Both the position numbers and the translations under genes were made by a program. A model generated the notes under the pieces. The model was not told the DNA's origin. It searched no databases and saw only the letters and a list, made by a program, of their open reading frames with translations. From Corynebacterium sphenisci DSM 44792 (GTDB lineage: Bacteria; Actinomycetota; Actinomycetes; Mycobacteriales; Mycobacteriaceae), in the NCBI RefSeq assembly GCF_001941505.1, contig NZ_CP009248.1, positions 2,108,001 to 2,172,000 on the forward strand: 64,000 bases of DNA, written 5' to 3'. Shown one piece after another: positions 1-64,000 of the stretch. Positions within the stretch are counted from its first letter, which is position 1. Each line of letters starts with the position of its first letter.

Positions 1-1077
1 GTCGGCGATGCCCGCCGCGGAGTCGACGTAGACAGTGTTGGAGGAGGCCGAGCAGGCGCCGCCGACCACCGCGCCGGCGCCCTCCACCACCAGGGCGGTC
101 TTCATCCCGGGCAGGGTGCCGTCGGCGTCGGCGAGCCCGGCGTGCTTGCCCAGCCCGGTCATGGTGCCCATCGCGTCGAAGAAGTTCGCCAGCACCAGGG
201 TGAACACCAGCATCACCGCGCCGATCACCCCGATCCGGGTGAAGGCGCCGAAGAGGTCGAAGGCCCCGAGCAGGTGCAGATCCGGCACGCCCCCGATCGA
301 GTCCGGGGCCTGCGGCACCGCCAGCGACCAGCCGGCCGGGCGGGCCTCGCCATCGGCGAAGGAGGGCCCGGCGTCCACCACGGCCTCCACCACCAGGGCG
401 ATCACCGTGTTCGCGACGATGCCCAGGAAGAGCCCGCCGGGCACCCCGCGGGCGACCAGCACCCCGCAGATCAGGATGCCGAGCAGGAACACCGCGGTGG
501 GCCAGGAGGCGATCTGGCCGTTGATGCCCAGCTGCACCGGCACCGTGGTGCCCGCCGCATCCGGCATCCGGCGCACCAGGCCGCCGTCGACCAGGCCGAT
601 CATGGCGATGAACAGGCCGATGCCCACGGTCATCGCCGATTTCATCGAGGGCGGGATGGCCTCGAAGACCGCGGAGCGGAAGCCGCTGACCGCCAGCGCG
701 ACGATGATCACGCCGTCGATGACCACCAGGCCCATCGCCTCCGGCCAGGTCAGGCCCTCCCCGGCGACGAAGGTCACCGCCACCAGGGTGTTGATGCCCA
801 GTCCGGCGGCCAGGCCGAAGGGGTAGCGGGCGAAGACGCCGAAGGCGATGGTGAGCACCCCGGCGGCGAAGGCGGTGACCGCGGCCACCGGGGCGATGCC
901 CAGCTCCACGCCGTTGCGGTCGGCGACGGTGCCCAGGATCAGCGGGTTGAGCAGGATGATGTACGCCATCGCGAAGAAGGTGACCACCCCCGCCCGCACC
1001 TCGGTGCCGATGGTGGATCCGCGTTCCCGGATCTTGAAGTAGCCGTCCAGTCTCCCGGTGGCGGTGGTCTCGCTCAC
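1..1077 (-). CDS. NCS2/AzgA-type purine (adenine/guanine/hypoxanthine) permease, C-terminus cut by window edge
   Basis: Membrane transporter predicted to import purine bases by proton symport. The 359 codons inside the window start at a GTG preceded by GGGAG about 9 nt upstream and read as a multi-spanning protein. It has the family's N-terminal amphipathic lead (LDGYFKIRERGSTIGTEVRAG) followed by hydrophobic helices with 'FFAMAYIILLNP' and 'FPFGLAAGLGINT'-like segments (here RYPFGLAAGLGINT), and later 'LANFFDAMGTMTG', which are hallmarks of the AzgA/GhxP branch. AzgA proteins run to about 430-480 residues, so roughly the last quarter lies outside the window. Exact base specificity cannot be told from sequence. 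Confidence 0.85.
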   Translation of the reverse strand, partial: MSETTATGRLDGYFKIRERGSTIGTEVRAGVVTFFAMAYIILLNPLILGTVADRNGVELGIAPVAAVTAFAAGVLTIAFGVFARYPFGLAAGLGINTLVAVTFVAGEGLTWPEAMGLVVIDGVIIVALAVSGFRSAVFEAIPPSMKSAMTVGIGLFIAMIGLVDGGLVRRMPDAAGTTVPVQLGINGQIASWPTAVFLLGILICGVLVARGVPGGLFLGIVANTVIALVVEAVVDAGPSFADGEARPAGWSLAVPQAPDSIGGVPDLHLLGAFDLFGAFTRIGVIGAVMLVFTLVLANFFDAMGTMTGLGKHAGLADADGTLPGMKTALVVEGAGAVVGGACSASSNTVYVDSAAGIAD

Positions 1078-1214
1078 TGCGCGCTGCTCCCTCAGGTGGT
1101 CCCGGCCGCCCCGCCGCGGGGCCGGCCGCCCGGGGCCTCGCGGCGCCCGGGCCCCCGTAGAATCCCACCGCCGCCCCCGCCGGGGCAAGCCCGGCGCGGG
1201 TGCGCGGATCCGGC

Positions 1215-1961
1215 TCAGACCACGTCGGCGTCGCCGACCGGGGCGCCCTGCCCGGTGACCTCCGGGGTCGCCGAATGCGCCCCGCAGCCGTGCCCGCGGT
1301 GCACCACCGTGCCGTCGAAGGCCCATTCGTTGGCGCACACCCCGAACTCCCCGCCGAGCTCCCCGGCCAGGGGGATGAGGAAGGCGCAGCTGGCGCAGGA
1401 GCGGATCGCCTCGGCGGCGAACGCGGAGCCGGGCCCGGTGTCCGATTCGGTCCAGCGCCGCGCCGCGGCGGCCAGGCCCGCCTCGGTGAGCCGGCGCTGC
1501 GCGGCCTCCCCGGGGGTGAGCCGCGGATCATCGGCGGCCGGGGGCAGCAGATCCCGCGGGCCGAGGTCCCCGGGCTCCAGGCGCTCCTCGTAGGGCACCC
1601 ACTCCGGGGCGCGCAGCGCGGCCTCCCCGGGCACCAGGGCCACCTCGGAGACGGTGGCCCGATCCGCCCCGGGGGCGGCGGCGAGCACCACATGCCATTC
1701 CCAGCCCCGGTAGCCGGGCAGCCGGGCGGCGAAGCGGTGCACCGCGGCGCCGGGCCCCTCGGGCAGGGCCACCCCCAAGTGCCGGCCGGCCGGGCCCTCG
1801 CCGAGATCGTCGACGGCCCGCCGGGCCAGGCGCACCGCCTCCGGGCGGGTCACCGCCGACCCGCCGGCGGCGCCGCGCGCGCCGCCGGCGTCCCGGCCGG
1901 ATCCGCCCCGGCGCCGCCGGCGGCGCCGGGAACCGCCTTCGGAAGCTGGGGTGCCCGTCAT
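1215..1961 (-). CDS. DUF3027 family protein
   Basis: A 248-residue actinobacterial protein of unknown function (DUF3027), known only from high-GC Gram-positives. The N-terminus is basic and low complexity (a run of Arg after residue 10). The conserved body follows, with 'GYRGWEWHVVLA', 'RAPEWVPYEERLEPGDLGPRDLLP' (split motif) and a C-terminal region with spaced Cys (SCASCAF, GVCANE, HGCGAHS) that could bind metal. I chose the second ATG because TAGGAT lies 7 nt upstream, giving a leaderless transcript; an ATG nine bases upstream is the alternative. It is divergent from the glutaminyl cyclase gene and near cspA, an arrangement I associate with Corynebacterium genomes. Confidence 0.75.
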   Translation of the reverse strand: MTGTPASEGGSRRRRRRRGGSGRDAGGARGAAGGSAVTRPEAVRLARRAVDDLGEGPAGRHLGVALPEGPGAAVHRFAARLPGYRGWEWHVVLAAAPGADRATVSEVALVPGEAALRAPEWVPYEERLEPGDLGPRDLLPPAADDPRLTPGEAAQRRLTEAGLAAAARRWTESDTGPGSAFAAEAIRSCASCAFLIPLAGELGGEFGVCANEWAFDGTVVHRGHGCGAHSATPEVTGQGAPVGDADVV

Positions 1962-1968
1962 GGGCCCC

Positions 1969-1978
1969 ATCCTAGGAT
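1969..1978. promoter_or_regulatory. Shared palindromic -10 element for two divergent leaderless genes
   Basis: ATCCTAGGAT is a perfect 10-bp palindrome. On the plus strand it supplies TAGGAT (1973-1978), 7 nt before ATG 1986. On the minus strand it supplies TAGGAT (1974-1969), 7 nt before ATG 1961. TANNNT is the corynebacterial -10 consensus, and start codons 6-8 nt downstream imply transcription starts at or next to the AUG. The two polymerases would compete for the same four central bases. Confidence 0.6.
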
Positions 1979-1985
1979 GAGCCCC

Positions 1986-2867
1986 ATGACCCGCCCCCGC
2001 CGCCTCCCCGGCCGCCGCCCGCCCCGCCGCGCGCCGCTCGCCCTCGCCCTGGCCGCCGCCGCGCTGGCCGGCTGCGCCGGCGGCGGCCCCGGCCCGGATC
2101 CCGCGCCCCCGGCCGCGGGGCGCCCGGCGGAGCCGGCCGCCCCGGCGCGCCTGGCGGTGGAGGTGATCGCCGCGCACCCCTTCGACGAGTCCTCCTTCAC
2201 CCAGGGCCTGGAGCTCACCGGGGACGGGGAGCTGCTGGTGGGCACCGGGCTGGTCGGCCGGTCCCGGATCTACCGGGTCGCCGATCCGCTGGGGGAGCCC
2301 CGCGAAATCGCCTCCCGGGACCTGGATCCGGGGCTGTTCGGCGAGGGGATCACCCGCTCCGGGGAGCGGATCTGGCAATTGACCTGGCGCGACGGGGTGG
2401 CCATCGAACGTGATGCGGCGACCCTGGCGGAGCTGGGCCGGCATCGGCTGGACCGGGAGGGCTGGGGGATCTGCGATCTGGGCGATGGCCGGCTGGCGCT
2501 CTCCGACGGCACCGACCGGCTCGCCTTCCGCGACGCCGCGGACTTCCGCCCGCTCGGCGGGGTGCCGGTGCGCGCCGCCGGGGCCCCGGTGGATCAGCTC
2601 AACGAGCTGGAGTGCGTGACCGGCCCCGACGGGCCCCGGGTGTGGGCGAACCGGTGGCGCACCGGCGAGCTGGTCGCCGTGGATCCGCGCGATGGCCGGG
2701 TCACCGCGGTGGCGGACGCCTCCGCGCTGCGGTCGATGCTGCCGGCGGATGCGGTCGAGCCCGATGTGCTCAACGGCATCGCGAAGGTGCCCGGCACCGA
2801 CCGGTGGCTGCTCGCCGGGAAGCGCTGGCCGGTGCTCTTCGAGGTCCGGTTCACCCCGGCGGACTAG
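1986..2867 (+). CDS. Glutaminyl-peptide cyclotransferase (glutamine cyclotransferase family), lipoprotein
   Basis: Predicted secreted lipoprotein of 293 residues that would cyclise N-terminal glutamine to pyroglutamate outside the cell membrane. An Arg/Pro-rich N-region and hydrophobic stretch end in the lipobox LAGC (Cys30). The body is a plant/bacterial-type five-bladed propeller of the Glu_cyclase_2 family, with 'HPFDESSFTQGLE' near residue 60, 'FGEGIT', 'GWGICDL', 'LNELECV' and 'VLNGIA', all conserved family blocks including the metal and substrate Glu residues. ATG 1986 is used because TAGGAT precedes it by 7 nt; the ATG at 1977 overlaps that element. Downstream gene DUF2771 follows after 38 nt. 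Confidence 0.85.
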   Translation: MTRPRRLPGRRPPRRAPLALALAAAALAGCAGGGPGPDPAPPAAGRPAEPAAPARLAVEVIAAHPFDESSFTQGLELTGDGELLVGTGLVGRSRIYRVADPLGEPREIASRDLDPGLFGEGITRSGERIWQLTWRDGVAIERDAATLAELGRHRLDREGWGICDLGDGRLALSDGTDRLAFRDAADFRPLGGVPVRAAGAPVDQLNELECVTGPDGPRVWANRWRTGELVAVDPRDGRVTAVADASALRSMLPADAVEPDVLNGIAKVPGTDRWLLAGKRWPVLFEVRFTPAD

Positions 2868-2905
2868 GATCGGCGCGAACGCACCGGATGGAAGGGAGCC
2901 TGCGG

Positions 2906-3454
2906 ATGAGGCGGGGCAGGACGCGCAAATCACTGGGCATCGTCGCGGCGATCCTGGTCACCGGCCTGGTGATCGTCGGCGGGGTGGTCGCCTGGACCAC
3001 GCTGCGCGAGCGCCCGCTGGCCGACCCGGGGGCGCTGACCCTGACCGTGGTGGTCGACGGGGCGGAGGCCGAGGTGGCCCCGTACCGGGTCTGCGATCTC
3101 TTCGACCCGGGCTCCTGCACGGTGCACGAGGACCGGGTGCACCATATGGCGCTCGGCGCGCAGGACACCGCGGAGGTGCGGGTGGACCCGGAGGTCGCCT
3201 CGGTGAAGTGGACCCTGCAGCGCTTCTACGCCGACGAGTCGGCCAACGCGACCGCCCTGCACGAGCCGGGCACCGCCACGGCGGAGACCGTCGCCGGCTC
3301 CACGGCCGCCGCCGGGCAGCGCAGCGCGCTGGGCGTGATCGAGGTCTCCACCGCGGTGGTGGGCCTGGACGCCGCCGGGGAGGAGACCACCTACGGGATC
3401 ACCTGGTCCATCGTCAACGACGCCGCGGACGCGGCGGACGCCGCGAAGGAGTAG
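2906..3454 (+). CDS. DUF2771 family membrane-anchored protein
   Basis: Small actinobacterial protein (182 residues) of unknown function. An Arg/Lys-rich start is followed by one membrane segment (IVAAILVTGLVIVGGVVAW), then an extracytoplasmic domain with 'YRVCDLFDPGSCTVHED', whose two Cys could form a disulfide, and 'LSVPE'-like beta strands. The C-terminal part reads as an immunoglobulin-like beta domain ending in an Ala/Asp tail. ATG 2906 has the Shine-Dalgarno AAGGGAG 7 nt upstream; an in-frame ATG at 2888 lies before that site and is less likely. Confidence 0.65.
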   Translation: MRRGRTRKSLGIVAAILVTGLVIVGGVVAWTTLRERPLADPGALTLTVVVDGAEAEVAPYRVCDLFDPGSCTVHEDRVHHMALGAQDTAEVRVDPEVASVKWTLQRFYADESANATALHEPGTATAETVAGSTAAAGQRSALGVIEVSTAVVGLDAAGEETTYGITWSIVNDAADAADAAKE

Positions 3455-3491
3455 CCCCCTCCTCCCCCGCCCGCGGGCGCGGGCCACGGGG

Positions 3492-3881
3492 CTAGCGGTC
3501 GAGTTCCCGGGCCACGGCGCGCAGCACCTCCGCCATCCGCCGGCCCTGCCGGCGCTCGGGGTGCCGGCCGGCGCGCAGATCCCGCTGCACGGTGGTCTCC
3601 AGCATGGTGATCATGTCGGAGATCATCCCGTTGAGCTCCGCCGGGTCATGCCGGCGGGCGGGCCGGGCCGCGCGCGGGGCCTCGTCGAGGATGGTCACCC
3701 GCAGCGCCTGCGGGCCGGGCCGGCCGTCGGCGAAGTCGTATTCGATGCGCTGGCCCTTGTGCAGCTCCTCGACGCCCTCGGGCAGCACGGCGTGCCCGAC
3801 GTAGACGTCCTCGCCGTCGGGGTTGGACACGAAGCCGAAGCCGCGGGTCTTGTCGTACCACCTGATATTGCCGATGGGCAC
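3492..3881 (-). CDS. cspA: Cold-shock protein CspA, long corynebacterial form
   Basis: RNA/DNA-binding cold-shock domain protein of 129 residues. The first 65 residues are a canonical CSD starting MPIGNIRWYD, with RNP1 'RGFGFVS' and RNP2-like 'DVYVGHAVL'. A C-terminal extension of about 60 residues (HDPAELNGMISDMITMLE and onward) is characteristic of the long actinobacterial CspA and is predicted helical. The GTG start is chosen by alignment to the usual M-P-[IV]-G start; a GTG nine bases upstream is in frame. It is divergent from rpf1, and the two share a 572-base intergenic region. Confidence 0.88.
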   Translation of the reverse strand: MPIGNIRWYDKTRGFGFVSNPDGEDVYVGHAVLPEGVEELHKGQRIEYDFADGRPGPQALRVTILDEAPRAARPARRHDPAELNGMISDMITMLETTVQRDLRAGRHPERRQGRRMAEVLRAVARELDR

Positions 3882-4006
3882 CGCCCTCACACCTTTCCCG
3901 GTCCGCCGTCGATCGCCGCCGTGGCGGTCGGCGGGGCCGCTCGCGGATCTGAACCACCCACCATATCCGAACACCGCGAAGGCCGTTCTCGGTAACGACC
4001 CGATAA

Positions 4007-4022
4007 CGTGATATACGTCACG
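4007..4022. promoter_or_regulatory. GlxR/CRP-type operator
   Basis: CGTGA-TATACG-TCACG is an inverted repeat with the 5-6-5 geometry of the GlxR/CRP consensus TGTGA-N6-TCACA; each arm differs from consensus only at its outer base. It lies about 150 bases before the proposed rpf1 promoter and 125 bases before cspA. C. glutamicum rpf genes are known GlxR targets, which supports but does not prove function here. Confidence 0.5.
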
Positions 4023-4170
4023 TTTCACATCCGTCCCATCCGCCACTTCCCCACCATTGCCCATGGTGGCGGCATGTTTTCATGTGCGGATCCGCCGCCC
4101 GCGCACCGGGTGCGCACCCCCGCCAACCGGCGGCTTCCGCCAATGGCGTGACTATTCCGTGACCAACCGC

Positions 4171-4176
4171 TACGTT
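4171..4176 (+). promoter_or_regulatory. Candidate -10 hexamer of the rpf1 promoter
   Basis: TACGTT fits TANNNT and would start transcription near 4183, which is where the riboswitch sequence begins. A recognisable -35 is not evident (around GTGACT, 4147-4152), so this is placed mainly from the riboswitch boundary. Confidence 0.4.
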
Positions 4177-4179
4177 TGG

Positions 4180-4430
4180 CGACGACGCGCGGGAGACCCG
4201 ACCGCCCTTCGCCCAACCCCGTCCGGGGCGGCGCCGGGACCCGAGCAACGCGAACACAACTCCACAGGACATCCTGACCGCGGACGGGGTCGGGGAAACC
4301 ACCCGAGGCCGATCGGCGCCCCCGCCGGCCGGCCGCCCCACCGGGGCTAGGGGTGAAGCCGGGCCGCATGGCGGCCCGCCGGGCATCCCCACCGCCCGAA
4401 CCCGACAGCTAACCCCGACGGCGACCCACC
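4180..4430 (+). ncRNA. Cyclic di-AMP riboswitch (ydaO/yuaA class) upstream of rpf1
   Basis: The leader carries the conserved blocks of the ydaO class in the right order: GGGGAAACCACCC at about 4290-4303, GGGGTGAAGCC at about 4350-4360, and CGACAGCTAACCCCG at 4403-4417. The last is nearly identical to the invariant 3' core. A variable GC-rich hairpin (GGGCCGCATGGCGGCCC, 4361-4377) sits between the second and third blocks. These riboswitches sense c-di-AMP and in actinobacteria often precede cell-wall hydrolase genes, including rpf genes; high c-di-AMP usually turns expression off. The boundaries are approximate. Confidence 0.85.
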
Positions 4431-4453
4431 GAACAACGAGAGGGAATCCACTC

Positions 4454-5137
4454 ATGGCCCGCCACTCCAAGAAGGCCCGCACCATCTCCACCACCGCCAA
4501 GGTCGCCGCCACCGGCGTCGCCCTCGGCGCCGGCGCCGCGCTGCTGGCCCCCGCCGCCAACGCCGCCCCCTACTCCGACTGGGAGCGCCTGGCCCAGTGC
4601 GAGTCCGGCGGCAACTGGTCCATCAACACCGGCAACGGCTACTACGGCGGCCTGCAGTTCTCCGCCTCCACCTGGAACGGCTACGGCGGCGGCGAGTTCG
4701 CCCCCTACGCCAGCCAGGCCACCAAGGATCAGCAGATCTGGGTCGCCGAGAAGGTCCTCGCCGCCCAGGGCTGGGGCGCCTGGCCCGCCTGCTCCGCCAA
4801 GCTCGGCCTGCACTCCTCGGCCAACACCAGCCGGCCGAAGCCGGTGAACGGCACCACCAGCCACGGCACCGCCGCCCCGAAGCCGAAGCACCAGGCCGCC
4901 CCGGCCCCGAAGGCCGAGGCCAACCCGGTCGAGGCGATCGCCGCCATCGCCGGCGACCCCTCCGGTGTCGCCGGTGACCCGGCCGCCGCCATCGCCCGCC
5001 TCGGCGAGGCCTCCGACATCGCCTCCCTGGACGCCATCTTCGAGGAGATCACCGGCGCCTACGACGCCAAGGACCTCCCGGTCCCGGCCCAGGTCGCCGG
5101 CTACTACGACATGGTCCGCGAGCTGCTGCCCTTCTAG
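4454..5137 (+). CDS. rpf1: Resuscitation-promoting factor Rpf1, secreted peptidoglycan lytic enzyme
   Basis: Secreted muralytic enzyme that cleaves peptidoglycan and stimulates regrowth. The signal peptide is a Lys/Arg-rich start, a hydrophobic stretch and 'PAANA' with predicted cleavage after residue 37. The Rpf catalytic domain follows directly (residues 39-115): 'YSDWERLAQCESGGNWSIN' with catalytic Glu50, 'GYYGGLQFSASTWNGYGG', and a second conserved Cys in 'WPACSAKLG'. After this comes a Pro/Lys-rich linker and a C-terminal segment ending 'VPAQVAGYYDMVRELLPF', like C. glutamicum Rpf1. RBS GAGAGGGAA precedes ATG. Control by the c-di-AMP riboswitch and a GlxR-like site is inferred. Confidence 0.93.
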   Translation: MARHSKKARTISTTAKVAATGVALGAGAALLAPAANAAPYSDWERLAQCESGGNWSINTGNGYYGGLQFSASTWNGYGGGEFAPYASQATKDQQIWVAEKVLAAQGWGAWPACSAKLGLHSSANTSRPKPVNGTTSHGTAAPKPKHQAAPAPKAEANPVEAIAAIAGDPSGVAGDPAAAIARLGEASDIASLDAIFEEITGAYDAKDLPVPAQVAGYYDMVRELLPF

Positions 5138-5161
5138 GACGGCACCGGACCCGACCGACGC

Positions 5162-5196
5162 GGAACCCGGCCACCCCCTGGGGGTGGCCGGGTTCC
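5162..5196 (+). terminator. Hairpin terminator after rpf1
   Basis: A near-perfect inverted repeat of about 16 bp per arm (GGAACCCGGCCACCCC / GGGGTGGCCGGGTTCC) starts 25 nt after the stop codon. There is no clear T tract, as is common at this GC content. Confidence 0.6.
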
Positions 5197-5390
5197 TCCG
5201 CGTCCGGGCGCGGGGCGCCCGCCGCCGCCGCGGCCGGGATCCGGGTCCGGGATCGCCGAATCGGCCGACGCGCACGGCGGTGGTAGCGGTTCGTGCGCGC
5301 CGGCCGACGCCGCATCCGCGCGGGGCGGATGAGGTCTCTGGCGGGATGGGCCGACGCCGCCGGGGCGGGGCATGCCCCGCCCGGGGGGAA

Positions 5391-5588
5391 TCAGCGGTTG
5401 ATCACCGTGTTCGGGTGCACGTAGCCCAGGGTCTCCGGATCCACCGGGAAGGTGGTGCTGCCGAAGGGCGAATCCGCGCCGGCGTGGTGGGCGATGAGCT
5501 CGGTCACGGCGTGCTGGCCCGGCTCGAGGTCCTGCGGCCAGCCCGGATCGACGTACTGCTTCTTGTGCTTCTTCGCGACGTTAGCCAT
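5391..5588 (-). CDS. Small conserved hypothetical protein (65 aa)
   Basis: Unrecognised soluble protein. It begins with a very basic segment (MANVAKKHKKQY) followed by 'DPGWPQDLEPGQHAVTELI', and its C-terminus reads 'DPETLGYVHPNTVINR'. It has no membrane segment or Cys motif. The start ATG is preceded by TTGGGGGT. It lies divergently from the helicase-associated gene, with about 100 bases between the two starts. The length and lack of repeats look like a real conserved actinobacterial small gene, but I cannot name a function. Confidence 0.6.
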   Translation of the reverse strand: MANVAKKHKKQYVDPGWPQDLEPGQHAVTELIAHHAGADSPFGSTTFPVDPETLGYVHPNTVINR

Positions 5589-5694
5589 ACCCCCAATCAT
5601 GGCAGAAGCAACGGCCAGAGTCACCTCAGTCGCGCTTAAGGTTCCGTTCAGGACGCCGTTCGGGTGCCCCCGTCGCAGTATCCTGGGAGCCGCC

Positions 5695-8028
5695 ATGGAC
5701 CACGCCACCGAGACGCCCGCCCTGCGCGACTGGCTCGCCGCCCGCGACCGGGCCTTCCTCGCCGAGCTGCTGCGGCTGCGCCCGGACGCGGCCACCCCGC
5801 CGCCGCGCTCCTCCGAGGTGCTCGCCGCCCGCCTGCAGCTGCGCGCCTCCGCCCGCCGGGTGCTGCCCGGCCTGGACGCCACCGCCCTGGCGGTGCTGGA
5901 GGCCGCCGTGGACCTCGGCGCGGATCTGGAGCCGGTGCCGGCCGCGACGGTGCTGGACTCGGTGCGCGCCCGGCTCGCCGCCGCGGGCGCGCCCGCCCGG
6001 GAACGGCCCACCCTGGCCCAGCTGCGCACCGCCCTCGACGCGCTGCGGCAGCGCGCCCTGGTGATCGGCGACGGCCCGGGCCGCGGCGGCCGCTTCGCCG
6101 GCCGGGCGGGGCTCGCCGGGCGCGCGCTGCGCGTCGCCGACGGGGCCTGGGCGGCGCTGCCGCCGGGCTGGGCGCTGCTGCCGGACCCGGACCGGCCCAC
6201 CCCGGAGCGGCTCCGCGCGGCCCTGGCCGAAATCGACGATCACCAGCGCCGGCTGCTGGACACCCTCGTCGAGGCCGGGGGCCTGGGCACCACCCGGGAG
6301 GCCGACCCGGCCGCGGACCCGGCGCTGCCGGTGCCCCGGCTCATCGCCGCCGGGCTGCTGGAGCGGGTCGACCACGCCACGGTGCGGCTGCCCGCGGCGG
6401 TGCGCGCCCTGCTGCGCGGGATCCCGCTGCCGGAGGGCCGGGTGCCGCTGCGCCCGGATCCGCCGGCGACCCTGCCGGCCGGCGACGCCGACGCCCGGGG
6501 CGCGGCGGCCGCCCTGGAGCTCATCCGGGGGGTGCGGGATCTGCTGGAGCTGCTCGGCGGGGCCCCGGCGGCGGTGCGCCGGGACGGCACCGTGGGCATG
6601 CGCGAGCACCGGCGGCTGGCCGAGGCCCTCGGCCCGGAGCTGCCCCGCCTGGTGGCCGTGGCCGCCGCCGCGGGGCTGCTCGGCGTCGGCGCCCCCCATC
6701 CGCTGCCCGCCGAGGACACCGGCGGCGACTACCTCGCCCCCGCCCCGGCGGCCGACGCCTTCCTCGCCGCGGAGCCCGCGGCGCGCTGGGCGATGCTCAT
6801 CGACGGCCTGCGCGGCGCCGACGTGGACCCGGCCGCGGACCGGCCGCTGCTCTCCCCGGAGGCCCGGCGCGCGGACCTGCCGGCGCTGCGCACCGCGATC
6901 GGGGATCTGCTGCTCGACGCGGACGCCGCGGTGGCCGACCCGGCGGGGGCGCTGCTGCACCGCCGTCCCCTGGTGGCGGTGCGCACCCCGCCGGCGGCGC
7001 TGGAGTCCGCCCTGGCGGATCTCGCCGCGCTCGGGCTCATCGCCCGCGAGGGCCCCGCCGCGGCGGCCACCGCCGCCTGGCGGGCCGCCCGCGCCGCCAC
7101 CGGCGCGGAGCTCGCCGCCCGGCTCGCCCCGCTGCTGCCCGCCCCCACCGGCGACCTCATCGCCCAGGAGGATCTCACCATCCTGGTGCCCGGCCCGGCG
7201 GAGCCGGCCCTGGCCGCCGCGCTGGCCCGGTTCACCGACGTGGAGAGCACCGGGGTGGCCAGCGTGCACCGGATGAGCGAGGAGTCGGTGCGCCGCGGCC
7301 TGGACTCCGGGATGACCGCCGCGGAACTGCACGCCCTGCTCGCCGAACGGGCCCTGGGCGAGGTGCCGCAGGCGATGGGCTTCCTCATCGACGACGTCGC
7401 CCGCCGGCACGGGCTCCTGCGCGGCGGGCCCGCGGCGAGCTACCTGCGCTGCGCGGACGCCGCGGAACTGGCCGGGATCATGGCCTCCCCCGCGGCGGCC
7501 GGGCTCGGCCTGCGCCGGCTGGCGGACACGGTGCTCATCGCCCAGGCCCCGCTGGCGGAGGTGCTCGCCGCGCTGCGCGCCGCCGGCCGGCCGGCGGTCG
7601 CCGAGGACGCCGACGGCGCCGTGCTGGACCTGGCGGAGGAGCCCCGGCGGGTCGCCGAGGCGCTGCCGCGCGCCCCCGCCCCGCAGCCGGCCGATGCCGA
7701 GGTCATCGCCCGCGCCGTGGACGACCTGGTCCGCGGCGACGCCGCCGCGGCCGCCGGCGACGGCGCCGGCGGCACCCGGATCGGGATGGACGATGACCCG
7801 GCCACCGGGGCCGCCGCCCAGGATCTGCTGGCCCGCGCCGCCCGCGCCGGGATCGAGGTCACCATCGGCTACGTGGACCGCAACGGCCGGGCGCTGCGCC
7901 GCCGGGTGCGCCCGGTCACCGTCGGCGGCGGCCACGTCGACGCCCTGGATCCGGCCGAGGGGCGGGTGCTGCGCTTCCTCATGCACCGGGTCACCGAGGT
8001 CGTGCAGGAGGCCCCGCCGGTGCCATAA
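5695..8028 (+). CDS. Helicase-associated domain protein (Helicase_C_3 / XPB-associated type)
   Basis: A 777-residue soluble protein found next to the XPB-type helicase in Actinobacteria and presumed to work with it in DNA repair or transcription. No Walker motifs are present. It is Ala/Leu-rich with winged-helix-like repeats. The C-terminal region (about residues 470-660) contains 'DLIAQEDLTILVPGP' and 'FTDVESTGVASVHRMSEESVRRGLD', which match the helicase-C_3 module, and the end (ITIGYVDRNG-like 'VTIGYVDRNGRALRR') matches a WYL-like tail. The ATG at 5695 lies 10 nt after TATCCT; upstream in-frame codons look like shadow sequence of the divergent gene. It is followed after 60 nt by the helicase. 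Confidence 0.8.
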   Translation: MDHATETPALRDWLAARDRAFLAELLRLRPDAATPPPRSSEVLAARLQLRASARRVLPGLDATALAVLEAAVDLGADLEPVPAATVLDSVRARLAAAGAPARERPTLAQLRTALDALRQRALVIGDGPGRGGRFAGRAGLAGRALRVADGAWAALPPGWALLPDPDRPTPERLRAALAEIDDHQRRLLDTLVEAGGLGTTREADPAADPALPVPRLIAAGLLERVDHATVRLPAAVRALLRGIPLPEGRVPLRPDPPATLPAGDADARGAAAALELIRGVRDLLELLGGAPAAVRRDGTVGMREHRRLAEALGPELPRLVAVAAAAGLLGVGAPHPLPAEDTGGDYLAPAPAADAFLAAEPAARWAMLIDGLRGADVDPAADRPLLSPEARRADLPALRTAIGDLLLDADAAVADPAGALLHRRPLVAVRTPPAALESALADLAALGLIAREGPAAAATAAWRAARAATGAELAARLAPLLPAPTGDLIAQEDLTILVPGPAEPALAAALARFTDVESTGVASVHRMSEESVRRGLDSGMTAAELHALLAERALGEVPQAMGFLIDDVARRHGLLRGGPAASYLRCADAAELAGIMASPAAAGLGLRRLADTVLIAQAPLAEVLAALRAAGRPAVAEDADGAVLDLAEEPRRVAEALPRAPAPQPADAEVIARAVDDLVRGDAAAAAGDGAGGTRIGMDDDPATGAAAQDLLARAARAGIEVTIGYVDRNGRALRRRVRPVTVGGGHVDALDPAEGRVLRFLMHRVTEVVQEAPPVP

Positions 8029-8088
8029 TGGGTGTTCGGCCCATTTCACGACACCGCGGGGCGACCGGCGGGGAAGGCGGGGTTTGAC

Positions 8089-9741
8089 GTGGCTCTCGGC
8101 GACGGCGCGCTCATCGTGCAGTCCGACAAGACGGTGCTGCTGGAGACCGCGCACCCGGACGCCGAGGCCGCCCGCGCGGCGCTGGCGCCCTTCGCGGAGC
8201 TGGAGCGCGCCCCGGAGCACGTGCACACCTACCGGGTGACCCCCCTGGCGCTGTGGAACGCCCGCGCCGCCGGGCACGACGCCGAGCAGGTCGTCGACGC
8301 CCTGGAGCGGCACTCCCGCTTCCCGGTGCCGCAGGCGCTGCTCATCGACATCGCCGAGACCATGGACCGCTACGGCCGGCTCACCCTGGCCCGGCATCCC
8401 GCGCACGGGCTCATCCTCAGCGCCGCGGACCCGGCGGTGCTCGCCGAAATCGCCCGGCACAAGCGGATCCGGCCGATGCTCGGCGAGCGGATCGACGCCG
8501 ACACCTTCGCGGTGCACCCCTCCGAACGCGGCCGGATCAAGCAGGAGCTGCTCAAGGTGGGCTGGCCGGCGGCGGACACCGCCGGCTACGTCGACGGGGA
8601 GGCGCACCCGATCTCCTGGGCGGAGCCGGCGGACTGGTCCCTGCGCGACTACCAGCGCCAGGCCGCGGACGCCTTCCGCGACGGCGGCTCCGGGGTGGTG
8701 GTGCTGCCCTGCGGCTCCGGCAAGACCCTGGTCGGCGCCGCGGCCATGGTCGACGCCGGGCGCACCACCCTGATCCTGGTCACCAACACCGTCGCCGGCC
8801 GGCAGTGGCGCGATGAGCTCATCGCCCGCACCAGCCTCACCGCCGAGGAGATCGGCGAGTACTCCGGGGAGCGCAAGGAGATCCGCCCGGTGACCATCGC
8901 CACCTACCAGGTGGTCACCCGGAAGACGAAGGGCGAGTACCGGGCCCTGGAGCTGTTCGACTCCCGGGACTGGGGGCTCATCATCTACGACGAGGTGCAC
9001 CTGCTGCCCGCCCCGGTGTTCCGGATGAGCGCCGACCTGCAGTCCCGGCGCCGGCTGGGGCTCACCGCCACCCTGGTGCGCGAGGATGGCCGGGAGGGCG
9101 ACGTGTTCAGCCTGATCGGGCCGAAGCGCTTTGACGCGCCGTGGAAGGACATCGAGGCCCAGGGCTGGATCGCCCCGGCGGAGTGCATCGAGGTGCGGGT
9201 CACCCTCACCGAGGGCGAGCGGATGGCCTACGCCACCGCCGAACCCGCCGACCGCTACCGGCTGGCCGCCTGCGCCGCCTCGAAGACCCCGGTGATCCGG
9301 GATCTGGTGGCCCGGCACCGCGGCGCGCCCACCCTGGTCATCGGCGGCTACCTGGACCAGCTGGAGGAGCTCGGCGGGGTGCTCGGCGCCCCGGTCATCG
9401 ACGGCTCCACCCCGAACCGGCGCCGCGAGGAGCTCTTCGCCGCCTTCCGCGCCGGGGAGGTGCGCACCCTGGTGGTGTCCAAGGTGGCGAACTTCTCCAT
9501 CGACCTGCCCGAGGCGGCGGTGGCGGTGCAGGTCTCCGGCACCTTCGGCTCCCGGCAGGAGGAGGCCCAGCGGCTGGGCCGGCTGCTGCGGCCCAAGGCC
9601 GACGGCGGCGGGGCGGTGTTCTACTCGGTGGTCGCCCGGGACACCCTGGACGCCGAGTACGCCGCGCACCGGCAGCGCTTCCTCGCCGAGCAGGGCTACG
9701 CCTACCGGATCGCCGACGCCGCGGAGCTGCTCGGCGACTGA
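8089..9741 (+). CDS. XPB-like DNA repair helicase (superfamily 2)
   Basis: ATP-dependent 3'-5' DNA helicase/translocase of the bacterial XPB family, 550 residues, very close to mycobacterial XPB. It has an N-terminal conserved region (LIVQSDKTVLLE, then ERAPEHVHTYR), Walker A PCGSGKT at residues 207-213, DEVH box 301-304, motif III GLTAT 324-328, and motifs V-VI 'LVVSKVANFSIDLPEA' and 'QEEAQRLGRLLRPK'. The GTG start is chosen because the protein then begins just before LIVQSDK as in relatives; a longer frame opens at 8032 without homology. It is probably co-transcribed with the helicase-associated gene upstream. Confidence 0.93.
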   Translation: MALGDGALIVQSDKTVLLETAHPDAEAARAALAPFAELERAPEHVHTYRVTPLALWNARAAGHDAEQVVDALERHSRFPVPQALLIDIAETMDRYGRLTLARHPAHGLILSAADPAVLAEIARHKRIRPMLGERIDADTFAVHPSERGRIKQELLKVGWPAADTAGYVDGEAHPISWAEPADWSLRDYQRQAADAFRDGGSGVVVLPCGSGKTLVGAAAMVDAGRTTLILVTNTVAGRQWRDELIARTSLTAEEIGEYSGERKEIRPVTIATYQVVTRKTKGEYRALELFDSRDWGLIIYDEVHLLPAPVFRMSADLQSRRRLGLTATLVREDGREGDVFSLIGPKRFDAPWKDIEAQGWIAPAECIEVRVTLTEGERMAYATAEPADRYRLAACAASKTPVIRDLVARHRGAPTLVIGGYLDQLEELGGVLGAPVIDGSTPNRRREELFAAFRAGEVRTLVVSKVANFSIDLPEAAVAVQVSGTFGSRQEEAQRLGRLLRPKADGGGAVFYSVVARDTLDAEYAAHRQRFLAEQGYAYRIADAAELLGD

Positions 9742-9770
9742 CCCGCCCGCGCGGGCCTATCATCGGGCGC

Positions 9771-10418
9771 ATGAGCCAGTTCCGGATCCCGGTCGATGAC
9801 GCCCATGTGCGCGCGCACAACGAGTACTTCCGGGACAGCCGCCGGCTGCGGCTGTCCGCCGCCATCATGGCGGTGCTGCTGTGGGCCGCCGGCGCGGTGC
9901 TGCTGTGGCGGCTCGGGCACACCGGCTGGCCGCTGTTCCTGGGCATCGCCGCGTTCGTCTTCGGCGTCATGTGCGCCCTGGTGGCGCTGACCCTGCCGCG
10001 CACCATCGGCACGCCCCGGCAGCTCTACGACGACCATCCGCTGGCCCCGGCGGTGATCGCCGAGATCGGCCCCCGGGACATGACCCTGCTGGCCCTGGTG
10101 GACACCGCCGCGGAGGAGGGCACCGATCCGCGCCCGGCGCTGGCGGTGCGCACCGTCACCGGCCTGCCCGGGGTGGCCCGCGCCGTGGGCGCCCGGGTGC
10201 CGGCGGTGGCCGTCGGCGGCCGGCACTCCGCCGCGGCGATCCACTATGACGAGGTCACCCCGGTGCCGGTGTGCTGGGCCACCCCGGACGCGGCCGCGGT
10301 GGCCGCCGCGGAGGCGGAGATCCCGGAGCGGCGCTGGCGGGTGCTCGCCGAGGCGATCGACCGGGTCGGCGAGGTCCGGGCCACCAAACGGGGGCTGCTG
10401 CCCCTGGCCAGGGGCTGA
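9771..10418 (+). CDS. DUF3239 family membrane protein
   Basis: A 215-residue actinobacterial protein of unknown function. Two adjacent membrane segments (about residues 28-48 and 54-74, 'AAIMAVLLWAAGAVLLWRLG' and 'FLGIAAFVFGVMCALVAL') are followed by a cytoplasmic domain with 'YDDHPLAPAVIAEI', 'LLALVDTA' and a C-terminal 'WRVLAEAIDRVGEVRATKRGLLPL'. The leaderless start is clear: TATCAT at 9758-9763, 7 nt before ATG. It is convergent with the esterase gene and separated from it by 15 bases. Confidence 0.7.
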   Translation: MSQFRIPVDDAHVRAHNEYFRDSRRLRLSAAIMAVLLWAAGAVLLWRLGHTGWPLFLGIAAFVFGVMCALVALTLPRTIGTPRQLYDDHPLAPAVIAEIGPRDMTLLALVDTAAEEGTDPRPALAVRTVTGLPGVARAVGARVPAVAVGGRHSAAAIHYDEVTPVPVCWATPDAAAVAAAEAEIPERRWRVLAEAIDRVGEVRATKRGLLPLARG

Positions 10419-10433
10419 GCCCCGGCCGCCGGG

Positions 10434-11606
10434 TCAGCGGCGCCAGCTCGCCTCATTGGCCGCGTCCACCGCGGCCTTGTCGTACTCCCCGGCCGGGTCC
10501 GCGGGCAGCTTCCGGCTGGTGCCGGTGGCGGCGAGCACATGGCGGGCCAGATCCGTGATCCGCGCCCGGTGCACCGCCGGCGGGGTGACCAGGTGGGTGC
10601 CCAGGAACTCCACGACCTCCGCGGCCCCGCCGGCGGCGGCCGCCGCGGCGGCGAGCTCCGCGCCGCCGTGGGCCATGTCGTCATGGGAGGCCAGCTGCAC
10701 GTGCAGCCGGGGCAGCAGTGCGGGATCGGCGTGCACCGGGGAGGCCACCGCCGAGGCCGGGTCCACCGCCGCGCCGAAGATCCAGGCCATGGTCCCCGGC
10801 TCGTAGCCGGCCAGGTCCACCGCGGGCATGGTCAGCGCCAGGGAGGCCACCTCCGCCCCCGTCAGCGCCGCCAGGGTGCACACCTGCCCCGCGGAGCTGG
10901 TGCCCCACAGCACCGTGGTCGCGGGGGTCGCGCCGAGCTCCGCCGCGGCCCAGTCGACCGCCGCCCGCAGATCCGCCACCGCCGCCGGCAGCGGATGCTC
11001 CGGGGCGAGCCGGTAGTCCACGTCCACCACGATCGCCCCGGAGCGCTCCGCCAGGGCCGCGCAGTCCGGGGAGAACCCGGCCTCGCGGGCCGCGCCATCG
11101 CCCATCCACCAGGTGGCGCCGTGGGCGGCGATGACCACCGCCCCGGTGGGCTCGGTGGGGGTGAACACGGTGGCGCCGATCTCCGCCACCGGAGCCACCC
11201 CGGCCGGCGGGGCCGGCTCCGGGAAGGGGTCCGCACCGCCGTCACCGCGGGCCAGCGCCCCCGCCGGCCAGCCCGGCCGGGCGGGCACCGGGATGCGCAC
11301 CTCCCGCCAGGTGGTGCCGGGCCGGGCGTAGGCGGTGAAGGGGGCGGTGTGGTTCACCCCGGCGCCGAGCACCAGCATCGCCGCATGCACCACCGCGTCG
11401 GGGCGGCGGGCGGCCATGGCGTTGGCCCGGTCCCGGGCGGCGCGGACCTCGGCCAGCCACCCCGGGTGGGCGCCGGACCCGGCCGGCCGCGGCGGCGGCA
11501 CCGGCAGCGGGTCGGCGAAGCAGGCGACATGCTCCTCGAGGTAGTCGGTCAGCTGCCGCAGCCGCTGCTCATCGGTGGTCACCGGGGTGAACTGGTCCTC
11601 GCTCAT
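10434..11606 (-). CDS. Alpha/beta-hydrolase esterase (HSL-like)
   Basis: Cytoplasmic esterase-type hydrolase of 390 residues. The hormone-sensitive-lipase layout is visible: oxyanion block 'AAHGATWWMGDG', then 'AIVVDVDYRLAPEHPLPAAVADLRAAVDW', then the nucleophile elbow 'WGTSSAGQV'. The usual HSL motif is GDSAGG; here the residue after S-x is Ala (GTSSA) followed by Gly, a mild deviation worth noting. Candidate acid and base lie in 'QLASHDDMAHGG' and 'FLGTHLVTP'. The N-terminal 60 residues are helical and unlike simple esterases. Start ATG 11606 is leaderless (TACAAT 7 nt upstream). The substrate is unknown. Confidence 0.8.
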   Translation of the reverse strand: MSEDQFTPVTTDEQRLRQLTDYLEEHVACFADPLPVPPPRPAGSGAHPGWLAEVRAARDRANAMAARRPDAVVHAAMLVLGAGVNHTAPFTAYARPGTTWREVRIPVPARPGWPAGALARGDGGADPFPEPAPPAGVAPVAEIGATVFTPTEPTGAVVIAAHGATWWMGDGAAREAGFSPDCAALAERSGAIVVDVDYRLAPEHPLPAAVADLRAAVDWAAAELGATPATTVLWGTSSAGQVCTLAALTGAEVASLALTMPAVDLAGYEPGTMAWIFGAAVDPASAVASPVHADPALLPRLHVQLASHDDMAHGGAELAAAAAAAGGAAEVVEFLGTHLVTPPAVHRARITDLARHVLAATGTSRKLPADPAGEYDKAAVDAANEASWRR

Positions 11607-11613
11607 GGCGGCC

Positions 11614-11646
11614 ATTGTAGGGCCGGGGGAACCCGCCCCGTACCCT
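11614..11646. promoter_or_regulatory. Divergent leaderless promoters, esterase and aminotransferase
   Basis: TACAAT on the minus strand (11614-11619) lies 7 nt before esterase ATG 11606. TACCCT on the plus strand (11641-11646) lies 6 nt before aminotransferase ATG 11653. The two starts are only 46 bases apart, so each -35 region overlaps the other promoter. Confidence 0.6.
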
Positions 11647-11652
11647 GTCCCC

Positions 11653-12831
11653 ATGACCCGAACCGTCTCCCGCCTGCGCCCCCTGGGCGAGACCATCTTC
11701 GCCGTGGTCGGCGAGGCCGCCGCGGCCCACGGGGCGGTGAACCTGGGCCGGGGCACCCCGGCGGCCGGCGCCCCGGAGGCGGTCGCCGAGGAGGCCCGCG
11801 CCCAGATCGCCGCCGGCAACAACCAGTACCCGCCGGCCCGCGGCGAGGCCGGGCTGCGGGAGGCGATCTGCGCCGAACGCGCCCGGCGCACCGGCGCCGG
11901 CTACGACCCGGCCACCGAATGCCTGGTCACCGTCGGCGCCACGGAGGCGATCATGTCCGCGGTGCTGGGACTGGTGGAGCCGGGCGCCGAGGTGGTGCTC
12001 ATCGAGCCCTACTACGACTCCTACCGGGCGGCCGCGGCGCTTGCCGGCGCCCGGGTGCGGGCGGTGCCGCTGCTGCACGATGAGGCCGCGGGCTGGCATC
12101 TGGACCGGGCGGCGCTGGCCGCGGCGGTGGGCGCCGACACCGGGCTCATCATCGTCAACTCCCCGCACAACCCCACCGGGGCGGTGCTGCCGGCGGGGGA
12201 TCTCGCCGCGGTGGCGGAGGCGGCCCGGCGGGCGGGGTGCCCGGTGCTCTCCGACGAGGTCTACGAGCGGCTCATCTTCGACGGCTCGGCGCACCGCTCC
12301 ATCGCGGAGCTGCCCGGGATGCGGGAGCGCACCCTCATCGCCTCCAGCGCGGCGAAGACCTTCAACGTCACCGGCTGGAAGATCGGCTGGCTGCTGGGCC
12401 CGGCGGATATGGTGCAGGCGGCGTTGGCGCCGAAGCAGTTCCTCACCTGCGTCGCCGGCGCCCCCTTCCAGGCCGCTGTGGCCCGCGGGCTCGCCGACTG
12501 CGACGGCTGGGTGCGCCGGAACACCGCCTGGTTGGCGGCGAACCGGGATCTGCTCCTGGAGCGGCTGGCGGGGCTCGGCATCGAGGCCCACGGCGCCGAC
12601 GCGGGCTATTTCGTGCTCGCCGACTGCGCCCCGCTGGGCCTGGGCGATGCGATGGAGGTCTCCCGCCGGCTGCCCGCCGAGGCCGGGGTGGCGGTCATCC
12701 CGGTACCCGCCTTCGTCGAGGATCCGACTCACCCCCGGTGGCGGAACCTGATCCGGCTGAGCTTCGCCGCCGGCCCGGAGGCGATCGAGGCCGGCTGCGA
12801 CCGGCTGGCGGCGCACCTGGGCCGCCCCTAG
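11653..12831 (+). CDS. PLP-dependent class I/II aminotransferase, DapC-like
   Basis: Pyridoxal-phosphate aminotransferase of 392 residues, closest in my recollection to the mycobacterial Rv0858c type (proposed N-succinyl-diaminopimelate aminotransferase for lysine biosynthesis). Visible fold-type I residues: 'NQYPPARGEAGLREAI', 'VTVGATEAI', 'NSPHNPTGAVL', 'LSDEVYERLIF', the Schiff-base Lys235 in 'SSAAKTFNVTGWKIGW', and a C-terminal Arg in 'NLIRLSF'. The usual 'QGFPD' near residue 33 is 'RGTPA', so substrate preference may differ. Kynurenine or other aromatic aminotransferase activity cannot be excluded. It is followed by a strong hairpin. Confidence 0.85.
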   Translation: MTRTVSRLRPLGETIFAVVGEAAAAHGAVNLGRGTPAAGAPEAVAEEARAQIAAGNNQYPPARGEAGLREAICAERARRTGAGYDPATECLVTVGATEAIMSAVLGLVEPGAEVVLIEPYYDSYRAAAALAGARVRAVPLLHDEAAGWHLDRAALAAAVGADTGLIIVNSPHNPTGAVLPAGDLAAVAEAARRAGCPVLSDEVYERLIFDGSAHRSIAELPGMRERTLIASSAAKTFNVTGWKIGWLLGPADMVQAALAPKQFLTCVAGAPFQAAVARGLADCDGWVRRNTAWLAANRDLLLERLAGLGIEAHGADAGYFVLADCAPLGLGDAMEVSRRLPAEAGVAVIPVPAFVEDPTHPRWRNLIRLSFAAGPEAIEAGCDRLAAHLGRP

Positions 12832-12858
12832 GCGCCGGAGCCCGGCGGCGCAGACGAC

Positions 12859-12896
12859 GAAGGCCCCTTTCCCCGGTGGTGGGGGAAGGGGCCTTC
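12859..12896. terminator. Bidirectional hairpin terminator
   Basis: Stem of about 16 bp with one mismatch: GAAGGCCCCTTTCCCC pairs with GGGGGAAGGGGCCTTC around a short GGTGGT-type loop. It sits between the plus-strand aminotransferase and the minus-strand rRNA operon and could serve the former. Confidence 0.65.
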
Positions 12897-12937
12897 ATAG
12901 GCGTCACCCCCCGGTGGGGCGGGTGGGCACATGCCGA

Positions 12938-12988
12938 ACGCCCCCGGGGTGCCGGGCCCCTTGTGGGGGCCGGGCGCCTCGGGGGCGT
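12938..12988 (-). terminator. Candidate terminator of the rRNA operon
   Basis: Downstream of the 5S gene the minus strand can fold a long GC hairpin (outer CGCCCCCG/CGGGGGCG, inner GGCCCCC-ACAA-GGGGCC). No clear T tract follows. Confidence 0.5.
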
Positions 12989-13009
12989 CGGGTCGTGATT
13001 GGTTTGTGG

Positions 13010-13126
13010 CCGGCGGTGTCCTACTCTCCCACACCCTCCCGGGTGCAGTACCATCGGCGCTGGCGGGCTTAGCTTCCGGGTTCGGAATGGGACCGGGCGT
13101 GGCCCCGCCGCTTTCGCCACCGACAC
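13010..13126 (-). rRNA. rrf: 5S ribosomal RNA
   Basis: Read on the minus strand it has the 5S core 'CGGTCCCATTCCGAACCCGG', 'AAGCTAAGCC' and 'GATGGTACTGC', then 'GTGGGAGAGTAGGACACCGCC'. The terminal helix pairs TCGGTGGC with ACCGCCGG (wobble pairs allowed), which sets the ends to within a few bases. Confidence 0.95.
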
Positions 13127-13279
13127 GTGTTACGGGAAACCCACCAAAAAAGCACTGCATGCCTATGGTGGGCGGTGTTGTCCCAGATACTGGATGGTGG
13201 ACGCGAGCAAAAGCTCTATTCTTCGTGTTGTCGTGCGCACACCTCGACCCGTTGCTCCCACCGCTCGGGGTGGGGGGTT

Positions 13280-18272
<4,993 letters not shown>

Positions 18273-18492
18273 GCTTTTAAGTGAAAAGCCCGAAAACTGG
18301 CAAAAAGAACAAACAACAAACCAGGACCCAAACAGACCCCAGTCTGGCGTATTGTCCAAAAAACGCGCGCACCCGAAGCCCTTGACGGGGAACAAACCGG
18401 GCACACGCTCATCAGTGATTGTTTCAAGAGCCCCTGAAAAAGACTCCCGGCACCATCACCGGAAAAATAAGTAGTACATCGGCACACTATCG

Positions 18493-18507
18493 AGTTCTCA
18501 CACAACA
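18493..18507 (-). promoter_or_regulatory. boxA-like element in the 16S leader
   Basis: Minus-strand TGTTGTGTGAGAACT, a copy of the spacer element. It lies between the promoters and the mature 16S 5' end, where antitermination boxes are expected. Confidence 0.6.
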
Positions 18508-18561
18508 CGCGCATACCAGGACCACATGGTCGAACCATCCGGTCCGTGGCAGCAGGATTGG

Positions 18562-18590
18562 AGTCTACATCATCCGCGCCGCGACCGCAA
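18562..18590 (-). promoter_or_regulatory. rRNA operon promoter, proximal
   Basis: -35 TTGCGG (18590-18585), 17-nt spacer, -10 TAGACT (18567-18562). TAGACT is a typical actinobacterial rrn -10. Confidence 0.7.
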
Positions 18591-18646
18591 AGTCGGGCTG
18601 AATCGGAGGTGAACTCCCGGCCAACGCCTGCGCGCTGACCCGGCTT

Positions 18647-18675
18647 ACAGTACACACCTCCCCCGCCAACGGCAA
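18647..18675 (-). promoter_or_regulatory. rRNA operon promoter, distal
   Basis: -35 TTGCCG (18675-18670), 17-nt spacer, -10 TACTGT (18652-18647). It lies immediately after the murA stop codon, the same place as the rrn promoter region in mycobacteria. Confidence 0.6.
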
Positions 18676-18684
18676 AACCGCAGC

Positions 18685-19965
18685 TCAGCGGTGGTGCCGG
18701 CCGGCCCCCTCGCGGCGGATGTCCGCGCCCAGGGCGGAGAGCGTGGCCACGAAATCCGGGTAGCCGCGGTCGATGTGGAACACGTCGTGGACCTCGGTGA
18801 CCCCGCCGGGCTCGGCGCACAGCCCCGCCAGCACCAGCCCGGCGCCGGCCCGGATGTCCGAGGCCCACACCGGTGCGGAGCTGAGCCGCTCCTTGCCCCG
18901 GATCATCACGTGGTGGCCGTCGATGGTGGCCTCCGCGCCGAGCCGGATCATCTCGTCGACGAAGCGGAACCGGGACTCGAAGACGTTCTCGGTGAGGATG
19001 GAGGCGCCCTCGCTGACCGCGGCCAGGGCGATCGCCATCGGCTGCAGATCGGTGGGGAAGCCCGGGAAGGGCAGGGTCTGGTAGTTCACCGCGCGCAGCC
19101 GGCCCACCCCGCGCACCCGGAAGCCCGCCGGGTAGGACTCCACCTGGGCCCCGGCCACCCGGAGCTTCTCCAGGGGCAGGTGCAGGTGGATCGGGTCGAT
19201 GCCGCCGACGGTGACGTCGCCGCCGGTCATCGCCGCGGCGTAGGCCCAGGTGCCGGCGACGATCCGGTCGCCGACCACCTCATGCTCGGCCGGGTGCAGC
19301 CGCTCCACCCCGTCCACGGTGATCGTGTTCGTGCCGGCGCCGTCGATCCGGGCGCCCATGGACACGAGCATCTCGCAGAGATCCACGATCTCCGGTTCCC
19401 GGGCGGCGTTGTCCAGGGTGGTCACCCCCTCGGCGAGCACCGCGGCGGTGAGGATGTTCTCGGTGGCGCCCACCGAGGGGAAGTCCAGCTTGATCCGGGC
19501 CCCGCGCAGCCGGCCGGCCTCCGCGACCAGGCAGCCGTGCTCGATCCGGGTGCTCGCGCCGAGCTTCTCCAGGCCCAGCTGGTGCATGTCCAGCGGCCGG
19601 GAGCCGATCGCGTCGCCGCCGGGCAGCGCCACCACGGCCCGCCGGCAGCGGGCGGTGAGCGGGCCCAGCACGCACACCGAGGCCCGGAACTGGCGCACCG
19701 CGTCGAAGTCCGCCCGGGGGGAGAGATCCCCGGGCACGGTGATCGCCACGGTGTCCCCGCTGTGCTCCACGGTGCAGCCCAGGCCCTCCAGCACATTGCG
19801 CATCAGGGGCACGTCGTCGATGTCCGGGCAGTTGCGCAACACCGTGGTGCCCTCGGCGAGCAGCGCCGCCCCCATCAGCTTGAGCACGGAGTTCTTCGCG
19901 CCGGAGACCCGCACCTGACCGTTGAGCCGGGCTCCGCCGCCGACGAGGAATCGTTCTTGGTCCAC
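18685..19965 (-). CDS. murA: UDP-N-acetylglucosamine 1-carboxyvinyltransferase MurA, Asp-type active site
   Basis: First committed enzyme of peptidoglycan synthesis, transferring enolpyruvate from PEP to UDP-GlcNAc in the cytoplasm; 426 residues, full length. '[23 protein letters not shown]' holds the conserved Lys/Asn pair, and '[13 protein letters not shown]' and '[11 protein letters not shown]' are present. The loop that carries the fosfomycin-reactive Cys in E. coli (Cys115) reads '[15 protein letters not shown]', with Asp118 instead, as in mycobacteria. This predicts intrinsic fosfomycin insensitivity. GTG start. The rRNA operon follows 12 bases after the distal promoter, an arrangement shared with mycobacteria. 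Confidence 0.95.
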
Positions 19966-20005
19966 GGCTCAACCCAATCACATTTCCGCGCCTAGGGTTG
20001 GGAGC

Positions 20006-20605
20006 ATGTCCGTGCATCTCACCCGCATATACACGCGCACCGGCGACGACGGCAGCACCGGGTTGGCCGACTTCTCCCGGGTGCCCAAGGACGATCCGCG
20101 GCTGGTCGCCTACGCCGACTGCGAGGAGGCCAATGCCGCGATCGGCGCGGCCCTGGCGCTGGCCGAGGTGCCGGAGGCCATTGCCGGGGTGCTGCGGGAG
20201 GTGCAGAACGATCTCTTCGACGCGGGGGCGGATCTGGCCACCCCGGTGGTGCCGGAGCCGAAGCATCCGCCGCTGCGGATCCGGCAGGACTACATCGACC
20301 GGCTGGAGCGCCACTGCGATCGCTTCAACGCGGATCTGCCGGCGCTGGACTCGTTCATCCTGCCCGGGGGCACCCCGGCGGCGGCGCTGCTGCATGTGGC
20401 GCGCACCGTGGTGCGCCGCGCGGAGCGCTCGGCGTGGACGGCGGTGCGGGAGCACCCGGGGGACTGCTCGGCGCTGCCGGCGAAGTACCTCAACCGGCTC
20501 TCCGATCTGCTGTTCATCCTGGCCCGGGTGGCCTCGGCGGGCGCGGAGGTGCGCTGGCGCCCCGGCGGGGACCGGGATCCGGACGGGGCCGGCGCCGGAG
20601 ACTAG
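20006..20605 (+). CDS. pduO: ATP:cob(I)alamin adenosyltransferase, PduO type
   Basis: Makes coenzyme B12 by transferring the adenosyl group of ATP to cob(I)alamin; 199 residues, typical length. It starts with the ATP-binding 'RIYTRTGDDGSTGLADFSRVPKDDPRLVAYAD' (motif TRTGDDGSTGL at residues 9-19). The corrinoid-binding residues lie in 'LDSFILPGGTPAAALLHVARTVVRRAER' and 'LNRLSDLLFILAR'. The leaderless start is supported by TAGGGT 7 nt before ATG. It is divergent from murA, with 40 bases between starts. It fits with the cobalamin genes 2.5 kb away. Confidence 0.92.
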   Translation: MSVHLTRIYTRTGDDGSTGLADFSRVPKDDPRLVAYADCEEANAAIGAALALAEVPEAIAGVLREVQNDLFDAGADLATPVVPEPKHPPLRIRQDYIDRLERHCDRFNADLPALDSFILPGGTPAAALLHVARTVVRRAERSAWTAVREHPGDCSALPAKYLNRLSDLLFILARVASAGAEVRWRPGGDRDPDGAGAGD

Positions 20606-20633
20606 GCCGTGGCGCGCCGGCGGCGCCGGGCGC

Positions 20634-21470
20634 TCAGGGCAGGGCGCCGATCCGGCGGGCGGCGTTGACCGCCTCGTAGCGGGTGTGCGCGCCGAGTTTG
20701 CGCATCACCGAGCGCAGGTAGGACTTCACCGTCTCCGCGCCGATGCCCATCTCCTCGGCGGCCTCGACGTTGGTGTGGCCCAGGGCGACGCAGGCCAGCA
20801 CGTCGAGCTCCCGGGCGGAGAGCTTGGTGGTCTGCTTCACCCGCACCGGGGAGACCATCTGGTCGCAGAGCTCCTCCAGCTCCTCGCGGACCATGTCGTC
20901 CTCGATCCGGTTGGCGAGCATCCGCAGCCGGGAGTGCGTGGAGCGCACCTGCTCCCATTCCGCCCCGTTCATCACCCGGCGGCTCTTGCCGGGGCCGCCG
21001 CGGTCCATGGAGCGGCAGGCGTCGGCGATGGCCAGGTCCTGCTCCAGGCAGCGGGCGGTCATGGTGACCTCCTCGAGGACCTTGTCGCCCAGCCGCACCG
21101 AGGAGTGCACCCCGGAGTAGAGCACCCCGCGGATGTTGCGGTTGACGATCACCGGCACCGCGACCAGGGAGTGCAGCCCCTCGTCGCGGATCGCCTCGTC
21201 GTATTCGTGGGTGATCACCTTCGCGCGCAGGTAGTCGCTGACCCCCACCGGCCGGCGGGTGGCCAGCACCCGGCCGCCGACCCCGGCGCCGGCCTCGACC
21301 AGCAGGTCGTGCAGGGCCGGGGTGCGCAACCCCACCCAGTGCGAGATCTTCAGCTTGCCGGGCTCCGCGACCTCGCCGTACATGGTCACCGGGATGCCCG
21401 TGACGTTCTTGAGGTTGATCAGCGCCGAGCGGATCACCTCGTTGTCGTCGGCGATGCGGTGGGGGTCCAT
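20634..21470 (-). CDS. ramA: LuxR-type regulator of acetate metabolism RamA
   Basis: Global carbon regulator of Corynebacterium, controlling acetate, gluconate and other genes. The 278 residues match C. glutamicum RamA along the whole length: GAF-like N-terminal domain (about residues 15-150, 'VTGIPVTMYGEV', 'WVGLRTPALHDLL', 'GGRVLATRRPVGVSDY'), and a C-terminal LuxR HTH (about 210-275, 'TKLSARELDVLACVALGHTNVEAAEEMG', 'VKSYLRSVMRKLGAHTRYEAVNAARRIG'). ATG 21470 has the RBS AGGAGG 7 nt upstream. An ATG at 21548 is also in frame and would add 26 residues. C. glutamicum RamA starts at the position chosen here. Confidence 0.95.
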   Translation of the reverse strand: MDPHRIADDNEVIRSALINLKNVTGIPVTMYGEVAEPGKLKISHWVGLRTPALHDLLVEAGAGVGGRVLATRRPVGVSDYLRAKVITHEYDEAIRDEGLHSLVAVPVIVNRNIRGVLYSGVHSSVRLGDKVLEEVTMTARCLEQDLAIADACRSMDRGGPGKSRRVMNGAEWEQVRSTHSRLRMLANRIEDDMVREELEELCDQMVSPVRVKQTTKLSARELDVLACVALGHTNVEAAEEMGIGAETVKSYLRSVMRKLGAHTRYEAVNAARRIGALP

Positions 21471-21553
21471 CCAGCTTCCTCCTGCTGACGCGCCCCGTAC
21501 ATCGCCCGGTGGTCCGTCAACCCCGAGCGGGGGCAGGTTTCGGTTCATGGGTG

Positions 21554-21559
21554 ATTATA
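21554..21559 (-). promoter_or_regulatory. ramA promoter, consensus -10
   Basis: TATAAT, a perfect consensus, lies 5 nt before the ATG at 21548 and 83 nt before the main ramA start. A weak -35 TGTTCC sits 17 nt further upstream. Depending on the exact start, the mRNA is a leader of about 75 nt or a leaderless message beginning at the upstream AUG. Confidence 0.55.
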
Positions 21560-21651
21560 CCCGCGAACCGGGCATGGGAACAGGGGACGCTTCGTGACCC
21601 GGGTGAGGTCCGTCGCCCCCGCGGGGCACCCCCGGCCCCCGGCGGCCACCC

Positions 21652-22431
21652 CTACTCGCCGCGATCCCACCGCGGGGTGCGCTTCTCCACGAAGGCGGCC
21701 ATGCCCTCGGCCCGGTCCGGGGTGGCGAACAGGGCGTGGAAGATCCGGCGCTCATAGTGCACGCCCTCGGCCAGGGAGACCTCGAAGGCGCGGTCCACGG
21801 CCTCGGTGGCGGCGTAGGCCGCGGCCAGCGGGCGCTCCGCGATGGTGGCGGCGATCTCGGCGACGGCCTCGGCGAAGCCCTCTAGGGGCAGCACCCGGGC
21901 GACCAGCCCGGAGCGCTCGGCCTCCTCGGCGTCCATCATCCGGCCGGTGAGCACCAGGTCCATCGCCTTGGCCTTGCCCACCGCCCGGGTGAGCCGCTGG
22001 GAGCCGCCCATGCCCGGGATCACGCCGAGGGTGATCTCCGGCTGCCCGAATTTGGCGTTGTCCGCGGCGAGCAGCACATCGCCCATCATGGCCAGTTCGC
22101 AGCCGCCGCCGAGGGCGTAGCCGGACACCGCGGTGATGATCGGGGTGCGCACCTTCTGCAACCGGTCCCAGGCGGCGAAGACGTCGTCGATGACGATGTC
22201 GGGGTAGTCCAGCCCGGCCATCTCCTTGATGTCCGCGCCGGCGGCGAAGGCCTTCTCGGAGCCGATGATCACGATCGCGCCGATGCCGCGGTCCCGGTCG
22301 AATTCCTCGGCGGCGCCGACCAGCTCGGCCATCACCCGCGTGTTGAGCGCGTTGAGGGCCTTGGGCCGGTTCAGGGTGATCGTCGCGACGCGGCCGTCGA
22401 CGGCGGTGCGGATGGTCTCGTGGGCGTCCAT
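21652..22431 (-). CDS. Enoyl-CoA hydratase (crotonase family)
   Basis: Hydrates 2-trans-enoyl-CoA in fatty-acid oxidation; 259 residues, like mycobacterial EchA8. Crotonase features: '[19 protein letters not shown]', CoA/oxyanion segment '[12 protein letters not shown]', '[16 protein letters not shown]' with the first catalytic Glu, and '[19 protein letters not shown]' with the second. A C-terminal '[10 protein letters not shown]' is standard. ATG 22431 has GAGGAC upstream. The gene runs towards ramA and could be co-transcribed with it; 103 bases separate them. Confidence 0.9.
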
Positions 22432-22500
22432 GGGGGTCCTCGCCTTCCTCGGGTGTTGCGGGGTCAGTCCCCATTTCTACCCGGCCCACCGGGCCTCGGG

Positions 22501-22506
22501 TATCCT
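22501..22506 (+). promoter_or_regulatory. -10 of the promoter for the B12-riboswitch/MetE-N transcript
   Basis: TATCCT, 4 nt before the first base of riboswitch helix P1 (22511). It places the transcript start at about 22513. Confidence 0.5.
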
Positions 22507-22510
22507 TATC

Positions 22511-22776
22511 GGTGCATCAGGTCCCCTCCCCGGGGCCCGGCCCCCTCCTCCATGGGGCCGCCCCCGGGGCGGGGCGAAAGAGGGAATCCGGTGCGAATCC
22601 GGAGCTGTCCCGCAGCGGTCAGCTGGAACGAAAGCCGTCAGATGGCACTGGGAGGCCACTCCCGGGAAGCGACGGCCGGTAGGAAGACCGCCCGCGTGGG
22701 GTTCTGCCGAACAGGCAGTCGTCAAGGCCCCCGCGGGTCGGCCCGCCAGCGAGCCCGAATACCTGCCTGGTGTGCC
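22511..22776 (+). ncRNA. Cobalamin riboswitch 1, upstream of the MetE N-domain gene
   Basis: Class-I B12 aptamer. Conserved core: GGGAATCCGGTGCGAATCCGG at about 22582-22602 (written across the G-rich box), then CTGTCCCGCAGCGGTC, and AGGAAGACCGCC at about 22681. The 3' box is GCGAGCCCGAATACCTGCC. The closing helix is 10 bp (22511-22520 GGTGCATCAG with 22767-22776 CTGGTGTGCC, wobble pairs included). The region to 22919 is the expression platform and holds a GACAGGCG/CGCCTGTC hairpin. B12 binding normally switches such genes off. Confidence 0.92.
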
Positions 22777-22919
22777 GGATCGACCGGTCCGGCCCAGGGG
22801 ACGCCCGTGGACAGGCGTGACGTGGAAGAAACCGGCGGGGCCCGCGACAGCCCCGTCCTCGGCGATCGCGCCTGTCCATGGGTCGTCCCGTCACTTGACG
22901 AGGATCAAGGAGACCCCTC

Positions 22920-24056
22920 ATGCACGCCGATCGACCCCTCTTCGCCTCCACCGTCGGGGGCTTCCCGCGCAATGGGCCGCACCGCGAGCTCGAGCGCGCC
23001 ATCACCGCCCACCGCGCGGACCCGGACGATCCGGACGCCGCGGCCGCGCTGGCGGACACGGCCGGGCGGCTCAACGCCTCCCCCGTCGCCCGGGCCACCG
23101 CCGCCGGGCTGGAGTCGGTGCCGGTGGGCACCTTCTCCTTCGGCGACCGGATGCTCGACGCCGCGGTGCTCTGCGGCGCCCTGGGCCCCGGGCCCGGCGC
23201 CGGGGCGCCGGGCCCGGCGGGGCTGCCCGCCTGGTTGGGCGACTACCTCGACGCCCGGGAGCGCCGGCCGATGCGCCGCTGGTTCGGCACCCCCCTGGAG
23301 TACGCGGTGCCGGCCCTGGACCCGGGGCGCCCCCTGGCCGCTGACCCCGGGTTCCTGCTGGACCAGGTGCGCGCCGCGCGCCGGCTGCACGCCCCGGCCC
23401 GGGCGGTGCTGATGGGCCCGGCGACCTTCCTGGCCCTGGCCGAGGACGCCCCGCTGCATCGGCTCGCCGAGCTGGTGGGGGTGCACCGCCGGATCCTGGA
23501 CGCGCTGGCCGGCACCGGGGTGCGCTGGGTGCAGTACGACGAGCCGATCCTCGCCGCCGCCGGGGCCCCGGCCGCCGCGCCCGGGGCGCTGCGGCGGCTG
23601 GTCGAGCACGCCCACGGCCGGGGCCTGCGGGTGCTGGTGAACACCTTCCGGGGCGACGCCGCCCGGGCGGTGGGCGCCCTCGCCGGGGTCGGCGCCGACG
23701 CCGTCGGCCTGGACCTGGTCACCTCCGGGCTGCCGGAGCTGCGGCCCCTGCCGGAGCGGACCCTGGTGGCCGCCGGGGTGATCGACGCGCTGAGCCCCTG
23801 GCGCACCGATCTGGACGCCGCCCTGGGTCTGCTCGCCCCGATCGCGGCGACCCGCCCGGTGGCGGCGTCGACCTCGGCGCCGCTGGTGCACCTGCCCTGG
23901 TCGGTGGCCGCCGAGGAGCCTTCGGCGCGGCTGCGCCCCCGCCTGGCCTACGCCGCGGAGAAGGTCGCCGAGGCGGTGGACCTGGGCCGGGCGCTGCACT
24001 ACCCGGGGGCGAAGCGCCGCCCGGAGTTCCTGCGCTCCCGGCGGGCCCGCGCCTGA
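22920..24056 (+). CDS. Stand-alone N-terminal domain of cobalamin-independent methionine synthase (MetE-N)
   Basis: A 378-residue protein matching only the N-terminal half of MetE. The start 'STVGGFPRNGPHRELERAI' and 'WFGTPLEYAVP', 'VLMGPATFLALAE', 'VRWVQYDEPIL' (residues 202-211) and 'LVAAGVIDALSPWRTDL' align in order with MetE residues 1 to about 390. The C-terminal catalytic barrel of MetE, with zinc ligands His/Cys/Glu/Cys, is absent: the frame ends in a stop followed by a terminator hairpin, and no catalytic half occurs elsewhere in the window. RBS AAGGAG lies 7 nt before ATG. It is under a B12 riboswitch. It may be a truncated remnant, half of a split enzyme, or a new partner protein. 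Confidence 0.85.
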   Translation: MHADRPLFASTVGGFPRNGPHRELERAITAHRADPDDPDAAAALADTAGRLNASPVARATAAGLESVPVGTFSFGDRMLDAAVLCGALGPGPGAGAPGPAGLPAWLGDYLDARERRPMRRWFGTPLEYAVPALDPGRPLAADPGFLLDQVRAARRLHAPARAVLMGPATFLALAEDAPLHRLAELVGVHRRILDALAGTGVRWVQYDEPILAAAGAPAAAPGALRRLVEHAHGRGLRVLVNTFRGDAARAVGALAGVGADAVGLDLVTSGLPELRPLPERTLVAAGVIDALSPWRTDLDAALGLLAPIAATRPVAASTSAPLVHLPWSVAAEEPSARLRPRLAYAAEKVAEAVDLGRALHYPGAKRRPEFLRSRRARA

Positions 24057-24071
24057 GCCGGGGCCCCGGCC

Positions 24072-24104
24072 GCGCCGCCGCACCCGGTCCGGGTGCGGCG
24101 GCGC
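24072..24104. terminator. Bidirectional terminator between MetE-N and cbiO
   Basis: Near-perfect stem of about 15 bp, GCGCCGCCGCACCCG with CGGGTGCGGCGGCGC and a tiny loop. It lies between convergent genes. Confidence 0.7.
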
Positions 24105-24108
24105 CCGT

Positions 24109-24924
24109 TCAGCCCCCGGCGCCGGGATCGTCGCCGGGGTCGAGCAGGTCCTCCGGCCGGGTCACCGATCGGCCGAGCGCCGCGGAGACCAGCGGCGCCC
24201 ATGGCGGGGTGAGCCGGGCCCGGGCGGCCAGCGCGGGGTCGGCGAGCAGCTCCGCGGCGGGGCCGGTCCGCGCCCGGCCGTCGACCAGCACCGCGGCATG
24301 CTCGGCGAACTCCCAGGCGCTGTCCACGTCATGGGTGGCCATCACCACCGCGGTGCCGGCGGCGTGCAGCCGGCCCAGGGTGGCCATCAGCCGCCGGGTG
24401 GCGGCCGGGTCCAGCCCGGCGGTGGGCTCGTCGAGCAGCAGCACCTCCGGCTCCATGGCCAGCGCCCCGGCGAGGGCGACCCGCTTGCGCTGGCCGAAGG
24501 AGAGCTGGTGCGGCACCCGGTCGGCGAGGTGGGCGACCTCCGCGGCCGCCATCGCCGCGGCCACCCGCCGGTCGATCTCGGCGCGGTCCAGGCCGAGGTT
24601 GGCCGGCCCGTAGGAGACGTCCGCGGCCACCGTGGTGGCGAAGAGCTGGTCATCGGGGTCCTGCAGCACCAGCTGCACCCGGCGGCGCAGCCGGTTGCGG
24701 CCCCGCCGGTCCCGGCGGTAGGGCGCCCCGTCCAGGGTCAGCCGCCCGGCGGCCGGGTCGATCGCCCCGGCGAGCAGCCGCAGCAGCGTGGATTTGCCGG
24801 AGCCGTTGGCGCCGAGCACCGCCAGCCGGTCGGCGACCGCGATATCGAGGTCCACCCCGCGCAGCACCTCCCGGCCGGGATGCCGGAAGACCACCCCGCG
24901 GGCGGAGAGGATCGGCCCGGCCAT
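24109..24924 (-). CDS. cbiO: Cobalt ECF transporter ATPase CbiO
   Basis: ATP-binding subunit of the energy-coupling-factor cobalt importer; 271 residues. Walker A 'GANGSGKST' near residue 40, Q-loop 'QLVLQDPDDQLF', ABC signature 'LSFGQRKR', Walker B 'VLLLDEPTAGLD', switch 'ATHD'. The last ~40 residues are a short extension. It overlaps cbiQ by the ATGA stop/start and ends the cbiMNQO operon. Confidence 0.93.
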   Translation of the reverse strand: MAGPILSARGVVFRHPGREVLRGVDLDIAVADRLAVLGANGSGKSTLLRLLAGAIDPAAGRLTLDGAPYRRDRRGRNRLRRRVQLVLQDPDDQLFATTVAADVSYGPANLGLDRAEIDRRVAAAMAAAEVAHLADRVPHQLSFGQRKRVALAGALAMEPEVLLLDEPTAGLDPAATRRLMATLGRLHAAGTAVVMATHDVDSAWEFAEHAAVLVDGRARTGPAAELLADPALAARARLTPPWAPLVSAALGRSVTRPEDLLDPGDDPGAGG

Positions 24925-25649
24925 CAGACCACCGCCCACAGCGCGGCCACCGCGGCCAGGGTCGCCGCGGCGGCGGCGAGGAAGCGGGCGTCCCGGGGCC
25001 GGGCGGCGGCGACCACCGCGGTGGCCCCGGGTTCCGCGCGCAGCGCCAGGCCCTCCTGCAGCCGGCGGGCCCGGCCGATGGCGAGCACGAACAGGTTCGC
25101 CGACTGGGCGGCGACCCCGGTGAGCAGGCCGCGGCGGGTGCGGTGGCCCAGCCGCTGCGCCTGGGCCTCGTGCATGGACCGCGCCGACCCGGCGAGCACC
25201 CCGATCATCCGGTAGGTCAGCTCCGCGACCTGGGACACCGCCGCGGGCACGCCATGCCGGCCGAGCCAGTTCAGCAGCTCCGCCAGCGGGGTGGTCAGGG
25301 CGAAGGCCACGGTGCAGCCCATCCCGGCGATGGAGCGGGCGACGACCTCCGCGGCCCGCCGGGGCCCGGTGGGCGAGAAGGCCAGCCCGTCGGCGCCGAC
25401 GGAGAACAGCAGCGGGCCGATGCCGAGCACCACGAAGGCCGCGGGCGCGGCGAGCAGCACCAGGTACAGCCGGGCCGGCACCCGGGCCAGCCGGGCGGCG
25501 ACCACGGCGCAGAGCAGCACCGCCGGGGCCACCGGCCAGGGCGGCCCGGCCACCGCCAGCAGCAGCAGCCCGCCGAAGAGCAGGATCTTCTCGCCGACGT
25601 TGCGCCGGGCCCAGCGGCTGCGCGCCGCCGCGGCCTCGAGCGCGTTCAC
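24924..25649 (-). CDS. cbiQ: Cobalt ECF transporter T component CbiQ
   Basis: Transmembrane coupling protein of the cobalt importer; 241 residues with about five membrane segments. The coupling-helix motif 'RSMHEAQAQRLG' and the later 'GRARRLQEGLALR' are the paired Ala-Arg-Gly-type signatures of EcfT proteins. The GTG start overlaps the cbiN stop (GTGA), and its stop overlaps the cbiO start. Confidence 0.9.
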   Translation of the reverse strand: MNALEAAAARSRWARRNVGEKILLFGGLLLLAVAGPPWPVAPAVLLCAVVAARLARVPARLYLVLLAAPAAFVVLGIGPLLFSVGADGLAFSPTGPRRAAEVVARSIAGMGCTVAFALTTPLAELLNWLGRHGVPAAVSQVAELTYRMIGVLAGSARSMHEAQAQRLGHRTRRGLLTGVAAQSANLFVLAIGRARRLQEGLALRAEPGATAVVAAARPRDARFLAAAAATLAAVAALWAVV

Positions 25650-25978
25650 CGCCCCCGGCGGCCGGCGCCGCCCCGGTACCAGCCCAGGGCGTAGCCGAGC
25701 ACCCCGCCGCCGATGCCGGCCTGCAGGGCGAACAGGCCCGATTCGACCTCGCCGGGCAGCTCCCCGGTGATCGACTCGAACCAGGGCTCGTAGCCGGGGT
25801 GCACCTCGGCGACGACGTCCTCGGCGGCGCCGTCGGTGCCGCCGAAGGGCTCCTCGGCCTCCGGGTCGCCGAAGTTCAGCAGCATCGGGAAGGCCGCGAG
25901 CACGACCGTGGCGCCCACCAGGGCCGCGGTGACCAGGGGGTTGTTGCGCCGGGTGGCACGATCCGGGGTGGCGCTCAT
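25646..25978 (-). CDS. cbiN: Cobalt transporter accessory protein CbiN
   Basis: Small 110-residue two-helix subunit that interacts with CbiM for cobalt loading. Segment 1 is residues 14-34 ([20 protein letters not shown]); segment 2 is near 85-100 ([19 protein letters not shown]). Between them lies an acidic extracytoplasmic loop with '[11 protein letters not shown]', typical of CbiN. ATGA overlap with cbiM. Confidence 0.88.
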
Positions 25979-26712
25979 CGGGCCACCGCCGTGTCCGCGG
26001 CCGCCATATCGGCGGTGACCACCTCGGCGCCGGCGTCATCGAGCCGGTCCCCGGGGCGCAGCACGCCCAGGTCGAGCAGTTCGGCCGGGGCGACCGCGCG
26101 CAGGGCGCGCACCACCAGCACGGTGAGCAGGCCCTCGATCACGGCCAGCGGGATCTGGGTGATCGCGAAGATGCCCATGAAGGCCACCAGGGCGCCGCCG
26201 ACGCCGCCGGGCTCGGCGGGGTGCGCCAGCGCCAGCTGCGCGGAGGTCACCACGTAGGTGGAGAGATCCGCGACGAAGGCGGCGGCGAACACCGCCGGCA
26301 GCAGCCCCCCGCCGAGCCGGCGGGTGAGCAGGTAGGCCCCGTAGCCCAGCCAGGGGCCGACCACCGCCATGGAGAAGGCGTTCGCGCCGAGGGTGGTGAT
26401 CCCGCCGTGGGCGAGCAGCAGCGCCTGGAAGAGCAGCACCACCGTGCCCAGCAGCGCCATCACCGGGGGCCGGAAGAGCACCGCGCCGAAGCCGGTGCCG
26501 GTGGGGTGGGAGGTGGATCCGGTCACCGAGGGGATCTTCAGCGCCGAGAGCACGAAGGTGAAGGCGCCGGCGGCGCCGAGCAGCACCCCCGAGCCGGGAT
26601 GTTCCTTGAGTACGCGTCCGGCCCGCCAGGCGCCGTGCGCCACGAAGGGGGCGGCGGCCGCCCCCCACGCGATGCAGTGGCCCAGGGGCAGGAAGCCTTC
26701 CGCGATATGCAT
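25975..26712 (-). CDS. cbiM: Cobalt-specific S component CbiM
   Basis: Substrate-binding membrane component for Co2+ import; 245 residues. It starts MHIAEGFLP, the family N-terminus whose Met-amine/His2 chelates the metal ion. Further conserved segments are '[25 protein letters not shown]', with metal-site His, and '[36 protein letters not shown]'. The C-terminus after residue 225 is a short acidic tail. It is the first gene of the operon and sits behind a B12 riboswitch, so cobalt uptake should fall when B12 is plentiful. Confidence 0.94.
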
Positions 26713-26792
26713 GGCCGTCGTTCTGCCTTGTCCGCGCGGCCGGCACCTCGCGGCCGCGCCCGTTCCTCCGCGGGCGCCGGTCGGCGCCGCGG

Positions 26793-26984
26793 TCGGATCC
26801 CGGCCGGTCTCCTGGCTGACGGGGCACCCGCGGGCCGCGGGATCCGCCCGGCGCCTTCCCGGCCGCCGGCGGGCCTTTGCCATCGGCCCGCCGCCGCCGG
26901 TGGCCTCCGCCGGGCGGGGTCACCCCGATCACAGTGGCGAGGGCCGCCGCCCATTCGCAGGGCGTTCCCGGGCACCGTGATCCA
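26793..26984 (-). ncRNA. Cobalamin riboswitch 2, upstream of cbiMNQO
   Basis: Minus-strand class-I B12 aptamer. G-rich core 'CCGGGAACGCCCTGCGAATGGGC' (shown across 26950-26975), then 'CGGCCCTCGCCACTGTGATC', and the 3' box 'GTCAGCCAGGAGACCGGCC' at about 26802-26820. Boundaries are approximate. It controls cobalt uptake. Confidence 0.92.
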
Positions 26985-26990
26985 CCACCC

Positions 26991-26996
26991 AGGATA
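26991..26996 (-). promoter_or_regulatory. -10 of the cbiMNQO promoter
   Basis: TATCCT on the minus strand, giving a start about 7 nt further on, at the 5' edge of riboswitch 2. It is the same hexamer as the MetE-N promoter. Confidence 0.5.
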
Positions 26997-27071
26997 CCGG
27001 GTGGTTTCGGGTCCCTCCCGATAGCATCTCCTGGACGGGGGGAGGAAGGGAAGCCTGCGCGCCCGCGAATT

Positions 27072-27087
27072 TAGACGAACCGGTCTG
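27072..27087. promoter_or_regulatory. McbR-like operator upstream of cysK
   Basis: TAGAC-GAACCG-GTCTG matches the McbR operator TAGAC-N6-GTCTA with one mismatch. McbR is the repressor of sulfur/methionine genes, including cysK, in C. glutamicum. A candidate -10 TACCGT follows at 27109-27114. Confidence 0.6.
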
Positions 27088-27147
27088 TACTAATCCGGGA
27101 TCGGCGGGTACCGTGTCGGTACGCACCCGACGAAAGGACCCCTCCCC

Positions 27148-28080
27148 ATGACGATCCACGACAACGTCACCGACCTCATCGGCGGCACCCCCCTGGTCCG
27201 GCTGCCCCGGATCGGCGCCGATCTCCCCGGCGAAATCATCGCCAAGCTGGAGTCGGCCAACCCCGGCAACTCGGTCAAGGACCGGATCGGCCGGGCCATC
27301 GTCGACGCCGCCGAGGCCGCCGGCGAGCTGCGCCCCGGCGGCACCATCGTCGAGGGCACCTCCGGCAACACCGGGATCGCGCTGGCCATGGTCGGCGCCG
27401 CCCGCGGCTACCGGGTGGTGCTCACCATGCCGGACACGATGAGCATGGAGCGCCGGGTGGTGCTGCGCGCCTTCGGCGCCGAGCTGGTGCTCACCCCCGG
27501 GGCCGAGGGCATGAAGGGGGCGGTGGAGAAGGCCCGCGAGATCGTCGCCGGGGAGGACAACGCCATCCTGGCCTCCCAGTTCGCCAACCCCGCCAACCCG
27601 GCGGTGCACGAGGCCGGCACCGGCCCGGAGATCTGGGAGGGCACCGGGGGCGCGGTGGACTACCTGGTCGCCGGGATCGGCACCGGCGGCACCATCACCG
27701 GCGCCGGCCGGCACCTCAAGGGGCGCAACCCCGACCTGCGGGTGATCGGCGTGGAGCCGGCGGCCTCCCCGCTGCTCACCGAGGGCACCGCCGGCCCGCA
27801 CAAGATCCAGGGCCTGGGCGCGAACTTCATCCCGGAGGTGCTCGACCGCGCCGTGCTCGACGAGGTGCTCGACGTCTCCAACGAGGACGCGATCGCCGCG
27901 GCGCGCCGGCTGGCCGCCGAGGAGGGCATCCTCGCCGGGATCTCCGCCGGGGCCGCGGTGGCGGCCGCGGCGCGGGTCGCCGCCCGGGAGGAGGCCGCCG
28001 GGAAGCGGATCGTGGTGATCATCCCCGATTTCGGGGAGCGCTACATCTCCACGGTGCTCTTCGACGACCTGCGCGGGTGA
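27148..28080 (+). CDS. cysK: Cysteine synthase (O-acetylserine sulfhydrylase) CysK
   Basis: Makes cysteine from O-acetylserine and sulfide in the cytoplasm; 310 residues, PLP-dependent. The internal aldimine Lys44 lies in 'SANPGNSVKDR'. The phosphate/substrate loops are 'EGTSGNTGIALA' and 'GIGTGGTITGAGRHL', and the C-terminal Ser loop is 'GILAGISAGAAV'. RBS GAAAGGA lies 8 nt before ATG. It is followed by cysE after 15 bases, giving the two-step path from serine. Confidence 0.95.
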   Translation: MTIHDNVTDLIGGTPLVRLPRIGADLPGEIIAKLESANPGNSVKDRIGRAIVDAAEAAGELRPGGTIVEGTSGNTGIALAMVGAARGYRVVLTMPDTMSMERRVVLRAFGAELVLTPGAEGMKGAVEKAREIVAGEDNAILASQFANPANPAVHEAGTGPEIWEGTGGAVDYLVAGIGTGGTITGAGRHLKGRNPDLRVIGVEPAASPLLTEGTAGPHKIQGLGANFIPEVLDRAVLDEVLDVSNEDAIAAARRLAAEEGILAGISAGAAVAAAARVAAREEAAGKRIVVIIPDFGERYISTVLFDDLRG

Positions 28081-28082
28081 TC

Positions 28083-28088
28083 TAAGCT
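28083..28088 (+). promoter_or_regulatory. Internal leaderless promoter of cysE
   Basis: TAAGCT, 7 nt before the cysE ATG, starts 2 bases after the cysK stop codon, so cysE may be transcribed on its own as well as with cysK. Confidence 0.4.
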
Positions 28089-28095
28089 ACGGGGC

Positions 28096-28689
28096 ATGCC
28101 GACGCTGCTCGCCCTGCTCAAGGAGGACCTCGCCAACGCCCGCGCGCATGACCCGGCCGCGCGCGGCGATGTCGAGAACGCCCTGGTCTACTCCGGGCTG
28201 CACGCCATCTGGATGCACCGGCTGGCGCACCGGATCTGGTGCCGGGGCGGGGCGGGCCGGGGCGTGGCCCGGGTGCTGGCGCAGGTCGCCCGCTTCCTCA
28301 CCGGGATCGAGATCCACCCGGGGGCGACCATCGGCCGCCGCTTCTTCATCGACCACGGCATGGGCGTGGTGATCGGGGAGACCACCGAGATCGGCGATGA
28401 CGTGATGCTCTACCACGGGGTCACCCTCGGCGGGCGCAGCCTGGAGAAGGTCAAGCGCCACCCCACCATCGGCGACGGGGTGACCGTCGGCGCCGGGGCG
28501 AAGGTGCTCGGCCCGGTGACCATCGGCGCCCGCTCCGCGATCGGCGCCAACGCGGTGGTCACCCGGGACGCCCCGGCGGACTCCATCCTCACCGGGGTGC
28601 CGGCGACGATCCGGCCCCGGCGCGCCGATCAGCGCCGCCCGCTGGTGGACCCGGGCTGCTACATCGTCGGCGACGGCGACGGCATCTGA
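28096..28689 (+). CDS. cysE: Serine O-acetyltransferase CysE
   Basis: Acetylates serine with acetyl-CoA to O-acetylserine; 197 residues, shorter than the E. coli enzyme, as in Gram-positives. Left-handed beta-helix hexapeptides run from about residue 65 ('[32 protein letters not shown]', catalytic His/Asp in FIDHG) to '[25 protein letters not shown]'. The short tail ends '[11 protein letters not shown]'; the C-terminal Ile can bind CysK in the cysteine synthase complex. Confidence 0.94.
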
Positions 28690-28701
28690 GCCGCCGCCCC
28701 T

Positions 28702-28714
28702 CCCCCCCCCCCCC
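28702..28714. repeat. Homopolymeric tract of 13 C
   Basis: Uninterrupted run of 13 cytosines in the short gap between convergent genes. Such runs are prone to slippage and sequencing error; no coding frame crosses it. Confidence 0.9.
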
Positions 28715-28736
28715 GGCCGGCGGGGGCCCGCCCGGC

Positions 28737-29015
28737 TCAGCCGACCAGGTCGGCGTAGTCCGGGTTCTTCTCCAGGAAACGCGCCACCGCGCTGCAGGTG
28801 GGCCGGATCCGCAGGCCCCGGGCGCGCACGTCGTCGAGGGCGCCGCGCACCAGCGGGGCGGACAACCCCCGGCCCCGGAACGCCGGATGCACCACGGTGT
28901 GGTGGAAGTCGAGCACCCCGGTGCCATCGTCGGCGTAGGCGGCGAAGCCGGCCTCGGCCCCGTCGACGTCCAGGACGTAGCGGGCGGCGGCGGGCTCATG
29001 TCGGATCTCGGTCAT
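28737..29015 (-). CDS. Small GNAT-family N-acetyltransferase (YidJ/GNAT_like)
   Basis: A 92-residue truncated-type acetyltransferase of the YidJ-like GNAT group, cytoplasmic. The acetyl-CoA binding turn is 'HTVVHPAFRGRGLSAPLVRGALDD', and 'IRPTCSAVARFLEKNP' is the family's conserved C-terminal block. The acceptor is unknown. The start overlaps the upstream gene's stop (ATGA), so the two are translationally coupled. Confidence 0.85.
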   Translation of the reverse strand: MTEIRHEPAAARYVLDVDGAEAGFAAYADDGTGVLDFHHTVVHPAFRGRGLSAPLVRGALDDVRARGLRIRPTCSAVARFLEKNPDYADLVG

Positions 29016-29482
29016 GACTGCTCCTCACGGTAGCGGATGGGCGGTTCCCCGGGATGCTCGTCGGCGCGGCCGACGGCGACCCGGCAGGGCAGGTGCCCCT
29101 CGGCGACGGCGCGCTCGGCGGCGCGCCCGGTGCGCCAGCCGGGGCTGACCGCATCGGCCAGCGGCACCGACAGGTCCGCCAGCTCGGCGTGGCCGAGGCC
29201 GGGGACGACGACGGTGATCCGCTGATGCCGGCGCGGCCCCGGGTCCGCGCCCGGGTTGGCCCGGGCCCAGGACTCCGCCAGCGCCTCCAGGGTCGGCGAG
29301 GGCGGCATCACGTCCTCGTGCACCTCGGCGCCGGAGTCCGGCAGCAGCTCGCCGAGCACCGCGCGCACCCGCTCCGCGGCGGCGGCGCGCTGGGCGGCGT
29401 CGGCGTAGATGAAGATCCGCACCACCGAGGGCAGGGTGGCGTCGTCGGAGAGGGTGCCGGGGGAGGCGAATTCGACCGTCAT
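29012..29482 (-). CDS. Conserved hypothetical protein (156 aa)
   Basis: Function not recognised. Soluble, mixed alpha/beta, rich in Asp/Glu and Ala. 'VVRIFIYADAAQRAAAAERVRAVL' and 'RRHQRITVVVPGLGHAELADLSVP' look like an alternating strand/helix fold. Leaderless: TACGAT (29491-29496) lies 8 nt before ATG. It overlaps the GNAT gene by ATGA and is probably co-transcribed with it. Confidence 0.5.
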   Translation of the reverse strand: MTVEFASPGTLSDDATLPSVVRIFIYADAAQRAAAAERVRAVLGELLPDSGAEVHEDVMPPSPTLEALAESWARANPGADPGPRRHQRITVVVPGLGHAELADLSVPLADAVSPGWRTGRAAERAVAEGHLPCRVAVGRADEHPGEPPIRYREEQS

Positions 29483-29545
29483 GGTTCGACATCGTACCGG
29501 CAGCGCGAAACGGCGGGCCCGGATGTCCGGGCCCGCCGCGGGCGG

Positions 29546-29618
29546 TGGCCAGAAGCGGGATCGAACCGCTGACCTTCCACTTTTCAGGCGGACGCTCTAC
29601 CAACTGAGCTATCTGGCC
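29546..29618 (-). tRNA. tRNA-Phe (GAA)
   Basis: 73-nt cloverleaf on the minus strand: acceptor GGCCAGA/TCTGGCC, D arm GCTCAGTTGGTAGAGC, anticodon loop CTGAAAA (GAA), T arm AGCGGTTCGATCCCGCT. CCA is not encoded. Confidence 0.95.
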
Positions 29619-29648
29619 GGAAACCCCCGGGATACCGGGGGCGTCCTG

Positions 29649-29722
29649 CGACCCTGACGGGACTTGAACCCGCGACCTCCGCCGTGACAGGGCGGCGCGC
29701 TAACCAACTGCGCCACAGGGCC
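29649..29722 (-). tRNA. tRNA-Asp (GTC), copy 1
   Basis: 74-nt cloverleaf on the minus strand with anticodon loop CTGTCAC (GTC) and acceptor GGCCCTG/CAGGGTC with one G-U pair. Identical to the copy at 29883-29956. Confidence 0.95.
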
Positions 29723-29761
29723 TCATACCGCGCCCCGGGCTCGCCCGGGGCACAAGCGGTT

Positions 29762-29789
29762 ACTCTACACAGCCGCCCGCAATCGGCAA
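29762..29789 (-). promoter_or_regulatory. Promoter for tRNA-Asp(1)-tRNA-Phe
   Basis: -35 TTGCCG (29789-29784), 16-nt spacer, -10 TAGAGT (29767-29762), about 40 nt before the tRNA. Confidence 0.6.
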
Positions 29790-29827
29790 AATCCCCAGGT
29801 GGCGGGGGTTATCGGGCCGGAGGGGAG

Positions 29828-29876
29828 GAAAACGGGGCGCGGGGCGCCGGCCCTTCGGCCGACGCCCCGCGCCCCT
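29828..29876 (-). terminator. Terminator after the Lys-Glu-Asp tRNA transcript
   Basis: Long minus-strand stem (GGGGCGCGGGGCG...CGCCCCGCGCCCC) with loop GAAG, followed by GTTTTCC, a classic intrinsic terminator. It separates the two tRNA-Asp copies into two transcripts. Confidence 0.7.
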
Positions 29877-29882
29877 CTTTGG

Positions 29883-29956
29883 CGACCCTGACGGGACTTG
29901 AACCCGCGACCTCCGCCGTGACAGGGCGGCGCGCTAACCAACTGCGCCACAGGGCC
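29883..29956 (-). tRNA. tRNA-Asp (GTC), copy 2
   Basis: 74-nt cloverleaf, identical in sequence to copy 1 at 29649-29722; anticodon GTC. It lies between tRNA-Glu and the terminator. Confidence 0.95.
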
Positions 29957-30001
29957 ATGTTCGATTGTGCGGGACGGGACCGCCCCGCCGCGGCCGGGTG
30001 G

Positions 30002-30074
30002 TACTCCCTACGGGATTCGAACCCGCGCCGCCGCCTTGAAAGGGCGGTGTCCTAGGCCGCTAGACGAAGGGAGC
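30002..30074 (-). tRNA. tRNA-Glu (TTC)
   Basis: 73-nt cloverleaf: anticodon loop CTTTCAA (TTC), D arm region CTAGCGGCCTAGG, T arm GCGGGTTCGAATCCCGT, acceptor GCTCCCT/AGGGAGT closing with G-U. Confidence 0.92.
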
Positions 30075-30226
30075 TCGCCCGCATGCCGCCCCCGCGCGGG
30101 GGCGACGACGAAGAGCTTAGAGCACACCGCCGGAGGCGGCAAAAACGCCCCCGGCCCGGCGCGGACGACGGCGGCCGGGACCGGCCGGGGCACCCGCCCC
30201 GGCCCGGCCCCGGCCGCCGCCTGCGG

Positions 30227-30299
30227 TGGGCCCCGTGGGGCTCGAACCCACGACCTACGGATTAAAAGTCCGCGGCTCTACCAACTGAGCTAGAGGCCC
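30227..30299 (-). tRNA. tRNA-Lys (TTT)
   Basis: 73-nt cloverleaf: acceptor GGGCCTC/GGGGCCC, D arm GCTCAGTTGGTAGAGC, anticodon loop CTTTTAA (TTT), T arm GTGGGTTCGAGCCCCAC. A TACACT hexamer sits 7 nt upstream (30307-30312, minus strand), a possible -10. Confidence 0.95.
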
Positions 30300-30413
30300 G
30301 CGGGACAGTGTAGCGGCCCGCGCGCGCGAGGCGGATACCCCCGCGGGCATCGGGAACCTTCCGCGGCGCCCAGCCGACTAATTGACGAATCACCTAAATT
30401 CCCGGAGGCCCCT

Positions 30414-31931
30414 GTGGACATCGTCGACATCTCGCGGTGGCAATTCGGCATCACCACCGTCTACCACTTCATCTTCGTGCCGCTGACCATCGGACTCGCC
30501 CCGATGGTCGCGCTCATGCAGACCATCTGGGCGGTGACCCGCGATGAGCGCTGGGATCGGCTCGCCCGCTTCTTCGGCACCATCCTGCTGGTCAACTTCG
30601 CGATGGGCGTGGCCACCGGCATCGTCCAGGAGTTCCAGTTCGGCATGAACTGGTCGGAGTACTCCCGGATGGTCGGCGACGTCTTCGGCGGCCCGCTGGC
30701 CCTGGAGGGCCTGGTCGCCTTCTTCATGGAGTCGGTGTTCCTCGGCCTGTGGATCTTCGGCCGCGGCCGGATCCCGGTGTGGGCGCACACCGCGGCGATC
30801 TGGCTGGTGGCCATCGGGGTGAACGTCTCCGCCTACTTCATCATCGTCGCCAACTCCTTCATGCAGCACCCGGTGGGCGCGGTGTACAACCCGGACACCG
30901 GCCGGGCGGAGCTGGTGGACATCGTGGCGCTGCTCACCAACCCCACCGCCCTGGCCGCCTTCCCGCATGCGGTGGCCGGCTCCTTCCTCACCGCCGGCAC
31001 CTTCGTGCTCGGCATCGCCGGCTGGTGGATGATGCGCGACCGGGACCGCGCCGAACGGCACCGCCCGGCGCTCACCATGGGCCTGTGGACCACCGTGGTG
31101 TCCTCCGTGGCGGTGTTCCTCACCGGCGACATCCAGGCGAAGCTGATGTTCGTGCAGCAGCCGATGAAGATGGCCTCCGCGGAATCGCTGTGCCGCACCG
31201 AGACCGACCCGTGGTTCTCGGTGCTCACCATCGGCACCCACAACAACTGCGACTCGGTGCGCCACCTCATCGAGCTGCCCTGGGTGCTGCCCTTCCTCGC
31301 CGAGGGCCGCTTCTCCGGGGTGACCCTGCAGGGGGTGCAGGATCTGCAGGCCCAGGCGGTGGCCAGGTTCGGCCCCGGCAACTACACCCCGAACCTCTTC
31401 GTCACCTACTGGTCCTTCCGCGCCATGATCGGGCTGATGGCCGGCTCCCTGGCGCTGGCCGCGATCTCCTGGTGGCTCACCCGCGGCGGCCGGCTGCCCG
31501 CCGGCCGGGCCGGGCGGCTGCTCTCCCTGGCCTCCCTGGCGGCGCTGCCCTTCCCCTTCCTCGCCAACTCGGCGGGCTGGATCTTCACCGAGATGGGCCG
31601 CCAGCCCTGGGTGGTGCACCCCAACCCGGAATCCGCCGGGGATCCGCGCACCGAGCTCATCCGGATGACCGTGGACATGGGGGTCACCGACCACGCCCCG
31701 CTCAACGTGATCATCTCCCTGGTCGGGTTCACCCTGGTCTACGCCGCCCTGGCGGTGGTGTGGTTCCGGCTGCTGCGCCGGGTGGTGCGCGCCGGGCTGC
31801 CGGAGGGCCCCGCCGGAGCGCCGCCGGCGGCCGGCGGCGACGGGCCCGACCCCGGCGAGGGGGCGGATCCGCAGGCGCCCCGACCCGTCCGTTTCACCGC
31901 CGCGGGCGGCCCCGCGGGCAAGGAGTCCTGA
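30414..31931 (+). CDS. cydA: Cytochrome bd quinol oxidase subunit I CydA
   Basis: Catalytic subunit of the high-affinity terminal oxidase in the membrane, reducing O2 with quinol electrons; 505 residues with nine membrane segments. Heme ligands: His18 in 'VYHFIFVPLT' (heme b595), His in 'AAFPHAVAGSFLTAG', Met in 'GWIFTEMGRQPW' (heme b558), and the 'KMASAES' Glu. The Q-loop 'ESLCRTETDPWFSVLTIGTHN' is short, as in the S (short) class. The C-terminus after residue 465 is a Pro/Gly-rich tail. The GTG start has CGGAGG 5 nt upstream. It is the first gene of cydABDC. Confidence 0.96.
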   Translation: MDIVDISRWQFGITTVYHFIFVPLTIGLAPMVALMQTIWAVTRDERWDRLARFFGTILLVNFAMGVATGIVQEFQFGMNWSEYSRMVGDVFGGPLALEGLVAFFMESVFLGLWIFGRGRIPVWAHTAAIWLVAIGVNVSAYFIIVANSFMQHPVGAVYNPDTGRAELVDIVALLTNPTALAAFPHAVAGSFLTAGTFVLGIAGWWMMRDRDRAERHRPALTMGLWTTVVSSVAVFLTGDIQAKLMFVQQPMKMASAESLCRTETDPWFSVLTIGTHNNCDSVRHLIELPWVLPFLAEGRFSGVTLQGVQDLQAQAVARFGPGNYTPNLFVTYWSFRAMIGLMAGSLALAAISWWLTRGGRLPAGRAGRLLSLASLAALPFPFLANSAGWIFTEMGRQPWVVHPNPESAGDPRTELIRMTVDMGVTDHAPLNVIISLVGFTLVYAALAVVWFRLLRRVVRAGLPEGPAGAPPAAGGDGPDPGEGADPQAPRPVRFTAAGGPAGKES

Positions 31932-31932
31932 C

Positions 31933-32898
31933 ATGTCCGGCATCGATCTGCCCCTGCTCTGGTTCATCATCATCGCCTTCCTCTTCGCCGGGTACTTCCT
32001 GCTGGAGGGCTTCGATTTCGGCGTCGGCATCCTGCTGCCGGTGCTCGGCCGGGACGAGGCCCGGCGGGCGGCGCTGCTGCGCACCATCGGCCCGGTGTGG
32101 GACGGCAACGAGGTGTGGCTGATCACCGCCGGCGGGGCGCTGTTCGCCGCCTTCCCGGAGTGGTACGCCTCCATGTTCAGCGGGTTCTACCTGCCCCTGT
32201 TCCTCATCCTGCTGGCGCTCATCGTGCGCATCGTGGGCCTGGAGTGGCGGGCCAAGGTCGACGGGGATCGCTGGCGGGCCTGGTGCGACGCCGGGATCAT
32301 CATCGGCTCCTGGGCCCCGCCGGTGCTGTGGGGGGTGGCGGTGGCCAACCTGGTCGCCGGGGTGCCCGCGGACGCGCACCTGGTCTACCCGCTGCTGCGC
32401 CCGGTGGGCCTGCTCGGCGGGGCCGGGCTGACCGCGGTGTTCGTGCTGCACGGGCTGACCTTCCTGCGCCTGAAGACCGCCGGGGCGCTGCGCGCGGAGG
32501 CCGGCCGGCTCCTCGCCCCGGTGGCGGCGGCGGCGATCCTGCTCGGCGGGGCCTTCGCGCTGGTGGTGCAGCTCGGCCACGGCAAGGACTGGACCTGGGC
32601 GGCGGCCGGGGTCGCCGCGGCGGGGCTGCTGGCCGGGGCCGCCGCCGCGGCCCGGGGCCGCGACGGGATCGCCTTCACCGCCACCGCGGCGGCCGTGATC
32701 GCGGTCACCGTGCTCGCCTTCGGCGCCATGTTCCCCCTGGTGTGGCCGGGCCTGGACGTGCACGCGGCGGCCTCCAGCGCGTACACCCTGAAGGTGATGA
32801 CCTGGGCGGCGGCGGTGATGACCCCGCTGGTGATGATCTACCAGGGCTGGACCTACTGGGTGTTCCGCCGCCGGATCACCGCCGAGCGGGTCGGATGA
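31933..32898 (+). CDS. cydB: Cytochrome bd quinol oxidase subunit II CydB
   Basis: Second structural subunit of cytochrome bd; 321 residues with about eight membrane helices. Hallmarks: 'LEGFDFGVGILLPVLGRDEARRAALLRTIGPVWDGNEVWLI' (spaced segments), and 'EWYASMFSGFYLPLFLILLALIVR'. It begins one base after the cydA stop codon. The gene has no heme ligands of its own and stabilises CydA. Confidence 0.96.
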   Translation: MSGIDLPLLWFIIIAFLFAGYFLLEGFDFGVGILLPVLGRDEARRAALLRTIGPVWDGNEVWLITAGGALFAAFPEWYASMFSGFYLPLFLILLALIVRIVGLEWRAKVDGDRWRAWCDAGIIIGSWAPPVLWGVAVANLVAGVPADAHLVYPLLRPVGLLGGAGLTAVFVLHGLTFLRLKTAGALRAEAGRLLAPVAAAAILLGGAFALVVQLGHGKDWTWAAAGVAAAGLLAGAAAAARGRDGIAFTATAAAVIAVTVLAFGAMFPLVWPGLDVHAAASSAYTLKVMTWAAAVMTPLVMIYQGWTYWVFRRRITAERVG

Positions 32899-34427
32899 GG
32901 CCGATCGATCCGCGGCTGCTGCGGATCTCCCGGCCCACCCGGCGCTGGATCGCCCTCGCCGCGGCGCTCTCCGCCGCCGGCACCCTGGCCACCATCGGCG
33001 CCGGGCTGCTGGTCGGCGCGATCGCCGCGGCCGTGATCGAGGGCCCCGCCCCCGGGGCGCCGGTCCCGCGCACCCTGCTGGCCGCCCTGGTCGCCGTGGG
33101 CGCGGCCCGCGGCCTGATCGCCTGGGCGCGGCGCCGGCTGGGCCGCCGGGCCGCCGCGGCCGCGGTGGTCGACCTGCGCGCCCGGGCCCTGGCCCGGCTC
33201 GCCGAATCCGATCCGCGCACCGTGGACCGGGCCCGCTGGCGCACCCTGCTGCTCGACGGGATCGAGGGCCTGGGCCCCTACCTCACCGGGTTCCTGCCCG
33301 CCCTGGCGGCCACCGCGATCGCCTCCCCGGCGGCGCTGGGGGTGCTGTGGTGGCTGGACCCGGCCTCGGCGGCGATCGCGGCGGTCACGCTGCCGCTGAT
33401 CCCGCTGTTCATGTGGCTGGTGGGCACCCTGACCCAGGGCCGCACCGAACGCCGGCTGCGCGATGTGGGGGTGCTCGCCGACCAGATGCTGGATCTGGTG
33501 GCGGGGCTGCCCACGCTGCGCGCGCACCGGCGCACCGCCACCCCGGCGGCGGAGATCCGGCGGCTGTCCGGGGCGCACCGGGAATCGACCATGGCGGTGC
33601 TGCGGGTGGCCTTCCTCTCCGGGTTCGTGCTGGAGTTCCTGGCCACCCTGTCGGTGGCCCTGGTCGCCGTCGGGATCGGCTTCCGGCTGCTGGACGGGTC
33701 GATCACCCTCGCCGCGGGGCTCACCGTGCTCGTGATCGTCCCGGAGGCCTACCAGCCGGTGCGCGAGGTCGGCGCCCGCTTCCACGACGCCCAGGACGGG
33801 CTGACCGCCACCGGGGAGGTGCTGGCGCTGCTCGACGGGGCCGCCGGCGCCGGCGTCGCCGGCGCCGCCGCACGGGACCGCCACCCCGGTGCGGCGCCGC
33901 CGGCGCGGGGCATCCGGGTGGAGTTCCACCGGCTCACCGCCCGCGGCCGGGACGGCGCCCGGCCCCGGGATCTCTGCGGCGTCGCCGAACCGGGGGCGGT
34001 GACCGTGCTCGCCGGGCCGAACGGCTCCGGCAAATCCACCGCGCTGCTGGCCCTGCTGGGCATCGCCGTGGACGGGGTCACCGGGGTCGCCCGGGCGGTG
34101 GCCGCCGAGGGGGAGCTGCGCGGCGCCGCGCTGTGGGCGCGCACCTCCTACCTGCCGCAGCGCCCGGCGCTGACCCCGGCCCTGGTCGGCGACGCCTCCG
34201 GGCTGAGCCTGGGCCAGCGGCAGCGCGCGGCGGTGGCCGCGGAACTGGCCCGGGGCCGGGAGCTGCTGCTGCTCGACGAGCCGACCGCGCACCTGGACCA
34301 GGCCAACGCCGCCCGGATGCTCACCCGGCTGCGCGCCGAGGCCGACCGGGGCGCCACGGTGCTCATCGCCTCCCATGATCCCCTGGTGCTCGCCGCCGCC
34401 GATCACGTGGTGGAGGTGGGCCGATGA
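32895..34427 (+). CDS. cydD: Cytochrome bd biogenesis ABC exporter subunit CydD, with shortened nucleotide-binding domain
   Basis: One half of the CydDC transporter needed for cytochrome bd assembly (exports thiols or handles heme). 510 residues: six membrane helices (about 15-310), then an ATPase domain with Walker A 'LAGPNGSGKST', Q-loop 'SYLPQRPALTP', signature 'LSLGQRQR', Walker B 'LLLLDEPTAHLD' and 'ASHD'. Between the Q-loop and signature only about 10 residues occur (ALVGDASG), whereas its partner CydC has about 50. The helical subdomain is therefore largely missing. The start overlaps cydB (ATGA). Confidence 0.9.
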   Translation: MRPIDPRLLRISRPTRRWIALAAALSAAGTLATIGAGLLVGAIAAAVIEGPAPGAPVPRTLLAALVAVGAARGLIAWARRRLGRRAAAAAVVDLRARALARLAESDPRTVDRARWRTLLLDGIEGLGPYLTGFLPALAATAIASPAALGVLWWLDPASAAIAAVTLPLIPLFMWLVGTLTQGRTERRLRDVGVLADQMLDLVAGLPTLRAHRRTATPAAEIRRLSGAHRESTMAVLRVAFLSGFVLEFLATLSVALVAVGIGFRLLDGSITLAAGLTVLVIVPEAYQPVREVGARFHDAQDGLTATGEVLALLDGAAGAGVAGAAARDRHPGAAPPARGIRVEFHRLTARGRDGARPRDLCGVAEPGAVTVLAGPNGSGKSTALLALLGIAVDGVTGVARAVAAEGELRGAALWARTSYLPQRPALTPALVGDASGLSLGQRQRAAVAAELARGRELLLLDEPTAHLDQANAARMLTRLRAEADRGATVLIASHDPLVLAAADHVVEVGR

Positions 34428-35968
34428 TCCGGGCGGTGCTGGCCGGCACACTCACCCTGCTGGCCTCGATCGGGCTCACCGCCACCTCCGCGTGGCTCAT
34501 CACCCGGGCCTGGCAGATGCCCCCGGTGCTGGATCTGGCGGTGGCGGTGACCGCGGTGCGCGCCCTGGGCATCTCCCGGGCGGTGTTCCGCTACGTCGAT
34601 CGGCTCGCCGCCCACGATCTGGCGCTGCGCCGGGCCGAGCGGGCCCGGGCCGGGGCGTACGCGGCGGTGGCCGCCGCCCCGCCGGAGCGGGTGGCCGGGC
34701 TCACCCGGGGGGCGCTGCTGACCCGGCTGGGCGCGGACGTGGACGCGCTCACCGAGGAGACGGTGCGCGCCCGGGTGCCGGCCCGGGTGGCGCTGGCCAC
34801 CTCCGCGGTGGCGGTGGCCGGGGTCGCCGCGGCCTCCCCGGCGGCGGCCGCGGTGCTCGCCGCCGGGCTGGCCGCCGCGGGCCTGGCCGCCCCGGCGCTG
34901 GCCGCCCGCGCCGAGCGGCGCTCCGGGGCGCGGCGGGCCCGGGCCACCCAGGACCACGTCGCCGCGGTGGACCGGGTGCTCGCCGATGCGGCGGTGCTGC
35001 GGGTGCGCGGAACACTGCCGGAGGCCCTGGCGGAGGCGGATCGGGCGGCGCGCCGGCTGGCCGCCGCCGAGGAGCCCGACGCCGCCGCGGCCGGGCTGGC
35101 CGCGGCCTCGGCGACGTGGACGGTGGCCGGGGTGCTCGCGGTGGTGCTCGCCGCCGGACCGCAGTCCCCGCAGTGGGTGGGCGTGCTGGCGCTGCTGCCG
35201 CTGGCCGCCTTCGAGGCGGTCGCCGGCCTGCCCGCCGCGGCGGTGACCAGGGAGCGCGCCCGCGCCGCCCGGTCGCGGCTGGCCGGCCTCGCCGGGGCGG
35301 ACGAGCCCGCCCCGGCCGCGCCCGGCGCGCCGGCCGAGGCGGCGCAGGCGGCGGAGGCCGATCCGGAGCCCCGGCTGCGGGCGCGCGGCCTGGAGCTCAT
35401 CCGCGGCAGCCTCGGCACCGTGGACCTGGACCTGCCCTTCGGCTCCCGGCTGCGGGTGACCGCGCCCTCGGGGGCGGGCAAGACCACCCTGCTGCTCACC
35501 CTGGCCGGGCTGCTGCCCGCCGCGGCCGGCCGGGTGCGCCCCGGCGGGGACCGGATCACCTGCATCACCGAGGACGCGCACGTCTTCGCCACCACCATCC
35601 GGGACAACCTGGCGCTCGGCGCGCCGGAGGCCACGGACGCGGAGATGGCCGCGGTGCTCGCCGCGGTGGGCCTCGGCGACTGGCTGGCCGGGCTGCCCCG
35701 GGGGCTGGCCACGGTGCTCGCCGGCGGCGCCGGGGATCTCTCCGGGGGCCAGCGCCGTCGGCTGCTGCTGGCCCGGGCGCTGCTCACCGAATCGCCGATC
35801 CTGCTGCTCGACGAACCCGACGAGCACCTCGACGACGCCGGCGCGGCGGCCCTGGAGCGGCTGCTGGCCGCCCCGGAGCTGCCCGGGGCGCGGCCGCGGC
35901 GCACCGTGGTCGTCGCCTCCCATCCCCGATTTCACGCCGGGCTGCTGCCGGTGCGACAATTCCCGGCG
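34424..35968 (+). CDS. cydC: Cytochrome bd biogenesis ABC exporter subunit CydC
   Basis: Partner of CydD; about 515 residues (stop codon at 35969-35971). Six membrane helices, then a full ATPase domain: Walker A 'TAPSGAGKTTLL', 'ITEDAHVFATTIRDNLALG' (an unusual Glu-Asp-Ala at the Q-loop, where CydC usually lacks Gln), signature 'DLSGGQRRRLLLARALL', Walker B 'ILLLDEPDEHLDD' and 'ASHPRF'. Overlaps cydD (ATGA) and dusB (GTGA). Confidence 0.93.
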
Positions 35969-37125
35969 TGACCGCGCTGCGCATCGGACCCCTCGACCTG
36001 GCCTCGCCGGTGATCCTGGCCCCCATGGCCGGGGTCACCGACGCGGCCTTCCGCACCCTGTGCCGGGAGCGGGAGCGGGCGCTGACCGGCACCGTCAGCG
36101 GCCTCTACGTCTGCGAGATGATCACCGCCCGGGCCCTGGTCGAGCGCAATGAGAAGACCCTGCGGATGACCGCCTTCGCCCCGGACGAGTCGCCCCGGTC
36201 GATGCAGCTCTACACCACCGACCCGGAGTGGACCTTCCGGGCGGCGCGGATGATCGCCGAGGAGGGCATCGCCGATCACCTGGACATGAACTTCGGCTGC
36301 CCGGTGCCGAAGGTCACCCGGCGCGGCGGCGGGGCGGCGCTGCCCTACAAGCGGCGGCTCTTCGCCGACATCGTCGACGCCGCGGTGCGCGGGGTCGCCG
36401 ACTCCGGGATCCCGGTGACCGTGAAGTTCCGGGTGGGCATCGACGAGGGGCACAAGACGCACCTGGACGCCGGCCGGATCGCCGCGGACCAGGGGGCGGC
36501 GGCGGTGGCGCTGCATGCGCGCACCGCGGCGCAGCGCTACTCCGGCACCGCGGACTGGTCCGAGATCGCCCGCCTGGTGGAGCACATGTCCGGCACCGGG
36601 GTGCCGGTGCTGGGCAACGGGGACATCTTCGCCGCCGGCGACGCCCGGGCGATGATGTCCGCCACCGGCTGCGACGGGGTGGTGGTGGGCCGCGGCTGCC
36701 TGGGCCGGCCCTGGCTGTTCGCGCAGCTCTCCGCGGATCTGCGCGGGGCCCCGGTGCCGCCGGCGCCGACCCTGGCGGAGGTCGCCGGGATCATCTCCCG
36801 GCACGCCCGGCTGATGGCGCACTTCGACGACGAGGCCCGGGCCTGCCGGGACATCCGCAAGCACATCGGCTGGTACCTGCGCGGCTACCCCGCCGGGGGC
36901 CGGCTGCGCGCCGAGCTGACCCGGGTGCGCGGGCTCGACGAGCTCGACGAGCTGCTGGCGCCGCTGGCCGAGGGCGAGCACGCCGGGGCGCGGCCGGTGG
37001 ACGCCGACGGCCCGCGGGGCCGGCAGGGCTCCCCGGCCAAGGTGGCGCTGCCGGAGGGCTGGCTCGACGATCCGGAGGATCCGAGCGTGCCGGCGGGGGC
37101 GGATCTCATGCACTCCGGGGGCTGA
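35968..37125 (+). CDS. dusB: tRNA-dihydrouridine synthase DusB
   Basis: FMN-dependent enzyme that reduces uridines in the tRNA D-loop, cytoplasmic; 385 residues. 'PVILAPMAGVTDAAFRTLCR' is the FMN-binding start, 'DHLDMNFGCPVPKVTRRGGGAAL' holds the catalytic Cys, then 'VTVKFRVG', 'LHARTAAQRYSGTADW' and 'GNGDIF'. A C-terminal extension after residue 335 (GEHAGARPVDADGPRG) is typical of actinobacterial members. The GTG start overlaps the cydC stop, so it may be translationally coupled to cyd genes although its job is unrelated. Confidence 0.94.
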   Translation: MTALRIGPLDLASPVILAPMAGVTDAAFRTLCRERERALTGTVSGLYVCEMITARALVERNEKTLRMTAFAPDESPRSMQLYTTDPEWTFRAARMIAEEGIADHLDMNFGCPVPKVTRRGGGAALPYKRRLFADIVDAAVRGVADSGIPVTVKFRVGIDEGHKTHLDAGRIAADQGAAAVALHARTAAQRYSGTADWSEIARLVEHMSGTGVPVLGNGDIFAAGDARAMMSATGCDGVVVGRGCLGRPWLFAQLSADLRGAPVPPAPTLAEVAGIISRHARLMAHFDDEARACRDIRKHIGWYLRGYPAGGRLRAELTRVRGLDELDELLAPLAEGEHAGARPVDADGPRGRQGSPAKVALPEGWLDDPEDPSVPAGADLMHSGG

Positions 37126-37156
37126 GCGGCGCCGCGCGCGGGCGGGCCGGGGCCTC

Positions 37157-37162
37157 TACTAT
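37157..37162 (+). promoter_or_regulatory. Leaderless phoU promoter -10
   Basis: TACTAT, 8 nt before the phoU ATG. Confidence 0.55.
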
Positions 37163-37170
37163 GGGGGACC

Positions 37171-37902
37171 ATGCGCACCGTGTACCGAGAGCAGATGGAC
37201 ACCTTCGCCCATGATCTCATCCTCATGTGCGATCACATCCACGCCATGCACCGCAACGCGGCCCGGGCGCTGCTCGAGGCGGACCTGGAGCTGGCCGAAT
37301 CGGTGCTCTCCGAGGTGGATCGGCTCGACGAGCTGCGGGTGCGCTGCGAGGACCGGGCCTTCGAGCTGCTCGCCCTGGAGGCCCCGGTGGCCCGGGACCT
37401 GCGCCAGATCGTCTCCGGGATCTCGATCGTGGAGGATCTCTCCCGGATGGGGGCGCTGAGCGTGCACATCGCCACCACCGCCCGGCGCCGGCACCCGGAG
37501 CGCACCCTGCCGGCGGACGTGGAGGGCTTCTTCCGGGAGATGGCCTCGGTGTGCGGGCGGATCACCGAGTCGATGCGGGAGATCCTGATCACCTACGACG
37601 TGGAGCTGGCGCTGTCCATGGCCCAGGACGATGACGGGGTCGACGACATCCACCACCACCTGTTCACGCTCACCACGAACGAGGATCGGTGGCCGCACGG
37701 CTCCCGGGCCACCGTGGACGTGACCCTGCTGTCCCGCTACTTCGAGCGCTACGCCGATCACGCCGTGGAGATCGCCGCCCGGGTGGTGTACATGGCCACC
37801 GGGTACAAGCCGGCGGAGTACCTGGACCGGCGCGAATCCGAGGCCGACGACCGCCAGATCCGGGAGCGGCTGGCGAAGCTGGAGCGGCATTTCGACAACT
37901 AG
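37171..37902 (+). CDS. phoU: Phosphate transport regulator PhoU
   Basis: Cytoplasmic regulator that links the Pst transporter to the phosphate two-component system; 243 residues of two three-helix bundles. Metal-binding E/DxxxD clusters: 'VDRLDELRVRCEDRAFELLALEAPVARDLRQ' (first bundle), and 'DVTLLSRYFERYADHAVEIAARVVYMATG' (second). It is oriented convergent to pstSCAB, with a hairpin between, so it has its own promoter. Confidence 0.94.
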   Translation: MRTVYREQMDTFAHDLILMCDHIHAMHRNAARALLEADLELAESVLSEVDRLDELRVRCEDRAFELLALEAPVARDLRQIVSGISIVEDLSRMGALSVHIATTARRRHPERTLPADVEGFFREMASVCGRITESMREILITYDVELALSMAQDDDGVDDIHHHLFTLTTNEDRWPHGSRATVDVTLLSRYFERYADHAVEIAARVVYMATGYKPAEYLDRRESEADDRQIRERLAKLERHFDN

Positions 37903-37935
37903 GGGCCCCGCGCCCGCGGGCCCGCCCCGGGCGCC

Positions 37936-37977
37936 GCGACGCCCCGCCGGCCGCGATCGCGGCGGGCGGGGCGTCGC
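37936..37977. terminator. Bidirectional terminator between phoU and pstB
   Basis: Stem of 13 bp, GCGACGCCCCGCC with GGCGGGGCGTCGC, loop of about 16 bases that itself contains CCGCGATCGCGG. Confidence 0.65.
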
Positions 37978-37993
37978 CCTCCCCGGGCGGGGC

Positions 37994-38770
37994 TCAGCCG
38001 AAGCGGCCGGAGATGTAGTCCTCGGTCTCCTTCTTGTCCGGGTTCTCGAAGATCTTGCGGGTGTCGCCGACCTCCACCAGCTCCCCGGGCTTGCCGGTGG
38101 CCTCCAGGGAGAAGAAGGCGGTCTGGTCGGACACCCGGGCCGCCTGCTGCATGTTGTGGGTGACGATGACGATGGTGAACTCCTCCTTGAGCTGGTGGAT
38201 CAGATCCTCCACGGCCAGGGTGGAGATCGGGTCCAGCGCGGAGCAGGGCTCGTCCATGAGCAGCACCTCCGGCTCCACCGCGATCGCGCGGGCGATGCAC
38301 AGCCGCTGCTGCTGGCCGCCGGAGAGCCCGCCGCCGGGCTTGTCCAGGCGGTCCTTGACCTCCTCCCACAGGTTCGCCGAGCGCAGCGAGCGCTCCGCGA
38401 CCTCGCGCAGCCGGGCCTTGTCGCGCACCCCGGACAGGCGCAGCCCGGCGACCACGTTGTCCTCGATGGACATGGTCGGGAAGGGGTTGGCCTTCTGGAA
38501 GACCATGCCGATGGTGTTGCGCACCGCGACGGGGTCGACCTTGCGGTCGTAGATGTCCTCCCCGTCGAGGAGCACCCGGCCGGTGACCCGGGCGCCCGGG
38601 ATGACCTCGTGCATCCGGTTCATGGAGCGCAGGACGGTGGATTTGCCGCAGCCGGAGGGGCCGATGAAGGCGGTCACGGAGCGCGGCGGCACATGCAGGT
38701 TGACGTTCTGCACGGCGTGGAAGTCGCCGTAGTAGATGTCGACGTCGTGGAGGTCGAGGCGCTTGGCCAT
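37994..38770 (-). CDS. pstB: Phosphate ABC transporter ATPase PstB
   Basis: Energises phosphate import; 258 residues. Walker A 'GPSGCGKST', Q-loop '[10 protein letters not shown]', signature '[15 protein letters not shown]', Walker B '[13 protein letters not shown]', switch 'VTHN', all of PstB type. Start ATG with GAAAGGT about 11 nt upstream. Last gene of the pst operon. Confidence 0.96.
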
Positions 38771-38844
38771 GGTGGGGCGGTACCTTTCGGGCGGTCGGGG
38801 CGGCCGGGCCGGGGCGGGTCGCGCCCCGCCGGCGGCGGGCGGGG

Positions 38845-39771
38845 CTAGTTTTTGACGGAGAACTTCGCGGAGATGAGCCGCGCGATGACGTTGATGGCCG
38901 CGATGATGAGGACCAGGGTCAGCGCCGCGCCCCACATCTTGTCGAAGGCCGAACCGGTGGAGCCGGACTTGTACATGTCCAGCATGAACAGCGGCAGCGA
39001 GGACTGGGACTGGCCGAAGGGGTCCCAGGTGATGATCCGGGAGGTGGCCACCAGGATGAGCATCGGCGCGGATTCGCCCATCACCCGGGCCACCGCGAGC
39101 ATCACCCCGGTGACGATCCCGGACAGCGCGGTGGGCAGCACGATCCGGGCGATGGTCTTCCACTTCGGCACGCCCAGGGCGTAGGAGGCCTCCCGCAGGT
39201 CGGCGGGCACCACCCGCAGCATCTCCTCGGTGTTGCGCACCACCAGCGGCAGCATGAGCAGCACCAGGGCCAGGGAGACCGCGAACCCGGAGCGGCTCAT
39301 CCCGAACATGACCACCCACATGGAGTAGATGAACAGGCTGGCCACGATGGAGGGCACCCCGGAGAGGATGTCCACGGTGAAGGTGGTCACCCGGCCCAGC
39401 CGGGAGCCGCCGGCGTACTCGACGAGGTAGATGGCCACGAACACCCCGACCGGGATGGTCAGCGCGGAGGTGACCACCGCCTGCACCAGGGTGCCGACGA
39501 TGGCGTGCGCGGCCCCGCCGGCGGCGGCGCCGGCGGTGACCCCCAGCTGGGAGGTGGACCACCAGGCGGGGTCGAGCACCATCGGCAGCCCGCGGCGGAC
39601 CACCTCCAGCAGCACCCAGGCCAGGGGGATGAGCGCGGCGGCCATGGACAGGTGGATGACCGCGGTGGCCAGCCGGTCCCGGGACAGCCGGGCGGCGGAG
39701 ATCGGGGTGAAGGTGGTCTCCGCGGTGGGCACCGGCGCGGCGGCGTCGAGTGCGGTGTCGTCTCGGTTCAT
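38845..39771 (-). CDS. pstA: Phosphate ABC transporter permease PstA
   Basis: Inner-membrane permease subunit; 308 residues with six helices. A 40-residue soluble N-terminus precedes the first helix. The EAA-type loop is '[37 protein letters not shown]', ending in the family's conserved GE. It lies 5 bases from pstC. Confidence 0.95.
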
Positions 39772-39776
39772 GGGGA

Positions 39777-40805
39777 TCAGCCCTTGTTCTTCGCCACCGC
39801 GCGGGCGGCGGTGTTGACCAGGAAGGTGAGCAGGAACAGCACCAGGCCGGCGGACATGTAGGCGCCGGCCTTGAGATCGTCGTTGAACTCCGGCGCCGCA
39901 TTGGCGATCGCGGTGGCGAAGGTGGTGCCGCCGTCGAGCAGGGAGGCGCGGAAGGAGGAGGTCGGCGCGATCACCATGTACAGCGCCATGGTCTCGCCGA
40001 GGGCGCGGCCCAGGCCGAGCATGGATCCGGAGATGTACCCGGATTTGCCGAAGGGCAGCACCGCCAGCCGGGTGGTCTCCCAGCGGGTGGCGCCCAGCGC
40101 CAGGGCGGCCTCGATATGCCCGCGCGGGGTCTGCGTGAACACCTCGCGGGTGGTCGCCGCGATCACCGGCAGGATCATGATGGCCAGCACCACCCCGCCG
40201 GTGAAGAGGTTGCGCCCGGTGGCGTAGGCCGGGGAGTTGGCGTAGTGGGTGAACAGGAAGAGGCCGCCGGCGCGGGTGCCGAGGAACTCGTAGAGGGCGG
40301 ACAGCGCCGGGCCCAGGGCCATGAAGCCCCACAGGCCGTAGACGATGGAGGGCACCGCGGCGAGCAGGTCCACCAGGAAGGACAGCGGGCGCACCAGCCG
40401 CTTCGGGGCGTAGCTGGTGAGGTAGATGGCGATGCCCAGGGCCACCGGCATGGCCAGGGCCAGCGCCACCAGGCTCACCGTCACCGTGGCCAGGAACAGG
40501 TTCGGGATGCCGAAGGCCATCGCGGAGGTGTCGGAGAGGTCCCAGTCCGCGGAGTAGGTGAGGAAGTTCGCGGCGTTGTTGCCCAGGGCGGGGGCGGCGC
40601 GCAGCAGCAGGAACACCGCGATGGCCACGATCATGGCCGTGGTCAGGGAGGAGGAGCCCACCGCGAGCAGCCGGAAGATCCGGTCGCCGGGGCGCACCAC
40701 GGACGCGGCGGCGTCCGGGGCCGGGGCGGCCGGCGGCGCGGCGGGGGGCTCCTCGCGGGCCGGGGACCGGGTGCCGGTCGCGGGCGCGGGGGTGATCATG
40801 TCCAT
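39777..40805 (-). CDS. pstC: Phosphate ABC transporter permease PstC
   Basis: Permease partner of PstA; 342 residues. Soluble Pro-rich N-terminus of about 45 residues, then six helices. The EAA loop '[39 protein letters not shown]' is typical. Two in-frame ATGs (40805, 40799) share GAAGGA; the first is annotated. Confidence 0.95.
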
Positions 40806-40825
40806 TCGGTCCTTCGCTTCTCGAT

Positions 40826-40860
40826 CCCGCCCCCGCCGCCCGCGCGGGGGCGGCGGCGGG
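40826..40860 (-). terminator. Intercistronic hairpin between pstS and pstC
   Basis: Stem CGCCGCCGCCCCCGC / GCGGGCGGCGGGGGCG on the minus strand. Such a hairpin behind the binding-protein gene usually lowers read-through and gives pstS more transcript than the permease genes. Confidence 0.5.
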
Positions 40861-40871
40861 GCGCGGCGGGG

Positions 40872-41963
40872 CTAGTTGATGGAGTCGACGGCGGCGGCGA
40901 GCTTGTCCTTGAACTCGCCCTCCACCGGGATGTAGCCCAGCTCGGCGAGCTCCTCGTCCTGGCCGGTCTCCAGCACCACGTGCAGGAAGTTCTTCAGCAG
41001 GTCCCGGGTCTGCTCGTCGTAGCCGGCGGAGCAGACGATCTCGTAGGTGGTGAGCACCAGCGGGTAGGCGCCGGACTCGGTCATCGCGAACAGCTTCTCC
41101 GCGTCGACCACCATGTTCGCGCCCTCCCCGGAGTACTCCAGGTTGGACAGGGCGGTGTTCACCGTCTCCGGGGTGAGCTCCACCGGGCCGGCGCCGAAGT
41201 CGATGGCGGCGATGCCCAGGCCCTTGTCCTTGGCGAAGCCGGACTCGACGTAGGTGATGGCGCCCGGCACCTGGGAGACCTCGTCGGCCACCCCGGCCGA
41301 GCCGCTGGCCCCGGAGCCGGTGGCCGAGGGGAAGGACTTGGAGTGCTCGAGGCGCCAGTCCTCCGGGGCGGCGGCGGAGAGGAACTTCATGAAGTTGTCG
41401 GAGGTGCCGGACTCCTCGGAGCGGTACACCACCTTGATCCCCTCGGCGGGCAGCGCCACGCCCTCGTTGACCTCGGCGATCGCCGGGTCGTCCCAGGAGG
41501 TGATCTTCCCGTCGAAGATCCGGGCGATGAGCGAGGGGGTCAGGGTCAGGTCCACGCCCTCGAGGTTGTAGGCCACCGCCACCGGGCCGATCACCATCGG
41601 CAGGTGCAGGGCGTCGTTGCCGCCGCAGCGCTCCTTCGCGGCGGCCACCTGCTCATCCTTCAGCGGGGAGTCGGAGCCGGCGAAGGCGACCTGGCCGTCG
41701 ATGAACCGGGACTGCCCGGAGCCGGAGCCGGTGGCGTTGTAGGACAGGGTGGAGCCGGGGGCGGCGACCTCGAACAGCGAGGCGAACTGGTCCATGGCGC
41801 GCTGCTGCGAGGTGGCGCCCTCGCCCTGCAGCTCGCCGCTGACGTCGGCCAGGCCCTCGACCTGGTCAGCGCCGGTGCCGCCGCCCTCGGAGCAGGCGGT
41901 GAGGGCGAGGCCGGCGGCGGCGGCGAGGCCGAGGGCGGCGAGGCGGGTGGGGCGGTGGATCAC
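40872..41963 (-). CDS. pstS: Phosphate-binding lipoprotein PstS
   Basis: Extracytoplasmic phosphate-binding protein; 363 residues. Lipobox 'LTAC' at Cys24. The phosphate loops are visible: 'GEGATSQQRAMDQF', 'YNATGSGSGQSRFIDGQVAFAGSD', 'YRSEESGTSDNF', and 'SATGSGASGSAGVAD'. GTG start with GGAGGA 4 nt upstream. First gene of pstSCAB, so phosphate starvation induction via the PHO box upstream affects all four. Confidence 0.96.
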   Translation of the reverse strand: MIHRPTRLAALGLAAAAGLALTACSEGGGTGADQVEGLADVSGELQGEGATSQQRAMDQFASLFEVAAPGSTLSYNATGSGSGQSRFIDGQVAFAGSDSPLKDEQVAAAKERCGGNDALHLPMVIGPVAVAYNLEGVDLTLTPSLIARIFDGKITSWDDPAIAEVNEGVALPAEGIKVVYRSEESGTSDNFMKFLSAAAPEDWRLEHSKSFPSATGSGASGSAGVADEVSQVPGAITYVESGFAKDKGLGIAAIDFGAGPVELTPETVNTALSNLEYSGEGANMVVDAEKLFAMTESGAYPLVLTTYEIVCSAGYDEQTRDLLKNFLHVVLETGQDEELAELGYIPVEGEFKDKLAAAVDSIN

Positions 41964-42060
41964 GGGGTTCCTCCGGGGTTCGGGGGCCGGCCCCCGCGTG
42001 GGCGGGCGCGGCCCGGGGTCTGGGCCGGCGGGGGCCGGGTCGGCCCCACGTCCGCGAGCG

Positions 42061-42066
42061 AAGGTA
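42061..42066 (-). promoter_or_regulatory. pstS promoter -10
   Basis: TACCTT on the minus strand, with start near 42054 and leader of about 90 nt. Confidence 0.5.
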
Positions 42067-42097
42067 GGCGGCGCGGGTGGCCGCCGCCTGGTCGGCG

Positions 42098-42115
42098 GAT
42101 GAACCCCGGGTGAAC
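42098..42115 (-). promoter_or_regulatory. PHO box (direct repeats) in the pstS promoter
   Basis: Minus-strand GTTCACC (42115-42109) and GTTCATC (42104-42098) are direct repeats spaced 11 nt, the layout of the actinobacterial PhoP/PhoR box. They end about 32 bases before the -10, where an activator would stand in for a -35. Confidence 0.65.
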
Positions 42116-42175
42116 GGGGGGCGTAACTTCGGTGCGCGGCCGTGATCCGCGTCACATTCCGGTGGGGCGGCGGGC

Positions 42176-42970
42176 TCAGCCGTAGAGCACGTCGCGCCGG
42201 GAGACGGTGAAGCCCAGCCGGCGGTACACCGCCACCGCGGCGTCGTTGTCGCCCTCCACGTAGAGGATCACCCGGCGGCAGCCGCGCCCGGCCAGGTGCG
42301 CCAGCCCGGCGCGGGTGAGCCACCCCCCGGCGCCGCGGCCGCGGGCGGCGTCGGCCAGCCCGATCACGTAGACCTCGCCGACGCCGTCGGGGTGCACCTT
42401 GGTCCAGTGGAAGCCCACGATCGTCCCGTCCGCGTCCACGGCGAAGAGCACCCCGGCGGGGTCGAACCAGTCGGTGTCCCGGGCCCGGCGCAGCTGCGCC
42501 GCGTCCCAGCCGCCCTGCTCCGGATGCCAGTCGAAGGCCTCGTTGTTCACCGCCAGCCAGGCCGCGTCCACCGCCGCCGCGCCGAGCCGGGCCCGGGCGG
42601 CGGGCAGATCCTCGATGCGCAGCCCCGCCGGGGCGGGGCCGGGGTCGGCCGGCGGATCGGCCAGCGTCATCTGCAGCAGGGTGCGCGTCGGCGCCAGCCC
42701 CGCGGCCGCGGCCAGGGCGCGGGCGGCGGGCAGATCCCCGTGCGCCCACACCTTCGCCGGGGCGACCGCGGCGAGCAGCCGGGCGCCGATCCCGCGGCGG
42801 CGGTGGGCGGGGTGCACCGCCAGTTCGGCGATCCCCCCGGCGGCGTCGGTGACCGCCACCCCGGCGCCGTCGAGCACCAGGGCGGAGTCCAGCCGGCGCA
42901 GCTGCGCCTCCCCCACCGGGGCCACCCCGTCGGCGGCCGCGGCGGCGTCGATGATCTCGCGGGCGTTCAC
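42176..42970 (-). CDS. mshD: Mycothiol synthase MshD
   Basis: Last enzyme of mycothiol synthesis, acetylating Cys-GlcN-Ins with acetyl-CoA; 264 residues, somewhat short of the usual ~290-315. Two GNAT domains: first 'GIAELAVHPAHRRRGIGARLLAA' (CoA loop), second 'VGEVYVIGLADAARGRGAGGWLTRAGLAHL'. Also 'AFDWHPEQGGWD' and 'DTDWFDPAGVLFAV'. The GTG start at 42970 lies 8 bases after the regulator stop; no good SD. Read-through from the regulator gene is likely. Confidence 0.9.
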   Translation of the reverse strand: MNAREIIDAAAAADGVAPVGEAQLRRLDSALVLDGAGVAVTDAAGGIAELAVHPAHRRRGIGARLLAAVAPAKVWAHGDLPAARALAAAAGLAPTRTLLQMTLADPPADPGPAPAGLRIEDLPAARARLGAAAVDAAWLAVNNEAFDWHPEQGGWDAAQLRRARDTDWFDPAGVLFAVDADGTIVGFHWTKVHPDGVGEVYVIGLADAARGRGAGGWLTRAGLAHLAGRGCRRVILYVEGDNDAAVAVYRRLGFTVSRRDVLYG

Positions 42971-42978
42971 GATCCGGT

Positions 42979-43659
42979 TCAGCGCTCCTCGGGTTCGACG
43001 ACCTTGTAGCCGACGTTGCGCACCGTGGCGATGAGCCCCTCGTGCTCGGGACCGAGCTTGGCGCGCAGCCGCCGCACGTGCACGTCCACGGTGCGGGTGC
43101 CCCCGCGGTACTCGTAGCCCCACACGTCCTGCAGCAGCTGCGCCCGGGTGAACACCCGGCCGACGTTGGCCGCCAGGTAGCGCAGCAGCTCGAACTCCTT
43201 GTAGGTCAGATCCAGCTGCCGGCCGGCGACCCGGGCGGTGTAGGTGTGCTCGTCGACCTCCAGATCGCCGACCGCGATGAAGGCGTCCTCGTCGTCCTCG
43301 GTGACCGGCACCGGCCGCCGGCTGAGCAGCAGCCGCAGCCGGGCGTCGATTTCCGCGGGCGAGGCCACCGGCAGGATGAAATCGTCGATCGCCCAGGAGC
43401 CGTCCAGGGCGATCAGGGCGGTGTCCACCGCCAGCACCGCCACCGGCAGATCCGGGTTCGCCCCGGCGATCAGCCGGCACAGTTCGCGCACCGCCAGCAG
43501 GTTCGGCCCGGTGGCGTCGATGAGGACCACGGTGGCGTCGTCCAGCATCGTGGCGGCCTCCGGGGTCGCCGGCAGCCGCACCACCTCATGGTTGAGCAAA
43601 CCGAGCGTGGGCACCTTCGATCGGATGTCCGGGTCCGTGCTCACGAGCGCCAGGCGCAC
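42979..43659 (-). CDS. GlnR-type OmpR-family response regulator
   Basis: Transcription regulator of 226 residues, related to actinobacterial GlnR (nitrogen regulator), normally an orphan without kinase. The receiver domain is degenerate: 'VVLIDATGPNLLAVRELC' keeps one Asp but lacks the acidic pocket. The winged-helix domain is 'LDLTYKEFELLRYLAANVGRVFTRAQLLQDVWGYEYRGGTRTVDVHVRRLRAKLG'. GTG 43659 has GGAGGAG about 11 nt upstream and gives the usual start; a longer frame opens at ATG 43707 but overlaps the -10. mshD follows, divergent to an LmeA-like gene, as in mycobacteria. Confidence 0.82.
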   Translation of the reverse strand: MRLALVSTDPDIRSKVPTLGLLNHEVVRLPATPEAATMLDDATVVLIDATGPNLLAVRELCRLIAGANPDLPVAVLAVDTALIALDGSWAIDDFILPVASPAEIDARLRLLLSRRPVPVTEDDEDAFIAVGDLEVDEHTYTARVAGRQLDLTYKEFELLRYLAANVGRVFTRAQLLQDVWGYEYRGGTRTVDVHVRRLRAKLGPEHEGLIATVRNVGYKVVEPEER

Positions 43660-43695
43660 TTCGCCACTCTCCTCCCGCAACGGGTCCTTGCCGCG

Positions 43696-43701
43696 ATAGT
43701 A
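43696..43701 (-). promoter_or_regulatory. -10 of the GlnR-like regulator promoter
   Basis: TACTAT on the minus strand, about 37 nt before GTG 43659, so its transcript carries the GGAGGAG ribosome-binding site. It decides against the ATG at 43707. Confidence 0.5.
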
Positions 43702-43733
43702 GGCCATCGACCCCGTGCGGTAGGAATGGAGGC

Positions 43734-44507
43734 GTGAGCGCGCCCCGTCGAACCATCGCCGCCCTCGCCGCCGCGGCCCTGCTGCTCGCCGCGGCGGACA
43801 CCGGGCTGGCCGCCCATGCCGAGCACGGCTTCGCCGCCCGGCTGGGCGAGGCCGTGGACCTGCCCGGGGAGCCCTGGGTGGGCCTCGGCGGCGCCGCCTA
43901 CGCCTCCTCCCTGGCCACCGGCCGGTGGTCCTCGATCAAGGTCCGCGCCCGGGATGTGGCGGTGCCCGGGCTGGGCCTGGTCACCGTGGAATCGGGGGCG
44001 GTCAACGCCCGGGTTCCGGCCTCGGCGGTGCTCACCGGGGACTTCGAGCGCACCGCGACGAAGAAGTTCTTCACCTCGGTGCAGCTCGACGCGGTCGCCC
44101 TGGGCGGGCTGCTCGGCGTCGACGATCTGCTGATCCAGAACCTGGAGGACATCTCCCCGGCCGGCGGCTGGGAGACCGAGGCGATCCTGCAGGCCACCCC
44201 GGACGGGTTCGCGGGCCCGGCCACGGTGGCGGTGAAGCTGCGGATCCGCGACGGGGTGGTGCTGCTGCTGCCCTACGAGGTGATCGACGCCCCCGCGGGC
44301 GCGGCCGCGTCGGAGACCCTGGACGCCTTCCGGCTCACCCTGGGCCCGGGGCGGCTGCCGCTGGGCGACCGGCCCACCCGGATCTACGTCTCCGGCGGGT
44401 CCATCCACGTGGAGAGCGAGCGGCTGCACGTCACCGTGGCCCCGGCCGATTTCCTGCCCCTGGCGGATGCGGGGCGCGGCGGCGGGGCCCCGGCGCCCGG
44501 GCGGTAA
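43734..44507 (+). CDS. LmeA-like (DUF2993) secreted phospholipid-binding protein
   Basis: Exported protein of 257 residues with an N-terminal hydrophobic signal/anchor (IAALAAAALLLAAAD). The DUF2993 body has alternating beta strands: 'VRARDVAVPGLGLVTVESGAVNARVPA' and 'TATKKFFTSVQLDAVALGGLL'. In mycobacteria the homologue LmeA is a periplasmic phosphatidylinositol-binding protein affecting lipoarabinomannan. GTG start; TAGGAA lies 7 nt upstream, so it may be leaderless. The next gene starts 11 bases later. Confidence 0.78.
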   Translation: MSAPRRTIAALAAAALLLAAADTGLAAHAEHGFAARLGEAVDLPGEPWVGLGGAAYASSLATGRWSSIKVRARDVAVPGLGLVTVESGAVNARVPASAVLTGDFERTATKKFFTSVQLDAVALGGLLGVDDLLIQNLEDISPAGGWETEAILQATPDGFAGPATVAVKLRIRDGVVLLLPYEVIDAPAGAAASETLDAFRLTLGPGRLPLGDRPTRIYVSGGSIHVESERLHVTVAPADFLPLADAGRGGGAPAPGR

Positions 44508-44510
44508 CCT
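44505..44510 (+). promoter_or_regulatory. Leaderless promoter overlapping the upstream stop codon
   Basis: TAACCT, 7 nt before ATG 44518; its TAA is the stop codon of the previous gene. Confidence 0.5.
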
Positions 44511-44517
44511 GGGGCGC

Positions 44518-45246
44518 ATGACCCGACCGCTCAACGGAAACGACGCCGTCTCCCTCGCCGCCGAGCAGGCCCGCAGCACCGCGGGCCGCAACATCTCCGA
44601 TCTGCCCGGGCTGCCGGTGCCGGCGGACACCGCGAACCTGCGCCATGGCCCGGACATCCACGAGGGCCTGCTCGCGCTGCTGCCCCTGGTCGGGGTGTGG
44701 CGCGGCACCGGCCGGCTCAACGCCGCCGACGGCGATCACGGCGTCGGCGTGCAGATCGTCTTCGCCCATGACGGGCAGAACCACCTGCGCCACGACATCC
44801 GGGTGTGGCGGGTCGAGGAGCCGGCCGACGCCGACGCGACCGACGCGCCCGCGGAGGACGCGGAGGATGCCGCGGCCGCGGAGGCCACGGATGCCGCGGA
44901 GCCCGCCGAGGGGGCGGCGGCCCCGGAGACCCCCGCCCCGGGGGTCACCCCGGTGTACCGGGAGACCGGGTTCTGGCGGATCTCCGAATCCGATGAGCTG
45001 GAGGTCGTCGCCGCGCACTCCACCGGGGCGGTGGAGATCTTCTACGGGGAGCCGATCTCCGAGCGGGCCTGGGAGATGCGCTCGGCCTCCACCATGGTCA
45101 CCGCCACCGGGCCGGCCGATCTCGGCGCCGGCCGGCGGCTGTTCGGGCTGATGCCGAACAACGATCTCGGCTGGGTGGACGAGCGGATGGTGGCCGAGGA
45201 GTTCGTGCCCCGGATCTCCGCCGAGCTGAGCCGCTGGGCCGGCTGA
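44518..45246 (+). CDS. Nitrobindin/FABP-like beta-barrel protein with acidic insertion, no heme His
   Basis: Cytoplasmic lipocalin-like protein of 242 residues (DUF1794/nitrobindin superfamily; Rv0813c-type). Family blocks: 'LLALLPLVGVWRGTGR' (about 51-66), 'VYRETGFWRI' (147-155), and 'AWEMRSASTMVTATGP'. Two features differ: an Ala/Glu/Asp-rich segment of about 45 residues (100-145) inserted between two strands, and the C-terminal 'RISAELSRW' in which the proximal heme His of heme-binding nitrobindins is Arg232. The insertion makes it longer than the usual ~160-200. Ligand unknown. Starts from a TAACCT leaderless promoter. Confidence 0.85.
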   Translation: MTRPLNGNDAVSLAAEQARSTAGRNISDLPGLPVPADTANLRHGPDIHEGLLALLPLVGVWRGTGRLNAADGDHGVGVQIVFAHDGQNHLRHDIRVWRVEEPADADATDAPAEDAEDAAAAEATDAAEPAEGAAAPETPAPGVTPVYRETGFWRISESDELEVVAAHSTGAVEIFYGEPISERAWEMRSASTMVTATGPADLGAGRRLFGLMPNNDLGWVDERMVAEEFVPRISAELSRWAG

Positions 45247-45283
45247 GCCCTCCCCCGCCGCCCCCGCCGCGGCGGGGGCGGGG

Positions 45284-46129
45284 TCAGCGCGCCAGCGCCC
45301 GATCGCACAGGCGCCGGAAGTCCCGTTCCGCGGCCTCCCCGGGATCCGGCAGGGCCATGCCGTCCACGGCGGTGATCCGCGCCGCGATGCGCACCGAGGA
45401 CACCAGCCAGGCCGAGTCCGCCGCGTGCAGCTCCGCCGCGTGCAGCCGCCCGGCGGCGCAGTCGATCCCGGCGGCGGCGGCCTCGGCGAACAGCGCCGCC
45501 TGGGTGGTGCCCGGCAGGATCCCCTCCCCCGGGTCCGGGGTGGCCAGGGCGCCGTCGCGGACCAGCACCAGGGTGGAGGTGGGCCCCTCCAGCAGCTCCC
45601 CGCCGGCGGTGGTGAAGAGCACGTCATCGTGGCCCTGCTCCCGGGCGTGCCGCAGCGCCGCCATATTCGCCGCGTAGGACAGGGTCTTCGCCCCGATCAG
45701 GGCCCACGGCGCCCGGGCGCCGGCGTCCAGGGAGAAGCCGCGTTCGGCGAGCAGCACCCGCACCCGGGTCCGCCGCGGCGGGGCCGGGGAGATCAGGATG
45801 TAGCCGGTGGGCCGGCCGGTGGACTCCCGGCCCCGGGAGTACACCCAGCGCATCGCCGCCTCCCCGCCGGGCCAGGCGGCCAGCGCCAGCTCCCGGGCCC
45901 GGCGCCAGAGCCCCATATCCGGCTCGGGCAGCCGCAGCATCGCCGCCGAAGCCCGGAACCGCGCCTCGTGCCGGGCCAGGTTGCAGGCCCGGCCATCGCG
46001 CACCAGCAGGGTCTCGAAGACCCCGTCGCCGCGCACCGCCCCCAGATCGTCGGCGTGCAGCAGCGGGGCCTCGGGGTCGGCGGGGCGGGGCCCGCCCGGG
46101 GCGAGGACGTCGACGAGGATGAGGCTCAT
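45284..46129 (-). CDS. pabC: Aminodeoxychorismate lyase-type class IV PLP enzyme (PabC)
   Basis: Releases pyruvate from aminodeoxychorismate to make p-aminobenzoate for folate; 281 residues. Class IV aminotransferase pattern: 'LLHADDLGAVRGDGVFETLLVRDGR', PLP Lys in 'LIGAKTLSYAANMAALRHAREQG', 'GPTSTLVLVRDG' and 'GILPGTTQAALF'. Branched-chain or D-amino acid transaminase is the alternative. Leaderless: TAGGCT (46137-46142) 7 nt before ATG. Divergent from ygfZ with 34 bases between starts. Confidence 0.85.
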   Translation of the reverse strand: MSLILVDVLAPGGPRPADPEAPLLHADDLGAVRGDGVFETLLVRDGRACNLARHEARFRASAAMLRLPEPDMGLWRRARELALAAWPGGEAAMRWVYSRGRESTGRPTGYILISPAPPRRTRVRVLLAERGFSLDAGARAPWALIGAKTLSYAANMAALRHAREQGHDDVLFTTAGGELLEGPTSTLVLVRDGALATPDPGEGILPGTTQAALFAEAAAAGIDCAAGRLHAAELHAADSAWLVSSVRIAARITAVDGMALPDPGEAAERDFRRLCDRALAR

Positions 46130-46150
46130 GCCGCCCAGCCTAGGGCGCGT

Positions 46151-46156
46151 TACCAT
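46151..46156 (+). promoter_or_regulatory. Leaderless -10 of ygfZ
   Basis: TACCAT, 7 nt before GTG 46164. The ATG at 46155 overlaps this hexamer, so the GTG is the likely start. Confidence 0.5.
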
Positions 46157-46163
46157 GGCGGAC

Positions 46164-47183
46164 GTGCGAGGCTCCCCGATCATCGACCATGTCCCCGGCG
46201 CGGTCGCCGTGCCCGACGACGATCCGCTGGGCCGGGCCGGGGTGGCCTGGCACTACGGCGCCCCCCTGGTGGAGCAGCGCGACGCGCTCGCCGGGCGGGG
46301 GGTGGTGGATCTGGGCCACCGCCGGGTGCTGCGGCTCACCGGCGCGGACCGGGTGGACTACGTCAACACCCTGTTCTCCCAGCTGGTCGGCGAGGAGCCC
46401 ACCGAGGCGCTGAACCTGGACCCGCAGGGCCGGGTGCTGCATCATATGGCGATCACGCCGACCGCCGGGGCGCTGTACATCGACGCCGAACCCGCCGGGT
46501 TCGGGGAGCTGCGCGACTACCTCACCCGGATGATCTTCCGCTTCGACGTCCAGGTGGCGGAGACCGGCCACCATGTGCTGGGCATCCTCGGCGCCGACCC
46601 GGACCGGTGGCCGGAGGGGTGCCTGCCGCACCCCCGCCGGGCGATGAGCACCCTGCTCGCCCCGGAGGGCGGGGCGATCGCCGCCTGGGACGCCCTGGTC
46701 GCCGGCGGGGCCCGGCCGACCGGGCTGATGGCCTGGGAGGCGGAGCGGGTCGCCGGGCTGCGCCCGGAGGTCGCCGCGGATCTGGACGCGAAGGCGATCC
46801 CGCATGAGGTGCCCGGCTGGATCGGGGCCGCGGTGCACCTGGACAAGGGCTGCTACCGCGGCCAGGAGACCGTCTCCCGGGTGCACAACCTGGGCCGTCC
46901 CCCGCGCACCCTGGTGCTGCTGCAGCTCGACGGCTCCGCCGGCGAGCGCCCCGCACCCGGGGATCCGGTGCTCGCCGGGCGGCGCGCGGTGGGCCGGGTG
47001 GGCACCGTGGTGGACCACCACGAGTACGGCCCGGTGGCCCTGGCCCTGGTGAAGCGCTCCGCGCAGACCGCGGCCGGGCTCACCGCCGGCGGCTGCGCGG
47101 TGGCGGTGGATCCGGCCACCGTGTTCCGCGATGATTCACCCAAGCCGGGGCGGGTGGCGGTGGACCGGCTGCGCGGCCGCTAG
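46164..47183 (+). CDS. ygfZ: Folate-binding protein YgfZ (GcvT-like, Fe-S cluster assembly)
   Basis: Tetrahydrofolate-binding protein that supports repair or assembly of Fe-S enzymes, cytoplasmic; 339 residues. GcvT-like domain start 'LGHRRVLRLTGADRVDYVNTLFSQLV' and the signature 'DKGCYRGQETVSRVHNLGRPPRTLV' (residues about 228-252), with the conserved Cys and Gly. Start by the leaderless rule; ATG 46155 would add three residues. Confidence 0.9.
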   Translation: MRGSPIIDHVPGAVAVPDDDPLGRAGVAWHYGAPLVEQRDALAGRGVVDLGHRRVLRLTGADRVDYVNTLFSQLVGEEPTEALNLDPQGRVLHHMAITPTAGALYIDAEPAGFGELRDYLTRMIFRFDVQVAETGHHVLGILGADPDRWPEGCLPHPRRAMSTLLAPEGGAIAAWDALVAGGARPTGLMAWEAERVAGLRPEVAADLDAKAIPHEVPGWIGAAVHLDKGCYRGQETVSRVHNLGRPPRTLVLLQLDGSAGERPAPGDPVLAGRRAVGRVGTVVDHHEYGPVALALVKRSAQTAAGLTAGGCAVAVDPATVFRDDSPKPGRVAVDRLRGR

Positions 47184-47299
47184 CGCCCGCGTGGCCCATC
47201 CGCCGCGCAATCGGCTATGGTGTTCTACAGGAATCACGCATAGACAATTTGAGGGGGCCGGCGCCCGCGCCCGCCCCGACCACGCAAGGGGGTCTCGCC

Positions 47300-47470
47300 A
47301 TGGGTCGCGGCCGTGCCAAGGCTAAGCAGCAGAAGGTTGCCCGTCAGCTGAAGTACAACACTCCTGACATGGATCTCGAGCGGCTCCAGCGCGAGCTGGC
47401 CGGCAAGCCCGTGCACGAGGACCGCTGGGACGACGACTTCGACGACTGGCGCACCGGCACCGACCGGTAA
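47300..47470 (+). CDS. DUF3073 family small protein
   Basis: A 56-residue actinobacterial protein of unknown function. The basic start (MGRGRAKAKQQKVARQLKY) gives way to an acidic tail (DRWDDDFDDWRTG), both family-typical. Its codon choice is less GC-biased than neighbours (gttgcc, aagtac, actcct), often a sign of high expression. RBS AAGGGGG 8 nt before ATG. Confidence 0.85.
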   Translation: MGRGRAKAKQQKVARQLKYNTPDMDLERLQRELAGKPVHEDRWDDDFDDWRTGTDR

Positions 47471-47538
47471 CGCCCGTCCGGCGCCCGCCGCCGCCCCGCC
47501 CGGGGCGGCGGCGGGCCTTTTCCGGCTCCGCCGGCCCC

Positions 47539-48600
47539 CTAGAACCGGGGGTGGTCGCCGACCAGCGCGGCCCGGCCCTCGCCCTCGCCGGCGGCGCGCA
47601 CCACGCCCAGCTCCCAGCAGTCCACGTGCCGGGCGGTGAGGATCGCCAGCGCCCGGTCCCGGTCCGCGGGGGCGACCACGGCGACCATGCCGACGCCCAT
47701 GTTGAAGGTGCGCTCCATCTCCTCCCGGGGCACCCGGCCGAGTTCGGCGATGGTGCCGAACACCGGCGCCGGGGTCCAGCTGCCGCGGGAGAGCTCCGCG
47801 GTGAGCCCGGCCGGCAGCACCCGGGCCAGGTTCGCGGCCAGGCCACCGCCGGTGACGTGGCAGAAGGTGCGCACCGTGGCCTCGTTCATCAGCGCCAGGC
47901 AGTCCAGGGCGTAGATCCGGGTGGGCTCCAGCAGCTCCTCGCCGAGGGTGCGGCCGAAGTCCTCCACCTCGGCGTGCACGTCCAGCCCGGCGCGCTCCAG
48001 CAGCACGTGCCGGGCCAGGGAGTAGCCGTTGGAGTGCAGCCCGGAGGAGGCCATGGCGATCACCACATCGCCCTCGCGGACCTTGTCCGGGCCGAGCAGC
48101 TGGTCGGCCTCGACCACGCCGACGCCGGTGGCGGAGACGTCGTACTCGTCGGGGGCCATCACCCCGGGATGCTCCGCGGTCTCCCCGCCGAGCAGGGCGC
48201 AGCCGGCCCGCCGGCAGCCCTCGGCGATGCCGGAGACGATCGCGGCGACGTGCTCGGGCACCACCTTGCCCACCGCGATGTAGTCCTGCAGGAACAGCGG
48301 CTCGGCCCCGCAGACCACCAGATCGTCGACGACCATGGCGACCAGGTCCAGGCCGATGGTGTCGTGCACGTCCATCATCCGGGCCACCGCCAGCTTGGTG
48401 CCCACCCCGTCGGAGGAGGCCGCCAGCAGCGGGTTGCGGTACTCGCCGAGGGCGAACAGCCCGGCGAAGCCGCCGATGCCGCCGCGCACCTCGGGTCGGG
48501 TGGCGGCGCCGGCGATGGGGCCGAGCAGCTCCACGGCGCGGTCGCCGGCGGCGATGTCGACTCCGGCGTCCGCGTAGGACGCGCCCTTGTTCTCGGTCAC
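47539..48600 (-). CDS. purM: Phosphoribosylaminoimidazole synthetase PurM
   Basis: Fifth step of purine synthesis, closing the imidazole ring with ATP; 353 residues. 'YADAGVDIAAGDRAVELL', the ATP loop 'AASSDGVGTKLAVA', 'DLVAMVVDDLVVCGAEPLFLQDYIAVGK', 'GGETAEHPGVM', and 'SSGLHSNGYSLAR' are all standard. GTG start with AGGAG 11 nt upstream, and it follows purF. Confidence 0.95.
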   Translation of the reverse strand: MTENKGASYADAGVDIAAGDRAVELLGPIAGAATRPEVRGGIGGFAGLFALGEYRNPLLAASSDGVGTKLAVARMMDVHDTIGLDLVAMVVDDLVVCGAEPLFLQDYIAVGKVVPEHVAAIVSGIAEGCRRAGCALLGGETAEHPGVMAPDEYDVSATGVGVVEADQLLGPDKVREGDVVIAMASSGLHSNGYSLARHVLLERAGLDVHAEVEDFGRTLGEELLEPTRIYALDCLALMNEATVRTFCHVTGGGLAANLARVLPAGLTAELSRGSWTPAPVFGTIAELGRVPREEMERTFNMGVGMVAVVAPADRDRALAILTARHVDCWELGVVRAAGEGEGRAALVGDHPRF

Positions 48601-48634
48601 GGGTGGTTCAGCTCCTGTCGGGGATGGGGTTCGG

Positions 48635-50149
48635 CTAGCGGGCGGCCCGCAGGCGGGCCACCGCCTCGGCGTTCGGGTCGCCCTCGGGCAGGCCCAGCGG
48701 GTAGGCGCCGTCGAAGCAGGCCCGGCACAGCGTGCCCGCGTCCTGCTCCGCGGCCTCGGTCATGCCCTCCACGGACACGAAGCCGAGGCTGTCCGCGCCG
48801 ATCGCGGTGGCGATGCCCTCGACCAGATCGTCCTGGTCGACGCCGTTGGCGATGAGCTCGCCCGGGGAGGCGAAGTCGATGCCGTAGAAGCACGGCCATT
48901 TCACCGGGGGCGAGGCGATCCGGACGTGCACCTCGGCGGCGCCGGCCTCGCGCAGCATCCGGATCAGGGCCCGCTGGGTGTTGCCGCGCACGATCGAGTC
49001 GTCGACGACCACCAGGCGCTTGCCGGCGATCGCCTCGCGCAGCGGGTTCAGCTTCAGCCGGATGCCCAGCTGGCGCAGCGTCTGCGAGGGCTGGATGAAG
49101 GTGCGGCCCACGTAGGCGTTCTTGGTCAGGCCCTGGCCGAAGGGGATCCCGGAGGCCTGGGCGAAGCCCACCGCGGCGGGGGTGCCCGACTCCGGCACCG
49201 GGATCACCATGTCCCCCTCGGCGGGGTACTCCCGGGCCAGCCGGCGGCCGATCTCCACGCGCACCGCGTTGACCGAGCGGCCCCGGATCATCGAGTCCGG
49301 GCGGGCCAGGTAGACGTACTCGAAGATGCAGCCGGCCGGGGCGGGGTCGGCGAAGCGATCCGAGCGCACCCCGGTGGCGTCGATGGCGACCAGTTCCCCG
49401 GGCTCGATGTCCCGGACGTAGCTGGCGCCGACGATGTCCAGGGCGCAGGTCTCCGAGGCGACCACCCAGCCGCGCTCCAGCCGGCCCAGGGCCAGCGGGC
49501 GCACCCCGTGCGGGTCCCGGGCGGCGTAGAGGGTGTCGCCGTCGGTGAAGGTGAGGCAGAACGCGCCCCGGATGGTGGGCAGCAGCGTCAGCGCCGCGGC
49601 CTCGGTGCGGGTGCGCCCGCCGAGGGCCACCGGGTCGGCGTCGGCGAGTCTGCCGGTCTCGTCGGCGAGCAGGGCGCACATCACGTCGGAGTCGGAGGGC
49701 ATCTTCACCGACAGGTCCACCAGGCCCCGGCGCTCGGCCTCCCGGGCCAGCTCCAGGTGGTTGATCAGGTTGCCGTTGTGGCCCAGCGCCAGGTCGGTGC
49801 CGTCGGGGGCCATCCGGAAGATCGGCTGGGCGTTCTCCCAGCAGGGCGAGCCGGCGGTGGTGTAGCGGGCGTGGCCGATGGCGACATGGCCCTTGAGCGC
49901 CTCCAGGGTCTGCTCATCGAAGACCTGGGAGACCAGGCCGAGGTCCTTGAAGACGAGGATCTGGTCGCCGTCGCCGACGCCGATGCCGGCGGCCTCCTGA
50001 CCGCGGTGCTGCAGGGCGAAGAGGCCGAAGTAGGTCAGCTTGGCCACTTCCTCGCCGGGCGCCCAGACGCCGAAGACCCCGCATTCCTCGCGGGGTTCGT
50101 TCTCCTCGACCTCGGCGAGCCGGGACGCCGGATTCGTCGGTTGAGCCAC
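48635..50149 (-). CDS. purF: Amidophosphoribosyltransferase PurF
   Basis: First committed enzyme of purine synthesis, moving the amide of Gln to PRPP; 504 residues. A short propeptide precedes the catalytic Cys23 in 'REECGVFGVW'. Also 'LQHRGQEAAGIGV', 'GHARYTTAGSPCWENAQP', 'IPVPESGTPAAVGFA' and the PRPP loop 'VVVDDSIVRGNTQ'. A Cys pattern near 'PPVKWPCFYGIDF' and 'CRACFDGAYP' fits the Fe-S B. subtilis-type class. Leaderless GTG start (TATCGT 50157-50162). Confidence 0.95.
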   Translation of the reverse strand: MAQPTNPASRLAEVEENEPREECGVFGVWAPGEEVAKLTYFGLFALQHRGQEAAGIGVGDGDQILVFKDLGLVSQVFDEQTLEALKGHVAIGHARYTTAGSPCWENAQPIFRMAPDGTDLALGHNGNLINHLELAREAERRGLVDLSVKMPSDSDVMCALLADETGRLADADPVALGGRTRTEAAALTLLPTIRGAFCLTFTDGDTLYAARDPHGVRPLALGRLERGWVVASETCALDIVGASYVRDIEPGELVAIDATGVRSDRFADPAPAGCIFEYVYLARPDSMIRGRSVNAVRVEIGRRLAREYPAEGDMVIPVPESGTPAAVGFAQASGIPFGQGLTKNAYVGRTFIQPSQTLRQLGIRLKLNPLREAIAGKRLVVVDDSIVRGNTQRALIRMLREAGAAEVHVRIASPPVKWPCFYGIDFASPGELIANGVDQDDLVEGIATAIGADSLGFVSVEGMTEAAEQDAGTLCRACFDGAYPLGLPEGDPNAEAVARLRAAR

Positions 50150-50213
50150 GACCCCGACGATAGCCGCCCGCCGGGGCCCGGGCCAAGGCGCCCCACCCCC
50201 CGCCGCGGCCGGC

Positions 50214-50579
50214 TCAGCCCAGCCGCAGCACCGGCAGCCCCGCGGCCAGCTCCCCCGCCCGGGCCCCGGAGACCTCCGCGGCGGACAGCGGGGCCAGCCC
50301 GCAGGCGATCCGCAGCCAGGTGCGCGGATCGGCCTCCACCACGTTCGGCGGGGTGCCCCGGGTGTGCCGGGGCCCGGCGACGGCCTGCACCGCCACGAAG
50401 GGCGGCACCCGCAGCTCCACGCTGCGCCCGGGCAGCTCCTGGGCCAGCATCCGGGCGCTCAACCGCACCGCCTCGGCCACCGCCGCCCGCTCCGGGGCGG
50501 GTGCGTCCTCGCGGGTCAGCCAGTCGCGCACCCGCTCCACCGCGGCGGTCACCGCCGCCGGGTCGATCCTTTTCGCCAT
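50214..50579 (-). CDS. Sterol carrier (SCP-2)-like family protein
   Basis: A 121-residue soluble actinobacterial protein related to sterol carrier families, no enzymatic motif. '[26 protein letters not shown]' and '[17 protein letters not shown]' look like the SCP strand/helix core (substrate tunnel type). It sits upstream of purF as in mycobacteria. -10 TATGGA at 50587-50592 gives a possible leaderless start. Confidence 0.6.
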
Positions 50580-50596
50580 GACCCGATCCATAGTCC

Positions 50597-50602
50597 TATA
50601 GT
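50597..50602 (+). promoter_or_regulatory. Leaderless promoter of the thioesterase
   Basis: TATAGT, 7 nt before ATG 50610. The SCP-like gene starts 31 bases away on the other strand. Confidence 0.55.
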
Positions 50603-50609
50603 CATGCGC

Positions 50610-51587
50610 ATGCCATCCCCCCAGGTGACCCTCCGCTTCCTCGCCGCGCCCGAGGACGTCCTCATGGCCGGCTCGAACAGCGTGCACGGCGGCCGCGTGC
50701 TGCAGTGGATCGACAAGGCGGCCTACGCCTGCGCCGTGGGCTGGTCCGGCCAGTACTGCGTCACCGCCTACTTCGGGCACATCCACTTCAACCGGCCGAT
50801 CCCCTCCGGGCACATGGTGGAGGTGCGCGCCAAGATCGCCTACACCGGGCGGTCCTCGATGCACATCGTCAACGAGGTGCTCTCCGCCGACCCGCGCACC
50901 GGCGAATTCACCCGGGCCGCGGACTGCGTGGTGATCTTCGTGGCCATGGACGAGGAGCGCCGGCCCTGCGCGGTGCCCGCCTTCGAGGCGCGCACCGAGG
51001 AGGAGCGGCGGGTGCGCGAGGCGGCGCTGTCCCGGGTGGATCTGCGCCGGGACATCGAGGCCTCGATGCGGGCGCAGACCTACACCGCGGACTCCTCCGC
51101 CCCGGAGCTGGTGACCCGCTTCCTGGCCAAGCCCTCCGACGTCAACTGGGGCGGCAACGTGCACGGCGGCACCGCCATGGAGTGGATCGACGAGGCGGCC
51201 ACCGCCTGCACCATGAACTGGGCGGGCCGGGACACCATCGCCGTCTACGCCGGCGGGATCCGCTTCTACAAGCCGATGCACATCGGGGATCTGGTGGAGG
51301 TCCGGGCCCGGCTGCTGCGCACCGGCACCACCAGCATGCACATGTCCGTGCACGTCTACGCCGGCCAGCCGCGCAAGGGCCGCGGCGGCCTGGAGAAGAC
51401 CCTGCACTCCTCGATGACCTATGTGGCGGTGGACGACGACTTCACCCCCCAGCCGGTGCCGCATTTCACCCCGGTCACCGACGAGGACAAGCGGCTGCAC
51501 GCCCACGATCTGGCGCTGCGCGCGCTGCGCGACAAGTACGACCCGCTGCCGCTCATCATCGACGATCCCGGCGAGCCGCGGGACTAG
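50610..51587 (+). CDS. Acyl-CoA thioesterase with two hotdog domains
   Basis: Cytoplasmic enzyme of 325 residues hydrolysing acyl-CoA. Two ACOT hotdog domains: first about 5-135 ('[22 protein letters not shown]' and '[16 protein letters not shown]'), second about 165-290 ('[23 protein letters not shown]' and '[30 protein letters not shown]'). Each has the HGG-D pattern typical of BACH/ACOT7-like proteins. ATG 50610 is preferred because TATAGT is 7 nt upstream; ATG 50604 would add two residues. Confidence 0.9.
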
Positions 51588-51600
51588 CCCGCCGCCGGGC

Positions 51601-52011
51601 TCAGCGGCGCAGCCGCTCCGCGAGCGCCGCCACCCGGGCGTCGATCTGGTCGCGGATGAGGTCCATCCGCCGCGCGCCCTCGATCCCGCGCAGCGAGGGC
51701 TCGTCGATCTCCCAGCGCTCCACCGCGGACTCGGCCAGGATCGGCTCCACCACCGCGGAGCCGACCACCACCACCCGGGCGCGCTCCGCGAAGGCGGGGT
51801 CCACCGGCTCCGGCACCGCCCCGGACATGTCCGCCCCGGCCCGGGCCACCGAGGCCGCCGCCTCGGCGTTGACCCGCTCGCCCGGGTCCACCCCGGCGGA
51901 GCGGATCTCGGCGGCGTCGCCGATGCGGCGCCGCAGCAGCGCCTCCGCCATCTGGGATTTGCCGCAGTTGGAGTTGCAGAGGAAGTACACGGCGGGCTTA
52001 TCGGGGTTCAT
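51601..52011 (-). CDS. Arsenate reductase / low-molecular-weight phosphatase family (ArsC)
   Basis: Cytoplasmic thiol enzyme of 136 residues of the LMW-PTP fold. The N-terminal loop '[18 protein letters not shown]' is C-x5-K-S (Cys12 to Ser19), the pattern of actinobacterial mycothiol-coupled arsenate reductases; Cys16 is an extra Cys in the loop. It is followed by '[20 protein letters not shown]' and '[10 protein letters not shown]', where D-P is the acid loop. Adjacent to acr3, supporting arsenic detoxification. Leaderless (TATCGT 52019-52024); its start overlaps the end of acr3 by 14 bases. Confidence 0.8.
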
Positions 52012-53050
52012 TTTCCCCACGATACCAGCGTGCGCCGAGGGCCCGCATCGCGTAGACCAGGGCGAGCAGCACCGGCACCTCGATCAGCGGGCCGACCACC
52101 CCGGCCAGGGCCTGCCCGCTGGTCACCCCGAAGGTGCCGATGCACACCGCGATGGCCAGCTCGAAGTTGTTGCCCGCGGCGGTGAAGCTCACCGCCGCAT
52201 TGTCCCCGTAGCCCAGCCCGGCGACCTTCGCCGCGACCGTGGCCAGGGCGAACATGAGCAGGAAGTAGGCGAGCAGGGGCGCCGCGATCCGGGCCACGTC
52301 GGCGGGGGCGGCGAGGATCGCCTCGCCCTGCAGGGCGAAGAGCATCACCACGGTGAACAGCAGCCCGTAGAGCGCCCAGGGCCCCACCGCGGGCAGGAAG
52401 CGGCCCTCGTACCATTCCCGGCCGCGGCGGGCCTCCCCGATCCGGCGGCCGAGGTAGCCGGCGGCCAGCGGCACGCCGAGGAAGACCAGCACCGATCCGG
52501 CGATCGCGGCGGTGGAGAAGCCCACCTCGGCGTCGGCGGCGGGCAGGCCCAGCCAGCCGGGCAGGGCCACCAGGTAGAACCAGCCGAGCCCGGCGAAGGC
52601 GGCGATCTGGAACACCGAGTTGACCGCGACGAGCACCGCGGCGGTCTCCCGGCAGCCGCGGGCCAGGTCATTCCAGATCAGCACCATGGCGATGCACCGG
52701 GCCAGGCCGACGATGATCACCCCGGTGCGGAAGGCCGGCAGATCCGGCAGCAGCAGCCAGGCCAGGGCGAACATCAGGGCGGGGCCGAGCACCCAGTTCA
52801 GGGTCAGGGACAGCCCCATCAGGCGCCGGTCGGCGGTGATCCGGCCGATCCGGTCGTAGCGGACCTTCGCCAGCACCGGGTACATCATGGCGAACAGGCC
52901 GAGCGCGATCGGCAGGCTCACCCCGGCGACCTGGATCGCCTCGGCGGCGGCGCCGATGCCGGGGGCGGCCCGGCCCAGGACCAGCCCGGCCGCCATCGCG
53001 GCCAGGATCCACAGCGGCAGCAGGCGGTCCAGCAGGCTCAGCATGGGCAT
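51998..53050 (-). CDS. acr3: Arsenite efflux permease Acr3
   Basis: Membrane exporter of arsenite/antimonite; 350 residues with ten segments. The essential Cys119 in '[19 protein letters not shown]' and the Glu in '[17 protein letters not shown]' are both present. ATG 53050 is leaderless by TAGCCT at 53058-53063 (7 nt). No arsR-type regulator lies in the neighbourhood. Confidence 0.93.
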
Positions 53051-53126
53051 GGGGGGCAGGCTACGCCGGGTGCGCCCGGCGCGCGCGGGGAATCCGCCGC
53101 GCGCCGGCGGCGGGGGCGCCGGCGGG

Positions 53127-53477
53127 TCAGCCCGCGAGCGCGCCGAGGGCGGGGGCGGTCATCTCGTTGACCTCGTGGTACTCCACGATGAGGGTCATGG
53201 AGTAGGCGAAGGCGCCGAGCAGCACCACGGTGGCGATCGCCGCGGCGGCCAGGGCGAGCATCCTCCCGGAGCCGCCGGCGCGGTACTTCACCACGCCCAT
53301 GATGAAGGCGAGGATGAGCAGCGGCACCGCGATGTACCACATGGGGTAGAACAGCACCACGCCGATGATGGCGAGGATCAGGGAGTACAGGCCGAGGTTG
53401 TCGGCGCCGACCTCCCCGGTGTCCTCGCTGGTGTCCGTGCGGTCGACTGCCAAGTCGGTCTTCTGCTGGCGGCTCAT
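53127..53477 (-). CDS. Hypothetical membrane protein (116 aa)
   Basis: Unrecognised membrane protein. An N-terminal acidic-polar region of about 28 residues (MSRQQKTDLAVDRTDTSE) is followed by three hydrophobic segments ('LYSLILAIIGVVLFYPMWY', 'IAVPLLILAFIMGVV', 'MLALAAAAIATVVLLGAFAYS'), then a short tail. RBS AGAGGAG 7 nt before ATG. It looks like a small DUF-type actinobacterial protein; no function suggested. Confidence 0.55.
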   Translation of the reverse strand: MSRQQKTDLAVDRTDTSEDTGEVGADNLGLYSLILAIIGVVLFYPMWYIAVPLLILAFIMGVVKYRAGGSGRMLALAAAAIATVVLLGAFAYSMTLIVEYHEVNEMTAPALGALAG

Positions 53478-53531
53478 GGCCGTGCTCCTCTGGCTGGGGT
53501 GCGGCGGCCGGGGGGCCGCGCTAAGCCCAGC

Positions 53532-54443
53532 CTAACCTGGCCCCGGCCCTTTTTCCGCATCCGGGATGCGCGAATACCCGGTGGCGCACCCCCGCCGGCG
53601 GTCCGGCGGATCCGCGGGGGCCGGCCCCGGGGCCGCCCGGCCCGCGCGCCCGGCGCGGCGCCGCCGGCCGAGTTCGGCGGCGAGCACCACGGCGAGGATG
53701 GCCAGCCCCGCCAGCGCCGCCCAGGCCCCGTCGGCGGCGAGCAGCCGGCGCTGCAGCGCCGCCTCCGCGCCGACGTCGAGCACCCCGGGCAGCCCGGCGC
53801 CGGCGCCGGTGGCCAGGTAGCCCGCGCCGAGGGCGATGAGCAGCGCCCCCGCGGCGAGGCCGCGGACCCGGAACCGCCCGATCCGGCGGCCGCGCAGCAG
53901 ATCCGGGTCCACCCGGGACCAGGCCGCGGCGAGCAGCAGCAGCGGGGCGGCCATCCCCGCGGCGTAGACCGCCATCAGCGCCCCGCCGCGCACCGGGGAA
54001 CCCCCGGCCAGGGCCACGGTGAGGATGGCGCCGAGCAGCGGCCCGGAGCAGAACCCGGCGAGCCCGTAGGCGGCGCCGAGCACGGCGACGTTGAGCGCGC
54101 CGACGCCCCGGGCGGCCCGGGGCAGCCGGGTGGGGCCGAATCCGCCGCCGAGGGCGACCAGGGCGCCCAGGGCGATGATGGTCCAGCCGGCGAGGGCGGT
54201 GACCGTGTCCCGGTGCACGGTGAGCAGGGCGCCCACCGCGCCGACCCCGGCGCCCAGCGGCACCAGCACCGCGGCCATGCCGAGGTAGAACACGGCGGTG
54301 CGGGCCACCAGCCGGCCGGGCCGGTCGAAGGCGTAGCCGAAGAAGGCCGGCAGCAGCAGCGCCGCGCAGGGGCTGAGCAGGGCGGCGAGCCCGCCGAGGA
54401 AGGCCTCGGCGAAGCCGACCGCGCCGATCCCGGCCCCGGTCAC
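53532..54443 (-). CDS. ccdA: Cytochrome c-type biogenesis protein CcdA (thiol-disulfide electron carrier)
   Basis: Transmembrane protein moving reducing power from cytoplasmic thioredoxin to extracytoplasmic partners; 303 residues. Membrane segments carry the two redox Cys: 'ALLSPCAALLLPAFF' and 'LAGFCSGPLLGAIL' (helices 1 and 4). The C-terminal 60 residues are a soluble Ala/Arg/Pro-rich tail. GTG start overlapping the dsbA-like stop. Confidence 0.88.
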   Translation of the reverse strand: MTGAGIGAVGFAEAFLGGLAALLSPCAALLLPAFFGYAFDRPGRLVARTAVFYLGMAAVLVPLGAGVGAVGALLTVHRDTVTALAGWTIIALGALVALGGGFGPTRLPRAARGVGALNVAVLGAAYGLAGFCSGPLLGAILTVALAGGSPVRGGALMAVYAAGMAAPLLLLAAAWSRVDPDLLRGRRIGRFRVRGLAAGALLIALGAGYLATGAGAGLPGVLDVGAEAALQRRLLAADGAWAALAGLAILAVVLAAELGRRRRAGRAGRAAPGPAPADPPDRRRGCATGYSRIPDAEKGPGPG

Positions 54444-55303
54444 CCCCGCGCCGCCAGCTGATCGGCGATGGCGGCCTCCAGGAACTCCCTGGGCTGCAGC
54501 CCGGCCACCGGCAGATCCCCCACCGAGTAGGAGGGGGTGGAGAAGATGCCGAGTTCGCCGGCCTGGGCGACGTCGGCGTCAATCGCCGCGTCGAAGCGCG
54601 CGGAGCGCAGATCGGCGCGGAACCGGTCGATATCGCCGATCCCGGCGGCGCGGGCCCGGGCCACCAGCAGCTCCTCGTCGAGTTCGGGGTGGCCGCGGCG
54701 CGGGGCGGCGGCGAAGACCTCGGCGGTGAACTCCCAGAACCGGCCCTGGGCGGCGGCGGCCCGCCCGGCCCGGGCGCCGAGCCGGGAGCCCTCGCCGAAG
54801 GTGGGCAGATCCCGCCATTCCAGGCGCAGCCGGCCGGCGGCGACGTGCCCGGCGACCAGGTCGGGCTCGATTTCGCGGGAGAACTCGCCGCAGTAGGGGC
54901 AGCGCAGATCGCTGAAGAGCACCAGCACCACCGGGGCGTCCGCCGCGCCGAGGGCCATCGGGTCGCCGGGGTCGCGCCGGGCGAGCTCCTCCTGCAGCCC
55001 GTCGAAGGCCGGGGGCAGGGTGATCTCCCCCGCCGCGGACACCCCGGGGGCGCCCTCGGCGGCCGGCGCCGGCGACGCGGGGTCGGCCGCCCCGGGCGCC
55101 GGGCCGGCCCCGGTGGCCGGCGCCGGCGGGGCCGGCTCCGGGTCGCCGCCGCGCAGCAGCAGCGTCGCGGCGAGGGCGAGGATCGCGATGAGCACCACCG
55201 CCAGCGCGAGCACCAGGCGCCGGGTGCCGGCCTCGCGCCGTGCGGGCCGCGCCGCCGGGGCGGGGCCCGCGGCCTCCGGCGTGGTCGACTCCGGTTCGGT
55301 CAT
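54440..55303 (-). CDS. DsbA-like membrane-anchored thioredoxin-fold oxidoreductase
   Basis: Extracytoplasmic thiol-disulfide oxidoreductase; 287 residues. One membrane anchor (about 28-50), a Pro/Ala/Gly-rich linker, then the thioredoxin-like domain with 'LVLFSDLRCPYCGEF' (Cys135-x-x-Cys138) and the cis-Pro loop 'GIFSTPSYSVG'. The middle is a helical insertion. RBS GGAGGAG 5 nt before ATG. Overlaps ccdA by GTGA, an obvious pair. Confidence 0.85.
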   Translation of the reverse strand: MTEPESTTPEAAGPAPAARPARREAGTRRLVLALAVVLIAILALAATLLLRGGDPEPAPPAPATGAGPAPGAADPASPAPAAEGAPGVSAAGEITLPPAFDGLQEELARRDPGDPMALGAADAPVVLVLFSDLRCPYCGEFSREIEPDLVAGHVAAGRLRLEWRDLPTFGEGSRLGARAGRAAAAQGRFWEFTAEVFAAAPRRGHPELDEELLVARARAAGIGDIDRFRADLRSARFDAAIDADVAQAGELGIFSTPSYSVGDLPVAGLQPREFLEAAIADQLAARG

Positions 55304-55449
55304 GGGCGCTCCTCCACTTCCCCGCCCCCGCGGTCCGGGCATGTTCCCGACAGGGTAGCCAGCCGCGGCGGCGGCCCCGGGGCCGGGCCCGGTTCCGCGC
55401 CCGGCGGAACGGGCGGCGGCCGCGGCCCGGGCGCCGGTATCCTGCGCCC

Positions 55450-55803
55450 ATGAGCCGCCACCGCCGCCCCCGGGCCGATATCGCCGATCCGCTGCTGCGG
55501 GAGCTGCTCGGCGCGGTGCTGCGCGAGGAGCGGCTGCGCCGCGGGGAGCGCCTCGCCGACGTCGCCGCGGCCGCGGGGGTGAGCGTGTCCCATCTGTCGG
55601 ATCTGGAGCGCGGCGCGAAGGAGCCCTCCTCGGAGGTGATCCGGGCGGTGGCCGCCGCCCTGGGGCTGCCCCTGGCGACGGTGCTGGAGCGCGGCCTGCT
55701 GCGGCTGCGCTGGTTCGGCCGGGCCACCGCGACCCGGCCCCGGCTCGGCGACGTCGCCGGGGCCCGGCCGGCCGGCGGGGGCGTGCGGCTACTGGCCGCC
55801 TGA
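55450..55803 (+). CDS. XRE-family HTH regulator, ClgR/PopR-like
   Basis: DNA-binding regulator of 117 residues. HTH_3 at about residues 20-76: 'LGAVLREERLRRGERLADVAAAAGVSVSHLSDLERGAKEPSSEVIRAVAAAL', very like ClgR, the activator of clp protease genes in Corynebacterium. A 40-residue C-terminal tail follows. Leaderless: TATCCT (55438-55443) 6 nt before ATG. It converges on and overlaps by 15 bases a ClpP-like gene, an arrangement that hints at regulation of that protease. Confidence 0.75.
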   Translation: MSRHRRPRADIADPLLRELLGAVLREERLRRGERLADVAAAAGVSVSHLSDLERGAKEPSSEVIRAVAAALGLPLATVLERGLLRLRWFGRATATRPRLGDVAGARPAGGGVRLLAA

Positions 55804-56373
55804 GCCGGGGCGCGCGACCGGCTCCGGGAGATAGTCCCGCCAGGAGCCGGCCACGGCGTCGACGAGGCCGTAGGCCACGGCCTGCTCCGCGGTGAACCAG
55901 CGGTCCCGGTCGGAGTCGGCGGCGATCTCGGCCACCGGCCGGCCGATGTGCCGGGCCTGGGCCTCGAAGAGGATCCGGCGGGTGAGGATGTGCTGCTCGG
56001 ACTGGATGGCGATGTCCTCGGCCACCCCCTGCAGCCCGGACAGCGGCTGGTGGATGAGCATCCGGGTATGCGGCATCGCCAGGCGCAGCCCCGGGGTGCC
56101 GGAGGTGACCAGGAACTGGCCCATGGAGGCGGCGATGCCCAGGGCCACGGTGCGCACCGGGGCGGGGATCGCCTGCATCACGTCGTGCACGATCATGCCG
56201 GCGAAGACGTCGCCGCCCGGGGAGTCCACCAGCAGCGTGATCGGGGCCGCCGGGTCCTCATCGGCGTGCACGAGCAGCTCCGCGGCGACGCGGCGGCAGG
56301 TCTCGCCGGTGGTCTCCCCGAAGAGGGTGACCACCCGGGCGCCGGCGAGGCGGGCGCGGGTGCGCGCCAGCAT
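55789..56373 (-). CDS. ClpP-family serine protease
   Basis: Likely a ClpP-like subunit of 194 residues. Catalytic Ser83 in 'ALGIAASMGQFLV', His108 in 'RMLIHQPLSGL', and the Asp in 'ADSDRDRWFTAEQAVAYGLVD'. 'SPGGDVFAGMIVHDVMQ' is the usual SPGG loop. Corynebacteria normally have clpP1 and clpP2 elsewhere, so this may be a third. No clpX-type gene neighbour. The upstream 250 bases contain no recognisable feature. RBS unclear. Confidence 0.85.
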   Translation of the reverse strand: MLARTRARLAGARVVTLFGETTGETCRRVAAELLVHADEDPAAPITLLVDSPGGDVFAGMIVHDVMQAIPAPVRTVALGIAASMGQFLVTSGTPGLRLAMPHTRMLIHQPLSGLQGVAEDIAIQSEQHILTRRILFEAQARHIGRPVAEIAADSDRDRWFTAEQAVAYGLVDAVAGSWRDYLPEPVARPGSGGQ

Positions 56374-56622
56374 GGGGTCCGCCGGCGGGGGCGGGGTGGC
56401 GGGGTCGATCCGGTCGGGGTCGTCGAGGCGGGGGTGCGCGGGTGCATGCCCCCATCGCAGCAGCCGCCGCCCGCCGCGGGGAAGCCGGTGCCGCCGCGGG
56501 CGGAACCCTTCCGCCGCCGGCGGCGCGGCCCCGGGCCGGGGCGGGGTCCCGGGGCCCGGATCGGCGCTGCCCGCCGCCGGCCGGCGGGCCGGGGCGGGCG
56601 GGTGCGGCGCGGGGCGCGGCGG

Positions 56623-58989
56623 CTACTCGGCGCCGGCGACCGCGGGATCCCCGGTCGCATCGGGGTCATCCTCCGCGGCGACCACCGAGTTCGCCCCGGC
56701 GGCGTGCGCGAACAGCCGCGGCAGGGTGTCCCGCCAGGCCCGCTCCAGCTCGGCGAGCGGGATCTCGAACCCGGCGTCGCCGGTGATCCGCAGCACCGGC
56801 TCATCGGCGAGCACCTCGCCGATCCGGGCGGCCGGCAGGTCGAGTTCCGCGGCCCGGGCGAGGACCTCGTCGAGGCGCTCCGCCGGCACCGCGACCAGCG
56901 CCCGGGAGGCCGATTCGGAGAACAGCGCCACGAAGGGGTCGGCGTGCACCTGCGCCGGGTCCACCGCGAGGCCGACCCCGGAGGTCACCGCCGCCTCGAC
57001 CAGGGCCTGGGCCAGCCCGCCCTCGGAGAGGTCCCGGGCGGCGGTGGCCGGGTGCGCCCCGGCGGCGGCGAGGGTGCCGTGGAAGAAGCCCACCAGCTTC
57101 GCCTCCTCGGCGAGATCCACCCGCGGCGGCATCCCGGCCAGCGCGTCATGGGCGACCTGCTGCCAGATGGAGCCGCCGAGCTCGTCGGCGGTGGCCCCGA
57201 GCAGCACCAGCTGCTCCCCGGGGGCGGTGCCCAGCCGGTTGCCGATCGCGTCGGCGACGTCGTCGATGACGCCGAGCACCGCGACCACCGGGGTGGGCAG
57301 GATGGGCTCCTCGCCGGTCTGGTTGTAGAAGGAGACGTTGCCGCCGGTGACCGGCACCTCCAGTTCGGCGGCGCCGTCGGCCAGGCCGCGCACCGCCTCG
57401 GCGAACTGCCACATCACGTCCGGGTTCTCCGGGGAGCCGAAGTTCAGGCAGTTCGACACCGCGTAGGGCAGCGCCCCGGTGACCGCGACGTTGCGGTGCG
57501 CCTCGGCCAGGGCCAGCCGGGCCCCGGTGCGCGGGTCGAGCTTGGTGTACCGCCCGGAGGCGTCGGTGGCCACCGCCACCCCGCGGCCGGTGTCCTCGTT
57601 GACCCGCAGCACCCCGGCCTCGGCGTCCTTCGCGGCGATGGTGTTGCCGCGCACGTAGCGGTCGTACTGCTCGGTGATGTGCGCCCGGGAGCACAGCGCC
57701 GGGGAGGCGGCCATGGCCAGCACCGTCTCCCGCAGCGCCGCCGGCCCGGCGGGCCGGGCGAGATCCGGCTCGGCCTGCAGCGCGTCCTGCCACGCCGGCC
57801 GGGCGTAGGGCCGGTGGTAGGTGGGGCCCTCGTCGGCGATGGTGGCCGGGGGCGCGTCCACGACGACCTTGCCGCCGTGGGTGACCACGAGGTTCTCCCC
57901 CTCGGTGACCTCGCCGATATCGGCGGCGAGCACATCCCATTTGGCGCAGATCCCCAGGAACCGGTCCAGGTCCTCGGGCTTCACCACGGCGCACATCCGC
58001 TCCTGGGATTCGGAGGAGAGGATCTCCGCGGCGGTCATCCCCTCGGCGCGCAGGTGCACCCGGTCCAGGTCCACCGCCATGCCGCCGTCGCCGGCGGCGG
58101 CGAGCTCGGAGATGGCGCAGGACAGCCCGGCGCCGCCGAGGTCCTGGATGCCGACGACCACGCCGGCGGCGTAGAGCTCCAGGCAGCATTCGATGAGCAC
58201 CTTCTCCGCGAAGGGGTCGCCGACCTGCACCGCGGGCAGTTTGCGCTCGGCGCCGTCCTCGAAGGTGTCGGAGGCGAGCACGGAGACCCCGCCGATGCCG
58301 TCCAGGCCGGTGCGGGAGCCGAAGAGCACCACCCGGTTGCCGGTGCCGGAGGCGAAGGCCAGGTGCAGGTCATCGCTGCGCAGGGTGCCCACGCACAGCG
58401 CGTTGACCAGGGGGTTGCCCGCGTAGGAGGCGTCGAAGACGGTTTCCCCGCCGATGTTCGGCAGGCCCAGGCAGTTGCCGTAGCCGCCGACCCCGGCGAC
58501 CACCCCGGGCAGCACCCGCTGGGTGTCCGGGGCCTCGGCGGGGCCGAAGCGCAGCTGGTCCATCACCGCCACCGGGCGGGCGCCCATGGCCATGATGTCG
58601 CGGACGATGCCGCCGACGCCGGTGGCGGCGCCCTGGTAGGGCTCCACGTAGGAGGGGTGGTTGTGGGACTCGACCTTGAAGGTCACCGCCCAGCCGTCGC
58701 CGATGTCGACCACCCCGGCGTTCTCGCCGATCCCGGCGAGCATCTTCTCCCGCATGCCGGCGGTGGTGGTCTCCCCGAAGTACCTCAGGTGCACCTTGGA
58801 GGACTTGTAGGAGCAGTGCTCGGACCACATCACCGAGTACATGGCGAGTTCGGCGTCGGTGGGCCGGCGGCCCAGGATCTCCCGGATCCGGGCGTACTCG
58901 TCCTCCTTCAGGCCGAGTTCGGCCCAGGGCTGCGCCAGCTCCGGGGTGGCCGCGGCGCGGTCGACGGTGTCATCGTGGACGTCGGTCAT
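56623..58989 (-). CDS. purL: Phosphoribosylformylglycinamidine synthase subunit PurL
   Basis: Large subunit of FGAM synthase, fourth purine step; 788 residues, full length for the small-PurL class. '[22 protein letters not shown]', '[28 protein letters not shown]', '[17 protein letters not shown]', '[16 protein letters not shown]' and '[16 protein letters not shown]' are all there. ATG with AGGAGG 5 nt upstream. purS-purQ-purL are in this order. Confidence 0.95.
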
Positions 58990-58999
58990 GGGGGGCCTC

Positions 59000-59668
59000 C
59001 TAGGCGATCGCCGACACGGCGGACAGGAACAGCTGCAGGCCGTCGACGGAGGGCCCGGTGAGGGCCTCCACGGCGTGCTCGGGATGGGGCATCAGGCCGA
59101 CGACCCGGCCGTCGGCGCTGCACACCCCGGCGATGTCGTTGACGGAGCCGTTGGGGTTGTCCACGTAGCGGAACACCACCCGGCCCTCGGCCTCCAGCTC
59201 CTCGATCACGGCGGGCTGCGCCTGGAAGCGGCCCTCGCCGTGCTTGGAGGGGATCAGGATCCGGGAGCCGGCGTCGAGCCGGCCGGTCCAGGCGGTGCCG
59301 GTGTTCTCCACGGTGAGCTCGATGTCCCGGCAGACGAAGTGCAGGCCCTCGTTGCGGGTGAGCGCCCCGGGCAGCAGCCCGGCCTCGGTGAGGATCTGGA
59401 AGCCGTTGCAGATGCCCAGCACCGGCAGCCCGCCGCGGGCGGCGTCCACCACCGAGCGCATCACCGGCGCCAGCGCCGAGATCGCCCCGGAGCGCAGGTA
59501 GTCGCCGTAGGAGAAGCCGCCGGGGACCACCACCGCGTCGACGCCGCGCAAGTCGGCGTCGGCGTGCCAGAGGGCCACCGGTTCGGCGCCGGCCAGGCGC
59601 GCCGCGCGGGCGGCGTCGACGTCGTCGAGGGTGCCGGGGAAGGTGATGACGCCGATCCGGGCGGTCAC
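59000..59668 (-). CDS. purQ: FGAM synthase glutaminase subunit PurQ
   Basis: Class-I glutaminase supplying ammonia to PurL; 222 residues. Nucleophile Cys in '[11 protein letters not shown]', '[11 protein letters not shown]', the His-Glu in '[10 protein letters not shown]'. GTG start overlapping the purS stop (GTGA). Confidence 0.95.
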
Positions 59669-59907
59669 TGCTCCCCCTCGCGGAGGATCTCGTAGTCCTC
59701 GATCACGGTGTTGGCGAGCAGGGTGGCGGCCAGCTCGTCGAGCTGGGCGTCGCTGACCTCCCCGTCGAGCTCCAGCTCGAAGCGCTTGCCCTGGCGGACG
59801 TCGGCGACGCCGGTGACGCCGATGCGCCCCAGGGCGCGGTGGACGGCCTGCCCCTGGGGGTCGAGGATTTCGGCCTTGGGCATGACATGGACGACTACGC
59901 GGGCCAC
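59665..59907 (-). CDS. purS: FGAM synthase small subunit PurS
   Basis: Structural subunit linking PurQ and PurL; 80 residues. '[28 protein letters not shown]' is the family start, and '[11 protein letters not shown]' follows. GTG start with AGGAG 6 nt upstream; the -10 TAAGCT at 59981-59986 (minus) would give a 70-nt leader. Confidence 0.92.
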
Positions 59908-60336
59908 GCTTGACTCCTGGTGTTGGGGTTTCCGGGGGTGGGGCGCGCGGCGCCGGGCGGCGCCGCCGGTCCCGCGGCACAGCTTAGCCGGTGGGGCCCG
60001 GCGCGGGCCCCCGGTCCCGCTTCCGCGGCGGCACCCCCGCACCGTCCGGGGCGGGCCCAAGCGTCACCGCCCCCACCCCGCATCCGGGGGGGGAGATGTC
60101 ATCCTTGCGCAACCAAATAAATACAAAGGTTTTATCCCAATGGTTGCACAGCACTACCTATTGTTCGCTGGTCGAGGGCGCTTTCGCCCGCCCGGCGCGC
60201 CCCTCCCCCATGCCGGGGGTCGCAAAATTATTTTCAGAAATTTCCCACATGGGGTTCCGATACCCGGAGCGGCCCCGTACGGTGGGCCCCACTCACCCCC
60301 CAGCTGTAGTCCCATGCACCCAACCAGGGAGAAATC
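59908..60336. other. Intergenic region leading into the AT-richer islet
   Basis: The first part up to about 60090 is GC-rich and holds the purS leader. From about 60100 the composition drops: 'AACCAAATAAATACAAAGGTTTTATCCC' and 'AAAATTATTTTCAGAAATTTCCC' are rare in this genome. Between these no gene was found. A plausible promoter, -35 TTCCGA (60255-60260), 17 nt, -10 TACGGT (60278-60283), serves the next gene. Confidence 0.7.
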
Positions 60337-60834
60337 ATGATTCACAGCAGGACCCGACGGACTATCGGCGCACTGGCTTGCGCCATGACCGTCGTGAGCA
60401 CACCAATTGCAATGGCCGACACCAACCCCGCCACCGTGCCACTCACAAAGATTGGCGATGCGGTCGAAGACGGTGGCGGCACCACGGACCCGGCAACCGC
60501 CTACCACTCCGCGTGGGCCCCTGGAGGTGCCGGATCGGGTATCGTGCTGGGCGTCTACGGAACGAACCGATACGTGCACAACGCACGGATCACCTATGAG
60601 CCGGGCACTAGCTATGGCACCTCGGATACATGCGTGGATCTCTTTGCCATTTCCTACTACGACAACGGCAAGAGGCATGTCAGGACCGCCGGCCGGCAGT
60701 GTGGTAGCGGACTCACCTCACAGAACTTCCGAATCCGCCGGAATCTGGATCAGGGCTCGCCATTCTGCGCACGCATCCGCATCGGGAATGAATGGTCCAA
60801 TCGGGCATGCGTCACGATCAAGAGGACCGTGTAG
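60337..60834 (+). CDS. Secreted cysteine-containing protein of unknown function
   Basis: Not recognised. 165 residues with a Sec signal peptide, predicted cut after 'IAMA' (residue 27). The mature part of 138 residues holds four Cys (99, 122, 144, 158), which could make two disulfides, many Tyr/Gly/Asn and few Ala, unlike its neighbours. No known enzymatic motif. RBS GGGAG 8 nt before ATG. The DNA and codon choice are visibly less GC-rich than the surroundings, suggesting acquisition. The next gene starts on the next base after the stop, so they are one operon. Confidence 0.7.
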   Translation: MIHSRTRRTIGALACAMTVVSTPIAMADTNPATVPLTKIGDAVEDGGGTTDPATAYHSAWAPGGAGSGIVLGVYGTNRYVHNARITYEPGTSYGTSDTCVDLFAISYYDNGKRHVRTAGRQCGSGLTSQNFRIRRNLDQGSPFCARIRIGNEWSNRACVTIKRTV

Positions 60835-61110
60835 ATGAACGACTTCTTCAATCCCATCGGTAACGTCCTCACACTCACCGGCTTTTTCGCTACGCCACTC
60901 ATCCTCACTCTGTTCTACCCCGTGCTCGCGATCTACGCGGTGGTGCAGCTGCGCAAGATCCGCAAGGCCACCGAGGCCCGCGCCACGCCGCCGGCGGCCG
61001 CCGCGACCGTCGCGACCGCCGCCCCGGTGCGCGGTCCGGCCCCGGAGACCGCCGGCGCCCCGGCGCGCACCGCGGCCGGGGAGCCCGGATCCCCGGGCGC
61101 ACCGGACTGA
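60835..61110 (+). CDS. Small hybrid membrane protein (91 aa)
   Basis: Unrecognised. Residues 1-40 encode one long hydrophobic region ('LTLTGFFATPLILTLFYPVLAIYAVVQL') in the less GC-rich DNA; residues 41-91 are a basic then Ala/Pro-rich tail in the typical GC-rich DNA, so the composition changes within the gene near 60930. It starts directly after the secreted protein's stop, consistent with translation coupling. No RBS of its own is evident. A partner or immunity-type membrane protein is possible but not shown. Confidence 0.55.
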   Translation: MNDFFNPIGNVLTLTGFFATPLILTLFYPVLAIYAVVQLRKIRKATEARATPPAAAATVATAAPVRGPAPETAGAPARTAAGEPGSPGAPD

Positions 61111-61145
61111 CCCGGCGCCCCGGCAATCGGATCGGGCATGGCCCC

Positions 61146-61151
61146 TACACT
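61146..61151 (+). promoter_or_regulatory. Leaderless -10 before the CHAP-like gene
   Basis: TACACT, 7 nt before ATG 61159. Confidence 0.5.
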
Positions 61152-61158
61152 GGCGGCC

Positions 61159-61767
61159 ATGCCCGATTCGCGTCCCCCGGCGGGGATCGTCGCCCTCGGC
61201 GCCGTCTTCGTCCTCTCCGCCGCGCTGCTGCTGCTCGCGCCGGTGCGCTGGCTGGCCACCCCGGAGCAGCGGGTGCCGGAACCGCCCGCGGCCGCCCCCG
61301 GCTACCAGCACGCGATCCACGCCGTGGTCGCCGTGGAGGCCGAGCGCGGCGAGGCCGAGGGCGATCCCGGCTACCGGGGGGACCGGGGCGAGTGGTCGGC
61401 GGCCTTCGCCGCCTGGGTGCTGGAGTCGGCGGGGCTGCCGCCGGGCGAGCCCGGCCGGCTGCCCCGCGACCCGGCGCAGCTGCGCGCCGACTTCGCCGCC
61501 CACGGCGCCTTCCTCGACGCCCCCGACTACGCCCCGCACCCCGGGGACGTGATCTTCCACCGCGGCCCCCTCGGCGAGCACTGCGCGGTGCTGCTCCGGG
61601 TGTCCGGGGACACCGTCACCGCCGCCGGCGGCGATGAGCTGGGCCGGATCCGGGTCACCAGCTACGACCTGCGCTCCCGGCGCGGGGTGCTCGGCTTCGG
61701 CCGGACCGGGATGCTCGAGGAGGCCCGGCTGGCTACAGCGGGAGATGCTCCTCCAGCAGGTCGATGA
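61159..61767 (+). CDS. Membrane-anchored CHAP-like protein lacking the catalytic cysteine
   Basis: 202 residues. One N-terminal membrane segment (10-30), then a domain resembling CHAP amidases: 'EWSAAFAAWVLESAGL' (78-92) matches the usual W-C-A-x-F-V-x-W block, and 'PHPGDVIFHRGPLGEHCAVLLRVSGDTVTAAGG' matches the P-G-D-x-x-F...H block, with His141 retained. The Cys of W-C-A is Ser80. The active-site Cys is thus missing, so it is either inactive or uses Ser. Its 3' end overlaps the next gene by 35 bases on the other strand. Confidence 0.72.
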   Translation: MPDSRPPAGIVALGAVFVLSAALLLLAPVRWLATPEQRVPEPPAAAPGYQHAIHAVVAVEAERGEAEGDPGYRGDRGEWSAAFAAWVLESAGLPPGEPGRLPRDPAQLRADFAAHGAFLDAPDYAPHPGDVIFHRGPLGEHCAVLLRVSGDTVTAAGGDELGRIRVTSYDLRSRRGVLGFGRTGMLEEARLATAGDAPPAGR

Positions 61768-61993
61768 TCGCGTCCCCGTCGGGTTCGGCGTCGACGTCGA
61801 AGCGGCCCACCACCGCCCCGGCCGGGTCATGCACCCGCAGTTCGCCGACCTCGTCGACCACGATGTGCAGCCCGCGCATCAGGAACTCGTCGTTGAGCTC
61901 CGCGAGCAGATCCCGGTGCCGGCCGGCGGTGACCAGCACCACGTGGCCGATGAGCTCCTCGAGGGTGACCTCGCGTCCATCCAGGGTGCGCAT
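61733..61993 (-). CDS. Conserved hypothetical protein (86 aa)
   Basis: Unrecognised. Small soluble acidic protein: 'VVLVTAGRHRDLLAELNDEFLMRGLHIVVDEVGELRVHDPAGAVVG' (strand/helix/strand). No Cys. Leaderless: TATCCT (62000-62005) 6 nt before ATG. 3' end overlaps the CHAP-like gene. Confidence 0.55.
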   Translation of the reverse strand: MRTLDGREVTLEELIGHVVLVTAGRHRDLLAELNDEFLMRGLHIVVDEVGELRVHDPAGAVVGRFDVDAEPDGDAIIDLLEEHLPL

Positions 61994-62028
61994 GCCCCCA
62001 GGATAGGCGGCCCCGGCCCCGGCGCGGC

Positions 62029-62769
62029 TCAGGCGGCGAGCCGGCCCGCGGCCGCGGCGTAGCCCTCCGGCCGGGCCCCGGCGGCCAGCGCCGCGTCGAC
62101 GATGCCGAGCAGCTCCCGGCGCACCCGGGGCCGGCCCAGCCGGGACGCCGCCGCGGAGAGCCGGATCGGCCGGCCGGCGGCGATCGAGCGGGTCACCGCC
62201 GCGCCCACCGCCCGCCGCCAGGCCGCGGAGCCGCCGAAGCCCTCGCCCAGCGCGAGCACCCGGATCGGCTCGGCCCGGCCGGTGCGCAGATGGTGGATCG
62301 CGTGGGCGTCGGCGGCGATCCGGAAGCCCAGCTCCGCGGCCGCCGAGCGCGCCCCCGGGGAGAGCAGCCAGCGCGGCGGGGCGAGCAGATCGGTGCCCAG
62401 CCCCAGCGCCGCCAGCTGCCGGGAGGCCGCGGCCAGCCGCAGCCGGGCCTCATGGTGATCCAGGGCGGCCAGCTCCCCGCGCCGGCCCCGGGCGGAGACG
62501 TCGTAGCCGGCGAGCAGCAGCTCCGCCCCGGCGGCGCGGCGCCGGCGCAGCCAGGCCAGCGTGGCCGGGCAGTCCCGCAGCGCCTGATCCCGGCCCTGGT
62601 GCGGGGCGACCAGCAGCGCCGGGGCGATTCCGCGGGAGCGCAAGTCGGCGTCGACCCGGGCCGCGGCGAGCAGGGTGTCGCCCCGGATCCCGGACAGGGA
62701 GACCAGCAGCCGTGGCGCGGCCGACGGGGCGGGCGGGGCCGGCGCGGGCGGGCGGGGACTCTGGGCCAT
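62029..62769 (-). CDS. DUF2334 polysaccharide deacetylase-like protein
   Basis: 246 residues, soluble, after a Pro/Ala start. 'RLLVSLSGIRGDTLLAAARVDADLRSRGI' and 'LLLAGYDVSARGRRGELAALDHHEARLRLAAA' fit the DUF2334/NodB-like barrel of putative glycan deacetylases; the expected metal His/Asp are partly recognisable (GYDVS, LDHHEAR). The usual 'HxxxH' is not clear, so activity is uncertain. The start ATG 62769 is a guess; the frame is open to 62832. Confidence 0.65.
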   Translation of the reverse strand: MAQSPRPPAPAPPAPSAAPRLLVSLSGIRGDTLLAAARVDADLRSRGIAPALLVAPHQGRDQALRDCPATLAWLRRRRAAGAELLLAGYDVSARGRRGELAALDHHEARLRLAAASRQLAALGLGTDLLAPPRWLLSPGARSAAAELGFRIAADAHAIHHLRTGRAEPIRVLALGEGFGGSAAWRRAVGAAVTRSIAAGRPIRLSAAASRLGRPRVRRELLGIVDAALAAGARPEGYAAAAGRLAA

Positions 62770-62848
62770 GGCCCCAGCATGGCCGGCCCCGGTGAACGCC
62801 CGGTGGCCCGGGGATGAGGGGCGGCGGAACATCCGCCGGCCGGCGCCG

Positions 62849-63457
62849 CTAGTCCCAGTGCACCACCTCGTCGAGGGGCAGGCCCCGGCGCCAGCCGGCC
62901 CGCTCCAGATCGGGCCGGTCCGCCAGATGGGTCACCGGGCCCACGCACAACCAGGCCAGCGGGCGCACCGGGGCGGCCACGCCGAGGAAATCGGCGAGGA
63001 AGCCCTCCTCGTAGAAGCTCACCCAGCCCACCCCGAGGCCCTCCGCGGTCGCCGCCAGCCACAGGTTCTGGATGGCCAGCGCCACCGACAGCGGGCCGGT
63101 GTCGGCGATGGTGGCCCGGCCGAGCACATGCTCCCCGCCGCGGCGCGGATCGTAGGTCACCGCCACCCCGGTGCCCGCGGCGACGATGCCCTCGATCCGG
63201 ATCGGGTCGAACACCCGCCGCCGGCCCGGCGGCAGCGCCGCGGCGAACTCCGCCCGGCGGTCCAGGACATGGTCCCGGAACGCCGCCAGCCGCGCCGGAT
63301 CCCGGATCACGTGGAAGTCCCAGGGCTGGCTGTGCCCCACCGAGGGCGCGGCGTGGGCGGCGGCGAGCAGCCGGGTCAGGGTGGCCCGATCCACCCGCCC
63401 GCCGGTGAACTCGGCGCGCACGTCCCGGCGCCGCCGGATCGCCTCGTGCAGCTCCAC
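62849..63457 (-). CDS. bluB: 5,6-dimethylbenzimidazole synthase BluB
   Basis: Flavin-destroying enzyme that makes the lower ligand of cobalamin; 202 residues. 'RRRRDVRAEFTGGRVDRATLTRLLAAAHAAPSVGHSQPWDF' (FMN site), 'GRATIADTGPLSVALAIQNLWLAATAEGLGVGWVSFYEE' with the conserved Ala/Asp loop of BluB, and 'LAWLCVGPVTHL' at the C-terminus distinguish it from other nitroreductases. GTG start. Links the strain to B12 biosynthesis or remodelling. Confidence 0.85.
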   Translation of the reverse strand: MELHEAIRRRRDVRAEFTGGRVDRATLTRLLAAAHAAPSVGHSQPWDFHVIRDPARLAAFRDHVLDRRAEFAAALPPGRRRVFDPIRIEGIVAAGTGVAVTYDPRRGGEHVLGRATIADTGPLSVALAIQNLWLAATAEGLGVGWVSFYEEGFLADFLGVAAPVRPLAWLCVGPVTHLADRPDLERAGWRRGLPLDEVVHWD

Positions 63458-63473
63458 GCCCGCTCCCCCGGGC

Positions 63474-64000
63474 TCAGGCGGCGCCGGCGCGGCGCAGCAG
63501 CCAGGCGTACTCGAAGGCGGTCTCCCGCCATTTCGCGTAGCGCCCGGAGACCCCGCCGTGCCCGGCGCTCATCTCGGTCTTCAGCAGGAAGGGCCCGCCG
63601 CGGGCGCGCTCGCGCAGCCTGGCCACCCATTTCGCGGGCTCCACGTAGAGCACCCGGGTGTCGTTGAGGCTGGTCACCGCCAGGATCGGCGGGTAGTCGG
63701 CCTCCCGGATGTTCTCGTAGGGGGCGTAGGCGGCCATGTAGTCGTAGACCTCCGGGTCATGGTAGGGGTCGCCCCACTCGTCCCACTCCACCACGGTCAG
63801 CGGCAGCTCGGGTTTGAGCATGGAGGTCAGCGGGTCCACGAAGGGCACCACCGCCTCGATCCCGGCGAAGCGGTCCCCGGCGAGGTTGGCCACTGCGCCC
63901 ATCAGCATCCCCCCGGCGGAGCCGCCCTCGGCGACCATCCGGTCCGGGGCGGTCACCCCGGCGGCGATGAGATCGTCGGCGACCGCGATGAAGTCGGTGA
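63474..64000 (-). CDS. ptrB: Oligopeptidase B-like prolyl oligopeptidase (PtrB), N-terminus cut by window edge
   Basis: The visible C-terminal 175 codons are the catalytic domain of an S9 peptidase. 'MVAEGGSAGGMLMGAVANL' holds the Ser nucleophile (G-x-S-x-G), 'LAVTSLNDTRVLYVEPAKWVARLR' the Asp, and 'KTEMSAGHGGVSGRY' the His, in the oligopeptidase-B spacing. It cleaves after Arg/Lys in small peptides. The propeller domain and start lie beyond base 64000. Confidence 0.9.
   Translation of the reverse strand, partial: TDFIAVADDLIAAGVTAPDRMVAEGGSAGGMLMGAVANLAGDRFAGIEAVVPFVDPLTSMLKPELPLTVVEWDEWGDPYHDPEVYDYMAAYAPYENIREADYPPILAVTSLNDTRVLYVEPAKWVARLRERARGGPFLLKTEMSAGHGGVSGRYAKWRETAFEYAWLLRRAGAA

Follow-up and report, generated by a model that had tools for sequence, protein, structure and literature searches.

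The locus and its leader RNA

The window, that is, the whole stretch of 64,000 nucleotides of the Corynebacterium sphenisci DSM 44792 genome that was analysed, carries at positions 22511-24056 a riboswitch and an open reading frame together. The reading frame (22920..24056, + strand) encodes a stand-alone MetE N-terminal (beta/alpha)8 barrel of 378 aa, hereafter the orphan, assigned from its match to PF08267, its AlphaFold2 model and its matches in the PDB (see below). It opens with ATG and runs unbroken to its stop codon, and the sequence AAGGAG ends 7 nt upstream of the start, which confirms the good ribosome-binding site and intact frame reported in an earlier note on this DNA. Upstream lies a cobalamin riboswitch aptamer (RF00174; 22538..22784, + strand), which covers the full model (positions 1-189) and at 73.9 bits exceeds the gathering score of 31.5 bits; it also aligns to the corresponding leaders at four related loci. 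The interval between the aptamer and the ribosome-binding site is predicted to form a long stem-loop (22798..22889, + strand) in the minimum free energy (MFE) fold, and this stem-loop may serve as the expression platform (22785-22945, MFE −87.2 kcal/mol, z −4.6). It is followed by a conserved leader element, CTTGACGAGGATCAAGGAG (22894..22912, + strand), which includes AAGGAG and was found in all five aligned leaders with a single variable base. By eye, a small inverted repeat in this element overlaps the ribosome-binding site; this repeat is absent from the MFE fold.

The next gene, cbiO, is on the opposite strand and its end lies 52 nt past the orphan stop. The two convergent genes are separated by a hairpin with perfect 15-bp GC pairing (24072..24104, + strand; z −4.4 over 24057-24112), which is terminator-like in its fold but has no T-run and was not among the results of a terminator consensus scan that requires one; the terminator noted after the gene thus stands as a hairpin and not as a canonical T-tailed element. 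Downstream of the orphan, a search for the catalytic half of MetE found none. The cobalt importer genes (24109-26883, − strand), with CbiM identified by Pfam, run toward the orphan, and a cobalamin riboswitch (26785-26994, − strand, 33.7 bits) lies upstream of them, which places two convergent B12-riboswitch units at this locus.

Domain assignment and predicted fold

The orphan matches PF08267 over residues 11-310 with 138.9 bits (cut-off 27), while PF01717, the catalytic barrel, reaches 12.9 bits, under its cut-off of 21. Two NCBIfam models of MetE match across their first half, both under their whole-enzyme cut-offs. In a PDB search at E 0.1, ten of the eleven distinct sequences were MetE chains that aligned best within their first half, and the eleventh was a nucleotidyl transferase at E 0.0028. 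The AlphaFold2 model, built from a 35-row alignment, is a complete barrel (pLDDT 90.6, pTM 0.91) and its 29 best matches in the PDB are all MetE chains; since 32 of the 35 rows were MetE, such a fold was to be expected and does not demonstrate that the protein is stable. An earlier structure model from a 7-row alignment (pLDDT 61) was set aside. The two Pfam comparisons bear out the claim that the protein corresponds to the first half of MetE and contains no catalytic half, and the PF08267 and RF00174 scores together confirm a free MetE N-domain behind a B12 riboswitch.

The PF01717 search of the 2.59 Mb, one-contig genome returned one place, inside a whole MetE with matches spanning 1760759-1763038, and no stand-alone MetE C-domain. 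A complete MetH is encoded in the genome as well.

A complete metE in the same slot of related genomes

Among 242 genomes of the genus, 204 gave a match at E 1e-6, and the best matches outside the window's genome were three complete MetE (in genomes G056, G070 and G071). These three loci share with the window the gene order murA, cobalamin adenosyltransferase, GerE-type regulator, echA, metE, cbiOQNM, cysK, cysE, with metE in the place of the orphan, and their metE riboswitches score 93.6-98.5 bits. Pfam backs the neighbour labels adenosyltransferase, enoyl-CoA hydratase, ABC ATPase, CbiM and PLP enzyme; murA, the GerE type, cbiN, cbiQ and cysE are what we take these genes to be from reading their sequences. 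Six loci of the genus were compared besides the window genome's own MetE locus (G056, G070, G071, Corynebacterium sputi, G169 and G163), of which the G169 locus ends at a contig end and the G163 locus stood outside the gene-order comparison.

Corynebacterium sputi DSM 45148 (G208) has an N barrel only in this slot, behind a riboswitch of 103.7 bits; no MetE C half was found in the slot, and the frame is broken by one stop and one frame shift. A second, whole MetE with a riboswitch of 54.2 bits is encoded elsewhere in that genome, and the MetE of G208 matches the C. sputi protein at all of 768 compared positions. The riboswitch of the broken C. sputi gene scores higher than that of the window, and no cbi genes lie within the 12 kb fetched around the C. 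sputi locus (L034 4732-6488).

Protein searches, which scored the best 7997 and the best 7995 candidates, added two intact relatives. The first, P0122, came from a profile search and is a second intact orphan of 417 aa that matches PF08267 only. It is 79% identical (130/165) to the second piece of the C. sputi copy, with which it shares its final 11 residues, and the window's copy stops in the same SRRA region; compared with the window orphan, 46% of the 374 aligned positions are identical, with gaps in 47 columns (about 42-47% across comparisons). The second, P0001, is 378 aa long, equal in length to the window orphan, and identical to it at 367 of 378 positions (97.1%). The same profile search also gave P0123, a 641-aa protein with both domains, and P0124, which has 368 aa and carries the label partial. 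In a scan for related loci, none of the 517 pattern matches was confirmed with the single orphan as query, and with the orphan alignment one of 37 was confirmed, namely C. sputi. A family-level search found matches in 321 of 401 genomes. Among the matches listed for genus and family, only the window's genome and C. sputi have an N barrel that lacks its C half; short PF08267 frames in G169, G254 and G578 run up to the end of a contig, and the other places among the matches listed, leaving aside these short-frame cases, G000 and G208, have frames of at least 708 aa (genus) or at least 724 aa (family). Whole MetE is spread over several frames in G163 (L035 1769-4202), and in G129 (G129:C1:735961-738278) the N and C halves occupy neighbouring frames (583 and 551 aa); assembly error, a pseudogene and a true split are candidate causes in these two cases.

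We built two midpoint-rooted trees, the first with the C. sputi orphan represented by its first piece, and the second with P0122 and P0001 instead. The stand-alone barrels cluster apart from everything else (support 100) and group with the G056-type MetE (support 100), and the whole MetE proteins of the window's genome and of C. sputi form a group of their own (support 100). Judged by synteny and by these trees, the orphan is a cut-down copy of a complete B12-riboswitch metE. The deletion of the 3' half seems to be common to the window's lineage, C. sputi and P0122, and a single truncation before these lineages split would be the simplest account, although the linker may instead have been cut independently in each. 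We rejected a frameshift in the window, or a fault of its assembly, as the origin of the short frame, P0001 being 378 aa as well and P0122 and C. sputi having a similarly placed end. The earlier note had named a frameshift or sequencing error, with the catalytic half lying just downstream in relatives, as what would refute its reading; the whole gene is indeed present there in G056, G070 and G071, but the cause in the window's lineage is a deletion.

Residue changes in the stand-alone barrels

At 78 sites conserved to at least 95% in 32 MetE rows, the MetE residue is kept in both intact orphans at 43 and lost in both at 19 (29 lost in the window orphan, 25 in P0122). The doubly lost sites lie mostly in beta-alpha loops, with loop limits taken from the secondary structure of the model (18 of 19, against 58 of 78 overall; Fisher p 0.03). 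For the losses of the window orphan alone the enrichment has a Fisher p of 0.11, and enrichment at the top face is modest. Residues 108-132, a segment picked after viewing the data, hold nine of the 19 doubly lost sites against 17 of the 78 overall (p 0.004). Twelve of the 19 fall in the beta2-alpha2 hairpin and the beta8-alpha8 loop, as the strands are read from the model. Passages of the T. maritima MetE structure paper describe a long beta2-alpha2 hairpin and a beta8-alpha8 loop that contact the other barrel (PMC539065); judging by position, some of the lost residues once faced the catalytic barrel.

The same source names Arg15, Lys18 and Lys104 of T. maritima MetE as residues that touch folate (PMC539065). 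Their equivalents were placed by eye through the RELK and TKWF motifs rather than through an alignment with T. maritima, and each is invariant in the 32-row MetE alignment. First, the equivalent of Lys18, the folate-tail contact, is Lys in 32 of 32 rows, Glu in the window orphan (Glu25 codon, 22992..22994, + strand) and Pro in P0122. Second, the equivalent of Lys104, also Lys in all 32 rows, is Arg in the window orphan and Met in P0122; in the window it belongs to a remodelled TKWFDTNYH motif at residues 119-127 (23274..23300, + strand). Third, the equivalent of Arg15 (Arg in 32 of 32) is kept in the window orphan and is His in P0122. The orphan therefore does not have the set of three N-barrel folate contacts that would mark it as a member of MetE.

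The zinc/homocysteine site of MetE, together with most or many of the folate contacts, is placed in the C barrel by the sections of PMC539065 that treat them, where the name "folate-binding domain" for the N barrel is called inappropriate. With this arrangement, and with the Lys18 and Lys104 equivalents gone, the suggestion that the orphan binds folate or homocysteine is unlikely to hold for binding in the manner of MetE. We take the orphan to be no methionine synthase, and it is most likely not a methyl-folate binder. A zinc site restored in the N barrel was considered and rejected: the corresponding positions, as far as they can be derived from the text of PMC539065, are Asn241, Phe243, Asp265 and Ala320 in the window orphan and Gln, Tyr, Asp and Cys in P0122. 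Taken as a MetE relative, the orphan is like the N-terminal barrel (PF08267) in fold, sequence family, riboswitch and its position in the slot of the relatives' complete metE; unlike MetE, it ends in the linker region, has no C barrel and hence no zinc/homocysteine site, lost the two lysine equivalents, and has losses clustering at the top of the barrel.

Retention or decay

The strongest rival to a retained gene is that the orphan is a relic, a redundant duplicate of metE that was halved and is decaying, with a frame still open since stops arise slowly in 74% GC DNA. We consider this a possible but somewhat doubtful explanation. It gains from the whole MetE and MetH, which make the orphan redundant, and from the fast evolution of its lineage: the root-to-tip distance of the orphan lineage is 1.42, while most MetE in the tree fall within 0.57-0.97 (other long values being 1.49 for G129 and 1.04-1.08 for G137 and the C. 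sputi MetE), and the orphan shares 47% identity with its C. sputi counterpart in the best piece, whereas neighbouring genes share 71-87%. The loss of 29 of the 78 MetE-conserved sites speaks in the same direction. Of 84 sites in an initial set, chosen for their conservation across 33 MetE, 57 are retained by the window orphan and 52 by the broken copy of C. sputi; whole MetE controls retain 84/85, 84/84, 81/89, 84/90, 79/87 and 70/91 (77-100%). Since a broken copy retains a similar share, site retention cannot separate a live copy from a dead one.

Composition argues against a relic. The GC content of the orphan by codon position, including the stop, is 0.839/0.594/0.974, and GC3 without the stop is 369/378 (0.976), still at the level of working genes (mean of the window's called genes 0.955). 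The DNA outside called genes has a GC content of 0.745, a value that rests on a crude gene caller which missed some genes (e.g. cbiQ) and so does not describe non-coding DNA alone; in four short intergenic stretches the GC content was 0.648, 0.711, 0.757 and 0.923. We simulated neutral evolution from the present sequence, without indels, at equilibrium GC of 0.70-0.80 and with 400 runs per setting. At 20% or 30% amino-acid change (six settings), mean GC3 fell to 0.900-0.942 with maxima of at most 0.971. At 10% change the maxima were 0.971-0.981, so that a recent loss of function would fit the observed GC3 too. The open frame was rejected as proof of selection, being weak evidence: 16-36% of the neutral runs keep it at 30% change, and its survival in a relic is thus not improbable.

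The intact relatives weigh further against decay. P0001 is nearly identical to the window orphan, and a second full-length version, P0122, persists at far greater divergence. For comparison, the window genome's own MetE and its counterpart P0002 are identical at 347 of 369 N-barrel positions (22 differences) and differ at 2 of 329 C-barrel positions; if P0001 and P0002, which come from different records, lie at similar strain distances, the orphan would be at least as well conserved as the N barrel of the whole MetE in its genome. Moreover, identity between the window orphan and P0122 declines with MetE conservation, from the most conserved quartile to the most variable (53/84, 35/83, 44/86, 21/85; Spearman 0.235), where neutral drift since the orphan split would be expected to give a flat profile, alignment error and composition aside. 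This gradient is shallower than in the working pairs P0002-P0005 (79/84 to 32/85; 0.443) and G056-G169 (69/72 to 46/72; 0.320). Against G056, the quartile identity of P0122 goes from 0.68 to 0.31, and that of the window orphan takes the shallower course of 0.62, 0.53, 0.57 and 0.45 (p 0.09). Frame lesions were found in C. sputi and none in the window, P0001 and P0122 are full-length predicted proteins, and codon-position composition is kept in the orphan, so the view that it is not an obvious pseudogene is borne out. Overall, these signs of selection suggest that the orphan was retained for some use and not left to decay.

Proposed origin and role

We lean toward a truncated and domesticated metE, in which a non-catalytic barrel, repressed by B12, was kept under its old switch. 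A complete riboswitch metE in this slot lost its C half through a cut within the inter-barrel linker region, presumably once, in a common ancestor, as the tree and the shared ends suggest. Both the window's species and C. sputi have a further, distinct metE at another place. The N barrel that was left has retained its riboswitch, its ribosome-binding site and its predicted fold, while it changed residues that touch folate in MetE and many loop residues at the top of the barrel. With ample cobamide, the riboswitch would hold the orphan gene off; under cobamide shortage, the barrel would be made alongside MetE and the cobalt importer, and it could then act as a free-standing, non-catalytic protein that has its own ligand or partner. 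A more specific form of this proposal, in which the former enzyme half is made only under cobamide shortage and its freed barrel top binds a novel ligand or partner from the metabolism of cobamide, sulfur or one-carbon units, is offered as a tentative and rather unlikely refinement.

The N barrel of MetE is described in passages of PMC539065 as a duplicated catalytic barrel with its sites obliterated, and the reason for its recruitment is treated there as an open question. A truncated, domesticated metE would amount to the reverse experiment made by evolution, with the N barrel left alone with its regulator, its frame unbroken in two diverged lineages but disrupted in a third. If functional, it would offer a direct route to what the N barrel is capable of once separated from the catalytic half, and it would add a non-enzyme to the genes behind B12 riboswitches.

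An accessory role, in which the free barrel binds the C barrel or linker of MetE and tunes or protects MetE or MetH when cobamide is short, appears improbable. The predicted fold equals that of MetE's own N barrel, and the second metE has the same kind of riboswitch (54.2 bits in C. sputi; 30.4 bits in the window's genome, under the gathering score), as such a role would favour; however, the hairpin and loop that make the barrel contact in T. maritima MetE, as passages of PMC539065 describe it, hold in the model 12 of the 19 doubly lost sites. A split MetE, with the orphan as one half and the catalytic half encoded elsewhere, can be set aside: the orphan has the form of the N components that parts of PMC7857596 describe in archaea and one Sulfobacillus, being no longer than 400 aa and scoring above the PF08267 cut-off, but no separate C component was found in the genome, whose sole PF01717 place lies inside the whole MetE, and the Lys18 and Lys104 equivalents are lost.

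Relation to known systems and to other riboswitches of the genome

The earlier note had proposed half of a split enzyme or a partner of a core-MetE, and both were rejected on the sole PF01717 place, in the whole MetE, and the presence of MetH. The orphan resembles the split MetE N components (e.g. PF1268) in that it is a free-standing protein with PF08267 and no more than 400 aa, but differs from those presented in the relevant parts of PMC7857596 in that no C component was found in its genome, which has a whole MetE and MetH, and in its origin from a fused MetE that was truncated. Core-MetE and the MesA-MesD proteins, as outlined in parts of PMC7005905 and PMC7857596, are similar in being about half the size of MetE, yet they are homologues of the opposite half, the catalytic C barrel. 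B12-riboswitch control in C. amycolatum has the same two targets, cobamide-independent methionine synthesis and cobalt transport; in contrast to the present locus, the main text does not contain the word "truncated", and its passages on this control mention no half enzyme (PMC11774034). In the open-licence literature, we found no description of a riboswitch-linked MetE N barrel that stands alone.

Besides the leader of the own metE, the RF00174 matches of the window's genome lie before the orphan and before cbiM. The match preceding the whole metE (L040 11377-11432, − strand) is just under the gathering score, spans 56 nt and covers part of the aptamer model, and is perhaps a shortened or divergent cobalamin riboswitch.
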